A stretch of 64,000 nucleotides of DNA, taken from an uncultured cyanobacterium. Lineage in GTDB: Bacteria > Cyanobacteriota > Cyanobacteriia > PCC-6307 > Cyanobiaceae. The translations under genes and the position numbers were made by a program. The notes beneath the pieces are model-generated. The model was given only the letters and a program-made list of their open reading frames with translations. It had not been told where the DNA came from and did no database searches. Within the stretch, counting starts at the first letter, position 1, and every line of letters starts with the position of its first letter. The stretch lies in the NCBI GenBank assembly GCA_903935205.1, contig CAIZQU010000109.1, forward strand, positions 40,210 through 104,209, in the 5' to 3' direction. Below are positions 1-64,000 of this stretch, one piece after another.

Positions 1-87
1 CGGCAGCTGCTCCAGGTGATCGAGGGCCAGACGCCCGAATCAAGCGGTGCCTTCCTGGCCTGGGATGGTCAGCCGATCCCCTGGTGA
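1..87 (+). CDS. C-terminal end of a short-chain dehydrogenase (partial, runs off left edge)
   Basis: Open frame from base 1: RQLLQVIEGQTPESSGAFLAWDGQPIPW-stop; the G-x-F-x-x-W-D-G-x-x-I-P-W ending is typical of one SDR group. Confidence 0.55.
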   Translation, partial: RQLLQVIEGQTPESSGAFLAWDGQPIPW

Positions 88-104
88 GGACGGTGCCGCC
101 GGGC

Positions 105-512
105 CTAGGGAGCGGCATGGCGCTGCAGGATTTCCAGGGGGATCACCTCCAGCGTTCCCTGTTCACAGGCCTCGAGCCGGACCGGCGGCGCCATGCCGTC
201 CTCATAGGCCTCCAGCCAGCGGCTGGCGCAGACGCACCAGGCATCGCCCGGGCGGAGGCCTGGAAAGCCCCAGGCTGGCGCGGGAGAGCTGAGGTCGTTG
301 CCCTGGGCGCGGGTGTAGCTCAGGAAGGCCTCGTTGACCACACAGCAGACCGTGTGCCGCCCCAGATCGGCGGGATCGGTCTGGCAATAGCCGTCGCGGA
401 ACCAGCCGGTGAGGGGTGCGCAGCTGCAGAGCTTCAGGCTGCCCCCCAGGACATTGCGGGCTGTGACGGCCGTGGCCTGCTCGGAGGCGGGTTCATCCGG
501 GGCAGAGGTCAT
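105..512 (-). CDS. DUF2237 family protein
   Basis: ORF 105..560(-), likely start MTSAPDEP; NVLGGSLKLCSCAPLTGWFRDGYC motif. Confidence 0.8.
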   Translation of the reverse strand: MTSAPDEPASEQATAVTARNVLGGSLKLCSCAPLTGWFRDGYCQTDPADLGRHTVCCVVNEAFLSYTRAQGNDLSSPAPAWGFPGLRPGDAWCVCASRWLEAYEDGMAPPVRLEACEQGTLEVIPLEILQRHAAP

Positions 513-647
513 GGTGAGAAAGGAGAGACGGGCGGGTGAGTCTGAAAGAGACGGGCACAAAAAGCTGACGGGGAGTTGACGGATTCCGGGGGGTAGGCGT
601 TAAAGGTCTTTCATCCAACCCGACCCCCGTCCAAGCGCGCGCCCTTC

Positions 648-875
648 ATGATCTGGGATTTCACCGAGGATGCGGCCTTTCTGGCCCTCTGCGACGCCTA
701 CAAGGAAAGTGGTGAACCCTCCGCCATGGAGTTCCTCGCCCATGGCGAAGGTGCGTTCCACTTTCAGGAGCTCTGCCAGAACGCCGCCGGCGAGGGCATG
801 GACCTCAGCGACTCCGACGACCTGGAAGACTTCCAGCAGGAGGTGATCGATTCCCTCGAACAGCTCTGCTCCTGA
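648..875 (+). CDS. small acidic conserved hypothetical protein
   Basis: 75 aa ORF MIWDFTEDAAFLALCDAYKESGEPS..., sits cleanly between neighbours. Confidence 0.6.
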   Translation: MIWDFTEDAAFLALCDAYKESGEPSAMEFLAHGEGAFHFQELCQNAAGEGMDLSDSDDLEDFQQEVIDSLEQLCS

Positions 876-917
876 TCCGCTGCGGTTCCCCGCCGGGGGA
901 ACCGCCCGGGTGCGGGC

Positions 918-1190
918 TCAGCCGTAGAAGAAGGCCACCTCTTTCTCCTTCAGCCCCTCCCAGCCTGCCTGCTGCAGCCGGGCATCGAGGGTGGCCTGGT
1001 CGAAATGCTTGGCGCCGGTGCGCACGATGCGGTTGCGCATCGATTTCTTCACGCCGCTGCGGGCGCGGGCATTCTCCAGGGCCATCACCTCGTTGTAGAG
1101 GGCGAGCATCGGCTCGGGAAGCGGCGTGCCGTCGAGATCGAGGCCTGCGGCGATGGCGTCATCGACGCCAGAGGGTCCGGCAATCGCCAT
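918..1190 (-). CDS. cyanobacterial conserved hypothetical (DUF4090-like)
   Basis: MAIAGPSGVDDAIAAGLDLDG...VKKSMRNRIVRTGAKHFDQ...GWEGLKEKEVAFFYG; family name from memory. Confidence 0.6.
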   Translation of the reverse strand: MAIAGPSGVDDAIAAGLDLDGTPLPEPMLALYNEVMALENARARSGVKKSMRNRIVRTGAKHFDQATLDARLQQAGWEGLKEKEVAFFYG

Positions 1191-1498
1191 GGGGAGCTGG
1201 GTGGAAAGGCAAGAGCCTGCCACGGCCGGTGGGGCCTGCGCTTGGTGCTGGCTGCTGTGGCAGGCCAGGGACGCAGGGAATGGACCCCCGGGGCGGGGGG
1301 ATCGCTTGCGGCAGGCCCCGGCTCGATGACCCCTCAGGCTCCGTGCGGCCTGTCAAGCGGATCGATGGCCGCCTCTCCGCGGATCCCCTGAGGCCGCCGC
1401 TGTTGAGCAGGGCGCGGGCTCAGGGGCTGGTCCGGGGCTTGGTGGTTCGGGTGATCGTGGTTCGGGTGATGGCGATCCCTGGCCCCGGGCCACCTCCC

Positions 1499-4400
1499 TC
1501 AGGCGCTGAAGTAACGGGCCCGGCTGTGCAGGGCCACCAGGGCCGTGGTGCTCTGTTCCGGCTCGAGCTGGTCGCTTTCATCCATGCGCAGTCCGATCCG
1601 TTGGGCGCCGAGCCAGGCCAGTTGCTGGCGTGAGTCGCCCACATTCGGGCAGGCCGGATAGCCGAAGGAATAGCGGCTGCCGCGGTAGCGCTGGGCCAGC
1701 ACGTCCCGGAGCGCCATGTCGCGGGGATCGGGCCAGCCCAGCTCGCGGCGGATGCGGGCATGGACCCATTCGGCGAGGGCTTCGGCCATCTGCACCGCCA
1801 GGCCATGGAAGTAGAGATAGTCGCTGTAGCGGTCGGCGCTGAACAGCTCGCGGGCGTACTGGGTGGCCTTCTCACCCATGGTCACCGCCTGCATCGGCAG
1901 CACATCGCTGGGGCGGCCAGGACCCGGACCGACGGGTTCGAGGTCGTTGTAGAAGTCAGCGATGCAATAGCGATTGCCGGCCCGTTGGCGCGGCAGCTCG
2001 AAGCGTCCGAGCAGGCCCTGGGCCATCGACGGCGCCGCCAGGGGCTCCATCCCGGCCGGATCGAACACCAGCACCGCGTTGCCCTGGCGTCCGCAGGGGA
2101 AGTAGCCGTAGGCCACCCTCGGCGTCAGCAGCCCCTCGCTGAGGCAGCGCTCCATCCACTCCGCCAGCACGGGTTCGGCCTTGGCGGCGAGCATCGCTTC
2201 GTAGTCGTCGCGACTCTGCTGTTGCGCCTTGCGCAGCTGCCACTGGCCGGCGAAGAGGGCCTGGCGGTCGAGATAGGCGAACACCTCCTCCAGGTTGATC
2301 TCCGTCTCATCCAGCACCCGCGAACCCCAGAACGGGGGCACGGGGGAGGGTTCGGCAGCGACCGCTTCGGAGCGGTGGTCGTTGGTCGCTGCGGCGCTGC
2401 CGTTCGCCGCCGCCAGGGTCTCGGCCGGTTCCGCCGTCGCAGTGGCTGGGGCCGCGGCGGACTGGCCGTCATCAGGCTCGCCCGCTTCGCTGCTGGCCAG
2501 GCCCAGGCCTTCGGGAGCGCCATCGAGGAAGCCGAGGCGATCGTCCCAGCGGCCAGCGGCCTTGGCCTCCATCAACCCATCCATGAAGCGCAGATCGGCG
2601 AAGGCATCGCGGCCGTAGATCACCTGACCCTCGTAGGCCTGCCGGCAATCCCCATGCACGAAACGGGGGGTGAGAGCAGCACCGCCGAGGATCACCGGAA
2701 CGTGGATGCCGGCCTGGTTGAAGCTGATCAGATTCTCCTTCATAAACGCGGTGGATTTGACCAACAACCCACTCATCGCGATGCAATCAGCCTGATGGAG
2801 TTGCTGGGCTTCGATGATCGCCTCCACGCTCTGCTTGATGCCGAGGTTGATGACTTGATAGCCATTATTGGTGAGGATGATGTCGACAAGGTTCTTGCCG
2901 ATATCGTGCACATCGCCCTTGACGGTGGCGATCAGAAACTTGCCTTTACCCGCGCTGGTCTCTCCATTCTCCTGCTTCTCCATGTGGGGTTCAAGGAAGG
3001 CGACGGCGGCCTTCATCGTTTCGGCGCTTTGCAGCACGAACGGCAACTGCATCTGTCCGGAACCGAACAGATCGCCTACCACCTTCATGCCGTCGAGCAG
3101 GAAGGTGTTGATGATCTGCAGGGGTGGGTAGCTGGTCAACGCCTCATTCAGGGCTGATTCCAGGCCGATCCGCTCGCCATCGATGATGTGCTGCTTGAGG
3201 CGCTCCTCGACCGGTAGATCGGCCAGGGATGGTCCCGACGCCCTGGCCTCCTTGGCCGACACCCCTTCGAACAGGGTGGTCAGGGAGGTGAGGGGGTCGT
3301 AGCTGCAGATGCCGTTCTCGAAGCGGCGACGGTCGTAGATCAGATCGCGGCAGACCTGCTGGTGCTCCTCGCTGATCTTGACCAGCGGCAGGATCTTGGC
3401 CGGGCTGACGATCGCCGCATCCATGCCGGCCTGGCAGCAATCGTGCAGGAAGACGGAATTGAGCACGATCCGCGCCGCCGGCGAGAGGCCGAAGCTGACG
3501 TTGCTGACCCCCAGCACCACATGCACACCCGGCAGCTCATTGCGAATCCGGCGAATCGCTTCGACCGTGGCAGCCCCGTTGAGGCGATCCTCCTCAATAC
3601 CGGTCGAAATCGGCAGGGCGAGGGGGTCGTAGAAGATTTCGTGGGCCGGGATGCCGAATTCCAGAGCGTCGCGATAGGCGCGCTGGGCGATGGCAAATTT
3701 GCGCTCGGCGCTGCGCGCCATCCCCTCCTCATCGATGGTGCCGATCACCACACCGGCGCCGTAGGAACGGGCCAGTTCAAGAACGCGGAAGAAACGTTCA
3801 TCGCCATCCTCATAGTTGGTGGAGTTGAGGATGCACTTGCCGCCAGCCACCTTGAGGCCGGCCTCCATCTTCTGCCATTCGGTGGAATCAAGCATCAGCG
3901 GCAGGTTGACATTCGTCACCAGCCGACTGACCAGTTCCTTCATGTCGCGCTCGCCATCGCGGCCGACATAATCGACATTCACATCGAGAACATGGGCATT
4001 CTCCTTGACCTGGTTGCGACCCACGGCCACCAGACCATCCCAGTCCTCGTCGGCCAGAAGTTCACGCACCTTCTTCGAGCCGCTGGCATTGAGGCGCTCG
4101 CCGATGATCAGGAATGAATTGTCCTGGTGATAGGGGGTGATGCCGTAGATCGAGGCGGCCGCTGGCTCATAGCGCAGCGATGGCCGCGGTCCATCGGTCT
4201 CTGTTCGATGGGCAGCGTCAGCACCGCGCACCGGACGCTCGGCGGGGTGGAGTTCGGCAGCCAGTTCAGCCAGGGCGCCGATGTGGGCCGGGGTGGTGCC
4301 GCAACAGCCGCCGATCACCTGCACGCCGAGGTCTTCAACGAAGTGCAGCAGTTGCATCTTCATTTCCACCGGTGTCAGCCGGTAGTGGGCCACACCACCG

Positions 4401-5203
4401 ATGTTCTCGGGCAGGCCGGCGTTAGGGATGCAGCTCACCACGAAGGGGCTATGGGCACTGAGGTAGCGCATGTGCTCCTTCATCTGCTCCGGTCCGGTGG
4501 CGCAGTTGAGGCCGAGCACATCGATTCGGAAGGGCTCAAGAATCGCTACGACCGCGGCGATATCCGACCCCACCAGCATCGTGCCGGTGGTTTCCATCGT
4601 CACGCTGACCATCAACGGCCGGCGCTGGCCGGCCTCGCTGAAGGCCTCCTCAATGCCCTGGAGTGCGGCCTTGATCTGCAGTACATCCTGGCAGGTCTCG
4701 ACGATGAAGAGATCGACATCGCCGGCGAGCAGGCCGGCAGCCTGCTCGCGGAACGAAGCCTTCATCGTGTCGAAATCGATGTGACCGAGCGTAGGAAGTT
4801 TGGTGGTGGGCCCGATCGACCCCGCCACAAACCTTGGCTTCTCGGGGGTGGAGAACGCATCGGCCATCTCGCGGGCCAGTTCGGCGGCGCGTTTGTTGAT
4901 GGCGTAGGCCTGATCCTGCAGGTCGTATTCCGCCAGCACGATCGAGGCGGCACCGAAGGTGTCGGTCTCGATCACATCAGCCCCCACCTCCAGAAACTGG
5001 CGATGGACCGCCTGCACGGCGTCCGGCCTGGTGAAGACGAGATTTTCGTTGCAGCCCTCCAGGGCCGGACCGCCGAAGTCGTCGGCGGTGAGGTTCATCT
5101 GCTGCAGCGAGGTGCCGGTGGCTCCGTCGAAGACCAGCACCGGCCTGGAGGGGGCGTGGAGCCGCTCAAGGAAACCGACCCGGCCGGTGATGGTGGCGGT
5201 CAT
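1499..5203 (-). CDS. metH: cobalamin-dependent methionine synthase
   Basis: Hcy-binding N-term ([15 protein letters not shown]), [10 protein letters not shown], pterin-binding and B12-binding ([15 protein letters not shown]) domains, C-terminal activation domain. Confidence 0.97.
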
Positions 5204-6120
5204 CAGGATGCGAGGCGAATTCGGGTCACCCAATGCTCATAGTCGGGATCGCGGCCGAGCGTGATCGTGGTCAGACGGTCCCTCAGCCTCTCCATCACCG
5301 GCCGGTGGGTGGGCAGATCGGTCGTCTCCAGCCGCCGGACCGGTGTCACCCTGGCGGCGGTGCCGCTGAGGAAGACCTCATCGGCGACGAACAGCTCGGT
5401 CTTGTCGACCGGTCGCTCCAGCACCGGGATGTCCATGGCTCTGGCCAGGTCGAGGATGCTGGCGCGGGTGATGCCCTCGAGAATGTCCTGGTCCACCGAG
5501 GGCGTGATCAGCACCCCATCGCGGACGATGAACAGGTTCATGCCGCTCGCCTCGCTCACCTTGCCGCGGCTGTTGAGCAGCAGGGCTTCGTCGAACCCGC
5601 TCTTCACCGCTTCCGTCTTGGCCAGGGAGCTGGTGATGTACGCACCGCTGATCTTGCCCCGCAGCGGCAGGGAGCGGTCCTCCTGGCGGGTCCAGCTGCT
5701 GAAGCGACAGCTGACGCCTTCGGGCGAGAGGTAATCGCCCATTTCGATGCCGTAGATCAGAAAATCGGTCTCCACATCGTGCAGCCGTGGCGAGATGCCC
5801 AGGCCGCAGGTGTAGACGAATGGTCGTAGGTAGAAGGGCTTGCGCGGCCGGTTGGCCTGCAGGAAGGCCTGGATGGCGCCGTGCACCGTCTCCTCGCTCA
5901 GCTCCGTCAGCAGCAGCCTGGCGCTCTGGGTGAGCCGACGGGCGTGGCGGTCCGCCCGGAACAGCAGCACCTCGTCCGGGTCGTCCGGATTGGGCAGGCC
6001 GCGCATGCCGCCGAAGGCGCCGGTGCCGTAGTGGAGCGCATGGGTGGCCACCGAAAGGGTGGCCTCGGCAAAGGGGACACAGGCTCCGCCGAACCAGGCA
6101 TAGGGGAGGAATTGATGCAT
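5203..6120 (-). CDS. ilvE: branched-chain amino acid aminotransferase
   Basis: 305 aa class IV aminotransferase ([33 protein letters not shown]); ATGA overlap with metH start. Confidence 0.92.
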
Positions 6121-6173
6121 GGCGGCGGGTGCGGGCGCTGCGATCTTCTCACCGCACCCAGCAGGATGGGGCG

Positions 6174-9100
6174 ATGCACAGACTGGCGGCGATACCGGGC
6201 CTGGATGATGGCTCCGGCGGCGATGGCCGGAGCGCGGCCTACGTGGAGCAGCCGCCGGCGCCGGTGCTGCTGCTCAGCAGCGCCGACACCGACCTGGTGG
6301 CCGTGGCGGCCCTGTTGCGGCAGCGGCCCGGCCTGCTGCCGGAAGAGCTGCGGGCCCTGAACCTGGCGGCCCTCGCCCACCCCGCGGTGATCGACCACTA
6401 CCGCGCCACCACCCTGCCCGCGGCCCGGGTCGTGCTGGTGCGGCTGCTGGGGGGCCGGGGCCATTGGTCCTATGGGATCGAGCAGCTGCGGGCCTGGGCC
6501 GCGGAGCCGGATCCCCAGGGCCGCCGCCGGCAGCTGCTGCTCGTGGCCGGCACCGCCGAGCACGACGGGGAGCTGGCCGGGCTGGGCACCGTGCCGCCGG
6601 AGCTGGCGATGGCCCTGGGGAGCTGCCTGCGCCAGGGCGGCACCGACAACCTGCTGGCGGTACTGGCGGTGCTGGCCTCCCTGTTGCGGGGGGAGATGCC
6701 CGCTCCCCCCAGGGCCGTGGCGGCCCCCGATCCCCTGCCCCACGATTGGCGTCAGGAAGCGGGTCCCAGGGTGGGGGTGATCCTCTACCGCGCCCTGCTC
6801 CAGGCCGGCGACACGGCCCTGATGGAAGCCTGCCTGGAGGAGCTGCGCCGCCAGGGGCTCTGTCCCCGGGGGCTGTGGGTGAGCAGCCTGCGGGACCCGG
6901 CGGTGCAGCAGGGGGTGGGCGACCTGCTGGGGCGGGAGCAGGTCGATGCGGTGCTCTGCGGCACCGGCTTTGCCTCGGTGCAATTCGAGGAGGCCGGCCT
7001 TGGGGCACCCCTGTGGGATCAGCTCGGTGTGCCGGTGCTGCAGATGCTCTGCAGCGGTCGCTGCCGCAACGACTGGCAGGGCAGCGCGATCGGCCTGGGG
7101 CCCCTCGATCTCAGCCTGCAGGTGGCCCTGCCGGAGCTCGATGGGCGGATCGGCACCCGGGTGGGTGCCTTCAAGGAGCTGGCTGAGGCCAGCACCAGCC
7201 TGGCCACGGCCCTGCAGGAGCTGCGGCCGGAGCCGGAGCGGCTGGCCTGGATCGTGGCCCTGACCCACGGCTGGATCCGCCTGCGCCGCACCCCGGCCCG
7301 GGAGCGGCGGCTGGCCCTGGTGCTCGCCAACTACCCCACCCGTGACAGCCGGCTGGCCAATGGCGTCGGTCTCGACACCCCAGCCAGCACGGTGGCGATG
7401 CTGCACTGGCTGGCGGAGGCCGGCTACGACCTTGGCAGCGAGCCGCTGCCGCAGGATGGCGACGCCCTGATCCACCGGATGCTGGAGGGGCGCAGCAACG
7501 ATCCCGGCAGCGGCCATCGCCGGCCCCTCTGCCATCTCAACCTGGCCACCTACCACGACTGGTATGGGGGCCTTCCCGGGGAGGGTCGGCAACGGCTGGA
7601 GCGGGTCTGGAGCGCCCCGGAGGCCGATGCGGGATTGGAGGCGGGCCCCGATGGTCCGGCCTTTGCGGTGCGGGGGCTGCGCTTCGGCAACGTGGTGGTC
7701 CTGATCCAGCCGGAGCGGGGCTACGACCGGGACCCCTCGCTCAACTACCACAGCCCCGATCTGCCCCCCACCCACGCCTATCTGGCCCAATACCTGTGGT
7801 TGCGCCAGTGTTTCGCCGCCCATGCCGTGGTGCATGTGGGCAAGCACGGCAATCTCGAATGGCTGCCGGGCAAGGGGGTGGGCCTCTCGGCCGACTGCTT
7901 CCCCGAGTGGGCCCTGGGACCCCTGCCGCATCTCTATCCCTTCATCGTCAACGACCCCGGTGAGGGCAGCCAGGCCAAGCGCCGCGCCCAGGCGGTGATC
8001 GTCGACCACCTCACCCCGCCGCTGGGCCGTGCTGGTCTCCACGGGCCGCTGCGCTCCCTGGAGGCGCTGCTGGATGAGTACTGGGAAGCGGTGCAGCTCG
8101 GCGGCGCAAGGGCCGGGGCATTGCGTCAGCAGCTGGCGGAGCAGCTGGCGGATCTGGATCTGCCGATGGCGAGCGGCCTCGCCGATCTGGAGGCGCGGCT
8201 GGATGCGGCCGATGGCTATCTCTGCGAGCTGAAGGAGGCCCAGATCCGCCTGGGGCTCCACCGCTTCGGCCAGCTGCCGGAAGCGGAGCTGCTCACCGAA
8301 CTGCTTCTCTGTCTGGCTCGGGCGCCCCAGGCTGGTCGGCCGGGGCTGACCCAGGCGATCGCCCGCGACCTGGGTCTCGACTGCGATCCCTGGGCCGATC
8401 CGGAGGAGGAACCGCTGACGGAGGCGGATCGGCTGCGGCTCGGCGGCCCCGGGGCCGGGGCGGGCCTGAGGCGGGTGGGGGATGGGGTGGCCCTGCTGGA
8501 GGAGCGGGCCCTGGCGCTGTTGCGTCCCCTGGTTCTGGCTGGGGAGGGGGGCACGGATGGCTGGGCTGCTGCTGTGGGTTCCCGCACGGCGGGTTCCCGC
8601 TCGGTGGGTTCGCGGCCAGCGGCTGGCTGCGATGGTCCCGGCCCCGGGGAGGGTGGCGCTGGGGGGAGCGGTTTTGCTGGGCTCAGCGGCGCCGGCGAGC
8701 CTGGCCCCACGGCCATCGGCTCAGCAGCAGCGGCCGCCGCCGGCGGGCCCGGTTCGGGCCGGATCAGCCGGATCAGCGGGAGCGACCCTGGCTCCACGGC
8801 GTCAGGTTGGCCGTCATCGTCGGGATCGGAGGCGCCAGGCCCTTTCCTGCCCGGCCCCGCCAGTGCCGAGGCCCTGGACCATCTGCGCCGCGACCTGTTG
8901 CCCCGTCTGCGGCTCTGCGGCGAGGCGGAACGGCTCGCCTTCCTGAAGGGCCTGGAGGGCGGTCGCATCGCCGCTGGACCCTCCGGAGCCCCCAGCCGCG
9001 GCCGGCCGGATCTGCTCCCCACCGGCCGCAACTTCTACAGCGTCGATCTGCGCGGTCTGCCGACGGAAGCGGCCTGGGATCTGGGCCGGCGCAGCGCCGA

Positions 9101-10211
9101 GCTGCTGCTCGAATTGCATCGGCTCGATCAGGGCGAGGACCTGCGCTGCCTGGCCCTGTCGGTGTGGGGCACGGCGACGATGCGCAACGGCGGCGAGGAC
9201 ATCGCCCAGGCCCTGGCCCTGATGGGGGTGCGGCCGGTGTGGGATGGGCCGACCCGGCGGCTGGTGGACGTGGAGGTGATCCCCCTGGGCGTGCTGGGGC
9301 GGCCGCGGGTGGATGTGACCCTGCGCATCTCCGGCCTGTTCCGCGATGCCTTTCCCCAGCTGGTGGGCTGGTTCAACCGGGCCACGCGGCTGGTGGCCGG
9401 CCTCGGCGAGGAGGGGCCCGCCAATCCCCTGGCTGTTGCCGCCGCCCGGGAGGGGCGTTGGGGGCGGGTGTGGGGATCGGCGCCGGGGGCCTACGGCGCT
9501 GGCCTTCAGGGGTTGATCGACTCCGGCCAGTGGGAGGAGCGGGCCGATCTGGCCGAGGCCTACATGGGCTGGAGCCAGTGGCGCTACGACGGCGAGGCCC
9601 TGGTCGCAGGCGGCGGCGCCGGCGATCTGCAGGGGCACCTGGATCGGGAGGGGCTGGAACGGCGGCTGGCGACGGTGGAGGTGGTCCTCCACAACCAGGA
9701 CAACCGCGAGCACGACCTGCTCGACTCCGACGATTACTACCAGTTCCAGGGCGGGCTCAGCGCTGCGGTCGAACGCCAGCGGGGCCAGGCCCCGGCCCTG
9801 TGGTTCGGCGATCACTCCCGCCAGGCCCGGCCGCGGCTGCACCGGCTGGAACGGGAGTTCGACAAGGTGATCCGCTCGCGCCTGCTCAACCCCCGCTGGA
9901 TCGAAGCCATGGCTGAACATGGCTACAAGGGCGGTTTCGAGATGGCGGCCAGCCTCGACTACCTGTTTGCCTATGACGCCAGCACCGGCCGGGTACCGCC
10001 ATGGAGCTACGGCGCCCTGAGCCTCACCTGGCTGGCCTCGGAGGCGGTGCTGAGCTTTCTGCGCCGCAGCAATCCCTGGGCCCTGCGGGACATGGCCGAA
10101 CGGCTGCTGGAGGCGCACCACCGGGGCCTGTGGCGCGATCCGGACGCTGGCGAGATCGACCGGCTGAAGGCTCTGGTGCTGGAGAGCGAGGGTCTGATCG
10201 AAACCAGTTGA
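6174..10211 (+). CDS. cobN: cobaltochelatase subunit CobN / magnesium-chelatase H-like
   Basis: HVGKHGNLEWLPGKGVGLS, GRNFYSVDLRGLPTEAAWDLG, GTATMRNGGEDIAQALALMGVRPVWD; likely start MHRLAAIPGL. Confidence 0.93.
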   Translation: MHRLAAIPGLDDGSGGDGRSAAYVEQPPAPVLLLSSADTDLVAVAALLRQRPGLLPEELRALNLAALAHPAVIDHYRATTLPAARVVLVRLLGGRGHWSYGIEQLRAWAAEPDPQGRRRQLLLVAGTAEHDGELAGLGTVPPELAMALGSCLRQGGTDNLLAVLAVLASLLRGEMPAPPRAVAAPDPLPHDWRQEAGPRVGVILYRALLQAGDTALMEACLEELRRQGLCPRGLWVSSLRDPAVQQGVGDLLGREQVDAVLCGTGFASVQFEEAGLGAPLWDQLGVPVLQMLCSGRCRNDWQGSAIGLGPLDLSLQVALPELDGRIGTRVGAFKELAEASTSLATALQELRPEPERLAWIVALTHGWIRLRRTPARERRLALVLANYPTRDSRLANGVGLDTPASTVAMLHWLAEAGYDLGSEPLPQDGDALIHRMLEGRSNDPGSGHRRPLCHLNLATYHDWYGGLPGEGRQRLERVWSAPEADAGLEAGPDGPAFAVRGLRFGNVVVLIQPERGYDRDPSLNYHSPDLPPTHAYLAQYLWLRQCFAAHAVVHVGKHGNLEWLPGKGVGLSADCFPEWALGPLPHLYPFIVNDPGEGSQAKRRAQAVIVDHLTPPLGRAGLHGPLRSLEALLDEYWEAVQLGGARAGALRQQLAEQLADLDLPMASGLADLEARLDAADGYLCELKEAQIRLGLHRFGQLPEAELLTELLLCLARAPQAGRPGLTQAIARDLGLDCDPWADPEEEPLTEADRLRLGGPGAGAGLRRVGDGVALLEERALALLRPLVLAGEGGTDGWAAAVGSRTAGSRSVGSRPAAGCDGPGPGEGGAGGSGFAGLSGAGEPGPTAIGSAAAAAAGGPGSGRISRISGSDPGSTASGWPSSSGSEAPGPFLPGPASAEALDHLRRDLLPRLRLCGEAERLAFLKGLEGGRIAAGPSGAPSRGRPDLLPTGRNFYSVDLRGLPTEAAWDLGRRSAELLLELHRLDQGEDLRCLALSVWGTATMRNGGEDIAQALALMGVRPVWDGPTRRLVDVEVIPLGVLGRPRVDVTLRISGLFRDAFPQLVGWFNRATRLVAGLGEEGPANPLAVAAAREGRWGRVWGSAPGAYGAGLQGLIDSGQWEERADLAEAYMGWSQWRYDGEALVAGGGAGDLQGHLDREGLERRLATVEVVLHNQDNREHDLLDSDDYYQFQGGLSAAVERQRGQAPALWFGDHSRQARPRLHRLEREFDKVIRSRLLNPRWIEAMAEHGYKGGFEMAASLDYLFAYDASTGRVPPWSYGALSLTWLASEAVLSFLRRSNPWALRDMAERLLEAHHRGLWRDPDAGEIDRLKALVLESEGLIETS
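8576..8620 (+). repeat. 15-bp tandem repeat inside cobN (3 units)
   Basis: gggttcccgcacggc / gggttcccgctcggt / gggttcgcggccagc; encodes GSRTA GSRSV GSRPA. Confidence 0.75.
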
Positions 10212-10269
10212 CCGGGGGCCCCTGGCCAGTTGAGCGGGACTCTGGTCAGTTGAGCGGGACCCTGGCCAG
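10201..10269. repeat. 20-bp tandem repeat at cobN 3' end
   Basis: cctggccagttgagcgggac / tctggtcagttgagcgggac / cctggccagg, preceded by a degenerate unit over the cobN stop. Confidence 0.7.
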
Positions 10270-10346
10270 GCCCGCAGCCTCCGCTCCGGGACAACGGAGG
10301 GCTGCGGGGTGCTCGGGGGTCGGCCGTGGGCTTCCGCTGGGTGGGT

Positions 10347-10886
10347 TCAGGCCTGCAGGTCCTTGGCCATGGCCTTGAACGGGTTGATGTCACCCGGCTT
10401 GCCGCCCGGTTGGCTGGTGCCGGGCTGGGGGGCAGCGCCATCGCCGCTGGCCTTGCGGGCCGCCGCCGGAGCCGCAGCGGGGGCATTGACCGCCACCGCT
10501 GCACCCTTCTTGCGCAGGTCGAGCTCCGCCTGGGACATCGGTTTGGCGAAGGTTTTCTTGACCGGCTTGGGCACGCCGCCGGTGAGATTCACCGTCGTGT
10601 CGTCGTCGGTGCTTTCACCGGCCAGGCCAGGGGTGCTGGCTTCGAGGCGGGCCTCCATCGAGGCCACCTCCAGGACGAGTTCCTTCTCGCCCGGGCTGTC
10701 GGCATTGCCGGGGAAGGTGTGGCGGATGCGATTGGAGCGGCGCATGAAAGCCACGTTGCCGAGGCTGCTGGAAGCGTCGGAATCGAGGAAGAAGGCGGAC
10801 TCTTCCTGCTTCGGTTTTGAGACCGGTGCAGGCTGGTTGGTCTTCTCGGAAGCGCGGGAACCCAGGAGGCGATCGAACAGACCCAT
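10347..10886 (-). CDS. cyanobacterial conserved hypothetical protein
   Basis: MGLFDRLLGSRASEKTNQ...SAFFLDSDASSSLGNVAFMRRSNRIRHTFPGN; consistent coding frame. Confidence 0.65.
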   Translation of the reverse strand: MGLFDRLLGSRASEKTNQPAPVSKPKQEESAFFLDSDASSSLGNVAFMRRSNRIRHTFPGNADSPGEKELVLEVASMEARLEASTPGLAGESTDDDTTVNLTGGVPKPVKKTFAKPMSQAELDLRKKGAAVAVNAPAAAPAAARKASGDGAAPQPGTSQPGGKPGDINPFKAMAKDLQA

Positions 10887-10913
10887 CGGCTGCAGGAAAT
10901 CTGTCAGCAAACC

Positions 10914-11579
10914 CTAGCGGCCATGGAGGGCCAGACCGTGGGTGTCGGTGCCGCAACTCAGCAAAAGGCCACGATTAATCAGGTCCGCCGCGATCGCCTC
11001 ACAGACCAGCGGCGTCGCCCGCCAGGTGGGCCCCATCGTGTAGTCGTAGAAGGCCTCGGCGCCATCGAGGCCCGCCTCCGCCGCCGCGGCGATCAGGCGG
11101 GGATGGGGCAGGCGATAGCGGGCCGGGTGGGCCAGCAGGGCCAGGCCCCCGGCCCCCCGGATCGCCTTCAGCACCGCGTCGACCCGCAGGGCCGGTCCCA
11201 CGGCCGAATCCCCCTGGAGGTAGGGCTCCAGGGGGCCGGGGTCAGGGTTGATGCCGAGGCCCAGCACATGGACCAGGCATCCCTCCAGCAGGCAGCTGAT
11301 CTCCACCCCGCGCCAGAGGGTCGGCACCGCCGCGCCGCTCCGGCGGTGTCGCTCCAGGGCCGCTTCGATCCGGTCGTGGGCGGCGAGGGTGTGATGGTCG
11401 GTGATCGCCAGGTGCTCCAGGCCGATCGTGACGGCCTGCTGGGCCAGCCGTTCCGGCGCCAGGCTTCCGTCGCTGCAGGTGGAATGGCAGTGGAAGTTGA
11501 ACCGTCCCGGGCAGCTCTCCGGCCCCACCTGGCGCAACACCGCCGCCAGGGGGTGCTCCCTGGCCTCAACCCGCAGCAT
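10914..11579 (-). CDS. PHP domain metal-dependent phosphoesterase
   Basis: FNFHCHSTCSDGSLAPERLAQQA...HLAITDHHTLA, LALLAHPARYRL, GTDTHG. Confidence 0.9.
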   Translation of the reverse strand: MLRVEAREHPLAAVLRQVGPESCPGRFNFHCHSTCSDGSLAPERLAQQAVTIGLEHLAITDHHTLAAHDRIEAALERHRRSGAAVPTLWRGVEISCLLEGCLVHVLGLGINPDPGPLEPYLQGDSAVGPALRVDAVLKAIRGAGGLALLAHPARYRLPHPRLIAAAAEAGLDGAEAFYDYTMGPTWRATPLVCEAIAADLINRGLLLSCGTDTHGLALHGR

Positions 11580-12189
11580 GGTCGCGCTCTCCGCCCTCGG
11601 CGGCGGCCGTGGCCGCCAGGCCTTCGGCTCGCAGCCGGCGCCAGCGGGCATAAAACTGAATCGAGGCCGCCATCGCCACCACCAGGGCCACCAGGAACCA
11701 GGTGGCGGCGCCGGTGGGGAACTGGTCCTTGAAAACCACCAGCATCACCACCACCACCAGGAACAAGGTGGGGAGTTCGTTGAGGGCCCGCAGCTGCCGG
11801 CCGCTCCAGAGGCAGCGACCGTCCTGGAGCCGACCCATCAACCGATAGCAGAAAGCGTGATAGGCCAGGAGCGCCAGCACCACGGCCAGTTTGGCGTGCA
11901 TCCAACCCTGTTGCAGCCAGGCGGGATTGACCGAGAGCAGGCCGGCGGCCATGGCCACCGCCACCACCATGCCGGGTGTGGTGATGATGTTGGCCAGACG
12001 CCGTTCCATCACGGCATATTGCTCTTCGAAGGCAGCCCGCAGCGGCGGCTCCAGCTCGGCGGCCTCGCGGTGGTAGATGAACAGCCGCACCAGGTAGAAG
12101 AGCCCGGCGAACCAGACCACCACCCCGACGATGTGGAGGGTCTTGAACCAGAGATAGGCCTCCGGGGGCCAGGTCAGGGCCAGGGTCAT
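11566..12189 (-). CDS. hemJ: protoporphyrinogen oxidase HemJ (UPF0093/CopD-like membrane protein)
   Basis: WFKTLHIVGVVVWFAGLFYLVRLFIYHREA...FEEQYAVMERRLANIITTPGM...QGWMHAKLAVVLALLAYH. Confidence 0.9.
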   Translation of the reverse strand: MTLALTWPPEAYLWFKTLHIVGVVVWFAGLFYLVRLFIYHREAAELEPPLRAAFEEQYAVMERRLANIITTPGMVVAVAMAAGLLSVNPAWLQQGWMHAKLAVVLALLAYHAFCYRLMGRLQDGRCLWSGRQLRALNELPTLFLVVVVMLVVFKDQFPTGAATWFLVALVVAMAASIQFYARWRRLRAEGLAATAAAEGGERDHAAG

Positions 12190-12208
12190 CAGGCGGATGC
12201 TTGCTCGC

Positions 12209-14050
12209 TCAGGCTAGGGGGTTGGCTTCGCTTTTCTCGGCGGCAGCGGTGATCGGTTCAGCCAGGTGGGCGGCGGCGCTGGCCCGGATGGCGGCGAGCT
12301 CCGCCGGCTCCAGCCGGTCGAGCTGCTTGATCACCAGCGCCATGCGGGGGTTGGTGCGGAGCAGGTCGCGATGGCGGGCGAGGAAATCCCAGTAGAGGCT
12401 GTTGTAAGGGCAGGCGCGCGGTCCCTGACGCTGCTTGACGTCGTATCGACAGCCCTTGCAGTAGGTGCTCATGCGGTTGATGTAGTTGCCGCTGGCGGCA
12501 TAGGGCTTGCTGGCGAGCACGCCTCCATCGGCGAAGAGGCCCATGCCGATCACGTTGGTCTGCATCACCCAGTCGTGGCCATCGATGAACTGGCGCTGGA
12601 ACCACTGCGTCAGGGCCTGGGGATCGAGCCCGGCGATCAGGCCGTAGTTGGCCAGCACCATCAGCCGCTGGATGTGGTGGGCATAGCCGTTGGCGCGCAG
12701 CTCCGCCAGCACCGTGTCCATGCAGGCCATGCCGCTGCGACCCAGGTCCTGCAACCAGGGGGGAAGGGGTCGCTGGGCGGCGAAGTGGTTGCTGGCCGGG
12801 TAGGTGGGGCCGAGCCAGTGGTAGAGGCCGAAGGTGTATTCCCGCCAGCCGAGGATCTGGCGAATCACCCCCTCCAGGCTGGCCAGGGGGATGGCCGCGG
12901 GTTCACCGTTCGGCGGCTTGGCCGGTGCCGCGGTGCCGCCCTGCGGTTCGTCGCCCTGCGGCCCGTCGCCCTGCGGCCCGTCGTCGCCCTGCGGTTCGTC
13001 GCCGCCCTGCGGTTCGGCGCTGGGCGACGGGCCGCTCCAGGACTGGCGGCCAGCCTGCTCCAGGCGGCGGATCACGGCGAGCGGTTCGAGCAGGCCGAGG
13101 TTGATGTAGGGGGAGAGCAGCGAATGCCAGAGGGTGGGCTGGCCGCTGACCATCGCGTCCTGGTAGGGGCCGAAGCCGTGCAGGCGGGTGGCGATGAAGT
13201 GCTCCAGCACCTGGCCGGCCTGCTGGCGGGTCACCGCCCAGCCGAACGGTTCCAGTGCACCGGGCAGGGGTTCCAGGCCGGCGGCGGCCCGCTGGGCTCC
13301 GATCGCCTCCACCCGTTCGATCACGGCGCGGGTGATCCGATCGGGCTCGAACCACAGCGGTGGCGGTCCCTTCAGTCCCCGGACGGGGGGGCGGCGGTTG
13401 TCGTGGTCGTAGTTCCACTGGCCGCCGAGGGGGGTGGCGGCGCTGCCGCTGCCCTCCATCAGCACCCCGAAGCGGCGCCGTCCCTCCCGGTAGAAGTGCT
13501 CCATCCGCAGCTGGCGGCGGCCCCGGGCCCAGTCGGCGAAGGCTGCTGGGCTCCAGAGGAAGGCGTTGGAGGGGTGCCAGATCAGGGCCGGAGCGGGGCT
13601 CGGCGGGGCGGTGGGGCCAGGGGAGGGATCCGGTCGCGGGGATCGCCCCGGGGGCGGTGCTGCGGCCGGGGGCTCCGCCTGCGGCCAACGGGCGAGGCAG
13701 CGTTCGATCGCCTGGCGCACCGGCCGATCGGCGGGCTCCATCGCGTGGAGTTCCTCGATTCGATGCTCGCCGCACCATTGCTGCAGAGCCACGGCGAAGC
13801 TGTCGGTGGGGCGATGGTCCACGGTCCAGCCGGCTTCGGCCAGCTCCAGGGCGACATGGCGCTGGGCGCTCCAGAGCAACACCAGCCGCTGGCGGTGCAG
13901 GGCCAGCCGTTCGAGGGCGCCGCTGCTTTCGACCAGCAACAGCCTGCAGCGGCGTCGGGCCTCCGCCGCCCCGAAGCGCGCCTCCATCGCCACCAGGGCC
14001 GCCTGGCGGAGGGAGAGCTGATCGGGAAGAACGAGGATGCCGAGGGTCAT
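12209..14050 (-). CDS. cryptochrome/photolyase family protein (FeS-BCP, PhrB/CryB-like)
   Basis: MTLGILVLPDQLS..., HGFGPYQDAMVSG, QILGWREY, MSTYCKGCRYDVKQRQGPRACPYNSLYWDF with cysteines typical of FeS-BCP. Confidence 0.9.
   Translation of the reverse strand: MTLGILVLPDQLSLRQAALVAMEARFGAAEARRRCRLLLVESSGALERLALHRQRLVLLWSAQRHVALELAEAGWTVDHRPTDSFAVALQQWCGEHRIEELHAMEPADRPVRQAIERCLARWPQAEPPAAAPPPGRSPRPDPSPGPTAPPSPAPALIWHPSNAFLWSPAAFADWARGRRQLRMEHFYREGRRRFGVLMEGSGSAATPLGGQWNYDHDNRRPPVRGLKGPPPLWFEPDRITRAVIERVEAIGAQRAAAGLEPLPGALEPFGWAVTRQQAGQVLEHFIATRLHGFGPYQDAMVSGQPTLWHSLLSPYINLGLLEPLAVIRRLEQAGRQSWSGPSPSAEPQGGDEPQGDDGPQGDGPQGDEPQGGTAAPAKPPNGEPAAIPLASLEGVIRQILGWREYTFGLYHWLGPTYPASNHFAAQRPLPPWLQDLGRSGMACMDTVLAELRANGYAHHIQRLMVLANYGLIAGLDPQALTQWFQRQFIDGHDWVMQTNVIGMGLFADGGVLASKPYAASGNYINRMSTYCKGCRYDVKQRQGPRACPYNSLYWDFLARHRDLLRTNPRMALVIKQLDRLEPAELAAIRASAAAHLAEPITAAAEKSEANPLA
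12937..13018. repeat. in-frame 15/18-bp repeats in the photolyase gene
   Basis: Repeated ccctgcggttcgtcg-type units encoding PQGDE/PQGDDG. Confidence 0.8.
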
Positions 14051-14155
14051 GGGAGGGTCCGTGCTGGCGCGGGCCAGGGCCGGCGGCGAGGGGGCATCAT
14101 CGGCGCAGGGTCGGCGCCGGCTGCGGGTCGGCGATCGCCGCCTTCGGCATCCTCC

Positions 14156-14833
14156 ATGGTCCCCGTCGCTCCCCATTCCGATCGCTGGTCTCCCCGGTTG
14201 GGGCTAGGCCAGGCACTGGCGGGGCTGGCCCTGGCCGTGGCGATGGTTCACGGTGCTGCGATCACGGCATCGGCAGCCCCCGCGATTCCGGCGCCCGGCG
14301 GCGAAGCGCCCTGGGCCGGGGCGATCGGGCCGAACTCCAGAGCTGTGGAGGGTCCAGCGCTGGGCGCCGGCCCGGTCAAGGCGGTGGAGATGGTCGATCT
14401 GGCGCGCTATGCCGGTCTCTGGCATGAGCTGGCCCGGATCCCCAACCGCTTCCAGCGGCAGTGCGCCCGCGAGAGCCTGGCGGTCTATGGGCTCCAGAGC
14501 GACGGTCGGCTGCGGGTGCTCAACCAGTGCCGCCGCTCCCGGGGTCGGGTCGATCAGGCCAGGGGTGTGGCGCGGGTGGTGGATCCAGGGGCGAACGCCC
14601 GGCTGCGGGTGAGCCTGGTCGATCTGCTGGGCTGGCGGCCCTTCTGGGGTGATTACTGGATCATCGGCCTCGATCCCGACTACCGCTGGGCGATTGTGGG
14701 CAGCCCGGACCGCCGCTACGGCTGGATCCTGGCCCGCAGCAGGAGCCTGGATCGAGCCAGCTGGCGGGCGATCGCCGGGATTCTGGTGGCTCAGGGCTAC
14801 CGACCCTCAGCCTTCCAGCCCAGTGCTCCCTGA
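14156..14833 (+). CDS. lipocalin family protein (Blc-like, signal peptide)
   Basis: VDLARYAGLWHELARIPNRFQRQC...YWIIGLDPDYRWAIVGSPDRRYGWILAR. Confidence 0.9.
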   Translation: MVPVAPHSDRWSPRLGLGQALAGLALAVAMVHGAAITASAAPAIPAPGGEAPWAGAIGPNSRAVEGPALGAGPVKAVEMVDLARYAGLWHELARIPNRFQRQCARESLAVYGLQSDGRLRVLNQCRRSRGRVDQARGVARVVDPGANARLRVSLVDLLGWRPFWGDYWIIGLDPDYRWAIVGSPDRRYGWILARSRSLDRASWRAIAGILVAQGYRPSAFQPSAP

Positions 14834-14846
14834 ACGCCGGTGCCGA

Positions 14847-15089
14847 TCAGGGAGCGGCCGGGGTGGGGCTGGCTTCGAGTTCGAGCATCAGGGCCTGGGC
14901 GTCGATCGATTCGAGCTGTTCAGCGCCGGCAAGACCATGGGTCCAGATGTCGACGCGACTTTCGAGCGGGCATTCGAACAGCCAGTTCTCGAAGGGGAAA
15001 ATCACCTTCTCATGGAAGAACGCCTGGGGCCCGATACAGCGCAGGATCACCATCTGGCTGCTGCTATTGCGATAAAGACAGGTTCCCAC
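14847..15089 (-). CDS. DUF1830 domain-containing protein
   Basis: 80 aa: CLYRNSSSQMVILRCIGPQAFFHEKVIFPFENWLFECPLESRVDIWTH. Confidence 0.75.
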   Translation of the reverse strand: MGTCLYRNSSSQMVILRCIGPQAFFHEKVIFPFENWLFECPLESRVDIWTHGLAGAEQLESIDAQALMLELEASPTPAAP

Positions 15090-15317
15090 GTCGGCCCCGG
15101 CTGAGCGTTGTGGCTACCTTGGCGAAGCGGGCCGCTGGGTTCCGTGACGGATCTAACCGGATTGGGGATTGTCCCCGGATCGGCAGCACCCTGCAGCGCT
15201 CCGCTGCCAGCCGCGCCGCCCCCCAGCCCGGAGGAGGGGCCGCAGCGGCGCCAGGCACGCTCCTCCAGGCCCGCTCCTCCAGCCCCGCCCCAGCCCGCGG
15301 CCTGGAAGCCCCAGCCC

Positions 15318-15756
15318 TCAGCCCTCGCCCGCCAGGCGGCAGGCCCGGCGGGCCACGGCGCCGGCATAGCCCCGCTCCACCAGCCCCTGGCTGGGGCTGA
15401 GGGCACCGCTGCGGCAGTCGACCACCAGCCGCTCCCGGTGGCCCTGCTGATCGCTCAGGCGCAGGCGGAGCTGCCAGTGGTACTGGGCGCTGCGGGTGAA
15501 CTCATCGCCGCAGACGGGGCCGACACAGAGCCCCGGGGCGGCCGCCAGCGCCGTGGGCCAGACGGTGAGCAGGGCCACCAGGGCCAGCAGGGTCACCAGC
15601 CCGATCCCGGCGCCAGCCTGGGGCGGCCTCCAGGGCCTCCTCCAGGTGCTCCACCAGGGGCTCCACCAGGCTCGCCCCGCCGACGGGAGCGGCGCCTGGG
15701 GGCGGGGGCAGGGCGGCAGGGATGGCAAGGAGGGGCACGACGGGATGGGGGGGCAT
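15318..15756 (-). CDS. hypothetical membrane/secreted protein (5' end uncertain)
   Basis: Frame with hydrophobic segment IGLVTLLALVALLTVWPTALAAA followed by CVGPVCGDEFTRSAQYHWQLRLRLSDQ; the start codon could not be placed. Confidence 0.45.
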
Positions 15757-15765
15757 CCTGGCGCC

Positions 15766-17769
15766 TCAGGCGGCCGTTCCGGGCAGGGCCTCCGGGGTGG
15801 GGTCGATCGTTCCCTCCCCCCCGTCGTCCTGCTGGGGATGGAAATACTCCCAGACCTGGCGGGCCAGGGCCGGTCCCATGCCCGGGGCGGCGGCGATCTG
15901 GTCGGGGGCGGCCAGCTGGATCGCATCGATCGACCGGAAATGGGCCAGCAGTTCCTTGACCCGCTTCGGACCCAGGCCGGGGATGTCGCTCAACCTGGAG
16001 CGCTTCATCCGTTCGCCGCGCTGCTGGCGGTGATAGCTGACCGCGAAGCGATGGGCCTCATCGCGCAGGCGGCGCAGCAGCTGAACGCCCAGCTGGTCGG
16101 CCTCGCTGTCCAGGGGCGTCTTGCCCCCCGGCACGAACACCTCCTCCCGCTGCTTGGCCAGGGAGCACACCACCAGATCCTCGTGGAGGTCGAGTTCGCG
16201 CAGGGCCTCCATCACGGCCGAGAGCTGGCCCTTGCCGCCGTCGATCATCACCACATCCGGCCAGTCGTTGAGACCGCCGGTATGGAGGGCCGTATCGGCG
16301 GCGCGGCGCAGGGCGAGAAGGTCGGCGCCCTCGGCCTTGGCCTGGGCCCAGCGGCGGAACCGGCGGCGCATGATCTCGGCCATGGCCATGAAGTCGTCGG
16401 AGTGTCCGGAGCGGATCGAGCTGCTCTGGATCCGGTAGCGGCGGTAGTGCTGCTTGGCCGGCAGCCCATCGATGAATACCACATGGGAGGCCACGGCGTC
16501 GCTGCCCTGGATGTGGCTGATGTCGAACCCCTCGATCCGGCGGGGTGGGGAGGGGAGCTCCAGCAGCTGGGCCAGGTCCTCCGTCGCCAGCAGCTGCTGT
16601 TCGGCGCCGCGCTGGGCCCGCTCCAGCTCGTAGGTGGCGTTGCGGACCACCAGTTCGATCAGCTCGGCCTTCTGCTGCCGCTGCGGCACCGCCAGCTGGA
16701 CGCGGCGGCCGCGGCGTTCCTCCAGCCATTCGCCGATCAGCTCCTGCTGGGGCAGGGGGTGCTGGAGCACCAGTTCCGGTGGGATCTCCACCGGTTCCAC
16801 CTGGCCGTAGTGCTCCTCGACGACCCGCTGGAGGATGCGGCCCGGATCGGTGGCGCTGCCGTCGGCGGCGAGGGCATCAGCGGTGTAGCCCAGCCGGCCG
16901 ACCAGCTTGCCGGCGCGCATCTGGAACAGCTGCACGGCGGCGACGCGGCCGTCGCTGGCGAGGGCGATCACATCGCGGCTGATCGTGCTGTCGCCCAGGC
17001 TCATCTTCTGGTCGGCGGTGAGGGCATCGAGGCCCTGCAGCTGGTCGCGCACCCGGGCTGCGGCCTCGAAATCGAGGCGCTCGGCATAGCGCTCCATCTG
17101 CTCCCGCAGCAGCTCGAGCAGCTCGTCATTGCGGCCTTGAAAGACCATCGCCACCTTGCGCAGGCTGCGGTGGTAATCCTCGGAGCTGATCTTCTCCTGG
17201 CAGACGCCGGGGCAGCGGCCGATGGCGTAGTTGAGACAGGTGCGATCGCGGTAGAGGGGCTGGGGTCGCTGGCGCAGCGGGAAGACCCGCTTGACCAGGG
17301 CCAGGGTGCGCCGCAGCAGACCGACATCGACGTAGGGGCCGTAGAAGCGGTCGAGGGGGGAGCGCAGCCGCCGGCGGCGGGTGATGAAGATGCGCGGGTA
17401 GGACTCACTCCAGGTGATGCAGAGGTAGGGATATTTCTTGTCGTCTTTCAGCAGCACATTGAAGTGGGGCTGGTGGTGCTTGATCAGGTTCGACTCCAGC
17501 GCCAGCGCTTCGGCTTCGCTGTCGGTCACGATGAACTCGATCTCGCACACCTGCCGCACCATCAGGGCGATGCGGGGGCTGTGGGCGTGGCCGGCGCCGC
17601 TCTGGAAATAGCTGCGCACCCGGTTGCGCAGCAGCTTGGCTTTGCCGATGTAGAGGATGCGGTCGTCGCCGTCGCGGAAGAGATAGCAGCCGGGTTCCGC
17701 CGGCAGCTCCTTCAACCGGGCCCGCAGCCGCGCCGGTTGCTGTTGCAACGCCACCGCGGCCGAGGCCAT
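15766..17769 (-). CDS. uvrC: excinuclease ABC subunit C
   Basis: [32 protein letters not shown] (GIY-YIG), [34 protein letters not shown]-terminal HhH. Confidence 0.97.
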
Positions 17770-18260
17770 CAGCCGCCGTACTGCCAGCCGGTGCCGGCCA
17801 GCTCCAGGGCATCGCCGTCGCGCAGCAGGGTGGCGGTTTTCACCTCAGCCACGAAGATCGTGTGGTCGCCGTGGGCGACGGTGCCGACCAGCTCGCATTC
17901 GACCCCGCCCAGGCCGTCTTCAAGGATCGGCAGGCCGAGGGGACCGAGCCGGAACGGTGCGGCATCGAAGCGGCCTCCCACCGCCGCCTGGGGTTTGAAG
18001 AACACCGCCGCCAGGTCCTTCTGATCGGCCTGCAGCACGTTGAGCGAGAAGCGGCCGGTGCGGCGGATCATGCCGTTGCTGGTCGAGTCGGCCCGAACCG
18101 CCACCACCACCAGGGGCGGCTCGAACGATCCCTGGGTCACCCAGCTGGCGGTGAAGCCGTTGACCACGTCGTCCTCGGCGACGCCGCAGATGAACAGGCC
18201 ATGGGGGATTTTGCGCAGCAGGGTCTTCTTGGCGGCGGCGTCGAGGCTCACGTCGGTCAT
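17769..18260 (-). CDS. flavin reductase family protein
   Basis: [24 protein letters not shown]...[23 protein letters not shown]...FSLNVL; ATGA overlap with uvrC. Confidence 0.88.
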
Positions 18261-18328
18261 GGCGATCCGGTCCGATCCCAGGAGGGTCTGGGGAGACTCT
18301 AGGAAGAAGCCCAACGACCGCTTGAGCC

Positions 18329-18820
18329 ATGCGCGCCCTGTACCCCGGCAGCTTCGATCCCCTCACCCTGGGCCATCTGGATCTGATCGAGCGGGGGGTG
18401 CGGCTGTTCGATGGACTGGTGGTGGCGGTGCTGGAGAACCCGGCGAAGCGCCCCTGCTTCAGCCTGGAGCAGCGGCTGGACCAGATCCGCGAGGCCACGG
18501 CTCACCTGGCCGGCATCGAGGTGGCCAGTTTCGATGGGCTGACGGTGGAGATGGCGCGGCGTTGCGGGGCGGGGGTGATCCTGCGGGGGTTGCGGGCCCT
18601 GAGCGACTTCGAGTACGAGCTGCAGATCGCCCACACCAACCACAGCCTGGCGCCGGATCTGGAGACCCTGTTCATGGCGACCGCCACCCACCACAGCTTC
18701 CTGAGCAGTTCGGTGGTGCGCGAGGTGGCCCGCTTCGGCGGCGACGTGCGCCACATGGTGCCGGCCGGAGTGGCGCAGGACCTCGGGAGGCTCTTTAATC
18801 GGCCAACCCTTCCTGGATGA
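18329..18820 (+). CDS. coaD: phosphopantetheine adenylyltransferase
   Basis: [23 protein letters not shown]...[20 protein letters not shown]...[14 protein letters not shown]. Confidence 0.97.
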
Positions 18821-18821
18821 C

Positions 18822-19775
18822 ATGAGCGAGGCGCAGATCACGGTTCTCGATCAGCTGGACCTGCTCGAGGACATCGTTCTCGAAGGGAGCCGCATCCCTC
18901 TACTCGGTGGCCGCCTCGTCAACGAGCAGGATGCCATCGAGATGGTGGACAAGCTGCGTGCCGCCCTTCCCCCCCAGATCGTCCAGGCCGACGAGCTGCT
19001 GCGCAGCCGCGAGGAGTTCATCCAGAAGGCCCGCCAGCAGTCCGAGGAGATCCTTGGCCAGGCCCGCCGGGAGCGGGAGAATCTGATTGCGGCGGCCACG
19101 GTGCGGCAGGAGGCCGAACGCCAGGGGATCGAGCTGCGGGAACAGGGCCGCCAGCAGGGGGAGCAGCTGATCCAGGCCGCCCGGCAGCAGGCGGCGCAGA
19201 TGGAGCAGGAGATCCAGACGCGGATGGCCCAGCTGGAGCAGCAGTTCGCCAGCCGCCGCCAGCAGCTGGAGCAGGAGGCCCAGAGCCGGCGCCAGCAGTT
19301 GGAGCAGGAGGCGGCGGAGCGCAACCGCCTGCTGGCGGAACAGCACGAGCGCAGCCGTCAGCAGGCGCTGCAGGAACTGGAGGCGATCCGCCAGGAGGGT
19401 CTGCGGATCCAGCGCGACAGCCAGGCCGAGGCCGAGCGGCTGCACAACGATGCCCTGCAGTTCCGCCAGCAGACCCAGCAGCAATGCGAGGCGTTGATCG
19501 GCCGCAGCCGCCAGGAGGCGGCCCAGGTCCAGGAGGGGGCCAACCACTACGCCGAGCAGGTGCTGGGCGAACTGGAGGGTCGCCTCAAGGAGCTCAGCCA
19601 GGTGGTGCTCGGCGGCCGCCGCGAGCTGGGCCGACTCCAGGGAGGTGAGGTTGCCGCCGGGGCGGTGCGGGGCCCCGAGCCTGCGCCGCTGGCGGACCTG
19701 CCCCAGCCGATCGACCGCGCCCGCCGCGCCGCCGGTCGCCTGCGCCGTGCCGCCTCCCGCGGCCTGGCGAGCTGA
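18822..19775 (+). CDS. Q-rich coiled-coil protein (DivIVA-like architecture)
   Basis: 317 aa; N-term LDQLDLLEDIVLEGSRIPLLGGRLVNEQDAIEMVDKLRAALP then ~200 aa heptad Q/E/R coiled coil. Confidence 0.7.
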   Translation: MSEAQITVLDQLDLLEDIVLEGSRIPLLGGRLVNEQDAIEMVDKLRAALPPQIVQADELLRSREEFIQKARQQSEEILGQARRERENLIAAATVRQEAERQGIELREQGRQQGEQLIQAARQQAAQMEQEIQTRMAQLEQQFASRRQQLEQEAQSRRQQLEQEAAERNRLLAEQHERSRQQALQELEAIRQEGLRIQRDSQAEAERLHNDALQFRQQTQQQCEALIGRSRQEAAQVQEGANHYAEQVLGELEGRLKELSQVVLGGRRELGRLQGGEVAAGAVRGPEPAPLADLPQPIDRARRAAGRLRRAASRGLAS

Positions 19776-19817
19776 GGCCGCCCCAGGCCTGCCTGCCTGC
19801 CCCTGCGGCACCTCCCT

Positions 19818-19875
19818 CCTGACCCTCCGGTCCTGACCCTCCGGGGTCCTGACCAACCGGTCCTGGCCTCCGGGA
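19818..19875. repeat. degenerate 14-16 bp tandem repeat
   Basis: cctgaccctccggt / cctgaccctccggggt / cctgaccaaccggt / cctggcctccggg. Confidence 0.65.
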
Positions 19876-20256
19876 CGAGCGCCAGGGCCGCCCTGGGGGT
19901 GAGGGGAAGGGGGCGACTCCTCGGCGCTGCAACTCAGCGAGTCGATTCCATCTCGGATCCAGTCCCTGATCCAGCAGCTGGCTCAATCGCTGGCGGCGGG
20001 ATCCGCTGGCGACTGGTTATCTGGCAGCAGCCGTTCAGAGGGTGGGACGACCACCAAGACACCAGCTGCAGCAATGGGTCCTGCCGTTTCAAGGTGGCTT
20101 CACTGCCACCAAGCAGGGGTTCTGAACCCATTGTTGGCACGGCTGTGGATCCAGATGTCGCTGGGGCGCTAACGGCAGCGCCTTCATGCCGATCTGGCGC
20201 CATCTCTACCCCCTGAACAGCTACGCCAGGACATTGGCTGGTCGGCGTATCGCTGG

Positions 20257-20393
20257 CTGGCGTCCCCTGCAGTGGTGTATTCCCCCGGCACCCCCACCCC
20301 GGCGTAGCCGGTGTGGGGCGTGAACCTCAGGCGGCTGGCCCAGCGGCTGGCATTGCAAGGGGTGGGCAGGCCCGTTTCCCTGGTTCGAGAACC
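20257..20393 (+). repeat. dispersed hairpin repeat, copy 1
   Basis: gctggcgtcccctgcagtggtgtattcccccggcacccccaccccggcgtagccggtgtgggg...ggggtgggcagg, clearly similar to 20643-20794. Confidence 0.75.
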
Positions 20394-20411
20394 ACCTCAA
20401 CCAGACAGACC

Positions 20412-20640
20412 ATGCCCAAGACCCATGCTGCCGCATCTGAGCTGACCTCGCTACTCGATGGCAGCAGCGCCGGGGCACTGATCCCTGAGCTGGCCCGCCA
20501 AGGCCTCCAGAAGCTGATCGAGCTGGAGTTCGCCGCCTTCCTCGGTGCGGACTGGCACGAGCGCAGCGAGGAGCGGCTCGGCTACCGCAACGGCTACCGG
20601 CCCCGCACCCTCACCACCCAGGTGGGCGATCTGGCGCTGC
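20412..20640 (+). pseudogene. 5' fragment of an IS256/Mutator-family transposase
   Basis: MPKTHAAASELTSLLDGSSAGALIPELARQGLQKLIELEFAAFLGADWHERSEERLGYRNGYRPRTLTTQVGDLALQ; typical N-terminus, then similarity stops at the copy-2 repeat. Confidence 0.8.
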
Positions 20641-20642
20641 AG

Positions 20643-20794
20643 CTGGCGTCCCCTGGAGTGGTGTATTTCCCCGGCACTCCACCCCGGCGTAGCCGGGGTG
20701 GTCCGCACACCTCAGTCGGCTGGTCCCACGGCTGACGTTGCATGGGGTGGGCAGGTGCGATCGGGTCCGGGTTCCCCTTCGCCAGGTTCCCGAA
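20643..20794 (+). repeat. dispersed hairpin repeat, copy 2
   Basis: gctggcgtcccctggagtggtgtatttccccggcactccaccccggcgtagccggggtgg...ggggtgggcagg; perfect 10-bp stem ccaccccggc-gta-gccggggtgg at 20679-20701. Confidence 0.8.
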
Positions 20795-20799
20795 CGGTC

Positions 20800-20827
20800 C
20801 GGCGCCGCTGGCGCCGCGATTTTTTTG
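20800..20827 (+). terminator. Rho-independent terminator-like hairpin
   Basis: cggcgcc-gct-ggcgccg followed by cgattttttt. Confidence 0.65.
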
Positions 20828-20945
20828 CACCCCCGGCTCGTGGCCCTTGGCATCTGCTCGGCCAGCCCAGGCCTTTGCCGCGACCACCGGTCGGCCGACG
20901 TCCCGCCCAGGCGGCTGAGCCGGTGGCGCCCCTCATCGGGGCTCA

Positions 20946-21668
20946 TCAGCGCGGCTCCTCAGTGGCGCCAATCCGATGGCGGTCGTCCGCAGGAAGCGCC
21001 GTTGCCTGGGCGGTGATCGGGTTGGTGCAGCGGTAGAGCGTCGCGGCGCGGATCATCTCCGAGCCACTCAGCGATAACTTGGCGCTGATGTGTTTGCGGT
21101 AGGTCTCAACGGTCTGCAGGCTCAGGCCGAGAGATTGGGCGATCTCCTTGTTGAGCAGTCCAAGCCCCAGGGCATGAAACACTCGCAGTTCCCGCGGCGA
21201 GAGGGTGTCCATCTGCAGGCGCCATTTCGGATTGCTCATCAGCGAGCGCCGCGGGCTCAGCTCCTGCAGTCGGGTCACCATCCGCACCAGGTCATCCCAG
21301 TCATGATGTTTGTCGACGATGCCCAGCAGCATCGGCTCCACCTGCGCAGGCGGCGTCAGGGCATCGCTGCTGTCGGTGATCAGGATCAGCCGGCCCGCTG
21401 GATTGGCGCGCCCCAGGGCCAGGGCTGCATCGATCCAGGTTTCGCCATGCTCACCGCTGCAATGCAGATCGAGCAGCAATAAATCAGGCGGTGAATTAGT
21501 AATGAACACCAGGGCCTGGGCCACCGAGGAAAACACCCCCACCAGCTCCAGGCCGCAGTGTTCAGCCAGCAGGCCGCCAACGGCTTTTCCCACCAGGATG
21601 TGGCGGTCAAGGACCAGGCAGGTCAGAACCGGTAAACCTTCATTCACCCTATCACCATGGCGCGTCAC
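20946..21668 (-). CDS. LuxR/NarL-family response regulator
   Basis: Receiver-like N-term (LVLDRHILVGKAVGGLL...PDLLLLDLH) and HTH LSPRELRVFHALGLGLLNKEIAQSLGLSLQTVETYRKHISAKL. Confidence 0.9.
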   Translation of the reverse strand: MTRHGDRVNEGLPVLTCLVLDRHILVGKAVGGLLAEHCGLELVGVFSSVAQALVFITNSPPDLLLLDLHCSGEHGETWIDAALALGRANPAGRLILITDSSDALTPPAQVEPMLLGIVDKHHDWDDLVRMVTRLQELSPRRSLMSNPKWRLQMDTLSPRELRVFHALGLGLLNKEIAQSLGLSLQTVETYRKHISAKLSLSGSEMIRAATLYRCTNPITAQATALPADDRHRIGATEEPR

Positions 21669-21781
21669 GCGAGGCTTTGGCTGTATCTCCCAGGTCCTAC
21701 CCAGTTGTGGGACTCGCCCAAGTGGGATCCAGGAATCAGGTGCTTGACCACATCAGATTGGTGGCATGACACTGAAGGCTG

Positions 21782-21970
21782 TTGCAGATCTGCACGCTCA
21801 TGACTGCTTATCCCAGCTCAAACGCCCCGGCCTTTCGTTATCCCCGCCGCCTCACCATCACCGTGCCGCAAAGCATCTACCACCAGCTGCTCGAACGCAG
21901 TGACTGGGAGGGGCGCTCGATGAGCAACCTGGCGGCCTATCTGCTCGAGACCTCCCTGGAGCAGGCCTGA
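21782..21970 (+). CDS. small ribbon-helix-helix/CopG-like protein
   Basis: RYPRRLTITVPQSIYHQLLERSDWEGRSMSNLAAYLLETSLEQ. Confidence 0.6.
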   Translation: MQICTLMTAYPSSNAPAFRYPRRLTITVPQSIYHQLLERSDWEGRSMSNLAAYLLETSLEQA

Positions 21971-21993
21971 ATCGCCGCGGTTTGCCCCGCAAC

Positions 21994-22082
21994 GGTTCCC
22001 TGCCCAGGGGCGCGCTGTCCAGGGGTGCGCCGCCCGGCGGTTCGCTCTCCAGGGTTCGCGGTCCGGAGGTTCCCAGCTCAGC
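21994..22082. repeat. degenerate 15-bp tandem repeats (6 units)
   Basis: ggttccctgcccagg / ggcgcgctgtccagg / ggtgcgccgcccggc / ggttcgctctccagg / gttcgcggtccgga / ggttcccagctcagc. Confidence 0.65.
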
Positions 22083-23451
22083 GGCGGGCGGCGTCACCCA
22101 GGCCACCGCCGCAGAGGCCCACGTTCTGGACCTGGCGCATCACCTGGCCGATCGTGCGGTTTGGCGTGGCCGCCCCGTTGGAGATGGTGCTCACATAGCG
22201 GGGGCCGTCTTCGGTCTGGAGGATGCCGGTGATCGCCCGCACGCCGGTGAGGGTTCCGGTCTTGGCGTAGAGGCGGCCGTCGAGGCTTGTGCCACCGAAC
22301 AGATGGCGCAGGGTGCCCCGCTGGCCGGCGATCGCCATCGATCCGCTGTAGTAGCGGGCGTAGGGATGCTGGTCCATGCGCAGCAGCAGGGCCGTCAGGA
22401 ACCTGCTGGTGACCCGGTCGCCCCGGTCCAGGCCGCTGCCATCCCGCACCCGCACCCCCTGCAGCGGCAGACCCTGCTGCGCCAACCAGGCGGTGACCCG
22501 GCGGCTCGCCTCCTCCTCATCCCAGGTGCCCGCCGCCGTGCGCATCAGCACCTCGGCGGTGAAGTTGTGGCTCTCGGTGTTCGCCAGGCTCAGCAGCCCC
22601 TCCATCGAGGTGGAGGGTTCCTGGTGGAGCAGCACCGCATCGGGTGGCAGCTGCTCCCGGGCCGAGACCACGCTCAGGGTGATCGCCCCGGGGGCCCCCT
22701 CGCGGCTGATGCTGCGATCCAGCAGGGTGCGCAGCCGGGCCGGCGGATTCATCACCGCATCGTCGATCGCATTGCTGGTCACCGCCAGCCGGGTCACCGG
22801 TGCCCCGTAGGCGGCGCTGCGGTCGCCCCAGTGCCAGCCGCGGGGCCACCAGGCCTCCTGGTTCTCCTCCGCCAGTTCCAGGCGCACGGGCGTCTGGGGG
22901 GAGGCGCCGCTGCTGCTGACGGCGATCCGCGCCAGCCGCTGCAGCTGGGGTACCGCCAGATCCGGATCCCCCTGGCCGATCAGCCGCAGCCGACCATCGG
23001 GGAGGCGCCAGAGCTGGGTGCTGAGCCGATGGTCGGGGCCGAGCCTGTCGAGGGCGAAGGCGGTGCTGATCAGCTTCTGGTTCGAGGCCGGCAGCCGCGA
23101 CACCGTGCCGTTGACATCAGCCAGCAGCCGGCCCTGGCCATCGGCCACCGTCACGCTCCAGACATTCGCCTCGGGAGCCACCAGGCTTGCGATCCGCTGC
23201 TGCAGGGCCGGGCAGCTCACCTGTGCCTGCAGTTGGGGCACGCCCAGCGGGGGCGGCAGCGGAGGCAGGGCCGCCAGCCGGGGGGGCCGTGGCCGCAGAC
23301 GGCCCGGCAGGGCCGGGCTGATCTCCTGGGCCGAGGCCGCCGGCGCCGTCAGGGGCGGGACGAAGGTCGGCAGGCCGAACAGGATCAGGGCCAGGCCACG
23401 GCCGACCCTCCGGCGCGGGCGCGGGCGATGGGCGGAGAGGGCCATGGTCAT
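22078..23451 (-). CDS. dacB: D-alanyl-D-alanine carboxypeptidase/endopeptidase (PBP4 family)
   Basis: ASNQKLISTAFALDRLG (SxxK), SLANTESHNFTAEVL (SxN), YAKTGTLTGVRAITG (KTG). Confidence 0.92.
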   Translation of the reverse strand: MTMALSAHRPRPRRRVGRGLALILFGLPTFVPPLTAPAASAQEISPALPGRLRPRPPRLAALPPLPPPLGVPQLQAQVSCPALQQRIASLVAPEANVWSVTVADGQGRLLADVNGTVSRLPASNQKLISTAFALDRLGPDHRLSTQLWRLPDGRLRLIGQGDPDLAVPQLQRLARIAVSSSGASPQTPVRLELAEENQEAWWPRGWHWGDRSAAYGAPVTRLAVTSNAIDDAVMNPPARLRTLLDRSISREGAPGAITLSVVSAREQLPPDAVLLHQEPSTSMEGLLSLANTESHNFTAEVLMRTAAGTWDEEEASRRVTAWLAQQGLPLQGVRVRDGSGLDRGDRVTSRFLTALLLRMDQHPYARYYSGSMAIAGQRGTLRHLFGGTSLDGRLYAKTGTLTGVRAITGILQTEDGPRYVSTISNGAATPNRTIGQVMRQVQNVGLCGGGLGDAARR

Positions 23452-23975
23452 CAGGAGTTCTGCAGGCGGAGGTCGGTCACGGTGCCGCTGAAGCGGTAGT
23501 TGTTGCCCTCCAGTTCCACCGGCGCGCCCACCTTGAGGGTCTGGTTGCCGAACACCACCCCACCGGCGCTGCGGCGTCCCTGGCCTTCGAGCACAAATCG
23601 GCCGTCGAAGGTGCCGAAGGTCTTCTGGTTGGGATCCGGGGTGCTCACCAGACGGCCATCGGGAGTGAGGATCGTCAGCCGGCGCTCCAGGGGCTGGATG
23701 CGGCTGATCCGGACGCTGCCGTGGGGCTGGTTGCGGATCACGATCGCCACCTTGCCCTCCGCTTGCGCCGATCGGATCAGGCCGGCCGGATCGGCGGCCG
23801 GAACGCCGCGCACATCCACCATCACCGTCACAGGTTGAAGCGCACCGGTGGCGGTCGCCACGGCTCCGCTCAGCCTCGGACCCCAGATCACGCCACCGAC
23901 CGCCAGGACCACGGCGGCGGCGGCGCCGATGTCGACGGGGCTCCAGCCACGGCCGGAAGGGGAGGGGGAGGTCAT
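23451..23975 (-). CDS. DUF4330 domain-containing protein
   Basis: MTSPSPSGRGWSPVDIGAAAAVVLAVGGVIWGPRLSG...PVTVMVDVRGVPAADPAGLIRSAQ. Confidence 0.75.
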   Translation of the reverse strand: MTSPSPSGRGWSPVDIGAAAAVVLAVGGVIWGPRLSGAVATATGALQPVTVMVDVRGVPAADPAGLIRSAQAEGKVAIVIRNQPHGSVRISRIQPLERRLTILTPDGRLVSTPDPNQKTFGTFDGRFVLEGQGRRSAGGVVFGNQTLKVGAPVELEGNNYRFSGTVTDLRLQNS

Positions 23976-24036
23976 GGCGGAGCGAGAGTGCGCGAAGTGT
24001 AAGCAGCGCTCCGGGCGAGCACCAGTCGCCGATGCC

Positions 24037-24822
24037 TCAGTTCTGCAGCCCCTCCAGCAGCCGATCCACCGATCGCAGCGTCGCCCCCAGCCCACCGCCC
24101 TCGCCCCCGGCCAGGGCCGCCTCCTGCTGCTCGCTGTCCGGTTTCTGGGGGAAGGTGGCCACGGCCCGGTAGCCGTCGGGGTCGAGGCGGTAGAGCTCCC
24201 AGTCGCCGGGGTGGCAGCGGCGCAGGGCGCTCGAACCCCGCGGAATCAGGGCATAGGCGGCATTCCAGCCGGCCAGGAAGCCGCGCCGGCGTTGGCGAGC
24301 GACGCTGCCGATCCCCACCGCCGCATCCTCCAGCGAGGGATTGATCAGCACCACCGCCCCCGGATGGCTCTGGCAGAGGGCTTCGACCTCCGCGTATTCC
24401 GCCTGGCTGGGAGCGACCAGCAGCAGCACCTCCCGATCCTCTGCCTCCCCTGCGGCGGCCCCTTGCTGTTCCCCCCGGTCGCTGGCCTCGCCTCCGATCG
24501 CCTCCTGACCATCCCTGTTGCTCCCGGCTTCGCCGGCGGGTCCCTGGCGGCGGCGCAGGGCATCGCTGAAGCTGGCGATCAGGGGCGCCAGGGCGCCGCC
24601 ATCGCGGCGGGCCAGGGCGGCGGCACCGGCATCGGCGAACAGCAGCCGCAGCGGCGTGCCGGCGTCCTGCAGGGCCTCGGTCAACCGCAGCACCGGCGCC
24701 AGCAGCCGCAGGCCCTCGAACCGCAGCTCCACCGTCCAGCGGCCCCGGGGGTCGGCGGCGAGGGCCGAGCCCAGGGCCTCCAGAAGCTCGGCCTCGGCCG
24801 TGCGCAGATCGGGGGGGAGCAT
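24037..24822 (-). CDS. DUF1995 family protein
   Basis: MLPPDLRTAEAELLEALGSALA...RWTVELRFEGLRLLAPVLRLTEAL...EVLLLVAPSQAEYAEVEAL. Confidence 0.75.
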   Translation of the reverse strand: MLPPDLRTAEAELLEALGSALAADPRGRWTVELRFEGLRLLAPVLRLTEALQDAGTPLRLLFADAGAAALARRDGGALAPLIASFSDALRRRQGPAGEAGSNRDGQEAIGGEASDRGEQQGAAAGEAEDREVLLLVAPSQAEYAEVEALCQSHPGAVVLINPSLEDAAVGIGSVARQRRRGFLAGWNAAYALIPRGSSALRRCHPGDWELYRLDPDGYRAVATFPQKPDSEQQEAALAGGEGGGLGATLRSVDRLLEGLQN

Positions 24823-24860
24823 CGGGGGCTGCCTGCGTTGGTTCAGGACCTTACCGATCC

Positions 24861-24910
24861 TGGTTGATGCCGGTTGATTGCGGTTGATTGCGGTGGATTC
24901 CGGTTGATGC
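24861..24910. repeat. 10-bp tandem repeat (5 units)
   Basis: tggttgatgc cggttgattg cggttgattg cggtggattc cggttgatgc. Confidence 0.85.
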
Positions 24911-24926
24911 CAGGGGGGGGCGTTCT

Positions 24927-24949
24927 GGGCTGGGTTGGGCTGGGCTGGG
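24927..24949 (+). other. G-quadruplex motif
   Basis: gggctgggttgggctgggctggg: five G3 runs separated by 2-nt loops. Confidence 0.65.
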
Positions 24950-25370
24950 TCGGTTCTGCTTGGACGGACCAGGGGTCTGGGCAACAACGCGTTCCGGCCG
25001 ATGGAGCCTGCTCGCGCCAGCCAGCCAGCCAGTGAGGCCCTGGTGGCTGCTGGCTCTGCCACCGGCAACCGCGACGCTGCCGCGGGTTCTCAGCAGCCCC
25101 TCGGAGCTGGTGGGGTCTGGATCCGGCCGGGCCGCTTACAGCCAGCCCAGGCATCGGCCGAAACCCTCTGCCCGGTCCCGAGCGAGCCTGCTGACGCAAG
25201 CCAGCAGCCCCTTCAGCGCTTGGCTCGCCCCTGGGGGATCCGCGGATAACCCCCGGGCTGCAGCGGTTTTCAGCACATTTCTGGGGTTGGTCGGGGCCTG
25301 TTGGGGGCGATCGGCCGCCCTTCGCCGTTGCTGGTCGACTCCCCGGCCCGTGCGCGCTCCCCGGCCCGCC

Positions 25371-26606
25371 TCAGCCGCTCCCCTCCAGGCCCTGCCGGGC
25401 TCGCTCCAGGGCCCCGGCCACCGGCGCCAGGTCGGCGGCGGAGTGCCAGGGGCCGAGGCTGAGCCTCAGGCCCCCGGCCGCCTCCGCCTCCCCATAGCCC
25501 ATCGCCAGCAGCACCGGACTGGCACCGCTGGCGGCGCCGCTGCGGCAGGCCGATCCGCTGCCCGCCGCCACCCCCTGCTGCCAGAGGCGGCGCACCAATG
25601 CCCGACCCGCCAGGGGCCGGCCCTGCCGATCCCGCACCAGCAGGCTGATGTGGTGGGGCAGGCGCGGTTCGAGCAGCGCCGGTGACGGCCCGCTCAACTC
25701 CACCCCGGGCAGGGCCAGCAACTCCGCCAGCAGCCTGTCCCGCAGCGGTTCGACCGGGTCCCGCCCGCCGTGGCGCTCCCACCGTTCGGCGGCCTCCGCC
25801 AGGGCCTGGGCGAAGCCGGCGGCCAGCACCACCGCTTCGGTGCCGCCCCGCAGACCTCCCTCCTGGGCGCCGCCGATCAGGGGGGCCAGGGGATGGTGGT
25901 GGCGGCGCAACAGCAGACCGATGCCCCGCGGGCCCTGCAGCTTGTGGGCCGTGCAGGTGAGCAGATCCCAGCCGAGGGCCCCGATCTCCCGGCAGCGGTG
26001 GCCCACCACCTGCACCGCATCCACGTGCAGCGGCACCGCCGCCCGGCGGCAGAGGGCGGCCATGGCCTCCAGATCCTGCAGAGCCCCCACCTCGCTCTGG
26101 CCCCAGATCAGTGACACCAGCCGGGTCGGCGGGGCCAGGAGCTCCGCCAGCACGTCCAGCTGCAGCAGGCCGCGCCGGTCCACCGGCACCCGGGTCACGG
26201 TCCAGCCCTGCGCCGCCAGCTGGGCCGCCGCCGCCAGGGTGGCCGGATGCTCCACCGCAGACACCAGCAGCCGGCCGGGGGGCAGGACCCTGGCGCTGCC
26301 GACCAGGGCCAGGTGGATCGCCTCGCTGGCCCCGGAGGTGAACAGCAGCTCAGCCTCGGGATCTCCCAGGCTGCCGGCCAGGCGCTGGCGGCTGCGCTCC
26401 AGGCTCTCGGCGGCCGCCAGGCCGAAGCCATGGAGGCTGGAGGGATTGGCCCAGGCCAGCGTCTGGGCCTCGGCCATCGCCGCCAGCACCCCGGCGCTGG
26501 GGGGTGTGGTGGCGCAGGCATCGAAATAGGCGCCGAGGGCCGGATCGCTCGCCTGGGCCGGATCGGACTCCAGGGGGGACACCGCCCCCGCCCCCGCCTC
26601 AGCCAT
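25371..26606 (-). CDS. cysteine desulfurase (NifS/IscS-like class V aminotransferase)
   Basis: AYFDACATTPPSAGVLAAM...LLFTSGASEAIHLAL...VPLHVDAVQVVGH...DLLTCTAHKLQGPRGIGLL...GSACRSGAAS. Confidence 0.93.
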   Translation of the reverse strand: MAEAGAGAVSPLESDPAQASDPALGAYFDACATTPPSAGVLAAMAEAQTLAWANPSSLHGFGLAAAESLERSRQRLAGSLGDPEAELLFTSGASEAIHLALVGSARVLPPGRLLVSAVEHPATLAAAAQLAAQGWTVTRVPVDRRGLLQLDVLAELLAPPTRLVSLIWGQSEVGALQDLEAMAALCRRAAVPLHVDAVQVVGHRCREIGALGWDLLTCTAHKLQGPRGIGLLLRRHHHPLAPLIGGAQEGGLRGGTEAVVLAAGFAQALAEAAERWERHGGRDPVEPLRDRLLAELLALPGVELSGPSPALLEPRLPHHISLLVRDRQGRPLAGRALVRRLWQQGVAAGSGSACRSGAASGASPVLLAMGYGEAEAAGGLRLSLGPWHSAADLAPVAGALERARQGLEGSG

Positions 26607-27732
26607 CGCCAGCGGCGGGCCGCCCGGTCCGTTCGGCCGCCGCCGCCGCCGCCAGGGCCACCAGCTCATCGAGGGAGCGCCCCTCCAGCAGGGCCGCCAC
26701 CCGCGCCCGGGCCTCGGCGCTGGCGCAGGCCTCCGGCCGCACACAGCCCTGCACGCAGGCTGTGGCGCAATCGATGCTGGCGGCAGGGGCCGAAGCGGCC
26801 TCCAAGGGCGGCTCCGGGGTGGCGCTGGAGAGATCCTGAAGGATCGCGGGCGGCGGTGGCGTTGCCTCCAGCCCCAGCAGCTCGGGCGCCAGCACCCCCT
26901 CGAACACCACGGCCGCCGGTCCGGTCATCAGCACCGGCGCTCCATCGCCGGCCCATTCGATCCAGAGGGGGCCACCGGGCAGGTCGAGCCGGGCGCGGCC
27001 CTCGCAGAGGCCGAGCCGATGGCAGGCCACCAGGGTGGCGCAGGCGCCGGTGCCGCAGGCGAGGGTGGGGCCCGCCCCCCGCTCCCAGACGCGCATCCGC
27101 AGGTGGTCGGGGGCGATCAGTTGCACGAAGTGCACGTTGGTGCGGGCCGGGAAGGCGGGGTGGACCTCCAGGGCCGCGCCCCAGCGCTCCAGATCGATGG
27201 CATCGAGATCGGTCACCGGAATCACCACATGGGGATTGCCCATGCCGGCGGCCGCCACCGTGAAGCGTTCCCCCGCCGCCTCCAGCTCCCCCTGGGGCAG
27301 GCCCGCCGGACCCAGGGGCAGGGTGGTGGGAACGGTGGCCGGTTCGAGGAAGGGCGGTCCCATGTCGACCCGGATGCCGCCATCGGCCATCAGTTCGGGC
27401 ACGATCCTTCCGGCCAGGGTCTCCACCTGCCAGCGGCGGCCGGGGCCATCGCCGTCGTTGTCGGCCAGGAAGCGGGCCAGGCAGCGGATGCCGTTGCCGC
27501 ACATCTCCGGTTCGCTGCCATCGGCGTTGAAGATCCGCATCCGCAGTTCACCGCCCTGGCGGGGCGGCAGGGCCAGGATCACCCCATCGCCCCCCACGCC
27601 GAAGCGGCGATCGCAGAGCCTGGCCACCAGCTCGGGGGTGAGGCCGAAGGCGGTGTCCGGCTCGCTGAGGTCACGGCCATCGAAGATCAGGAAATCGTTG
27701 CCGAGTCCCTGGTATTTGCTGAACTGGAGCAC
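26599..27732 (-). CDS. dapF: diaminopimelate epimerase with Cys-containing C-terminal extension
   Basis: MLQFSKYQGLGNDFLIFDGRD, ADGSEPEMCGNGIRCLARFL, ACGTGACATLVA; ~100 aa beyond the usual C-terminus with CATACVQGCVRPEAC. Confidence 0.95.
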   Translation of the reverse strand: MLQFSKYQGLGNDFLIFDGRDLSEPDTAFGLTPELVARLCDRRFGVGGDGVILALPPRQGGELRMRIFNADGSEPEMCGNGIRCLARFLADNDGDGPGRRWQVETLAGRIVPELMADGGIRVDMGPPFLEPATVPTTLPLGPAGLPQGELEAAGERFTVAAAGMGNPHVVIPVTDLDAIDLERWGAALEVHPAFPARTNVHFVQLIAPDHLRMRVWERGAGPTLACGTGACATLVACHRLGLCEGRARLDLPGGPLWIEWAGDGAPVLMTGPAAVVFEGVLAPELLGLEATPPPPAILQDLSSATPEPPLEAASAPAASIDCATACVQGCVRPEACASAEARARVAALLEGRSLDELVALAAAAAAERTGRPAAGDG

Positions 27733-27761
27733 AACCGCCGGGGCCGCTACGGGTCGATCCT

Positions 27762-28001
27762 ATGCAGAGCTTCTTCGAGCAGCGCACACCGCGACTCGAT
27801 ACCTCCTCCCCCAGCGTGCGTCACCTGCAGGATCTGATCCGCAGCCGCAGCCTGGTGCACATCGAGATGAGCGGTGGCCAGACCCTGACCGGCCAGATCA
27901 AATGGCAGGACCACCAGTTCATCGCCCTGCAGCCGGATCCGACCCTGCCGCTGGTGCTGGTCAACCGGGAGCGGGTGGCGCTGCTGCGCAGCCTGGGTTG
28001 A
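27762..28001 (+). CDS. hfq: cyanobacterial Hfq-like RNA-binding protein
   Basis: 79 aa: VRHLQDLIRSRSLVHIEMSGGQTLTGQIKWQDHQFIALQPD. Confidence 0.85.
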   Translation: MQSFFEQRTPRLDTSSPSVRHLQDLIRSRSLVHIEMSGGQTLTGQIKWQDHQFIALQPDPTLPLVLVNRERVALLRSLG

Positions 28002-28043
28002 GGCGGGCTGTGGCACGATCGGCCTCCTGCTGACCAGCCCCCC

Positions 28044-30686
28044 GTGAGCGACCCACGCCGCTACCAGCCGGACCAGATCGAGCGCCGCTGGCAGCGGCAC
28101 TGGGCCGAGCAGGGTCTGGATAACACCCCCGATCCGGAGGGGGAGAGCTTCTATGCCCTGTCGATGTTCCCCTATCCGTCGGGGAACCTGCACATGGGCC
28201 ATGTGCGCAACTACGTGATCACCGATGTGATCGCCCGCCACGCCCGCATGCGCGGCTGCCGCGTGCTCCATCCGATGGGCTGGGATGCCTTCGGCCTGCC
28301 GGCGGAGAATGCCGCGATCGAGCGGGGGGTGGACCCCGGCGACTGGACCGACCGCAACATCGCCGCGATGCGCGAGCAGTTGCGCCAGCTGGGCCTCTCG
28401 ATCGACTGGGATCGGGAGGTCACCACCTGCCACAGCGATTACTACCGCTGGACCCAGTGGCTGTTTCTCCAGTTCCTCGATGCCGGCCTCGCTTACCAGA
28501 AGGAGGCCACGGTGAACTGGGATCCGATCGACCAGACCGTGCTCGCCAACGAGCAGGTCGATGGCGAGGGTCGCTCCTGGCGCTCCGGCGCCCTGGTCGA
28601 GAAGCGCCAGCTGCGCCAGTGGTTCCTGCGGATCACCGATTACGCCCAGCAGCTCCTCGATGACCTCGACCAGCTCCAGGGCTGGCCGGAGCGGGTGCGC
28701 ACCATGCAGGCCAACTGGATCGGTCGCAGCCAGGGCGCCGAACTGTCCTTTCCCCTGGCCGGCGACCACGCCGAGCTGGGGGGGATCACCCTGTTCACGA
28801 CCCGCCCTGACACGGTTCATGGGGCCACCTACGTGGTGCTGGCCCCGGAGCATCCCCTGGTGCCACGCCTGACCAGCCCCGGCCAGCGGGAGGCGGTGGC
28901 CGCGTTCTGCGATCTGGTCGGCCGCCAGAGCGACCTGGAGCGAACCGCCGAGGACCGACCGAAGCGGGGGGTGCCCCTCGGGGCCCAGGTCCGCCATCCG
29001 GCCACAGAGGACCTGATTCCGGTCTGGATCGCCGATTACGTGCTCGCCGACTACGGCACCGGCGCCGTGATGGGGGTTCCGGCCCATGACCAGCGCGATT
29101 TTCTGTTCGCCCGCCAGTACGAACTGCCGATCCGGCCGGTGATCGTGCCGGCCGGCGGCGATGGGCGGCCGGTGGAGGGCTGCGCCTGGACCGAACCCGG
29201 GGTGTTGATCGGTTCCGGTCGCTTCGATGGCCTGGCCAGTGGCGAAGCCAAGGAGGCGATCACCGCCGCCGCCGAAGCCGAGGGCTGGGGGCGGGCGCGG
29301 ATCCAGTACCGCCTGCGCGACTGGCTGATCTCACGCCAGCGCTACTGGGGCTGCCCGATCCCGGTGATCCACTGCCCCGATTGCGGCGTGGTGCCGGTGC
29401 CGGCGGAGCAGCTGCCGGTGGAGCTGCCCCGGGATGTGGCCTTCAGCGGCCGTGGCGCCTCGCCGCTGGCCCAGCTGGAGAGCTGGGTGAATGTGCCCTG
29501 CCCGTGCTGCGGCGCGGCGGCGCGGCGGGAGAGCGACACGATGGATACCTTCATCTGTTCGAGCTGGTATTACCTGCGCTATAGCGATCCTCACAACACG
29601 GCCTTGCCCTTCGGTCGCGATGCCGTGGATCGCTGGCTGCCGGTGGATCAGTACGTGGGCGGGATCGAGCACGCCATTCTGCACCTGCTCTACTCGCGCT
29701 TCTTCACCAAGGTTCTCCGCGATCGCGGCCTGCTCGGCTTCAATGAACCCTTCCAGCGGCTGCTCACTCAGGGAATGGTGCAGGGGATCACCTACAAGAA
29801 CCCCCAGACCGGCAAATACATTGCCCCTGCAGATGTCAGCGATGCTGATGATCCCCGTGATCCGATCAGCGGCGACAAGCTGGAGGTGTTCTACGAAAAG
29901 ATGTCGAAGTCGAAATACAACGGCGTTGACCCCGCCGCCGTGATCGATCGCTACGGCGCCGACACGGCCCGGATGTTCATCCTCTTCAAGGCGCCGCCGG
30001 AGAAGGATCTCGAGTGGGATGACGCCGATGTCGAGGGGCAGTTCCGCTTTCTGCAGCGGCTCTGGCGCCTGGTGGAAGGGGCGGCCGGCCGGGGGCTGGG
30101 TCTGCGGGGCTGGCCCGAGGCCGCTGCCCCTGCTGCGGAACCCGATTCCGGCACCGCAGGCGCCGCCGCCGGCCCGTCTGCTGCGCCGGAGCCGGCGGCG
30201 GCGGAGCGGGAGCTGCGTCGCGCCGTGCACACCGCCATCGCGGCCATCAGCGAGGACCTCCGCGGTGACTACCAGTTCAACACCGCCATCTCCGAGCTGA
30301 TGAAGCTCAGCAACGCCATGGCCGAGCACCTGGAGGCCAGCGGGACCGGAGTGGCCCGGGAGGCACTGGCCTCCCTGCTGATCCTGCTGGCCCCGTTTGC
30401 GCCCCACCTGGCCGAGGAGCTCTGGAGCCGTCTCGAGGGCCCCGGCAGCATTCACCGCCAGCCCTGGCCCCAGGCCGATGCCGCCGCCCTGGCCCGCGAC
30501 ACGATCCCGCTGGTGATCCAGATCAAGGGCAAGGTGCGCGGCAGCCTCGAGGTGCCCGCCGACGCCGACCGCGCCACCCTGGAGCGGCTCGCCCTGGCCA
30601 GTGAGGTGGCTGCCCGCTGGCTGGAGGGCAAGGCCCCCAGCCGGGTGATCGTGGTGCCCGGCAAGCTGGTCAACCTGGTGCCCTGA
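28044..30686 (+). CDS. leuS: leucyl-tRNA synthetase
   Basis: [24 protein letters not shown] (HIGH), [12 protein letters not shown] (KMSKS), [14 protein letters not shown]. Confidence 0.98.
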
Positions 30687-30853
30687 ACAGGCACCGGGCC
30701 TGCGGCGCGGCTCTCGGCCATCACTGCAGCCTGAGACCTGTGCCGGCAGCCGCCAACGCCCCGGGACCGATCACCCCAGCCTGCGGGTGATCGCTATCCA
30801 GCGGCCGGGACCCTGCCCGCGGCCTGGCGGGCTCGCCGTCCTCCGGCGCTGCC

Positions 30854-32482
30854 TCAGCCGGCCTGGCGGAAGCGCAGGGAGGCCGGATCGCCCCAGGAGC
30901 CTTCCGCCACCAGTCCCCGCGGGTTGTGGCAGAGGTGGCGGAGGGTCCAGAACAGCGGTTCGGGGCTGGCCAGCTCCAGGGCAGCGGCCAGCTCCTGCAG
31001 GGAGCGGGGCTGGCCATCGGCCAGCAGGGCCTCCAGGCGCCCCTGCAGGCTGAGCACCACGGCGGCGGCCTTCTTGCCGGCTTCGACCCCGGGCTGGTGG
31101 TAGGCATTGACGTCGATCAGCTCGGCGTAGAGCCCCACCGCCCGCTCGAACAGGGCGATCAGGGCGCCGAGGGAGCGTTCATCAAAACGGCGCACCGTGA
31201 TCGAGAGGTTCTGGCGACCCCCTTCGGTGAGGGCGGCACGGGTGCCCTGCAGGAAACCCTCCAGGAAATCCTGCGGATGCTCCTGGCCGATCGGACCGAT
31301 GTCGGCGGGGTCATCGAGGGCTTCGATGAAGGTGACGAAGAAGTTGTCGAGACCATCGCGCAGCTGCTGCACATAGGCGTGCTGATCGGTGGATCCCTTG
31401 TTGCCATACACCGCCAGGCCCTGGTGCACGGTGGCCCCCTGGCGATCGAGGTCCTTGCCCAGGGATTCCATCACCAGCTGCTGCAGGTAGCGGCTGAACA
31501 CCTCCAGGCGGTCGCGGTAGGGGAGCACCACCAGATCGCGGCGACCCTTGCCATCGCCGGCGGCATACCAGGCGCTCGCCATCAGGGCGGCTGGATTGGC
31601 CAGCAGCTCCGGTCGGCGGGTGGCGGCGTCCATGGCTGAGGCGCCGGCCAGGAAGGCGTGGATGTCAGCGCCGATCAGGCTCCCCGGCAGCAGCCCCACG
31701 GCGCCGGTGATGCTGGTGCGGCCGCCGACCCAGTCCGGCAGGTCGAAGCGGGCCAGCCAGTTCTCGCGGACGGCGAGCTGGTCGAGCTGGCTGCCGGCCA
31801 TGGTCACCGCCACGGCCTGGCCACTCCAGCTGCCGCCCAGGGCTTCCAGCCGCGCCCGGGCCTGCTCCATGCCGATCCGCGGCTCCGGCGTGCCGCCGGA
31901 TTTGCTCACCACCACCACCAGGGTGGTGCGCAGGCGATCGCCGAGGGCGGCCAGGGTGCGGCTCATGCCCTGGGGATCGACATTGTCGAAGAAGTGGAAG
32001 GGCAGGCCCCGGCCCTCCTGCTGCAGGGCGCGGATCATCAGCAGCGGACCGAGGCCCGAGCCGCCGATGCCGATCCACAGCACACCGCTGAACGGTTCGC
32101 CGTTCGGCGCCCGCCGTTCGCCGGCCAGCACCGCGGAGCCGAAGGCGGCGATGGCGTCGATCTCGGCGCTGACGTGGGCGCCGGCGGTGGGGTCCGGAGC
32201 CAGGCTGGGGGTGCGCAGCCAGTAGTGCCCGACCTGCCGCCCCTCGTCGGGGTTGGCGATCGCGCCACCCTCCAGCGCTTCCATGGCGGCGAAGGCCTGC
32301 TCAAACCGGGGGGTGAGGGTGTCGATCGTCTCGGCGGTGATGGCCATCCGGCTGACATCGAGCCAGAACCCCTCGGCCGGGTCATGCCAGAGCAGGGAGC
32401 AGAACCGCTGCCAGAGCCCGCTGGAATCGTGGCCATCCAGGGGGGGAAGGGTTGTGGGCGTCAGCGGTGGCATAGGGGACAT
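30854..32482 (-). CDS. pgi: glucose-6-phosphate isomerase
   Basis: GIGGSGLGPLLMIRAL, VVVSKSGGTPEP, YGNKGSTDQHAYVQQLRDG; start chosen inside the longer ORF. Confidence 0.95.
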   Translation of the reverse strand: MSPMPPLTPTTLPPLDGHDSSGLWQRFCSLLWHDPAEGFWLDVSRMAITAETIDTLTPRFEQAFAAMEALEGGAIANPDEGRQVGHYWLRTPSLAPDPTAGAHVSAEIDAIAAFGSAVLAGERRAPNGEPFSGVLWIGIGGSGLGPLLMIRALQQEGRGLPFHFFDNVDPQGMSRTLAALGDRLRTTLVVVVSKSGGTPEPRIGMEQARARLEALGGSWSGQAVAVTMAGSQLDQLAVRENWLARFDLPDWVGGRTSITGAVGLLPGSLIGADIHAFLAGASAMDAATRRPELLANPAALMASAWYAAGDGKGRRDLVVLPYRDRLEVFSRYLQQLVMESLGKDLDRQGATVHQGLAVYGNKGSTDQHAYVQQLRDGLDNFFVTFIEALDDPADIGPIGQEHPQDFLEGFLQGTRAALTEGGRQNLSITVRRFDERSLGALIALFERAVGLYAELIDVNAYHQPGVEAGKKAAAVVLSLQGRLEALLADGQPRSLQELAAALELASPEPLFWTLRHLCHNPRGLVAEGSWGDPASLRFRQAG

Positions 32483-32692
32483 GGGGACGGGCTGGCGCCT
32501 CAGCGCTCGGCTGGCGGCATCCAAGCCCATCCAGCGCCGCGCTGGGAATCCCCTGAGCCGCTGCGCCCGGCGGTTGTGTGGTCCACCCGACAGACCGAAC
32601 CGAGACCGGCACTGGCTCCGGGCGATTCCTGAAAGAATTAAGACGACGACTTTGCGGAGGTCTGTCTGTTCCGACCCCTGCTCCAGGTTCCG

Positions 32693-33544
32693 ATGGGCGG
32701 CATCTTGAAGCTCCTGATGCGACGCGACCGCCTGGTCCCTGCCATGGGGGTGGGGTTGGGCTGTGTGTTGGCCGCCATTCCCCTCGGCAGGGCCGTGCAC
32801 CAGGCCCTCTACCGCCCGCTGCTGCCGAGCGGCGTGCCGGCATTCGGCAGCACCCCCACGGGAGGGTTCGCCAGCCGACCGCCCAGCGAGGGTCTGCGGC
32901 CTGATCCGATCGACTTCAGCACCGAGGAGCTGCGTGAACTGAATCGCCGTTTCGGTGTGCATGGACCCCAACCCCATCTGGCCCAGCTGTTCACCGCCGG
33001 CATCGACAACCTCCAGCCGCTGCGCAGCCGCACCCTTGTCCGTCTCGAGGAGCTGCGCCCTCTGATCCTGGTGGAAGCCCATCGCCACCAGCTCAATCCG
33101 ATGCTGCTGGCGGCTGTGCTGTTCGACGAAATGCAGCATGCCAAGCCCGGCGAGAACACGCCGATCGCCGCTGCTTCGGGGTTGTTCCACACCCATGGCC
33201 CGGCCCAGCTGGGGGTGGGCGAGATGGTCAAACAGGGGCTCCTCAGCGCCGATGCCAGCCCGGAGGAGATCGAGCAGGCGCGCCTGGAGCTGCTCGACCC
33301 GGAGCGCAGTGTGGCGCTGCTGGCCAGCAAATTCGTGCGGCTGAGGGCCGCCCTTGACCTGCCCCAGCAGCGGCAGCTGATGGCCAGCCGTTCGCCGCGG
33401 GATGCCAAGGCCCTGGCAACCCTGGCCTATCTGCACAACGGCAAGCTCGACTATCCGGGTCGGGTGCTGCGTTACATGCAGGACCCAGAACTTCACGCCC
33501 TGATCTATGGCAGCCGCAACCGACCCACCAGCCCAATGATCTGA
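32693..33544 (+). CDS. lysozyme/transglycosylase-like envelope protein
   Basis: N-terminal TM; LRPLILVEAHRHQLNPMLLAAVLFDEMQHAKPGEN...GPAQLGVGEM. Confidence 0.6.
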   Translation: MGGILKLLMRRDRLVPAMGVGLGCVLAAIPLGRAVHQALYRPLLPSGVPAFGSTPTGGFASRPPSEGLRPDPIDFSTEELRELNRRFGVHGPQPHLAQLFTAGIDNLQPLRSRTLVRLEELRPLILVEAHRHQLNPMLLAAVLFDEMQHAKPGENTPIAAASGLFHTHGPAQLGVGEMVKQGLLSADASPEEIEQARLELLDPERSVALLASKFVRLRAALDLPQQRQLMASRSPRDAKALATLAYLHNGKLDYPGRVLRYMQDPELHALIYGSRNRPTSPMI

Positions 33545-33690
33545 TCGAGGCCACCTCGAAACAGGCCAGTTCCCGCCGGTTGCGCTGCGTGAGGCTCCTT
33601 GTTCTCGGCAGTGATGCAGGCTGAGGTGGGTGCCTTTTACTGGACAGGGAAAGCGCGAATCTTCGCGGTGGCCTCTGTTCTGGGCAGATC

Positions 33691-33825
33691 TGGCCTGTTC
33701 TGTTCCTTTCTGTTCTGTTCCTTTCTGCCCTTATCTGACCTGACCCGATCTGCCCTTATCTGACCTGACCTGACCTGACCTGACCCGATCTGAGCCGACC
33801 TGAGCTGCCCTGAGCTGCCCTGATG
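33691..33825. repeat. degenerate pentanucleotide tract (CTGTT/CTGAC/CTGCC)n
   Basis: ctgttctgttcctttctgttctgttcc...ctgacctgacctgacctgacctgaccc...ctgagctgccctgagctgccctgatg. Confidence 0.75.
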
Positions 33826-33884
33826 CGCTGGCCAGATCAGCGGATCCGATCATCAGAGCGGCTGGGTACCTCTGGCGCATCGAG

Positions 33885-34135
33885 CGACACAGCGGGCCCC
33901 GAACAGACACAGATCCGATCCGGCGCCTGGCGCGGCACCATCCTGGGACCCGGGAGATCGACAAGACCGCAGAGCTTTCGCCGTGGGATCCAGTGCTGTG
34001 AAACCCTTCTGCCCATGGGTGTGGGGCCAACATCTCGGAGCGGATGAGAATCCCTTCAGACTCTGATTCGCTCCATGGCGAAATCACAGCATCGATCTGG
34101 GGGCAATACGGCTACGCCCCACAGGCTCCCCGATC
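33885..34135 (+). repeat. Intergenic family copy A
   Basis: ccccgaacagacacagatccgatc...catcctgggac and ttctgcccatggg...gccaacatctcggagcggatgagaatcc...tggggGcaatacggctacgcccc align with copy B. Confidence 0.65.
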
Positions 34136-34148
34136 AGCCAGCCGGGCT

Positions 34149-35021
34149 TCAGCAGATCACACCGAGGGCCGCGAGCCGGCGGCGCAGGGCGGTCCAGTCG
34201 AAGCTGCGGGGATCGGAGCGCTCCAGACCGAGATCCACATGACGGTGGGTGGTGATCGCCTCCGGCGCGATCGGATATCGGCCCATCCAGTCCGCCAGCA
34301 CCACCGCCAGGGCGTCGTACTGGGCGCTGCTGTAACCGCTGTGGGAGGGGCCGTCATCTTCGCCATCGAGGGGGGTTTCGAGGCTGATGTGCAGGGCGAA
34401 ATTGTTGACCGAGCCACTCACCTTGGGGCTGGTCATCGCCCATTGACCCTGGAAGGCGGAGTAACCGGCACCGAAGGCGCGCTTCTCGGGCGGCACGGTG
34501 TCGACCACCTGGCCATCACCACCGATCAGGGTGTGATAACTGACCTGCTGGGCATCGTCAGGATGGTGCGTGCGGAAGGTGTTGATCGCCGATTCCATCC
34601 CATAGACGGTTTCATGGAGCACCACCAGCCGAGGCCGGGGATCGAGGCGGTTGCCGCCGATGTCCTGGCGAAGGCGCTCGCCGTAGTTGCTCGGATCGAT
34701 CACCACCCGCTGGCGCCGTTGGGGCAGGCGGGCGAGCAGCCCCTGCAGGCGGGCTTCCTCCTCGGCATCGCGGGTCGGGCAGACCTGCCGCAGGGGTGAC
34801 GTCCAGGTGGCCTGGCCGGGGGGCGCGCTGATCCGGCGACGGGGCTGGGCCGGACTGGGTCGGGGACCCTCCGCCAGCAGATCGATCAGGGAGGGGCGAT
34901 CGCCGGGTTGGTCCGCCAACCGCTGCAGCAGGCCGCGGGACAGCCAGAACAGGCCCCCGAGGCTGAGGGCGGTGGCACCGGCGAGGGCGACCAGCAGGGG
35001 GCGGCGGCTCTGGGCGTTCAC
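34149..35021 (-). CDS. N-acetylmuramoyl-L-alanine amidase (Amidase_2)
   Basis: LVVLHETVYGMESAINTFRTHHPDDAQQVSYHTLIGGDGQV...NNFALHISLE...TTHRHVDLGLERSDP. Confidence 0.85.
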   Translation of the reverse strand: MNAQSRRPLLVALAGATALSLGGLFWLSRGLLQRLADQPGDRPSLIDLLAEGPRPSPAQPRRRISAPPGQATWTSPLRQVCPTRDAEEEARLQGLLARLPQRRQRVVIDPSNYGERLRQDIGGNRLDPRPRLVVLHETVYGMESAINTFRTHHPDDAQQVSYHTLIGGDGQVVDTVPPEKRAFGAGYSAFQGQWAMTSPKVSGSVNNFALHISLETPLDGEDDGPSHSGYSSAQYDALAVVLADWMGRYPIAPEAITTHRHVDLGLERSDPRSFDWTALRRRLAALGVIC

Positions 35022-36799
35022 GGCATCAGCTCCAGCCAGCGGCGTCGCCGTTCGGCCGCCTGGGGCGGAGCGGAGGGATCGAGCTGCAGCTGCCAGCGTT
35101 CCACCTGGGCCGGGCCGGGCCGCAGGGCCGTTTCGCGGATGCGGCCATCACGGCAGTAGAGCAGGGGCAGCCCGGTGGCGGCGGGTTCCGTTGCCGAGAT
35201 CAGGCTCTGGAGCAGCGGACCCAGCTGTTCGGCAGAGCGCAACCGCTGGCCGGCAACCGCCAGCAATTCATCGCCAACCTGCAACCCGGCCGCTTCTGCC
35301 GCACCGCCACGACTGACCCGATCCAGTGTCATTCCAGGTCCGCACTGCCAACCGGGTTGGGGATGGCTGCCGGCCACGGCGTTCAGGCTCAGGCCCACAT
35401 CAGCCAGGTAGGAATTGAGATCCAGATCTTCTCTGGAATTCAGCCAGATCGGCAGCAGGGTGGACAGATCGGCGGCGTGGCGCCCGAAAACCGCCAGCAG
35501 ATCCTGCTCCCGATAGCCCCGCCCCTGGCGGCCGTGGCTGCACCACAGCTCCTGCAGCACCGCCGCCAGGCTGGAGCCGTGGCGGCGCAGGTGCAGATCA
35601 AGCGCCAGGGCGATGACCGCACCCTTGAGGTAATAGCTGATCTGGCAGTCGCTGTTGTGGGGATCGGGGCGATAGAGCTTCACCCAGGCCTCTTCGGCAC
35701 TGGCCCGCAGGCTTTGCACCCGCCGGCCGGGGGTGAGCAGATAGCGGCTCAGCTCCTCGCCGAGGTCCTGGAGCAGGTCGGCTTCACTGGCCAGACCGGC
35801 GGCCACCGGGATCAGCTGGTCGAAGTAGCTGGTCACCCCTTCGGCGAACCACAGGGTCGGCACGATCACGGCCCTGTCGTAGTCGATGGGGGTGAGTTCG
35901 GCGGGCCGCAGCCGCCGCACATTCCACTGGTGCAGGTACTCGTGGGCCACCAGCTGCAGCAGCCGCCGCCGACCCTGGGGTTCGCGCAGGGTGGTGCGGC
36001 CGAACTGAAGCACGCAGCCGTCGTCGTGCTCGAGGCCGCCGTATCCCTTCTCCAGCAGGTGCAGCACCACCAGGTAGGCGTCGCTGGCGGGGCGCTCCAC
36101 CCCCATCAGGCGGCAGCAGGTCAGGGCGATCCGCTCCACATCGGCCAGCCAGGACGGGTCTCGCCCCGGCAGGTCATCGCCCCAGCTCACCCAGCGGTGG
36201 GGAACACCGGCCACCATGAACTGGTGGCAGGGATGGGGACCGGCCTCGATCGGGCTGTCGATCAGCTGGTCGAAATCGCGGGCGAGCCAGCCCTGGTCCT
36301 GTTCCGGCAGGGGCAGAAAGGCCCGCCAGCCCTCCGGCAGGGTCAGGCTGAGTCGGTGGGGCGACCAACGCTCCCCCTCCAGCTGCAGGGCCACCCCGGC
36401 CAGGCAGAGGAAGCCGTGGTCCCCGTTGAGCTGGCAGGTGCGCACCGAGAGATCGGTGGCCAGGATCCGCCAGCAGAGCTGCACCGGTGCCTGACCCTCG
36501 CAGTGGATCCGCCAGCAGGAGGTCTCCAGTCGCTCGATCGCCAGGTCGCGATCACCCTGGCGGGCGCTGAGGCCCTCCAGGGTGCGCACGTAGTCGCGGA
36601 TCAGGTAGGAGCCGGGGGTCCAGGCGGGCAGACGCACCAGGGTGGAGCTGCGCCGGGGGTGCCAGCGCAGGGTGGCCCGCACCAGATGCCGCTCGGGCGC
36701 CGTCAGATCCAGGTGCAGGTGGGGGGGCGACCAGGTTTCAGGCACCGAGGCTGACGACGGCGTCGGGCAGGTGGCGGGCGGCGGCGGCGAGGGCCTCAC
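35018..36799 (-). CDS. M61 family metallopeptidase with PDZ domain
   Basis: LLQLVAHEYLHQWNVRRLRP (HExxH), LWFAEGVTSYFDQL, PDZ-like GGAAEAAGLQVGDELLAV. Confidence 0.92.
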   Translation of the reverse strand: MRPSPPPPATCPTPSSASVPETWSPPHLHLDLTAPERHLVRATLRWHPRRSSTLVRLPAWTPGSYLIRDYVRTLEGLSARQGDRDLAIERLETSCWRIHCEGQAPVQLCWRILATDLSVRTCQLNGDHGFLCLAGVALQLEGERWSPHRLSLTLPEGWRAFLPLPEQDQGWLARDFDQLIDSPIEAGPHPCHQFMVAGVPHRWVSWGDDLPGRDPSWLADVERIALTCCRLMGVERPASDAYLVVLHLLEKGYGGLEHDDGCVLQFGRTTLREPQGRRRLLQLVAHEYLHQWNVRRLRPAELTPIDYDRAVIVPTLWFAEGVTSYFDQLIPVAAGLASEADLLQDLGEELSRYLLTPGRRVQSLRASAEEAWVKLYRPDPHNSDCQISYYLKGAVIALALDLHLRRHGSSLAAVLQELWCSHGRQGRGYREQDLLAVFGRHAADLSTLLPIWLNSREDLDLNSYLADVGLSLNAVAGSHPQPGWQCGPGMTLDRVSRGGAAEAAGLQVGDELLAVAGQRLRSAEQLGPLLQSLISATEPAATGLPLLYCRDGRIRETALRPGPAQVERWQLQLDPSAPPQAAERRRRWLELMP

Positions 36800-37082
36800 G
36801 GGCGGCGTAGGCGCGGGTCAGGCGGGAGAGCAGGCCATCGAGGTCGCGGCTGCGGCTGAGCCGTTGCAGATCGGCCACCAGGGCGAGGCCGCCATCGGCG
36901 CTGCGCTGCCAGCCCAGGGTGAGGCCATCGGGCAGGGTGACCCGCAGCTCGACCCGCTGCCGTTCCGGCCCGAAGCCGTTGAGCACCCCGCCGGCCTCGG
37001 GATGGAGGCCGAGGCTCTCCAGGCTGGCGGCAAGGCAGTGGGTATCCCGCAGCACGGTCGGCAGGATCGAGAGATGGGACAT
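36738..37082 (-). CDS. ycf35: DUF1257 family protein (Ycf35-like)
   Basis: MSHLSILPTVLRDTHCLAASLESLGLHPEAGGVLNGFG. Confidence 0.82.
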   Translation of the reverse strand: MSHLSILPTVLRDTHCLAASLESLGLHPEAGGVLNGFGPERQRVELRVTLPDGLTLGWQRSADGGLALVADLQRLSRSRDLDGLLSRLTRAYAAREALAAAARHLPDAVVSLGA

Positions 37083-37292
37083 CGTTGCCAGGCTCCAGGC
37101 ATTGGCCATGCTGGTGGGAACCTAGCGAGACCGCCAGGGTGATCCGGTCGCCGATGTCACCGGCCATCGAGCTCGTCGCTGGGGAGTGGCCGCGCCGGCC
37201 CCCCAGCGCCGCCCGGCGGCGGCAGTTGCGGCCGCCGCTGCCAGCAAGCCGCCGCTGCCAGCAGCCCCGCTGCCGGCAGCCAGCCCAGCCCA

Positions 37293-37448
37293 TCAGCAGC
37301 CCTTCTCCGGTTTCTTTTTATCTTCTGGGCACCTCGAAAAATTGTCCAACCCGCCCCTGCCCGGAGCCAGTTGCGGGTAGCCGTAATGGCTCCAGATCCA
37401 TGGGGAGATCTCGCTGTGGAACGGAACGGGGTCTCCCATGGATCCCAT
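37293..37448 (-). CDS. candidate 51-aa small protein in copy B
   Basis: MGSMGDPVPFHSEISPWIWSHYGYPQLAPGRGGLDNFSRCPEDKKKPEKGC; pattern shared with copy A ORF (LHGEITASIWGQYGYAPQAP). Confidence 0.4.
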   Translation of the reverse strand: MGSMGDPVPFHSEISPWIWSHYGYPQLAPGRGGLDNFSRCPEDKKKPEKGC

Positions 37449-37635
37449 CCGCAACGCGATGCTGGCGCGGTGCCAATGGGCAGAATGAAGGCGCCACAAC
37501 AGATCGCGAGATGAAGGTCCAGAGATGAAGGTGCTGAGATGAAGGTCCTGAGATGTTGTTGATGCCCTGCGTCTCAGGATGTGGCTGTGATGTGGGCCCG
37601 ATCGGCTCTGTCTCTGTTCGGGATCTGGTCTGCTG
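37320..37635 (-). repeat. Intergenic family copy B with 14-bp tandem array
   Basis: Reverse complement cagaccagatcccgaacagagacagagccgatcgggccc...cctgagacgcagggcatcaacaac matches copies A and C; array gagatgaaggtcca/gagatgaaggtgct/gagatgaaggtcct at 37508-37549. Confidence 0.75.
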
Positions 37636-37742
37636 ACCCCTGCGCAACAGGCTTCTGGCGATGACCGCCACCCGATCCGCCGAGCGCCTTTTTCCCTCGT
37701 TCCAACCCCCGATTGCCGCGCGCTTTCGCCCCTGCCGCACCG

Positions 37743-38498
37743 ATGAACCCGCCCCTTGCTCCGTCCCCGGATCCTTTCCCTGGCGACCGTCGTGCGTTGG
37801 CGGCCCCGACCGCTTCGGGCCGCTCGGCTGAGGGTTCAGCGCCCCTGCCGGCCTGCCCAGCGGATCCCGAGGGCGCTGCCGCCGCCGCCCTGCTCTGGCC
37901 CCAGGCCTGGCCCGAGGCTCTGCCGCCGCTGCGGCTGGGGGTGATGGCCTCCGGTGCCGGCAGCAACTTCGAGGCGCTGGTGCGTGCTGGCCGCCAGGGC
38001 CCCCTGAATGCCGAGGTGGTGCAGCTGGTGGTCAACAATCCCGGCTGCGGTGCCAGCCGGCGGGCCGCAGCGCTCGCGGTGCCCTGCGCCCTGCTCGATC
38101 ACAGGGAGCTGCGGGACCGGCGCCAGCTCGACCAGCGGATCGCAGCCCTGTTTCAGGAGCAGGGGGTCGATCTGGTGGTGATGGCCGGCTGGATGCGGAT
38201 CGTCACCCCGGAGTTGATCGGCGCCTATCCGCAGCGGCTGCTCAACATCCACCCCTCCCTGCTGCCGAGCTTCCGGGGCGTGGATGCGGTGGGCCAGGCC
38301 CTGGCCGCCGGTGTGCGGCTCAGCGGCTGCACCGCTCACCTGGTGGTCGAGGAGGTGGATGCGGGGCCGATCCTGGCCCAGGCGGCGGTGCCGGTGCTGG
38401 CCGGTGATGACCACGCCAGCCTCAGCGCCCGCATCCAGCGGCAGGAGCACCGGCTGTTGCCCCGGGCCGTGGCCCTGGCGGCGGCCCGGTTGCGGTAG
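37743..38498 (+). CDS. purN: phosphoribosylglycinamide formyltransferase
   Basis: LGVMASGAGSNFEALVRAG, VVMAGWMRIVTPELI, LLNIHPSLLPSFRGVDAVGQAL. Confidence 0.95.
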   Translation: MNPPLAPSPDPFPGDRRALAAPTASGRSAEGSAPLPACPADPEGAAAAALLWPQAWPEALPPLRLGVMASGAGSNFEALVRAGRQGPLNAEVVQLVVNNPGCGASRRAAALAVPCALLDHRELRDRRQLDQRIAALFQEQGVDLVVMAGWMRIVTPELIGAYPQRLLNIHPSLLPSFRGVDAVGQALAAGVRLSGCTAHLVVEEVDAGPILAQAAVPVLAGDDHASLSARIQRQEHRLLPRAVALAAARLR

Positions 38499-38710
38499 CG
38501 GTAGCGGATGCCCTCTGGTCGCGCCTGCGGGCTGGGCCTGGGATCGACGGGCCGGGGCTGGCTTGCCATCCCCGTCGCCCCGCTGGCGAGGCCTACCAGC
38601 CAGCGCCGTTGAGCCCCGGCTGCCGGACTGGTTGGCAGCGGCCTGGAGGGCTGGCCCAGGCAAGCCCCGACCGGACGGCTCCGAAACGGCCGAGGGCTCC
38701 GGAAGGGAGC

Positions 38711-39775
38711 TCAGGGATAAAAGGGCAGCAGCGGCAGGCCCGCCTCCGCCTCCAGCCCGGCCAGCAGGTTGAGGGCTTGCACGCCCTGGCCCGCCTGGCC
38801 CTTGATCAGGTTGTCGATGGCGCTCATCACGATCAGCTGGCCGGTGCGCCCATCCACCTGCACGGACAGCAGGCAGCGGTTGGTCTGGCGCACCCACTTG
38901 GTGGATGGATAGGTGCCCACCGGCAGCACCTCCACGCAGGGCCGCTGGCGGTAGGCGGCGGCCAGCAGGGTGGTGCAGTCTTCGGCGGTGAGGCCCGGAT
39001 CCCGCAGGCGGGCGTAGACGGTGGCCAGCAGGCCCCGCACCATCGGCATCAGGTGGGGGGTGAACTGCAGCTGGATCGGCTGGCCGGCCGCCTGGGAGGC
39101 CAGCTGCTCGATCTCGCTGGTGTGGCGATGGCCCACCACGCCGTAGGGCGCCACCGCTTCGGAGGCCTCTGCGAGCAGCAGGTGTTCCTTGGCGGCCCGG
39201 CCGCCGCCGGAGGTGCCGGTCTTGGCATCGATGACGATGCCGGAGGTTTCGATCAGACCCTGGTTGAGGAAGGGCAGCAGGGCCAGGAGGCTGGCGGTGG
39301 GGAAACAGCCCGGTGCCGCCACCAGCCGCGCCTGGCGGATCCGCGCCTCCTCCCATTCCACCAACCCATACACGGCCTCGGCGCAGAGGTCGGCGTCGCT
39401 GCGGGGCACGCTGCGGGCTTCGGCGCTGTAGACCTCCTGCCAGCGGGCCAGGGAGCGGTAGCGGTAGTCGGCGGAGAGATCCACCACCCGCACGCCCCGC
39501 TGCAGCAACTCCGGCACCAGGGTGGCGGCCACGCCGTTGGGCAGGCTGAGCACCGCCAGGTCGGCCGCGGCGGCGATGGCGGCCGGATCGGGGCTCTGCA
39601 CCACCGGGTCGCCGGGCAGGGGCAGGAAGTGCACCAGTTCGCTCCAGCGCTTGCCGCTGCTGCGTTCGCCGCCCAGGAACGACACCTCCAGGCCGGGGTG
39701 ATCGTGGAGCAGCCGCAGGGTCTGCAGGCCGCCGTAGCCGCTGGCGCCGATCACGGCGACCCGAGTGCCTGTCAT
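38711..39775 (-). CDS. argC: N-acetyl-gamma-glutamyl-phosphate reductase
   Basis: VAVIGASGYGGLQTLRLL, LVAAPGCFPTASLLAL, DAKTGTSGGGRA. Confidence 0.96.
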   Translation of the reverse strand: MTGTRVAVIGASGYGGLQTLRLLHDHPGLEVSFLGGERSSGKRWSELVHFLPLPGDPVVQSPDPAAIAAAADLAVLSLPNGVAATLVPELLQRGVRVVDLSADYRYRSLARWQEVYSAEARSVPRSDADLCAEAVYGLVEWEEARIRQARLVAAPGCFPTASLLALLPFLNQGLIETSGIVIDAKTGTSGGGRAAKEHLLLAEASEAVAPYGVVGHRHTSEIEQLASQAAGQPIQLQFTPHLMPMVRGLLATVYARLRDPGLTAEDCTTLLAAAYRQRPCVEVLPVGTYPSTKWVRQTNRCLLSVQVDGRTGQLIVMSAIDNLIKGQAGQGVQALNLLAGLEAEAGLPLLPFYP

Positions 39776-40011
39776 GCCGGAGTCGAGGGAACGAAGGATC
39801 GTACCGGGACCTATAACTACAGATCAGCCTGCTCGCCACGGTCCTGACCAGCGCCCCCTCCAGCCTCGGCTCCGCCACCGGCCCCTGGGATCGGCCCGGC
39901 CCCAGCGCCGCCCCGGCCAGCGCCCCAGACTCCCCGCTGGCTGGCCTGCCGCCTGGCGATGTCGCGCCGCCCCAGGGGGCGGCGGCGATCACGGCCTCCG
40001 ACTCGCGTGCC

Positions 40012-41694
40012 ATGCCTGAGGCCCCGTCTGCGGCCCGGGTGTTGTTCGATCCGATCGCCGATGCCCTGGCGGCGATCCGCAACGGCGAAGCGATCGTGGT
40101 GGTGGACGATGAAAATCGCGAGAACGAGGGCGATCTGATCTGTGCGGCCCAGTTCGCTACCCCCCAGCAGATCAACTTCATGGCCACCGCCGCCCGGGGC
40201 CTGATCTGCCTGGCGATGGAGGGGGAGCGGCTCGACGCCCTCGATCTGCCGTTGATGGTGGATCGCAACACCGACAGCAATCAGACCGCCTTCACGGTGA
40301 GTGTTGACGCCGGCCCGGAAAGCGGCGTGAGCACCGGCATCTCCGCCGAAGACCGGGCTCGCACGATCCAGGTGGCGATCCACCCGGAGACCCGCCCCCG
40401 GGATCTGCGCCGTCCGGGCCACATCTTTCCGTTGCGGGCCCGCGATGGCGGTGTGCTCAAGCGCGCCGGCCACACGGAAGCGGCGGTCGACCTGGCCCGC
40501 CTGGCGGGGCTCTATCCAGCCGGTGTGATCTGCGAAATCCAGAATGCCGATGGCTCGATGGCCCGGCTGCCCCAGCTGGTCGACTACGCCCGCGATCACG
40601 GCCTGAAGCTGATCTCGATCGCCGATCTGATCCGCTATCGGCTCGACACCGAACGGTTCGTGCGGCGCCAGGCGGAGGCGGCCCTGCCCAGCAGCTTCGG
40701 CACTTTCCGGGCGATCGGCTTCCGCAATGAGCTCGATGGCAGCGAGCATGTGGCGATCGTCAAGGGCCATCCCGAGCGGGCCGTCGGTCCGGTGCTGGTG
40801 CGTGTCCATTCCGAGTGCCTCACCGGCGATGCCTTCGGCTCCCTGCGCTGCGACTGTCGCCCCCAGCTGGAGGCGGCGCTGCGGATGATCGAGGCCGCCG
40901 GTGAAGGTCTGGTGGTCTACCTGCGCCAGGAGGGCCGGGGCATCGGCCTGATCAACAAATTACGCGCCTATTCCCTTCAGGATGGCGGTCTCGATACGGT
41001 CGAGGCCAATGAGCGGCTCGGCTTTGCCGCCGACCTGCGCAACTATGGCGTCGGCGCCCAGATCCTCAGCGACCTTGGCGTGCGGCGGCTGCGGCTGATC
41101 ACCAACAACCCCCGCAAGATTGCCGGCCTGGGTGGCTATGGGCTGGTGGTGGAAGACCGGGTGCCGTTGGTGATGGATCCCGGTGCTCACAACGCCGCGT
41201 ATCTCAACGCCAAGCGCCTCAAGCTTGGCCACCTGATGGAGAGCGGCACCCAGCCTGCCGTCGTCGATGCCACCCCCCATGGCCTCAGCGCCGTGCTGGC
41301 CTGGCGTGGCGAAGCCGATGAGCGCATCGCCACCGAGCGGGTCGCGGCCCTGGCGGCCTGGGCCCAGAAGCGGGAGCTGCGGCTTGAACGCGAGGAGCAC
41401 CCACGGCTGCGGGCCCTGCTCGACCAGCCCCGGATCGCCCTGCTGCTCAGTGCCGCCCCAGACCGCCAGCTGAGTGCGGCCGACCTGGCCGGACCGCTGA
41501 TGGTGATGGCCCGCTGGCCCCAGACCCTCGGGGTGGGCCTGCTGCTGACCCCTGATCAGCGCCGCCACAGCCATCCGAGCGTTGACCTGGAGCCTGAACA
41601 GCGGCCCCTGGGTGATCTGCAGGAGGGCGCCGACCCGGCCACCTGCCCCCTGCTCAACCTCACCCCCGGTGCCTTCATCCGCTGGGACGGGTAG
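40012..41694 (+). CDS. ribBA: bifunctional DHBP synthase / GTP cyclohydrolase II
   Basis: [68 protein letters not shown]. Confidence 0.97.
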
Positions 41695-41937
41695 GGCGAG
41701 GGGTGTAGGCGGACGCCCCTTCCAGCCATCGGTTCCGACCCGTGGCGCCCACCCCAAGCAGTTGGCCCGCACCCCCGATGGCGGGCTCTGGCCCCGCCAC
41801 ATCCCCGGTGGCAGCTCCATCCTGCCGGTGGTGCTGGAGGAGCTGATCCTGGCCCTGCTTGATGGCAGCGGACCCGACGATCTGGAGCGCTGGTTGGCGG
41901 CCCTGCAGGGCTGTGCTGAATCGAGCCGTCGCGGTGA

Positions 41938-44900
41938 TCAGGATTCTCCGCTGCCCTGCAGCATCTGTCTGAGGGTCTCCACTTTGTCGTGATCGACCGG
42001 GGCGAGACGTCCCTGCTGCTGCAACGTCTCCAGGATCGCCAGGGCACGCTGCAGCAGCAGCGGCTCGATCGGCAGCGCCGACCCCCCCACCCTGACCAGG
42101 GACGAGACCAGATCAAGCTGAAAGTCGGCCCGATCCGGCTCCGCCGCCGCCAGCCGCTCCTTAATCTCCAGGCTGGCCTGATAGGCCTGCCGTGCCGCTT
42201 CGCCCTGGCCCAGCGCCCCATACAGATCGCCCATCCTGTTGAACGACACCGACAGGTCGCGTTGGTAGTCGGCCCGATCCGGCTCCGCCGCCGCGCGCTG
42301 CTGAAATCGCTCCAGCAGCTGCCTTTGGCGAGCCACGGCGCGCTCGGTCAGGCCGAGGGACAGGTGCGCCCTGGCTTCCGCATCCGCCAGGGGGGGGGCG
42401 CCGCGATGGTCGAGCGGCAGGGTTTCCAGCACTTCGGCCGCAAGGGCGGCGACGGCCCTGGTCTGCCCCTGCTGCTGCAAGTGGTTCAGCAAGGCCGCCG
42501 CCAGGCCAGCGGCGTCATCGCGGTGGCCCCCCTGCAGCAGGTTGCGCAGGGCTTCGATGCCATCCTCCAGGCTGCGGCTCTGTTGCAGCCGCCAGAGGCG
42601 AAAGCTGGCGGCGCGCCGGCAGCGTGCCGAGCGGTCGTGCGGGCTGCTCTGGCGGGCGAGGCCTTCGGCGCTCCAGCGGTGCACCCAGGCCTGGCCCTCC
42701 TCGGAGAGCACCACCAGTGACAGGGCCGCCAGCCGCTGCAGGGCCTCCTGCAGCTCAGAGACCCTCGCCTCAGCCGCTGGCGCGGCCATCGCCTCGCCCA
42801 GGTCAGCATCCCCCGCCTGGACCAGCATCCGCGCCAGTTCCGCCGGCGCCACCGGCAGGTTCGACACCGCCAGCTGCAGCAGCACCTCCTCGTCGCCGCG
42901 CCGGCGGGCGATCGCCACCAGCTCGTCCAGCAACACATCGCGCAGGCCCAGGGTCAACACCTGCTGCAGTCGCTCCTCCAGGCCGCTGGTCGCGTCCGGC
43001 AGCGCCAGTCCGCAGTCGGCCAGGGCCTGCTCCAACCGCTGCCGCACCGCCGGCAGACGAGCTTCGCCCTGCCGCAGCAAGGCATCAAGAAACTCCAGCA
43101 GCCGCGGGTGGCCGCCGATCCTGCGCAGAACCGCCACCAGCTCCTCCGCCGGCTGTTGGCGCAGGCCCGGAAGCCGTTGCACCAGCTTGCGGGTTTCAGC
43201 TCCGCTCAAGGGGCCCAGGGGCACCAGCTTCAGCGATGCCATCGCCCGCGGCAGCGGATGGCGGCAGGTGAGCAGCAACCGGCCCCGGCGGGCCGCCGCC
43301 AGCAGCAGCTCCAGGTTGGCGGCGGTGTCGCGGTCGAGAAAGGATTCCCCACCCACGCTCAGGTTGCGCTCGAAGTCGTCGAGCACCAGCAGCAGCGGTT
43401 CCTGGGTCAGAACCTGCTGCAGCAGCCGCAGCCGCAGCTCCTCGTCCAGGCCGTCCTGCCGCAGGGCCTCGGCCAGGGGCCGCAAGGCCGGGCGTCCCGC
43501 CAGGGCCAGGGTCAGACCCAGCTCCCGGCCGATCGCCAGCAGATCAAAGCGACCGCTGTGGCTGGCGATCAGCCAGCCGTCGTCCGCCAGTCGCTGCATC
43601 ACCCGCCCGGCCACACTGCTCTTGCCCACCCCGCCGATGCCGCTCAGCAGCACGCCCCCCGGTGCCCCGTCGCGCAGCCGGCGCAGGCAGAGGCGCAGCT
43701 CCCGGCGCCGGCCCACCAGATCACCGATCGCCAGCTGGGGCACGGGGCCGAGCAGCGGTGGCGAGGGCGGCGTCCGCAGCGGCTGCTTGTCGGCGCCCAG
43801 ATCCGCCAGGGGCCCTTCCTCGCCCGCCCCATAGAGGGCGGCGGTGGCGGCCTCCGGCAGGGTGTCGGCCAGGGGGGCTCCCTGCTCCAGCCGCTGCAAC
43901 CGCTCGGCCTCCAGCTCCTGTCGCGCTGCGGCCAGGGCGCGGCTGGCCAGCACGGGTTCACCGCGGCTGAGGTGGCCGTAGAAGGCGCGGGCCAGGTCGG
44001 CGGCATAGCGGTCGCTCACCGTGGTCTGCATCGCCACCACGCTGGGGATGCCCGCCTGGATCAGGGCCTGGGCCAGGCTGGCGGTGGTGCCCGCTTCAAC
44101 GCCGCCGTGACAGCTGTTGAGCACCACCAGGGGCAGGGGGCGGCCCAGCGGACGCAGCGGGGCCACCAACAGCTCCGCCGTGACCGGCACCGCCTGGCCG
44201 AGTTCATCCTCCAGCTCCAGCGCCCCGGGGGTGCCGTGACAGCTGAGGTGAAGCACGTGGTAGGCATCGGCGGCGATCGCGGCGGCGATCTGCTCGGGAT
44301 GGCCCACCTCCAGAATCTTCACCGCCACGTTGTCGTGCCGTTGGGCCGGTTCCACGGCATCGAGGATGTTCTGCAGCTCCCGCTCGTGGTCGAGCAGCGG
44401 GGAGCTGGTGCCCTGATCCGGAGCACCCACCGCCACCAGCACCTTCAGCGGCCCCGGCAGCGGTGGCAGCGGCGCCGCGGCCGGGGCGGGCAGTCGGCGG
44501 CGCAACAGCACTGCGGGCCGCAGGGCGAGCAGGCGTCCATCAGCCAGCGGCAGCACTTCATAGGGCAACCCCAGCAGCTCCGGATCCTCCGCCTCGATCT
44601 CCACCAGCACCGTCACGCCCACCCCGGCGCCATCCACCAGCCGGCCCAGGGCTGCGGCGGCGCCCGGCGGTAGGCAGAACCCCGCCAGAGCCTGGCCGAG
44701 GGCGCGCAGCTCCCCCTCCATCGCCGCCCGGCCGGTGGCCGCCCAGTCGCGGCTGCCGCCACCGAAGCCTCGCAGAAAGGCGCGGCGGCCCTCCAGAAGC
44801 GGAGCGGGAATGGCCGGATGCGTCGCTTCGAACGGTCCCTGGTCGCCCACCATCGCCTGCACCGCGATGGCGCCATCACCGCGGCGCCCCAGTTGCAAAC

Positions 44901-45327
44901 GCACCCGCTCCAGGCGACCTGCCGCCGGCTGACCCAGGGGGGGCGGCCCGGCCCGGCGGTGCAGCAGGGCAGCGGCGATGCTCTGGTGATCCTCGATCGA
45001 AAGGCGGCAGAGGGGCTTGAGCAGCGGTGGAATCGGGGCGTCGTTGCCGACCTGCACGGGAATCAGGAGCTGGCCGTTCTTGATCCGCTCGTAGGTGAGG
45101 GTTGCCACCTCGGCGCTGACCCATGGGCTCAACAGCGACTGGGCCGAAAACACGATCAGGCCGGCATCGGCCTGCTCCAGCCCCTGGTTCATCTTGGCGA
45201 TGATGTCGTCGCCGGGGCCGATCTCCCAGATGTCCAGCCAGGCGTCGATTCCCTGCTGGCGGAGGTAGCGGGCCAGCGCTTCTACGGCCGCTTTATCCCT
45301 GGAGGAATGGCTCAGAAAGACCCGCAT
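41938..45327 (-). CDS. TIR - CHAT - STAND/NB-ARC-like NTPase - TPR fusion protein
   Basis: Start MRVFLSHSSRDKAAVEALARYLRQQGIDAWLDIWEIGPGD (TIR); YHVLHLSCHGTPG and LPLVVLNSCHGGVEAG (CHAT His/Cys); GIGGVGKSSVAG (Walker A), LLLVLDDFERN (Walker B); C-terminal GDLYGALGQGEAARQAYQASLEIKERL (TPR-like). Confidence 0.9.
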   Translation of the reverse strand: MRVFLSHSSRDKAAVEALARYLRQQGIDAWLDIWEIGPGDDIIAKMNQGLEQADAGLIVFSAQSLLSPWVSAEVATLTYERIKNGQLLIPVQVGNDAPIPPLLKPLCRLSIEDHQSIAAALLHRRAGPPPLGQPAAGRLERVRLQLGRRGDGAIAVQAMVGDQGPFEATHPAIPAPLLEGRRAFLRGFGGGSRDWAATGRAAMEGELRALGQALAGFCLPPGAAAALGRLVDGAGVGVTVLVEIEAEDPELLGLPYEVLPLADGRLLALRPAVLLRRRLPAPAAAPLPPLPGPLKVLVAVGAPDQGTSSPLLDHERELQNILDAVEPAQRHDNVAVKILEVGHPEQIAAAIAADAYHVLHLSCHGTPGALELEDELGQAVPVTAELLVAPLRPLGRPLPLVVLNSCHGGVEAGTTASLAQALIQAGIPSVVAMQTTVSDRYAADLARAFYGHLSRGEPVLASRALAAARQELEAERLQRLEQGAPLADTLPEAATAALYGAGEEGPLADLGADKQPLRTPPSPPLLGPVPQLAIGDLVGRRRELRLCLRRLRDGAPGGVLLSGIGGVGKSSVAGRVMQRLADDGWLIASHSGRFDLLAIGRELGLTLALAGRPALRPLAEALRQDGLDEELRLRLLQQVLTQEPLLLVLDDFERNLSVGGESFLDRDTAANLELLLAAARRGRLLLTCRHPLPRAMASLKLVPLGPLSGAETRKLVQRLPGLRQQPAEELVAVLRRIGGHPRLLEFLDALLRQGEARLPAVRQRLEQALADCGLALPDATSGLEERLQQVLTLGLRDVLLDELVAIARRRGDEEVLLQLAVSNLPVAPAELARMLVQAGDADLGEAMAAPAAEARVSELQEALQRLAALSLVVLSEEGQAWVHRWSAEGLARQSSPHDRSARCRRAASFRLWRLQQSRSLEDGIEALRNLLQGGHRDDAAGLAAALLNHLQQQGQTRAVAALAAEVLETLPLDHRGAPPLADAEARAHLSLGLTERAVARQRQLLERFQQRAAAEPDRADYQRDLSVSFNRMGDLYGALGQGEAARQAYQASLEIKERLAAAEPDRADFQLDLVSSLVRVGGSALPIEPLLLQRALAILETLQQQGRLAPVDHDKVETLRQMLQGSGES

Positions 45328-45519
45328 GCTGGTGCCCTTGATCGTTGTCGGCGTCCCCAGCGAAACCGGGCAGGGAGCGATGGTTGGAGAGTAGCGGCAC
45401 TGGCTCGGCAGGCGAATCGCCATTGGCTTGGGCTGATCGCCGTGGAGCAGGGACCGCTCGCGATCGAGCGGGGTCTGGCGGCCTGGACCTGGGCCTCGGC
45501 GTTGAGCGATCACCCAATC

Positions 45520-45544
45520 AAAAAGCCCCGGGGATTCCGGGGCT
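45520..45544 (-). terminator. Rho-independent terminator downstream of petJ
   Basis: On - strand: agccccgg-aatcc-ccggggct followed by tttt. Confidence 0.8.
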
Positions 45545-45659
45545 GCTCAAGGTAGCGGAAGCGGACGACGCTGCCGATGGATTCGGCTGGGCTGAATCCG
45601 TCGCCAGGAGGTGGGTTACCCCAGAGGCGCTCGGGGCGGTTCCCTTCCTGATTCGCTGA

Positions 45660-45998
45660 TCACCAGCCCTTGGCGGACTGCTCGATCACATAGGCGGCCA
45701 CATCGGCGATGTCGGCGGAGCTGAGCTTGCCGCCGAAGGCGGGCATGGCGTTCTTGCCGTTGGTGACCTGGGTGGCGACAGCGGCCTCAGGGCCATCGGC
45801 ATAGCCGGTGAGATAGGCCTTGAGCGCATCGGCCTTGAGGGTGCGCTCGGCATTCACCACATTGCCGCCGCCCATGTGGCAGGCGGCGCAGTTGGCGGAG
45901 AAGACTTGGGCGCCATGGGCGCTGTCGGCGGCGAAGCTGGGAGCAGCTCCGAACACCAGCGCCAGGCAGAGGGCGAAGAAAGAGATGAGACGACGCAT
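45660..45998 (-). CDS. petJ: cytochrome c6 (c553)
   Basis: [55 protein letters not shown]...[28 protein letters not shown]. Confidence 0.96.
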
Positions 45999-46191
45999 GG
46001 TCGTTGCTGGAGAACACGGGCAACAGGCCCAAACTACGGGGCCGGTGCCGGGCGATGCGACTGGCCGTTGCATTCGCAACAATTGGGCAACATCGCCGTT
46101 GCTGCAGCGCTTCCGCGGCATCGCCATCGCTCCGCCGGCCGCCGATGGGTGCGGATAACCGAACCTCTGCCGCCCGTGGTCGCCGCCGGCC

Positions 46192-47199
46192 TTAACCCGG
46201 CAGTCGGCCCCGGTGGGGCACTCCGGCTGTCTCCAGCGCGGAGGCCAGGGTCGGCGCGTAGCTGGTCAGGCCGAAACGCTCCGGCGGGCTGACGGGCTCA
46301 TGCACGAAGTGGCGCTGGCGAATCGAGAAGCGGTCCCAGGCATTCACCTCGATCCGCAGCAGCTTGATCAGTCCTTCGATCAGCCAGCCCGTCAGCTCCA
46401 GCCCCAGGGGCGGCACCCAGCCCCGACGCCAGCGCACCAGCGTGGCCACCGCCTGGTTGACCGTGATCGGCGCCTGGCCCAGCACCAGCCGCCGCACCGC
46501 CCCCTGGCCCGGTTCCGGATTGGGTTGGTGCGCTGTGGTGGCCAGGTGGGCGCAGACGGTGGCGATGTCGGCGGCGTGGATGAAATGGAAGCTGGCATCG
46601 GCTCGCAGCCACTTGGCCAGGGGCAGCCAGGGGATCGCCTCCTTCACGCCGGAGGTCAGGTAGCTGGTGGGATGGGGATCGCCCGCCACCACCCGGCCGC
46701 CGAAGACCAGGGTGGGAAACACCGCCACGATTCGCTCCGCCAGCGGATGGACCTCCAGCTCCTGCAGGCACTGGGCCTTGGTCTGGATGTATTCGGTGCC
46801 GAAGGCCATCGCCTCGGGCAGCAGCCGCAGCTGGCGATCGAGGATGCTGGCGGTGGAGAAATAGATCACCTGCTCCAGCCGTTGCGGATCGAGCAACGCC
46901 AGCAGCCGCTTCACCGCCACCACATTCACCTGCTGGGCCCGCTCCGGATCGCCCCAGGCGGTGGCGGTGTGGATCACGCGGGTGGCGCTGGCGATGGCGG
47001 CGGCGTGGGGCTCGAGATCGCGGAGGTCTCCCACCAGCAGGGTGATGCGCGGATCGTGGCGGGGCACCGCCCGCAGCTTGGCCGGATCCCGCAGCAGCAG
47101 CAGCAGTTCGGCGTTGGAGTGGCGGTAGAGGTGTTCGGCCGTGTACTGACCGACGCAACCGGCGGCGCCGGTGATCAGGATCCGGGCCGGGGCGCTCAA
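46192..47199 (-). CDS. NAD-dependent epimerase/dehydratase family protein
   Basis: [23 protein letters not shown]...[26 protein letters not shown]; atypical SDR. Confidence 0.85.
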
Positions 47200-48254
47200 A
47201 CGGCTGCCCTCAGCAGCTCGTGCACCGCCTTGCCGGTCTCGAAGAAGACGCGGGCGTTGTCCTCGGGGGTGCCGGGCAGGATGCCGTGGCCGAGGTTGAG
47301 GATGTGACGGCGGCCGCGGGCCTTGCGCACCGTGTCGAGGATGCGCTCGCGAATGCCCTCCGGGCTGCCGAACAGCAGGCCGGGATCCACATTGCCCTGC
47401 ACACCCACATGCTCGGGCAGGCGGGCCAGACCGTCGGCCATGTCCACCGTCCAGTCGAGGGAGACGATGTCGACCCCGGTGCGGCCCATCCGCTCCAGCA
47501 CCCCGGCACTGCCGGAGATGTAGAGAATCAGCGGGGTGTCCGGATGGGTGGCCTTCACCTGATCGATCACCCGCTTCTGATAAGGCGCCGCGAAGGTGTC
47601 GTAGTCGATCGGGCTGAGCTGGCCCGCCCAGCTGTCGAACAGCTGCACCACCTGGGCGCCGCTGTCGATCTGATACCGCACATAGGTGGCGATCGAATCG
47701 GCCAGATGGGCCAGCAGCTGGTGCAACAGCGCCGGCTCCTGGAAGGCCATCGCCTTGATCACCGCGTAATTCTTCGAGCTCTTGCCCTCCACCGCATAGG
47801 CGGCCAGGGTCCAGGGGGCGCCGACGAAGCCGAGCACGGCCGCCTCGTTGCCCACCGAGGCCCGCAGCCGCCCGAGCACCTCACCCACGAACGGCAGCGC
47901 TGCGGCCGGGTCGAGGGGACGCAGGGCATCCACCTGGGCCTGGCTGCGGATCGCGGGCTCGATGATCGGACCGCGGCTTTCGATGATGTCGAAGTCGATC
48001 CCCATTCCCGGCAGCGGCGTGAGGATGTCCGAGAAGAGGATCACACCGTCGGGCCGGAAGGCGTGGAACGGCTGCATCGAGATCTCATAGGAGAGATCAG
48101 GGTTTTCCGAGCGTTCACGGAAGCCGGGATGGCGATCCCGCAGGTCGCGATAGACCTTCATGTAGCGGCCCGCCTGGCGCATCATCCACACCGGCGGCCT
48201 CTCCACCTGCTCACCTCGGGCGGCGCGCAGCAGCAGGGGAAGGGAATCGGCCAT
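47196..48254 (-). CDS. hemE: uroporphyrinogen decarboxylase
   Basis: [26 protein letters not shown]...[16 protein letters not shown]...[15 protein letters not shown]...[14 protein letters not shown]. Confidence 0.98.
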
Positions 48255-48366
48255 GGATGCCAGGGAGGGGGCAGGGTGAGGCCGAACCTAGCCGAGAGCC
48301 CTCTCCCCCACAGCCACCGACCGCCGCCGGAGGGCGGCGGTGTTGCGGAGCGTCACGTTCGTGGGT

Positions 48367-50679
48367 TCAGCCCCCTTCGCCCAGGGCTGCTGGACTGGCG
48401 GCTTCCTGCTCCGGCAGCCGGGTCGGGTCGTGGCGGAACACCAGCACCGACAGGGGCGGCAGACAGAGGTCGAGGGAGTTCTCGTAGCCGTGGATGCCCC
48501 AGGCATCGGTGAACTTGCCGCCGAGGTTGCCGAGGTTGCTGCCGCCGTATCGGTCGCTGTCGGTGTTGAAGGCTTCGGTGTAGAAGCCCTGCAGGGGGAC
48601 GCCGACGCGATAGTGGCCGTGGCTCTGGGGGGTGAAGTTGGCGACCACCACCAGCCAGCGACCGCTGCTGCTCTCGCGACGCATGAAGCTGATCACGGAG
48701 TTGCTGGTGTCTTTGCAGTCGATCCACTGGAAGCCGTATTCACTGAAGTCGTCACCCCAGAGAGCCCGCTCCGATTTGTAGAACGTGTTCAGATCGTCCA
48801 CCAGCCGCATCAGAGCCTGGTGGGGTTCGTATTGCAGCAGTTCCCACTGCAGATCACCCCAAACGTTCCATTCAGCCCTCTGGCCGAATTCCATGCCCAT
48901 GAAGATCGTCTTCTTGCCGGGGTGGGTCCACATGTAGGCCAGCAGGGCTCGCACGTTGGCGAACTTCTGCCAGTCGTCACCGGGCATCTTATGGAGCAGA
49001 TTGCTCTTGCCATGCACCACCTCATCGTGGCTGAGGGCGAGCATGAAGTTTTCGGTGAAGGCGTACCAGATCGAGAAGGTGACGTTGTTCTGGTGAAACT
49101 GCCGGAACCAGGGGTCGAGCTCGAAGTAATCGAGCATGTCGTGCATCCAGCCCATGTTCCACTTCAGGTTGAAGCCCAGGCCGCCGATGTCGGTCGGTTG
49201 GGTCACCAGGGGCCAGGTGGTTGATTCCTCAGCGATCGACAGGGCGCCCGGGAAGTGCTGGAACAACACGTGGTTGGCCTGCTGCAGGAAGCGCACGGCC
49301 TCGGTGTTCTCGCGACCGCCGTGTTCGTTGGCCAGCCATTCGCCGTCGGGGCGCAGATAATCGCGATAGAGCATCGAAGCGACCGCATCGACACGGATGC
49401 CATCGATGTGATACTCCTCAAACCAGAAGATCAGGTTTGCAACCAGGAAGTTGCGCACCTCATTGCGGCTGTAGTTGAAGATCAGCGTGCCCCATTCCTT
49501 GTGCTCACCAATGCGCGGATCGGCATGTTCGTAGAGATGGGCACCATCGAAGAAGGCCAGGCCGTGGGCATCCTTGGGGAAGTGGCCCGGCACCCAATCC
49601 AGAATCACGCCGATCCCCTCGGCATGGCAGCGATCGACGAAGGCTCGGAATTCGTTCGGGGCGCCAAAGCGGCTGGTGGGGGCATACCAGCCAGTCACCT
49701 GATACCCCCAGGAGCCATCGAAGGGATGCTCGGAGATGGGCATCAGCTCGATGTGGGTGAAACCCCGTTCCTTGACGTAGGGGATCACCCGATCGGCCAG
49801 TTCCGGATAGGTGAGCAGGCGGGCGCCGGGCTTGAGGTCCGCCGCCGGCACCGGCGGCCGGCTGCTGCCATCGGCCTCGATGTAGGGCTGGTCGGCGGAG
49901 GCATGCATCCAGCTGCCGAGGTGCATCTCGTACACCGCGATCGGCTGCTCCAGGGGATTGCGGCTGTCCCGCTGCTGCATCCAGGCGCCGTCCTGCCAGG
50001 GATACCCCCCCAGCTGGGCCACCACCGAGGCATTCTCAGGCCGCACCTGGTGCCGGAATCCGTAGGGGTCGGCCTTGCCGTAGCAGTGGCCGTCCTGGGT
50101 GCGGATCTCATACTTGTAGAGGCATCCCTGGCCAAGGCCGGGAATGAACAGCTCCCAGCAGCCGCCGAGGCGCTGCTGCATCGGATGGTGGCGGCCGTCC
50201 CAGCTGTTGAAATCGCCGAGCACCGCCACGCTGCGGGCATTGGGAGCCCAGAGGCAGAACTGCACGCCGGTCACGCCCTCGCGCTCCACCGGATGGGCAC
50301 CCATCCGCTGCCAGATGTGGTGATGGTTGCCCTCCGCGAACAGATGGCGATCGAGCTCGCCCATCCATTCCTCACGGAAGGCCCAGGGATCGTGGGCTTC
50401 GTGTTCGATGCCACCCCGCAGCACCCGCACCCGGTAGCGGCTGCCGGGGGATGAGGCCAACCTGGCTTCGAACAGCCACGGATGGTGGGGCGTGCCCATC
50501 AGCAGGGGCTCGCTGCCCTCCTGCAGCAGCTGCACCCGCTCCGCCTCGGGCATCCAGACCCTCACCACCCAACCCCCGTCCAGGGGCTGGGGGCCGAGGA
50601 TGGCGAAGGGGTGGTCATGGCGGCACTCCGCCAGCCTGGTCGCGTCTTCGACCATCCAATCAAGGCTGGACAGAACCAT
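48367..50679 (-). CDS. glgB: 1,4-alpha-glucan branching enzyme
   Basis: [95 protein letters not shown]. Confidence 0.98.
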
Positions 50680-50730
50680 GGCAAACGTGTCGCTGGGCGG
50701 GATCGCGAGCCTACGCCGCCTCGGCCGGAA

Positions 50731-51561
50731 TCAGACCCCGCCTGGGCCGGTCGCTGGTTCGCTGGGGAAATCGACACCGACGATGCGATTGCTGCTGTCG
50801 AGGATCACGAACAGGCTGTCGGTGAGCCGCTGGAAGCCGGTGGTGACCAGAACAAGCTTGCTGTCGATGGTGGATTCCGCACGAACCACCCGCCGAATCG
50901 CCACGTAATTGCCGGTGAGCCGCTGCAGCCGCTGCCACTTGATCTGCAACCGATCCGCCGGAATCTCCGCCTGGAGATCGGGGCTCAACAGGGCCTGGGC
51001 GGAAACATAGCGGCCCTGGCTCAGATCTTCGACAAACCGTCGCGCCACCGCCTCGGCCGCCTGGTCGGAGGCATCCAGATGGAAGCCCTCCAGCAAGCCA
51101 TCGGCATCGATCACCAGCAGCAGATTGCGCTCCCCGGTGCCGCTGCGCAGTCGGGTCGCCACGGTGTTGGAATCCAGACCTGGCTCCACCTGGCCGATCG
51201 TCCAGCTCCGCACCGGCGCCATCGCCCGCAGCCGTTGCTGGACCAGGGCCGGGCTCGTCATCCGCTGCAGATTCGGGCTGAACAGCCGGTAGAGGGCCGT
51301 GGCGCTGCGACTCTGCAGGGCCTGCAGGATGCGCTCGGCGGCGGCCCGGGCGGCCTCCTGGCTCTGGGCGCTGCTCGGCTGGCCGCCGTGCACCGCCGGC
51401 TGGATGCCGCTGGGCCTGACGGGGGCGGCCGGCGCCGGGACGGCCCCCGGTGCCTGGCCCAGCACCGTGCCGGCCAGCCCTGGTGCGGCGGCGCTGATCG
51501 CGGCGCTGAGCAGGGTCAGGCCGATCAGCCTGGGGCGGGGCAGTGGGAGGGGCATCGGCAA
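50731..51561 (-). CDS. secreted protein with DUF3887-like domain
   Basis: Signal peptide; FVEDLSQGRYVSAQALLSPDLQAEIPADRLQIKWQRLQRLTGNYVAIRRV. Confidence 0.6.
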   Translation of the reverse strand: MPMPLPLPRPRLIGLTLLSAAISAAAPGLAGTVLGQAPGAVPAPAAPVRPSGIQPAVHGGQPSSAQSQEAARAAAERILQALQSRSATALYRLFSPNLQRMTSPALVQQRLRAMAPVRSWTIGQVEPGLDSNTVATRLRSGTGERNLLLVIDADGLLEGFHLDASDQAAEAVARRFVEDLSQGRYVSAQALLSPDLQAEIPADRLQIKWQRLQRLTGNYVAIRRVVRAESTIDSKLVLVTTGFQRLTDSLFVILDSSNRIVGVDFPSEPATGPGGV

Positions 51562-51586
51562 CGGCGGCAGGCCGCACGGGGCGCGG

Positions 51587-53515
51587 TCAGTCTGCCCCAG
51601 TCTCCCGGCTCAGCAACGGTTCGAGCGCCAGGCTCGCGCCGGCACAGCGCAGCTCCAGGCTGATCACCCGATGGCCGGGGCCGGGACCTCCCCTGGGCAG
51701 GTTGCCGTCGCCGGCATTCACGGCGATCGCCGGCCAGGCGGCTCCCGCCAGGGCCAGCCGCAATCTTTCCCCCGGCCGCAGACGCAGGGCCAGGGGTTGG
51801 AGCGCCAGCCGCCGCGGCGCCGGATCGAGGGCCTGGTCACCCAGCACCCGCAACACCCCGGTGCTGAGCTGCCAGACCCGATCCCCATCGGCCGGCAGCA
51901 GCGACAGGGCAGCGACCAGATCGAAGCCGGGTTGATCCGCCCGCACCTCCAGCCGCAGGACCGGCCGGCCCACCAGCCAGCGCTCCTCCGCCTGCGCCTG
52001 GCTGGTGAAGCAGGCCACATCGCCGCGCTGATCGAGGTCGGAGCGGTCGACCACCCCGGGGGGCAGGCCCAGATGGCCACCGCGGGCCGGCACCGGGCGC
52101 CAGGGATCGTGCACCACCATGACGACCGCGGCCGGCGCGACGGTCTGCGGCTCCGGGGTCCGGCCCTTCAGCTCCCGCTCCTCGAGCAGCAGCCCTTCAC
52201 CGCAGCTGACCGCAGCGCGGCCGTCGCTGCGGAGCTGCCAGCGCAGCGGGTCGAGACCGGCCGCCCCGAACCCTGGCCCGGCCGTCGCCGCCCTTGCCCC
52301 AGGGGTCTGCAGGACGGCGATCCCGTCCCGGCTCTCCCAGAGCTCGCCGTCGGGGCTGGATCTCGCGATCCCGGCAGCCTGGGCTCCGGCGCCGGGGGTC
52401 TCAGCAGCGGGCCTGGGCGTGAACCAGCCCGTGGCTCCCTCCCCGGCCAGGGCGATGCCACCCTCCAGAGCCGCCTCCAGAGCTGGCGCCAGCGCCGGGT
52501 TCGCCGGGTCGGCGCCGCCGGCCCCGGGCGCCTCGTGCTCGGCTCGCCCGCCCGTTCCCTCGCCACCAGCAGGCCCCTCGGCCGCCGCGGCCAGCAGGTG
52601 GCGGCGGAAGAAGGCCAGCTGCAGGGCATCGAGGCCCTCACCCCAGGCCAGATGGCTCCAGGGCCCCACCACCAGGGCCGGCCTGCCGCCGGCCTCCCGG
52701 GACCGCAACCACAGGTCGAACACGCCCTCCAGGTGGGGGTCATGCCAGCCACCGATCAGCAGCATCGGCCGCCGCAACAGCGCTGCCGGTGGGCGGTGGC
52801 GCCGCCAGGCCGCCCGATCGCGGGGGTCGTTGCGGAGCCAGCCCAGCCCCATCCCATCGGGATCGAGGCGCTCCAGCAGGGCCAGGCCCTGCTCCGGCTG
52901 GGTTCCGCCGACCAGGCAGCGACGGATGTCCTCCCATCCCTGCCGATCGCCGCGGCGGCGGCAGCCCTCCGCCGCCAGCTGCAGAGCCCAGCTCAGGCCC
53001 AGATTCCACCAGTGGGCCTCCCCCTCCCAGGCCCAGTGGCGACCCTCATCGAGTCCCGCCATCGCCGGCGCCAGGCAATCCGGCAGGGAAGGATCCCCTT
53101 CTGCAGACGCTCCTTCGCCACGGCCGTGGTTGAGCAGCTGGCTGAGGCCCTGGTAGGAGAAGCCATAGGTCCCCACCCGCCCATTGCCATCCGGCAGGCT
53201 GCGGGCCCAGCGCACCGCCGCGGCCCCATCGGCCGCCTCTCCGGCGAAACCCCTGAACTCTCCCTCCGAATCCCCCCGACCGCGCACGTCCTGCACCGCC
53301 ACCAGAAAGCCGCGCTCGGCGTACCAGCGCGGATGGGCGTAGGTCACGGTGGAGGCGATGGCACGGCCGTAGGGCTGGCGCATCAGCAGCAGCGGCCAGG
53401 GGCCGGTGCCGCCCGGGCGCCACAGCCGGGTCGCCAGTCGCACCCCATCGGGGCACACCATCCAGTGGTCGCTGACCGACACCGGCTCGACCCAGCCCTG
53501 CGGTCGCGGCTTCAC
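51587..53515 (-). CDS. CocE/NonD family hydrolase (X-Pro dipeptidyl-peptidase-like)
   Basis: DGVRLATRLWRPGGTGPWPLLLMRQPYGR...GFLVAVQDVRGRGDSEGEFRGF...GRVGTYGFSYQGLSQLL. Confidence 0.9.
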   Translation of the reverse strand: MKPRPQGWVEPVSVSDHWMVCPDGVRLATRLWRPGGTGPWPLLLMRQPYGRAIASTVTYAHPRWYAERGFLVAVQDVRGRGDSEGEFRGFAGEAADGAAAVRWARSLPDGNGRVGTYGFSYQGLSQLLNHGRGEGASAEGDPSLPDCLAPAMAGLDEGRHWAWEGEAHWWNLGLSWALQLAAEGCRRRGDRQGWEDIRRCLVGGTQPEQGLALLERLDPDGMGLGWLRNDPRDRAAWRRHRPPAALLRRPMLLIGGWHDPHLEGVFDLWLRSREAGGRPALVVGPWSHLAWGEGLDALQLAFFRRHLLAAAAEGPAGGEGTGGRAEHEAPGAGGADPANPALAPALEAALEGGIALAGEGATGWFTPRPAAETPGAGAQAAGIARSSPDGELWESRDGIAVLQTPGARAATAGPGFGAAGLDPLRWQLRSDGRAAVSCGEGLLLEERELKGRTPEPQTVAPAAVVMVVHDPWRPVPARGGHLGLPPGVVDRSDLDQRGDVACFTSQAQAEERWLVGRPVLRLEVRADQPGFDLVAALSLLPADGDRVWQLSTGVLRVLGDQALDPAPRRLALQPLALRLRPGERLRLALAGAAWPAIAVNAGDGNLPRGGPGPGHRVISLELRCAGASLALEPLLSRETGAD

Positions 53516-53848
53516 TCAGCGCACGTCGGGGCAGTGGAGGCCGATCACATACGAGATCAGCACCTCGGCATCGAGCGCGCTGAGGTTCTGGCTCTGGGCC
53601 ACCCGGTCGACCGAGGGCTTGGCCAGGGCCGACTGGCCGGAGGCGTTGTCCTGCTTGAACTGGTCGCACAGGCTGATGGCCAGCGCCTGGTTGGTCTTCA
53701 CCCGGTCCAGCAGGGTTGAGGCCTGAGCATGGGGCGGCAGGTTGAACCCCAGCAGCAGCACCGCCGCCGCCAGGCCGGTGGCGATCCGCCTTGCCGGGTT
53801 CAGGGGTGCCGCGGTCGTGGTGATGGGCAACGCCAGCGCTGCGGACAT
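53516..53848 (-). CDS. secreted hypothetical protein
   Basis: 110 aa with signal-like N-terminus, directly upstream of the CocE-like gene on the same strand. Confidence 0.6.
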   Translation of the reverse strand: MSAALALPITTTAAPLNPARRIATGLAAAVLLLGFNLPPHAQASTLLDRVKTNQALAISLCDQFKQDNASGQSALAKPSVDRVAQSQNLSALDAEVLISYVIGLHCPDVR

Positions 53849-53936
53849 GGGCGTGGGGTGGGGAAGGGGCGGCGGATCGATCAGCCCTCTCGCTCCATTT
53901 CAGGCAGGACCTCCGCGGCGGGCGGTTCGGTCGGGG

Positions 53937-54341
53937 TCAGTTCCAGGAGCGACCGGGGGCGGCGGCCGCCTGGAGGATCCAGGCGCGCACGGTCACCAGG
54001 GGGATCGGCGCCATCGCCACGCCGGTCAGGCCGCGCTGCAGGCGTCCCACCTGGCGATGGAGGCTGTGGGCGTCGGCCTCGGCCAGGCCCCGGCGGTCGA
54101 CCACCCCCGCATGCAACAGCAGGGCCGCTTCCGCCGGCTCCAGGCCGATCTCCACCACCAGCCGCGCCTGGCCTCGCAGCCGGATCAACCGGGCTTCGCT
54201 GCCGGGGCTGCGGCCGCTGATCTCCCGGATCGTCCGCAGCGACAGGTCCGCCACGGCCTCCCAGCTGTCCAGCGCCTGCCGCCGCAGAATCTCCAGTTCC
54301 TGCCGGTAGGCAGGCGCCGGCCTGAACGGGTGCACGGCCAT
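53937..54341 (-). CDS. conserved hypothetical with HhH-like segment (possibly DUF4332)
   Basis: IGLEPAEAALLLHAGVVDRRGLAEADAHSLHRQVGRLQRG. Confidence 0.5.
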   Translation of the reverse strand: MAVHPFRPAPAYRQELEILRRQALDSWEAVADLSLRTIREISGRSPGSEARLIRLRGQARLVVEIGLEPAEAALLLHAGVVDRRGLAEADAHSLHRQVGRLQRGLTGVAMAPIPLVTVRAWILQAAAAPGRSWN

Positions 54342-54347
54342 CCCCCG

Positions 54348-54818
54348 TCAGCGGAGCTCCCCACTGGCCAGGTCCAGGCGGGTCTCGCCGAGCAACACGG
54401 GCCTGGAGGCGCCGTCCTCGGCCGGCTCCAGGCGGCGCAGCCGCACCCGCACCTGGCCATCGGGGCTGGTGCGACCCCGACCGCGCACGTTGCGGGCGAG
54501 CTGCTCAAGGGTCGGGGCGGCCGCCTCTGGGGCCAGGTCGTCCGGGGCGGCGGCCACCACCAGGTCGCCGCCGTTGTCATAGACCACCGGAACCGTCACG
54601 GCTCCTTCCACGGCAATGCGGGGCGTATAGCTCACCGAAAAGGCCAGGCAGGAGATCGCCAGCAGCACGGTGAAGCTGGTGATGCCCACCAGCCGGAAGC
54701 GCACGCCCCAGCGGGCCAGAAAGGCGGCCACGGTGAGCAGGGCCAGGGCGCCTCCCGCCGCCCCGAGCCATTGGCCCGCCTGGAACAGGATGGGGTCGGC
54801 CGCCATGGTTGCCCGCAA
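54348..54818 (-). CDS. Ycf51 family protein
   Basis: QAGQWLGAAGGALALLTVAAFLARWGVRFRLVGITSFTVLLAISCLAFSVSYTPRIAVEGAVTVPVVYDNGGD. Confidence 0.8.
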   Translation of the reverse strand: MRATMAADPILFQAGQWLGAAGGALALLTVAAFLARWGVRFRLVGITSFTVLLAISCLAFSVSYTPRIAVEGAVTVPVVYDNGGDLVVAAAPDDLAPEAAAPTLEQLARNVRGRGRTSPDGQVRVRLRRLEPAEDGASRPVLLGETRLDLASGELR

Positions 54819-54865
54819 AACCCCCTTATATTGCGGCCCGACCGAACGGCGACACCCCCAGGCGG

Positions 54866-57800
54866 ATGGCCGAACGGTCCAACTCCCGCAAGCGATCGGA
54901 TGGCGGTTCGGGGCAAGGACCAGGCCGCGATCAGGACCACACCCCAGCCCCTGGCTTGGACGAGGCCTCGATTCCTTCCGCCGCCAGCGGCCCGGAACCG
55001 CTCAGCGGGCCGGTGCAGAACCCTTTGGCCCCATCGCTGGAGGTCTCCGGCCGCAGCGGTCGGGCGGCGCTGCCCTCCCGGTGGTCACCGCGCCGCGGGT
55101 GGTTCGGCCCCGGTGGGCCCCTGGACATCAGCCGGATCGCGGCCGAGCGGCGGGAGGCCCGCCGCTCCTGGCGCAGCGCCGCCTCGATCGGCAGCCTGGG
55201 TCTCGGACTGGCCGTTGGCGGCCTGCTGGTGGTCGGCCTGGCCCTGCGCTGGGGCCTCGACCCCCTGATCGCCGCTGCCTTCGGCCGCTGGAAGCCCCGC
55301 CTTGAGGGTCTGGTGGGTCGAGCATTGGGGCACCCGCTGGAGCTTGGGCCCTATCGCGGCTTCGGACCCGATGGCTTGCGGTTGGGAGCGAGCCGGTTCC
55401 GGCCCGGCCCCCTGGATGCTTCCACCGTCGCGGTGTCGGGGTTGGTGGTGCGGCCCCTGCCCCTGGCCAGCTGGCGTCAGCGGGCCCTGGTGCTCGATCT
55501 GCGCGGTGAGGGGGTGCAGGTCGATCTGCGCCGCAATGCCCGCGGCCGCGTCTGGGAGCTGGGCCAGCTGCCGCCCGGTGGTGAGCCCCCCCGCATCAGC
55601 CTCTCCTTTCACCTGCCGGATCCGAGCCGGCTGCGGCTCTGGGGTTACTCCGTCTCCGGCCAGCCCCTGCTGGCCGATCTGCGCGGCGATGGCCAGGTGG
55701 TGCTGCATGAGCACCGGCTCGAGGTCCGCAGTCAGCTGACGGTTCCGGGGCGGGGGGGGATGGTCCAGCTGCGGGGAGAGGGTGATTGGAAGCGCAATCT
55801 CTGGCAGCTGCAAACGGTGTCGCGCCGCTTCGGCATCGGCGCTCTGCAGCCCCTGTTGCCCCGGCCCTGGAACCTCGATGGCGCCGCCGATGGCCAGGTG
55901 CGCCTGCGCCTCGATCAAGGCCGGCCGAGCTGTGATGGATCCCTGTTGGTCCGCCGCTTCCGCTGGCAGCCGCGGGATCGCGTCCAGGCCCTGAGCAGCG
56001 ACGGTCTGCCCCTGCGCTGCCAGGCGCGGACCCTCACCCTGGCGGAGGCACCCTGGCGCTATGGCCCCTGGAGCGGGCGGATCGCCGCTGGGCGGGCTGC
56101 CGATGGGCTGCTCAACCTCCGTCTCAGCGCCCGTCCGCCGGCCGGCCACCCCCTGGCCGCCTCCCTGGCCTCGGCCCCCCCTCTGCGGGCTTCCCTGCGC
56201 GGCCGCTGGCGGGCCGGGGTCCTGGCGGTCGAGGAGTTGGAAGGCCGTTATCGCAGCTCCCTGCTGCGCGCCTCCGGTCGTGTCGGCCGGCAGCTGGCCC
56301 TGCGCGGTGGCTGGTGGCTCGATCCCACCGACCTGCCCGATTCCGCTCGCCTGCCGGACTGGCTGCGCCGATCAGCGCTGCAGGGATCTCTGCAGGCCGA
56401 TGGGAGTGCGGGCGCCCCGAGCCTGGCCCTGCGTTCCAGCGGCATCGTCCTACCCCTGGTCGGCCCGGCGCAGCTGGCCCTGTCCTGGAGCGATGGTCTG
56501 CTGCGGTTGCAGCAGCTGTCCGCGGTCCACCTGGAGGCCAGCGGCACCATGCCCCTCGCCCAGGTGCCCGGACGGGGGCTGGTGAGCGGCCCGATCCGCT
56601 CCCGCTTTCGCCTGCGTGATTTTCCGCTGCAGCGCCTCAATCCCCTGGTGGGCACCCAGCTGCAGGGGCGCATCGATGCCCAGGGTGAGCTGGCCGGAAC
56701 CGGGGCCGACCTGCGCCCGAACCTGTGGCTGCGGCTGCGCAATCCCGCCGTGGGTCCGTTGCGGCTTCAGGAAACCTGGAGCGGCACCCTCAGCGCCGAC
56801 GCCGGGTCCGGCCTGTTGCGCCTGGCGGCCGAAGAGCCGGGAGCTCCGGGGCGGTTGGAGGCGCAGCTCGATCGCCGCTGGCAGCCGACCCTGGCCAGCC
56901 TCGATCGCGGCGGCGGCAGGTTGACCCTGCAGGGCAGCCCCGAGCGCTATGCCTGGCGGGCCTCCAGCTTCCCGCTGCGGGGTCTGGCCCTGGCCCTCGG
57001 CAGCGATCCGGCCCTGCGCAGCCTTCAGGGCCGGATGGGCGGCGAGGGCAGCCTCGAGCTTCGGCCCCTGGCCTTCAACGGTGCCCTCTCCCTCGATCGC
57101 CCCTCCCTGCTGGGGGTGTCGGGTCGCAGCCTGGTGGCCCGGATGGACTATCGCCAGCGGCGCTACAGCCTCACCGGCAGCTTTGAGCCGCTGCTGGCGG
57201 GGCGGTTGGAGGGCAGCCTGCAGGGCCGCTGGGACGGACCGTTTCAGGCCCGTCTGCAGGGTCGCCATCTGGGCGCCGCCTTTTTCCGCGAGCTGCTCGG
57301 CGCCCGCGATCGCTGGTTGGGGGGCCAACGGCCGCCGTTGGGCCAGGCCTCCGATCTCGGTGGCCTGGCGATCGAAACCCTCGGCCGCAGCATCAACGAC
57401 CAGCTGCGCCTGCTGGCCGAGATGCGCCAGCTGGCCGCCCAGCGCGATCGCCAACTCGCCGAACTAAGCCGGGCCGAACGGTTGCAGCGCCTGCAGACGG
57501 CCATCGATGCCGATCTGATCCTCCGCGGCACGGACCCGAAACGGGCCTGGGCCGACCTCGAGGCCCGTGGCCATCTCTGGCTGGAGCACCAGGATCGGGA
57601 CACCAGCCTGGCGGCCGATCCCTTTGTTTTCAGGCTGCGCGGTCCCCTCAGCGGTGGCGAGGGACGCTTCGATCTCGCGGGCTTCTCCCTGGCCCTGCTG
57701 CCCCTGCTCACCCCCGTGCCCGTGGGACTGCGGGGTTCCCTCTCGGCCCAGGGGAGCTACCGGCTGGGCGGAGGGCCGCCCCGGATCGGCCTGGATCTTG

Positions 57801-59500
57801 CTCTGGCCGGTGGGGCGATCGGCGGCCAGGAGCTGGTTCTGCAAAAGGGTCGGCTGGAGCTGGTTCGCCAGGCCCTGGCCGTGAAACTGGCGCTGCGCTC
57901 CAAGGCGGCCAGCCAGGGGCTGACCATGGAGGGCACCATCCCCCTCGATCCCGATCGCAAGGACTTGCTTCTGTATGTCGCCAGCCGCGATGACGGGCTC
58001 CTTTTCCTCAGCCGTCTGGCCGGGGCGGCCCTGGACTGGCGGCGGGGCACGGCCAACCTGCGGCTGCGGGTGGGCGGCAGTCTGCGGGAGCCGAGCGCCG
58101 AAGGTTCTCTCAGCCTGCGCGACGGCGAATGCCAGCTGGCCGGCCAGACGCTCAAGGCGGTCCAGGCCACCGTGCTGTTTGATACCAGCGTGGTCGAGGT
58201 CAAGGGTTTCACGGCCCGGGTGGGCAGCGCCGGCCGGATCCGCGCCGAGGGCAGGCTTGGCCTGGTTCGTCCCCTGGAGGGGCCCCCGAGCCTGGCGCTG
58301 GAGCTGCAGGCTGTTCCCTTCGCCATGCCCCGCGTCAATGCCCGCGCCGAGGGTCGTATGACCGTGGCGGGGTCCCTGCTCGCCCCCCGGCTTGGGGGAA
58401 CGTTGGCGATCGGCCACGGCAAGATCAACGTTCAACCGGCGGGGCTGGCCGCAGCCCCGCCGGGTTCCGAGAAGCCCCCCCAGCCCACCACCCTGCCGAG
58501 GCTGCTCGAATCGCAGTGGGACTTCCGCGACAAGCTGGTGTTGCTCGGTCCCGATGTCGAATCGGCCGCCTCGCTGTCGCTGGAACAGACCATCCCGCGG
58601 CTCTCCTGGCTCAGCTTTGATGGCCTGCAGGTGCGGCTGGGCCCCGACCTGCGGGTGGTGCTGCCCAATGTCGCCAGCTTCAGCACCGGCGGCGGGGTGC
58701 GGATCAGCGGTCGCCTCGACCCCAGCCTGCGGGCTGCGGGGGTTGTGAGGCTGCTGCAGGGGCGCCTCAATCTCTTCACCACCAACTTCAGCCTCGATCC
58801 CGATGCCCCCAACGTCGCCGTCTTCACCCCGTCCCTGGGGCTGATCCCCTACCTCGATATCGCCCTGCGCACCCGGATCGCCGACAGCCTCCACACCCTG
58901 GCCCCGAGCGGCCTGGCCGATGCCGAGGCCGTGGCCCTGGCCAACACCCAGCTGGCGGCCCAGGGCGGCTTCTCCTCCCTCAGCCAGCTCAGCCTGATCC
59001 TGGTGACGGTGAGCGTCAGCGGACCCGCCGATCGGATCGCCGACAACCTGCGGCTGCGCAGCAGTCCGCCCCTCCCCCAGGAGCGTCTGGTGGCCCTGAT
59101 CGGCGGCAACTCCCTCGCCGGACTTGGGGGCGGTGAAGCCGGCACGGCCCTGGCCACAGCCCTGGGTCAGTCGCTGCTTTCACCGCTGCTGAGCACCCTT
59201 TCCGATGCCCTCGGCCAGCGGGTGAGCATGGCCCTCTATCCCACCTACGTGACGCCCCAGGTGAGTTCCATCCAGCAGCCGCGCAGCCGCACGGTTCCGC
59301 CCCAGCTGGTGTTCGGCGCCGAGGTCGGCTTCGACATCAGCGAGCGGTTCAATGCCTCCCTGCTGGCCGCTCCGAACCGGTCCGACATCCCCCCCCAGGT
59401 CACCCTCAACTATCGGGCCTCGGAACGGGTCAACCTGGAGGCTTCGGTCGACACCCAGGGCTCCTGGCAGAGCCAGTTGCGGGTGTTCTTCCGGTTTTAG
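54866..59500 (+). CDS. tamB: translocation/assembly module TamB-domain protein
   Basis: N-terminal TM; AsmA/TamB-type repeats; C-term PPQVTLNYRASERVNLEASVDTQGSWQSQLRVFFRF. Confidence 0.9.
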   Translation: MAERSNSRKRSDGGSGQGPGRDQDHTPAPGLDEASIPSAASGPEPLSGPVQNPLAPSLEVSGRSGRAALPSRWSPRRGWFGPGGPLDISRIAAERREARRSWRSAASIGSLGLGLAVGGLLVVGLALRWGLDPLIAAAFGRWKPRLEGLVGRALGHPLELGPYRGFGPDGLRLGASRFRPGPLDASTVAVSGLVVRPLPLASWRQRALVLDLRGEGVQVDLRRNARGRVWELGQLPPGGEPPRISLSFHLPDPSRLRLWGYSVSGQPLLADLRGDGQVVLHEHRLEVRSQLTVPGRGGMVQLRGEGDWKRNLWQLQTVSRRFGIGALQPLLPRPWNLDGAADGQVRLRLDQGRPSCDGSLLVRRFRWQPRDRVQALSSDGLPLRCQARTLTLAEAPWRYGPWSGRIAAGRAADGLLNLRLSARPPAGHPLAASLASAPPLRASLRGRWRAGVLAVEELEGRYRSSLLRASGRVGRQLALRGGWWLDPTDLPDSARLPDWLRRSALQGSLQADGSAGAPSLALRSSGIVLPLVGPAQLALSWSDGLLRLQQLSAVHLEASGTMPLAQVPGRGLVSGPIRSRFRLRDFPLQRLNPLVGTQLQGRIDAQGELAGTGADLRPNLWLRLRNPAVGPLRLQETWSGTLSADAGSGLLRLAAEEPGAPGRLEAQLDRRWQPTLASLDRGGGRLTLQGSPERYAWRASSFPLRGLALALGSDPALRSLQGRMGGEGSLELRPLAFNGALSLDRPSLLGVSGRSLVARMDYRQRRYSLTGSFEPLLAGRLEGSLQGRWDGPFQARLQGRHLGAAFFRELLGARDRWLGGQRPPLGQASDLGGLAIETLGRSINDQLRLLAEMRQLAAQRDRQLAELSRAERLQRLQTAIDADLILRGTDPKRAWADLEARGHLWLEHQDRDTSLAADPFVFRLRGPLSGGEGRFDLAGFSLALLPLLTPVPVGLRGSLSAQGSYRLGGGPPRIGLDLALAGGAIGGQELVLQKGRLELVRQALAVKLALRSKAASQGLTMEGTIPLDPDRKDLLLYVASRDDGLLFLSRLAGAALDWRRGTANLRLRVGGSLREPSAEGSLSLRDGECQLAGQTLKAVQATVLFDTSVVEVKGFTARVGSAGRIRAEGRLGLVRPLEGPPSLALELQAVPFAMPRVNARAEGRMTVAGSLLAPRLGGTLAIGHGKINVQPAGLAAAPPGSEKPPQPTTLPRLLESQWDFRDKLVLLGPDVESAASLSLEQTIPRLSWLSFDGLQVRLGPDLRVVLPNVASFSTGGGVRISGRLDPSLRAAGVVRLLQGRLNLFTTNFSLDPDAPNVAVFTPSLGLIPYLDIALRTRIADSLHTLAPSGLADAEAVALANTQLAAQGGFSSLSQLSLILVTVSVSGPADRIADNLRLRSSPPLPQERLVALIGGNSLAGLGGGEAGTALATALGQSLLSPLLSTLSDALGQRVSMALYPTYVTPQVSSIQQPRSRTVPPQLVFGAEVGFDISERFNASLLAAPNRSDIPPQVTLNYRASERVNLEASVDTQGSWQSQLRVFFRF

Positions 59501-59589
59501 GAGTTTGCTGACCCGATCCCTCCATCACCCCCCTCCCAGGACGACGGCAGCGGTGCGGCCCCTTCTGTGGAGGGGGTGCCAGAAAGAGG

Positions 59590-59659
59590 TTGCCAGGGAG
59601 GGGTTGCCAGGGAGGGGTTGCCAGGGAGGGGTTGCCAGGGAGGGGTTGCCAGGGAGAGG
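59590..59659. repeat. 14-bp tandem repeat (4 perfect + 1 near-perfect unit)
   Basis: ttgccagggagggg x4 then ttgccagggagagg, with degenerate flanking units. Confidence 0.95.
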
Positions 59660-59972
59660 GGGCCAGCAGAGAGGGTGCCAGCGAACGCCCGGAGTTTCCT
59701 CAGGAGCCTGCTGGGTCGTCAGGAAACCTGCAGGCCCAGGGTCGTCAGCCGCTGAGCCGCCAGCAAGCCACGCTCTGACGGCTGGGGTGGCTGGGTTGGT
59801 CCCGCTGCCAATGCCGGGTGCGCCCTGTTCAGCCGCCTCCCAGGGGCGCACAGAGCGCCATCCGGCGAGGCCCGGTGGCGGCTTCGGGGCCCGGGTTGCT
59901 GCTGCAGTCGGCCCCGTGGCCTTCCGCGAACCCACCGCGGGCCAGGCTGGGGGGCGCCCGAGGCCCTGCAGC

Positions 59973-60875
59973 GTGACCAGCGATCCCACCGGCGCGGAGA
60001 TCATCGGCGTCGACATCGGCGGCACGGCCATCAAGCTCGGCCGCTTCGACCGCCAGGGAACCCTGCTGGCGGAGGCCAGCGTCGCCACGCCCCAGCCCCA
60101 GCTGCCCGGTGCCGTGGCCCAGGCGGTCGTCGATGCGATCGCAGAGCTGGATCCGGAGCGTCGCGCCGATCGGGTCGGGATCGGCCTGCCGGGTCCCACC
60201 GACCGGCAGGGGCGCCTGGCCCGTCGGGCGATCAACCTGCCCGGCTGGGAGCGGGTTCCCCTGGCCGACTGGCTCGAACCGCAGCTGCAGCGCCCCGTGG
60301 TGCTCGCCAACGACGCCAACTGCGCCCTGCTCGGCGAGGCCTGGCGCGGCGCGGCCCGGGGCTGCCCCGATGCGATCCTGCTCACCCTCGGCACCGGCGT
60401 CGGTGGCGGGGTGTTGATCGAGGGGCGGCTGTTCACCGGGCCCGATGGTGCCGGCGCCGAGCTGGGGCTGATCGGCGTCGATCCCGAAGGCCCCCCCTGC
60501 CACAGCGGCAACGCCGGCTCCCTGGAGCAGTACTGCAGCATCGGCGGCCTGGGGCGCCTGAGCCCGCTGGAGCCCGAGGCCCTCTGCCGCCTGGCGGAGC
60601 AGGGGGATCCCGGAGCGCTGGCGGTGTGGGAGCGCTACGGCACGCGACTGGGCCAGGGGCTGAGTTCGCTGTTGTATGTGCTCACGCCGCGCCTGGTGCT
60701 GCTGGGCGGGGGCTTGAGCGCCGCGATCGAGCATCTGCTGCCGGCCGTGTGGCGGCAGGTGGAAGCGCGGGTGCTGCCGGAGAGCCGCGAGGGTCTCGAG
60801 ATCCGCCGCTGCGCCCTCGGCAATGGCGCCGGCCGTCTGGGGGCGGCGCGGCTGGCGCTGGATCGCTGGGGGTGA
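59973..60875 (+). CDS. ROK family sugar kinase (glucokinase-like)
   Basis: GTG start; [20 protein letters not shown]...[22 protein letters not shown]...[20 protein letters not shown]...GAELGLIGV. Confidence 0.92.
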
Positions 60876-61002
60876 GGCGGGCCAGGGAGGTGGTGGGCTC
60901 AGCTGGGCCGCTGGGGTCGCCCTCCTGGCGGCCCGGGCGGCGGCCCGGGCTTTGCGCGGTTGCACTCCGCCAGCCGCCGCCGGCAGGTTGGATGATGGAC
61001 CC

Positions 61003-62337
61003 ATGACAACCGCGCCCCAGACCAGCGATCCCGCCGTTGTGCCGGATCCCACCCCCGAGCTGCTGCAGCGGGCCGCAGCGGTGCGCCAAGCCGCCATGGC
61101 CCTGGCCCAGTGCAGCGACGGCCAGCGCCAGGCGGCCCTGCAGGCGATGGCCGCTGCCCTCGAGGCCGATGGCGAGGCGATCCTGGCGGCGAACCGCGCC
61201 GACCTGGAGGCGGCGAGCGCCGAGGGCCTGGCCGCTGCCCTGGTGGCCAGGCTGAAGCTCGATCGCCCCAAGCTGGAGGCCGCCATCGCCGGCGTGCGCC
61301 AGGTGGCGGCCCTGCCGGATCCGATCGGTCGCCGCCAGCTCCACACCGAACTCGACCAGGGTCTGGTGCTGGAGCGCCTCACCGTGCCCCTGGGGGTGGT
61401 GGGGGTGATCTTCGAGGCGCGACCCGATGCGGTGATGCAGATCGCCGCCCTGGCGATCCGCTCCGGCAACGGCGCCCTGCTCAAGGGTGGCCGGGAGGCC
61501 AGCCGCAGCTGCGCCGCCATCCATCGGGCCCTGCAGGCCGGTCTGGCCGCCAGCGAGGTGGATCCGGCGGCCCTGGAGCTGCTCACCAGCCGCGGCGAAA
61601 GCCTGGCCCTGCTGAAGCTCGACGGCCTGGTGGACCTGATCATCCCGCGGGGCAGCAATGCCCTGGTGCGTTTCATCCAGGACCACACCCGCATCCCGGT
61701 GCTCGGCCATGCCGACGGCGTCTGCCATCTCTACGTGGATGCCGCCGTCGATCTGGAGCAGGCGCTGCGGGTGGCGATCGACAGCAAGACCCAGTACCCG
61801 GCCGCCTGCAACGCGATCGAAACCCTGCTGCTGCACCAATCCGTGGCCCCGGCCTTCCTGGCCCTGGCGATCCCGGCCTTCGCCGCCGCCGGGGTGGAGC
61901 TGCGCGGTGATGCCGCCGCCTGCGCCCTCGGGGTGAGCCAGCCCGCCAGCGAGGCCGATTGGGGCACCGAGTATTCCGACCTGATCCTCAGCGTGCGGGT
62001 GGTGGACGATCTCGAGCAGGCGCTGGAGCACATCCGCCGCCACGGCTCCCGCCACACCGACGCCATCTGCACCAGCGACCCCCTGGCCGCCGATCGCTTC
62101 CTGGCCGCCGTCGACAGCGCCGGGGTGTACCTCAACTGCTCCACCCGCTTCGCCGATGGCTTCCGCTATGGCTTCGGCGCCGAGGTGGGGATCAGCACCC
62201 AGACCCTGCCACCCCGGGGCCCCGTTGGCCTGGAGGGATTGGTCACCTACCGCTACCGGTTGCGGGGCGAGGGCCACATCGCCGCCGACTACGCCAGCGG
62301 CGCCCGCACCTTCCGCCACCACCCCCTGCCCCTGTGA
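61003..62337 (+). CDS. proA: gamma-glutamyl phosphate reductase
   Basis: [84 protein letters not shown]. Confidence 0.97.
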
Positions 62338-62786
62338 GCACCCCGCTGCCCCACCCTGCCCAGAGCCCCGACAGCGCCCCGGTTCAGGCCGGGGACCATG
62401 GCGACCGGATCCTCGTGCGCGATCTGCGGGTCTGGGCCCATGTGGGCGTGCTGGAGGAGGAGCGGCGCCTGGGGCAGTGGTTTGCGATCTCCTTCGCGAT
62501 CGCGGCCGATCTCTCTGCCACCGCCCGCAGCGACGACCTGGAGGGCGGCTACGACTACGGGCTGGCGATCACCGCCCTGCAACGGCTGGCGCGGGGCCTG
62601 CGCTGCCGCACCCTGGAGCACACCGCCGATCGGCTGCTGGATGCCCTGGAGGAGCTCCATGGGCCGGTGGGCCTGGCCTTGGAGATCCGCAAGTGCCGGG
62701 TGCCGGTGGCGGGCTTCGGCGGCAGCGTCGCCGTGCGGCGCCAGCGACGCTGGCCGGCGGGGGGCGATCCCCTGGGCGGCGTCTGA
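62334..62786 (+). CDS. folB: dihydroneopterin aldolase
   Basis: [38 protein letters not shown]...[17 protein letters not shown] start overlapping proA stop. Confidence 0.88.
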
Positions 62787-62997
62787 TCGCCGTTGGCGCG
62801 CCCCATCCGTTCCTGGCGCCCGTCCCGCCGCCAGCGCTCCAGGCCTGCACCCTCGGCGGTTTTCCGCCGCAGCCGGATGGTTGGTCAGAGGGGGGGCTGA
62901 TCATGATGGGCTGGCGGGCTGGGAGGCCTTTCCAGGGCCCGGTCCGAACGGTCCAGGCTGCCGTCCACACCGTCCCTACGCCCAGATTCCCCTTCGG

Positions 62998-63615
62998 ATG
63001 AGTCTCACCCCAGCGGCCGAGCAGGCTTCCCCACCCCTGGTGCTGGTGCATGGCCTGTTCGATACCCCAAGGCTGTTCGACAGCCTGCGCCACCGCCTGG
63101 GGGGTCGCCGCTCCCCCCTGCTGGTGCCCCATCTGCCCCACGCCCTGGGTTCGGTGCCGCTGGAGGAGCTGGCGACGGAGCTGGGTCGCCAGATCGAGAC
63201 CGCCTTCGGTCCAGACCAGCCCCTGGACCTGATGGGGTTCTCGATGGGTGGGGTGATCGGCCGCACCTGGATCCAGCTGGGGGGCGGCCATCGCCGCACC
63301 CGCCGCTTCACCAGCGTGGCCAGTCCCCAGCGGGGCACCCTGGCGGCGCTGCCCTGGCCCAGCTGGCCCCTGGCTGGCATCGCTGACATGAAGCCCGGCA
63401 GCCCCTTGCTGCGGCGCCTCGCCGCCGCCGGTCCCCTGCTGGAGGAAGTCGAGTGCTGCAGCTTTTACTGCCCCACCGATCTCACCGTCTTTCCCGGCTG
63501 GGAGGCGGTGCTGCCGGTGGGGGCACGGCAGCCGCTGCCGGTGTTCTGGCACAACCGCTTGATGGCGGAGCCCGCCTCGCTGGATCCGGTGGTGGCGGAA
63601 CTGCTGCGGCCCTGA
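62998..63615 (+). CDS. alpha/beta hydrolase (lipase-like)
   Basis: PLVLVHGLFDTPRLFDSLRHRL...LDLMGFSMGGVIGRTWIQ (GFSMGG nucleophile elbow). Confidence 0.88.
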   Translation: MSLTPAAEQASPPLVLVHGLFDTPRLFDSLRHRLGGRRSPLLVPHLPHALGSVPLEELATELGRQIETAFGPDQPLDLMGFSMGGVIGRTWIQLGGGHRRTRRFTSVASPQRGTLAALPWPSWPLAGIADMKPGSPLLRRLAAAGPLLEEVECCSFYCPTDLTVFPGWEAVLPVGARQPLPVFWHNRLMAEPASLDPVVAELLRP

Positions 63616-63634
63616 TGAGCCTGTGGCCCATCGC

Positions 63635-63842
63635 TCGACAGACCCGGCCTCGAACAAAGGCCGACCCGATCGCGCGGCGAGGGCGACCGCAGCCTGAGAC
63701 AAAGGGCATCAACAACGCCTCAGCACCTTCATCGCGCGATCGAGAATCACACGATCGAGTATCGCGAGATTGAGTATCTCCAGATTCAATGTCACCAGAT
63801 CTAATATCACCAGATCCAGTATCGCCAGATCCAATGGACTGC
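63635..63842 (+). repeat. Intergenic family copy C with 15-bp tandem array
   Basis: cagacccggcctcgaacaaaggccgacccgatcgcg...cctgagacaaagggcatcaacaac matches copy B; seven imperfect 15-bp units from 63738, consensus gatcnagtatcncca. Confidence 0.8.
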
Positions 63843-63898
63843 CATCCTTTTGACCATAGTTAGGGCTTGCTGAGAAAGCCATATCCACTGCAGCGCAG

Positions 63899-63928
63899 TT
63901 GATTCTAGCTGCTGTCTTGGGTTAAGAT
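63899..63928 (+). promoter_or_regulatory. sigma70-type promoter candidate
   Basis: ttgatt - 18 bp - taagat, in an AT-richer stretch just downstream of the 15-bp array. Confidence 0.5.
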
Positions 63929-64000
63929 GGGCCCTAATCAGCCTTTTCTGGCTTAGAAGAATCGCCTGGATCCCCAATGTACGTTTTTCAGCACTCAGGC

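Follow-up and report, generated by a model that had tools for sequence, protein, structure and literature searches.

The window analysed here, a 64-kb stretch of DNA from an uncultured freshwater cyanobacterium, contains three related intergenic segments (copies A, B and C), and the question they raise is whether such segments hold a small gene for a conserved peptide, specify a structured RNA, or are members of a mobile repeat family. An initial annotation had recognized the relationship and had proposed a peptide with the motif H-x-E-I-x3-I-W-x2-Y-G-Y for copies A and B. Our comparison of the copies across the host genome, together with the sequences at their ends, indicated that the family is very likely an IS1182-associated MITE.

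A dispersed repeat with inverted ends

The kinship of the three segments was upheld, as all of them match one profile, whereas their proposed extents proved too narrow. In a flank alignment, the shared sequence extends 18 bases upstream of the aligned core, passing from AGGAGCCTGTTGCGCGTA into GGTCGACAGG... and terminating in ...GGCTACGCGCAACAGGCTCCT. The terminal inverted repeats, unnoticed in the initial annotation, are 17-18 bp long (GGAGCCTGTTGCGCGTA...TACGCGCAACAGGCTCC) and perfect in young copies, and including them extends copy A to ~33868-34129 and copy B to ~37655-37363. A search of the own genome with the terminal repeat pattern (two mismatches or fewer) gave 72 matches, against 0 for the reversed control. 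Within the window, the profile gave no noteworthy match other than A, B and C. The features are as follows.

32693..33544, + strand: ORF preceding copy A and treated, with uncertainty, as a gene; its 3′ end faces the element
33868..34129, + strand: copy A of the repeat, old; profile match 33885-34129 (E = 2e-51), terminal inverted repeats and flanks
33868-33884, + strand: left terminal inverted repeat of copy A, GGTACCTCTGGCGCATC, 6 mismatches to that of the family
34113-34129, + strand: right terminal inverted repeat of copy A, TACGCCCCACAGGCTCC, 2 mismatches
34149..35021, - strand: gene beyond the right end of copy A; its 3′ end faces the element, with the stop 20 nt from that right end
37293..37499, - strand: chance ORF holding the proposed peptide, 68 aa from a TTG; unsupported as a gene
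37363..37655, - strand: copy B of the repeat, old; profile matches 37638-37534 and 37529-37363 (E = 3e-44 and 2e-24), terminal inverted repeats
37655-37639, - strand: left terminal inverted repeat of copy B, GAAGCCTGTTGCGCAGG, 4 mismatches
37379-37363, - strand: right terminal inverted repeat of copy B, 2 mismatches
37508..37555, - strand: 14-bp tandem duplication within copy B, GAGATGAAGGTCCT x 3.4
63616..63866, + strand: copy C, old; profile match 63635-63741 (E = 1e-23), weak tail to ~63866, right end unrecognisable
63616-63632, + strand: left terminal inverted repeat of copy C, TGAGCCTGTGGCCCATC, 5 mismatches, with a TGA triplet directly before it
63738-63835: 15-bp minisatellite expanding the interior of copy C

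Copy B is split into two profile matches because of its 14-bp tandem duplication. Duplications of the same unit length (GGGCATCAGGAACA and variants) were also seen within several own-genome copies (L010, L012 and L017). Two further arrays were noted in the window: a degenerate CTGAC pentanucleotide array of 17.8 copies just upstream of copy A (33735-33823) and a 14-bp minisatellite (GGAGGGGTTGCCAG, ~6 copies) at 59569-59681.

The host genome (3.8 Mb; searched as 3.82 Mb in 169 contigs) carries ~60 dispersed copies of the element by profile search, some of them truncated. BLASTN against this genome returned 19 matches with copy A as the query and 53 with copy B. The iterated profile gave 55 matches across the window and 42 fetched loci, corresponding to 52 distinct copies by count, and 9 additional copies, some truncated, were found by the profile at further loci. 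The full element is 267 bp long and lacks both a transposase gene and a coding signal. Identity among 29 near-full-length copies ranges from 57% to 97% (median, 73%). The family thus includes both old and young copies. Those of the window (A, B and C) are old and decaying, as the initial annotation had surmised for A; younger rounds are indicated by copies in other parts of the genome that are up to 97% identical.

At the fetched loci, no element copy overlaps a called gene, and the sites prefer gene 3′ ends, with 16 of the 28 that were scored lying between convergent genes and 1 between divergent genes. Genes were called by a simple script relying on the codon usage of nine ORFs from the window, and single boundaries may therefore err. 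At 32693..33544, for instance, the script left the ORF uncalled and extended an opposite-strand gene instead.

The proposed peptide frame

The translations proposed for copies A (LHGEITASIWGQYGYAPQAP) and B (FHSEISPWIWSHYGYPQLAP) are correct, and the ORF of copy B is present, although its length of 51 aa depends on the start chosen, with a TTG start giving 68 aa. The claim of coding constraint, which had been drawn from differences at third codon positions, was contradicted by the wider family. Pairwise difference rates in the motif frame were 0.31, 0.24 and 0.21 at codon positions 1, 2 and 3, respectively; the third position is therefore the most conserved, the reverse of what is expected of coding sequence. 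Moreover, the 3′ end of the frame, TACGGCTACGCGCAACAGGCTCC, which reads Y-G-Y-A-Q-Q-A, corresponds largely to a one-frame translation of the right terminal inverted repeat, and the 3′ half of the motif enters the repeat.

A repeated small gene for this peptide would account for the presence of the intact motif in 5 of 46 copies, found among relatives of A and B, and for an open frame in 30 of 46 copies when shuffles predict 20. However, another forward frame is open more often (37/46), the proposed frame contains an in-frame stop in 16 of 46 copies, and further copies are frame-shifted. The initial annotation had held that stops or frameshifts in most copies would mark a noncoding repeat; stops by themselves occur in a third of them, and it is consequently the codon-position result that carries the argument. 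A new peptide family was rejected on the basis of codon positions, stops and frame shifts, and we consider a gene of this kind extremely improbable. This removes a false peptide family, and the ~60-copy dispersed repeat of the host genome gains an origin, as described below.

IS1182-family ends, target sites and gene 3′ ends

Ends of this kind also delimit complete IS1182-family insertion sequences of 1.80-1.84 kb in related Cyanobium/Synechococcus genomes. Six complete copies were bounded (1,798-1,839 bp), and each of the six is flanked by CTAG at either end, the left repeat being preceded by CTA and the right one followed by TAG. Several IS1182-family transposases of these genomes have the terminal repeat, exact or with one mismatch, ~100 bp upstream, and 25 of 42 genomes of the genus, the own genome included, contain a match to such a transposase. 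A pattern of CTAG joined to the IS end matched 38 stretches of the GTDB species genomes; 36 of these belong to records with the label cyanobacteria, Cyanobium, Synechococcus or Synechococcaceae, and the other two to MAGs with the labels Acidobacteria and Gammaproteobacteria.

The transposase model NF033551 matched with E-values of 6e-88 (C156, own genome), 8e-94 and 2e-100. At C156, CTAGGAGCCTGTCGCGCATA lies just upstream of the IS1182 transposase, of which 454 residues were read, and this left end agrees with the terminal repeat of the MITE at 15 of 17 bases, with CTA before it. The match of this transposase to the 488-position model is confined to positions 3-343 and no right end could be located, so that it is probably broken; the own draft genome yielded no intact IS1182 element bearing such ends. 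The MITE and the IS elements have only the terminal 17-18 bp in common, their interiors being unrelated, which indicates that the MITE is not a simple internal-deletion derivative.

The family thus shows hallmarks of a MITE, being short and without a transposase gene, with terminal inverted repeats, many dispersed copies and ends common to an autonomous element. It is an ordinary kind of element, new as a family within the reach of our searches. The shared ends and the shared target suggest that an IS1182-family transposase probably moves the repeat. The same MITE might instead be mobilised by a transposase from a different family whose ends are similar, which is compatible with the lack of a visible intact helper in the own genome and with the occurrence there of other DDE transposases; however, IS1182 elements of several related genomes bear exactly this 17-bp end together with CTAG, and we regard this alternative as improbable.

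Two other elements with ends of this type were observed. A second, unrelated element of ~248 bp has the same kind of ends (GGAGCCTGTCGCGCATAGAAAAACTGCGTCACC...) and occurs at L098:1989-2236 and at both ends of L099 (G000:C24, C39), where it occupies both ends of contig C39; it is probably another IS1182-linked MITE. A facing pair of terminal repeats in L168 (G254:C17:2066-2632) spans 567 bp, too short for an IS1182-family transposase gene, and is possibly another non-autonomous element.

The target preference is common to the IS1182 elements (CTAG at all six complete copies) and the MITE, whose copies favour CTAG and CYRG flanks. Among 70 element ends, CTAG flanks 20, CCAG 19 and CTGG 6, CTAG being about as common as CCAG. 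Identical tetranucleotides on both sides were seen in a minority of copies (CTAG in three, CTGG in two, CGAG in one and CCAG in one), and the commonest pair is CCAG/CTAG, with six copies. These flanks suggest a likely target duplication at insertion of either 2 bp (TA) or 4 bp (CTAG), two lengths that are indistinguishable because the target is a palindrome.

Base composition predicts ~174 occurrences of the tetranucleotide CTAG in the 64-kb window, but only 8 are present, a ~20-fold deficit. In 17 cases, an adjacent gene has its stop codon exactly at an element end, and 14 of these stops are TAG, 2 TAA and 1 TGA. The other facing genes (n = 36) end in TGA in 31 cases, TAG in 4 and TAA in 1, so that TAG is in excess at junctions (Fisher p = 6e-7). 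At two loci, both converging genes stop exactly at the element: C132 (TAG, TAG) and C78:29256 (TAG, TAA).

These observations could be accommodated by a scheme in which an IS1182-family transposase would recognize the terminal repeats in trans and carry the element into CTAG sites, duplicating a short stretch of the target (CTAG, 4 bp, or TA, 2 bp). With CTAG very rare in the genome, some of the available sites would be the C+TAG of stop codons, where the first G of the element, or the duplicated CTAG, would rebuild TAG and leave the gene intact; an excess of copies exactly on amber stops would thereby be explained. The junction stops of converging genes would likely arise because each strand of CTAG includes TAG and the insertion restores the site. 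We read the amber-stop preference as target choice combined with the survival of harmless insertions, rather than as a dedicated mechanism. Whether, more generally, CTAG serves the IS1182-group elements and MITEs of picocyanobacteria as a safe harbour, with an amber stop, or the amber stops that two converging genes share, rebuilt through duplication of the site and the initial G of the element, and elements accumulating harmlessly at gene ends, is a matter on which we judge the chances to be even. If it does, elements at gene ends may alter transcript 3′ ends, and the scheme would provide a simple, testable route by which a transposon could enter a gene at its extreme end and leave it unharmed.

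The position of the copies at gene 3′ ends could also be expected of a family of structured non-coding RNAs or terminators, selected there and with the inverted repeats as a stem. Consistent with such a family, 16 of the 28 scored sites are convergent and 1 is divergent, young copies fold strongly as whole elements (z about -5), and 79.7% of cells are paired over the alignment in the young-copy structure compared with 33-43% when it is slid. The strong whole-element fold of young copies arises because the two ends pair, however, and the interior folds near the level of shuffled sequence (median z, -1.2); several old copies, including A, have lost the fold (z about 0). Changes on both sides were counted at 26 pairs against 17-24 in slid controls, and the RNAalifold consensus of the alignment comprises 6 pairs only. 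A known RNA family was set aside, as the window has no Rfam match. The element is probably not a selected RNA, an independent internal fold being unsupported, and selection on an RNA would leave the shared IS1182 ends and the CTAG flanks unexplained; we give this possibility little credence and retain the MITE reading.

Distribution and comparison with known systems

Further copies, which the initial annotation had proposed to seek by BLASTN in related genomes, are numerous in the own genome, but the element was absent by BLASTN from 41 genomes of the same genus, and the one match outside the genus was a 37-bp stretch. The exact left-end pattern was absent from the GTDB species genomes, searched without the own genome, no match to the element was obtained in plasmid and phage collections or, with one pattern searched, in IMG/VR, and the profile found nothing convincing over 0.58 Mb of relatives' loci except one own-genome locus in the set. 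The element looks limited to the host species or its close kin. A search of the genus with the joined flanks of two copies, C70 and C132, yielded no clean empty site. The gene pair of C70 had no side-by-side match in relatives. In the relative G024 (L241, G024:C3), the gene junction that carries a copy at C132 holds DNA whose reading by eye gives the beginning of an IS1182 transposase; it is thus a second occupied site rather than an empty one, which suggests that this gene junction is a shared insertion hot spot.

In the literature, we found nothing on an IS1182-linked MITE in Cyanobium or on IS1182 with CTAG. Bacterial MITEs, including Nezha and the ISSoc2-derived elements of cyanobacteria, have been reviewed (PMC10969869); like them, the element described here is short, non-coding, multicopy and mostly intergenic with inverted ends, a likeness in descriptive features. 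The BrickBuilt MITE of Porphyromonas gingivalis is species-limited and intergenic and contains a minisatellite with a 23-nt unit (PMC4596501). Our MITE resembles it in being apparently species-limited and intergenic, and copies B and C and several elsewhere contain 14-15-bp tandem units; unlike BrickBuilt, with its 23-nt unit and unrelated host, most copies here are without an array. The IS1182-family insertion sequences of Cyanobium and Synechococcus (NF033551) are like the MITE in their 17-bp terminal inverted repeat, which is exact in several genomes, and in their CTAG flanks, but they are ~1.8 kb long and carry a transposase gene, whereas the MITE is a 267-bp non-coding element with an unrelated interior.

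What the first reader, a model, noticed from the sequence alone, without database searches (positions are those of the whole stretch)
41938..45327. Single-chain TIR + CHAT + STAND NTPase + TPR protein: candidate dual-effector immune or cell-death sensor
Seen directly: an N-terminal TIR pattern (MRVFLSHSSRDKAAVEALARYLRQQGIDAWLDIWEIGPGDDI...SPWVSAEVATLTYE, with the conserved W-V-x-x-E region); a CHAT region with both catalytic motifs (HLSCHGTPG, LNSCHGG); Walker A GIGGVGKSSVAG and Walker B LLLVLDDFERN; and TPR-like C-terminal repeats. In known bacterial STAND systems, TIR domains consume or cyclise NAD and CHAT domains are caspase-like proteases, usually as alternative effectors on a shared NTPase/TPR chassis. 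Both potential effectors in one polypeptide is unusual. TIR might instead act as an adaptor or signal generator that gates CHAT. The gene follows a petJ terminator on the same strand and has no obvious partner gene.
Basis: partly seen in the sequence, partly recalled or inferred. Interest (0 to 1): 0.88.

Follow-up and report, generated by a model that had tools for sequence, protein, structure and literature searches.

The report
TIR–CHAT–STAND dual-effector immune sensor
This cyanobacterium carries a single-gene, probably anti-phage alarm protein that holds two different death enzymes, an NAD-cleaving type (TIR) and a caspase-like protease (CHAT), on one switch-and-sensor chassis, and it belongs to a rare, widely scattered family in which both active sites are kept.

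Summary
Window 41938-45327 (-) is an intact 1,129-aa gene: TIR (Pfam 1.8e-24), CHAT (3.2e-24), STAND-type P-loop NTPase (AAA_16, 8.3e-14) and a short TPR-like array. It is not a one-off. At least 12 other members of the same family ('clade A', roughly 34-57% identity) occur in Pseudomonadota, Acidobacteriota, Chloroflexota, Planctomycetota and another Synechococcus. A second family ('clade B', ~1,480 aa) is more common; this genome has one too. On a CHAT+NTPase tree the two families are separated by CHAT-STANDs without TIR (AU p = 0.00026). Across the TIR-CHAT proteins the TIR glutamate is kept in 36/36, the CHAT histidine in 37/37 and the CHAT cysteine in 36/37. In clade A, TIR and CHAT are the two best-conserved segments and the linker between them the least. 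Best reading: a stand-alone, horizontally moving STAND sensor with two enzymatic effectors, probably anti-phage abortive infection; function is inferred. A TIR+CHAT polypeptide has been noted before (Thiohalocapsa DGR target, PMC10907252), but I found no study of the architecture in the open-access papers searched. New variant of a known kind.

The parts
41938..45327 (-). TIR-CHAT-STAND-TPR gene, 1,129 aa
   Evidence: open frame; Pfam; orthologues over the full length, e.g. L054 51% over residues 1-1129
44992..45327 (-). TIR domain, residues 1-112
   Evidence: TIR_2 1.8e-24; nearest solved chains are bacterial TIRs 7uxr and AbTIR 7uwg/8g83
45109..45111 (-). putative TIR catalytic Glu73 (W69-x3-E73)
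   Evidence: Glu in 36 of 36 TIR-CHAT proteins with that column, 13 of 13 in clade A; aligned to W-x3-E of AbTIR
44719..44991 (-). linker between TIR and CHAT, residues 113-203
   Evidence: least conserved segment of clade A, mean pairwise identity 0.28, no invariant column
43888..44718 (-). CHAT caspase-like domain, residues 204-480
   Evidence: CHAT 3.2e-24; clade-A profile matches solved SAVED-CHAT 8tl0 at 1.2e-14
44236..44238 (-). putative CHAT catalytic His364
   Evidence: His in 37 of 37; aligned with HG of 8tl0
44110..44112 (-). putative CHAT catalytic Cys406
   Evidence: Cys in 36 of 37; aligned with the Cys of 8tl0 LNACC
43228..43725 (-). STAND NTPase nucleotide-binding domain, residues 535-700 (Walker A 43618-43641, Walker B 43375-43395)
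   Evidence: AAA_16 8.3e-14; K569, S570, D650 invariant where present; profile matches TPR-sensor PH0952 6mfv at 2.5e-12 for the search
42508..43227 (-). helical / winged-helix-like arm of the NTPase with GHPR motif, residues 701-940
   Evidence: H740, P741, R742 in 11 of 11 clade-A proteins reaching that region; fold not modelled
41941..42507 (-). C-terminal TPR-like array, residues 941-1129 (48-aa unit from residue 1015, degenerate last unit from 1063)
   Evidence: weak TPR hits; 48-aa units counted; profile matches designed and natural TPR chains
45524..45544 (-). terminator of petJ, upstream of this gene
   Evidence: stem of 8 pairs followed by TTTTGATTGG

Best explanation
It is a stand-alone bacterial NLR-like (STAND) immune sensor with two enzymatic effectors in one chain. 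Model: the C-terminal TPR-like array holds the protein off until it binds a trigger, probably a phage protein. The NTPase then exchanges nucleotide and oligomerises. Oligomerisation packs the TIR domains together, which TIRs need to build their composite NAD-binding site, and frees or aligns the CHAT His-Cys dyad. The cell then loses NAD+ (or makes a cyclic-ADP-ribose-type signal) and suffers protein cleavage, and dies or stops growing before phage release. Shown here: domain order, intact catalytic motifs, their conservation in distant relatives, rarity and phylum-hopping distribution, absence of a partner gene. Inferred: trigger, oligomerisation, both activities, and defence as the purpose.
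For: Strong Pfam matches for TIR, CHAT and NTPase. TIR Glu 36/36, CHAT His 37/37, CHAT Cys 36/37 across two TIR-CHAT families. In clade A the two most conserved segments are TIR (mean identity 0.51) and CHAT (0.54) while the linker is 0.28, so both look under purifying selection. Clade A is one clade on the CHAT+NTPase tree (100/99) and one group on the TIR tree (91/86), so the TIR has stayed with its CHAT-STAND rather than being swapped. TIR is combined with CHAT-STAND in two clades separated by TIR-less CHAT-STANDs (AU p 0.00026). Very patchy distribution with Cyanobacteriota, Chloroflexota, Acidobacteriota and Pseudomonadota members intermixed, the pattern of mobile defence genes. The TPR array varies in copy number between orthologues, with near-identical units, as a sensor might. 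TIR is nearest in sequence to catalytic bacterial TIRs; the CHAT profile matches a CHAT-domain defence protease structure, 8tl0; PADLOC defence models hit the TIR and CHAT regions.
Against: No activity or phage data. No PADLOC or NCBIfam model covers the whole protein. The gene lies between housekeeping genes (ribBA, petJ), not in an evident defence island; neighbours of orthologues are mostly unrelated. No viral contig carries it. TIR-less CHAT-STANDs also keep the dyad (46/46), so CHAT conservation alone is not special to this architecture.
Confidence: 0.55

Rival explanations
1. One effector, one gate: CHAT is the only executioner, and the TIR serves to drive oligomerisation or makes an NAD-derived signal that licenses CHAT.
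For: TIR assemblies are known scaffolds; PMC12847820 describes two-stranded TIR assemblies, and PMC8195603 treats TIR as a source of an NAD-derived signal in conflict systems. TIR-less CHAT-STANDs exist as complete proteins, so CHAT can be sufficient.
Against: E73 and W69 are invariant in 36 TIRs, which a pure scaffold would not need; no domain that would sense an ADP-ribose-type signal was found in the chain.
Confidence: 0.2
2. One effector, one processor: CHAT cuts the chain in the poorly conserved linker to release an active TIR (or cuts one specific host protein), so the lethal step is NAD loss.
For: The linker between TIR and CHAT is the least conserved segment (0.28). One tandem paralogue in Cyanobium (L028 6674-12025) has lost the CHAT Cys (Phe) but kept TIR Glu, beside an intact copy, as if CHAT could act in trans. 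The CHAT protease Csx29 makes a single precise cut (PMC10028731).
Against: The linker aligns poorly with no invariant column, so no conserved cleavage motif is evident; TIRs generally need clustering, which release would undo.
Confidence: 0.15
3. Not defence: a signalling or developmental regulator, related to cyanobacterial CHAT proteins such as HetF.
For: Weak NCBIfam HetF match to the CHAT region (2.2e-9, score 36 against a cut-off of 1200); sits among housekeeping genes.
Against: Host range crosses many phyla with no shared development; no full-length match in 36 other sampled genomes of the genus nor in 338 of 339 cyanobacteria sampled, so it is dispensable; the HetF match is only the shared CHAT fold.
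Confidence: 0.08
4. Recently captured gene with no present function in this host.
For: Lies at a synteny breakpoint: petJ-SDR is kept in 10 congeners and ribBA in 41 genomes, but petJ and ribBA were not found together in the stretches read; no sigma-70-like promoter was matched between the petJ terminator and the ATG; one orthologue (Defluviicoccus) ends beside a transposase.
Against: Reading frame of 1,129 codons is intact with all motifs; matched in full length to a Chloroflexota orthologue. The simple promoter scan has little power in GC-rich cyanobacteria.
Confidence: 0.05

Closest known systems
Clade-B TIR-CHAT-STAND-TPR proteins (unnamed; e.g. own-genome L027 2485-7074, Nodosilinea nodulosa L125, Nitrosomonas L120)
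   Same: Same order TIR, CHAT, STAND NTPase, TPR; same catalytic residues
   Different: ~26-30% identity, ~350 aa longer with many TPRs, separate clade on the CHAT+NTPase tree
Thiohalocapsa PB-PSB1 DGR 2 target (PMC10907252)
   Same: CHAT and TIR in one polypeptide, described as key defence effector domains
   Different: Target of a diversity-generating retroelement; its STAND/TPR content is not stated in the passages read
TIR-STAND sensors and plant TIR-NLRs
   Same: N-terminal TIR effector on an NTPase with a C-terminal sensor; the profile reaches Roq1 through its TIR
   Different: One effector; no CHAT; sensor is LRR or other repeats (established knowledge)
TIR-less CHAT-STAND-TPR proteins of Nostoc, Microcoleus and others
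   Same: CHAT dyad, NTPase
   Different: No TIR; distinct clades
SAVED-CHAT type protease (8tl0) and Csx29 TPR-CHAT (Craspase)
   Same: CHAT protease used in prokaryotic immunity; 8tl0 matches the clade-A CHAT profile at 1.2e-14
   Different: Switched by a second messenger or by a CRISPR complex, not by a built-in STAND NTPase; no TIR

Membership tests
TIR domain, catalytic (NADase/cyclase) type | TIR profile match above curated cut-off | tested here: met
   TIR_2 87 bits against 28; TIR 29.8 against 21.3
TIR domain, catalytic (NADase/cyclase) type | Catalytic Glu in aromatic-x3-E | tested here: met
   W69-x3-E73; 36/36; aligned with AbTIR. That this Glu is the catalytic one is established knowledge of the family; SpbK Y188/E192 has the same spacing (PMC12847820)
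TIR domain, catalytic (NADase/cyclase) type | NAD+ consumption | not testable with these tools
   needs an assay
CHAT protease | CHAT profile match above curated cut-off | tested here: met
   86.3 bits against 24
CHAT protease | His-Cys dyad | tested here: met
   H364 37/37, C406 36/37; aligned to 8tl0
CHAT protease | dyad geometry in a folded model | not tested
STAND NTPase | Walker A and B, downstream Arg, GxP-type motif, C-terminal helical repeats | tested here: met
   GIGGVGKS, LLLVLDD, R689, GHPR; AAA_16 above cut-off, but NACHT and AAA_22 below theirs; profile matches 6mfv
Known anti-phage system (PADLOC/NCBIfam model) | whole-protein match to a named system | tested here: not met
   only partial matches to TIR or CHAT parts of other systems
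Clade-A TIR-CHAT-STAND family defined here | monophyly on CHAT+NTPase and on TIR trees | tested here: met
   100/99; 91/86, unstarred
HetF | match above NCBIfam equivalog cut-off | tested here: not met
   36 bits against 1200

The most novel reading that the evidence does not exclude
A true two-effector NLR: one oligomer simultaneously activates an NADase and a caspase-like protease, giving a redundant kill that a phage cannot block by disarming one enzyme, and this pairing was assembled at least twice.
Probability: 0.35. Interest if true: 0.8.

Novelty: new variant of a known kind. Interest (0 to 1): 0.52.

Why it matters
Bacterial STAND sensors are usually described with interchangeable single effectors. 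A family that fuses two and keeps both active sites across phyla suggests the pair works together, and it makes a clean question testable: does one activation event drive NAD loss and proteolysis together, or does one enzyme license the other? That bears on why animal and plant immunity place these same two death enzymes in different pathways, and on how defence systems resist phage counter-measures.

Tried and rejected
Single-sequence scan of genome contigs found nothing, because the peptide patterns were not conserved; the alignment query then worked. I rejected 'unique architecture' after finding clades A and B. I rejected a conserved operon partner. I tested for phage or plasmid carriage: no relative on viral contigs; plasmid hits cover only the TIR, apart from one TPR-only hit. 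Two independent TIR acquisitions is supported by the CHAT+NTPase tree, but the TIR tree alone does not reject one origin (AU p 0.29), and one gain with losses is not excluded. A clean empty site could not be shown; the gene is at a rearrangement junction instead.

Full report
What is there. The gene at 41938-45327 on the minus strand is an intact 1,129-codon frame. Pfam finds TIR_2 at residues 3-111 (E 1.8e-24), CHAT at 209-472 (3.2e-24), AAA_16 at 537-685 (8.3e-14), all above curated cut-offs, and a weak TPR at 1029-1057. Catalytic motifs are W69-x3-E73 (TIR), H364 and C406 (CHAT), Walker A GIGGVGKS 563-570, Walker B 645-651, R689 and GHPR 739-742. The TPR part is small: one 48-aa unit and a degenerate last unit.

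It has relatives. A first scan with the single sequence failed. Within the genus, the same genome and several congeners carry a second, longer kind (~1,480 aa) with the same order of domains, ~26-30% identical. An alignment built from both kinds then reached true orthologues in a collection of 84,980 species genomes (best-segment identities): Blastocatellia 53%, Planctomycetota 54%, Accumulibacter 47%, Azohydromonas 52%, Bryobacterales 44%, Defluviicoccus 54%, Ardenticatenales 53%, Acetobacteraceae 57% (split over two frames), a Synechococcus UW140 fragment 50%, and more distant ones. Several match over the whole chain, including the C-terminus (L054 51% over 1-1129). I call these clade A and the longer kind clade B. 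Clade A is rare: in even samples, only the own genome of 339 in the cyanobacterial phylum and only the query genome of 349 in the phylum of Azohydromonas.

Are both enzymes kept? Over the distinct TIR-CHAT proteins, the TIR Glu is present in 36 of 36 that hold the column, the CHAT His in 37 of 37 and the CHAT Cys in 36 of 37. The one exception, a Cyanobium protein with Phe in place of Cys and an extra N-terminal ParA/MinD-like domain, stands in tandem with an intact copy. In clade A, mean pairwise identity is 0.51 for TIR and 0.54 for CHAT against 0.28 for the linker between them and 0.42-0.46 for the rest. Both domains therefore look under purifying selection, which argues against either being a relic. 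CHAT-STANDs without TIR also keep the dyad (46 of 46), so that part is typical of the CHAT-STAND class. By sequence the TIR is nearest to solved bacterial TIRs including AbTIR (named NAD+ hydrolase in the PDB), with W-x3-E aligned; the clade-A CHAT profile matches the CHAT-domain protein 8tl0 at 1.2e-14 with His and Cys aligned (that this is a SAVED-CHAT protease is from my own knowledge); the NTPase part matches the TPR sensor PH0952 (6mfv) at 2.5e-12.

How did it arise? On a CHAT+NTPase tree, clades A and B are each supported (100/99) and lie apart, with TIR-less CHAT-STANDs beside each; forcing them together is rejected (AU p 0.00026; larger tree). The short TIR tree also gives A and B as separate groups but cannot reject one origin (p 0.29). 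Two assemblies of the pair is thus the favoured reading, with one gain and several losses not excluded. Within clade A, hosts of different phyla are intermixed, which indicates horizontal movement, as expected of defence genes. Clade A is a single group on both trees, so its TIR has apparently not been swapped.

Neighbourhood. In the window the gene follows the petJ terminator (45544-45524) and converges on ribBA. In congeners, petJ stays with its SDR neighbour and ribBA is present in all 41 sampled genomes, but the two are not adjacent in the stretches read; the gene sits at a synteny junction of this genome. No tRNA, no composition shift. Orthologues have no shared neighbour; some lie by mobile elements (Defluviicoccus: IS21 IstB upstream, IS240-type transposase right after a truncated C-terminal region; Synechococcus UW140: a tyrosine recombinase). 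In Accumulibacter a clade-B and a clade-A gene lie in tandem. So it appears to be a single-gene system.

How it most likely works. STAND NTPases are switched by C-terminal sensors and oligomerise (established knowledge). TIR NADases need a two-stranded assembly with composite sites (PMC12847820). The CHAT protease Csx29 is held with a misaligned His-Cys dyad and is aligned allosterically through its TPR part (PMC10028731). Joining these: trigger binding to the TPR-like array, nucleotide exchange, oligomerisation, TIR assembly and CHAT alignment, NAD loss plus proteolysis. All of these steps and the outcome are inference; conservation of both active sites and of the NTPase motifs is shown. The main rivals are TIR as a gate for CHAT and CHAT as a processor that frees TIR in cis or trans; these give opposite predictions for single mutants.

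Known or new? TIR+CHAT in one polypeptide has been mentioned for the Thiohalocapsa DGR 2 target (PMC10907252), and STAND proteins with N-terminal TIR and caspase effectors are mentioned in PMC8195603 (whether in one chain is not clear from the passage). Literature searches found no paper using 'TIR-CHAT' and no dedicated study in the open-access library. No named defence model covers the whole chain. I rate it a new variant of a known kind: a STAND sensor with two effectors, defined here as two families.

Limits. Subscription papers are not in the library, so earlier catalogues of this architecture may have been missed. Trees with long branches carry the caveats printed with them.

Noticed in passing
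L027 95-2560 (+) and 2485-7074 (+), own genome contig C70: A LRR-Roc-COR-TIR (ROCO) protein gene abuts the start of the genome's clade-B TIR-CHAT-STAND-TPR gene: two TIR proteins side by side.
   Followed up: partly
L028 1119-5564 and 6674-12025 (+), Cyanobium G024: Two clade-B TIR-CHAT genes in tandem; the second has an N-terminal ParA/MinD-like domain and its CHAT Cys is replaced by Phe.
   Followed up: partly
L048 801-5783 and 5962-9330 (+), Candidatus Accumulibacter: A clade-B and a clade-A TIR-CHAT gene lie in tandem.
   Followed up: partly
L049 and L053 C-termini: 48-aa TPR-like units (EPDRADYQRDLSVSFNKMGDLY...) vary in copy number between orthologues and are near-identical within a protein, suggesting recent repeat expansion of the sensor.
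   Followed up: partly
L055 1070-2074 (+), Synechococcus UW140: Tyrosine recombinase (Phage_int_SAM_4 type, possibly integron-like) about 4 kb upstream of a clade-A gene.
   Followed up: no
window 41730-41940 (+): Short open stretch between ribBA and the TIR-CHAT gene (orf 41582-41992) with no Pfam match; not found beside ribBA in most congeners read.
   Followed up: partly
L038 1834-5541 (G003, same genus): A TIR-less CHAT-AAA_16 protein of 1,236 aa with about 31% identity over 254-827 to the window protein.
   Followed up: no
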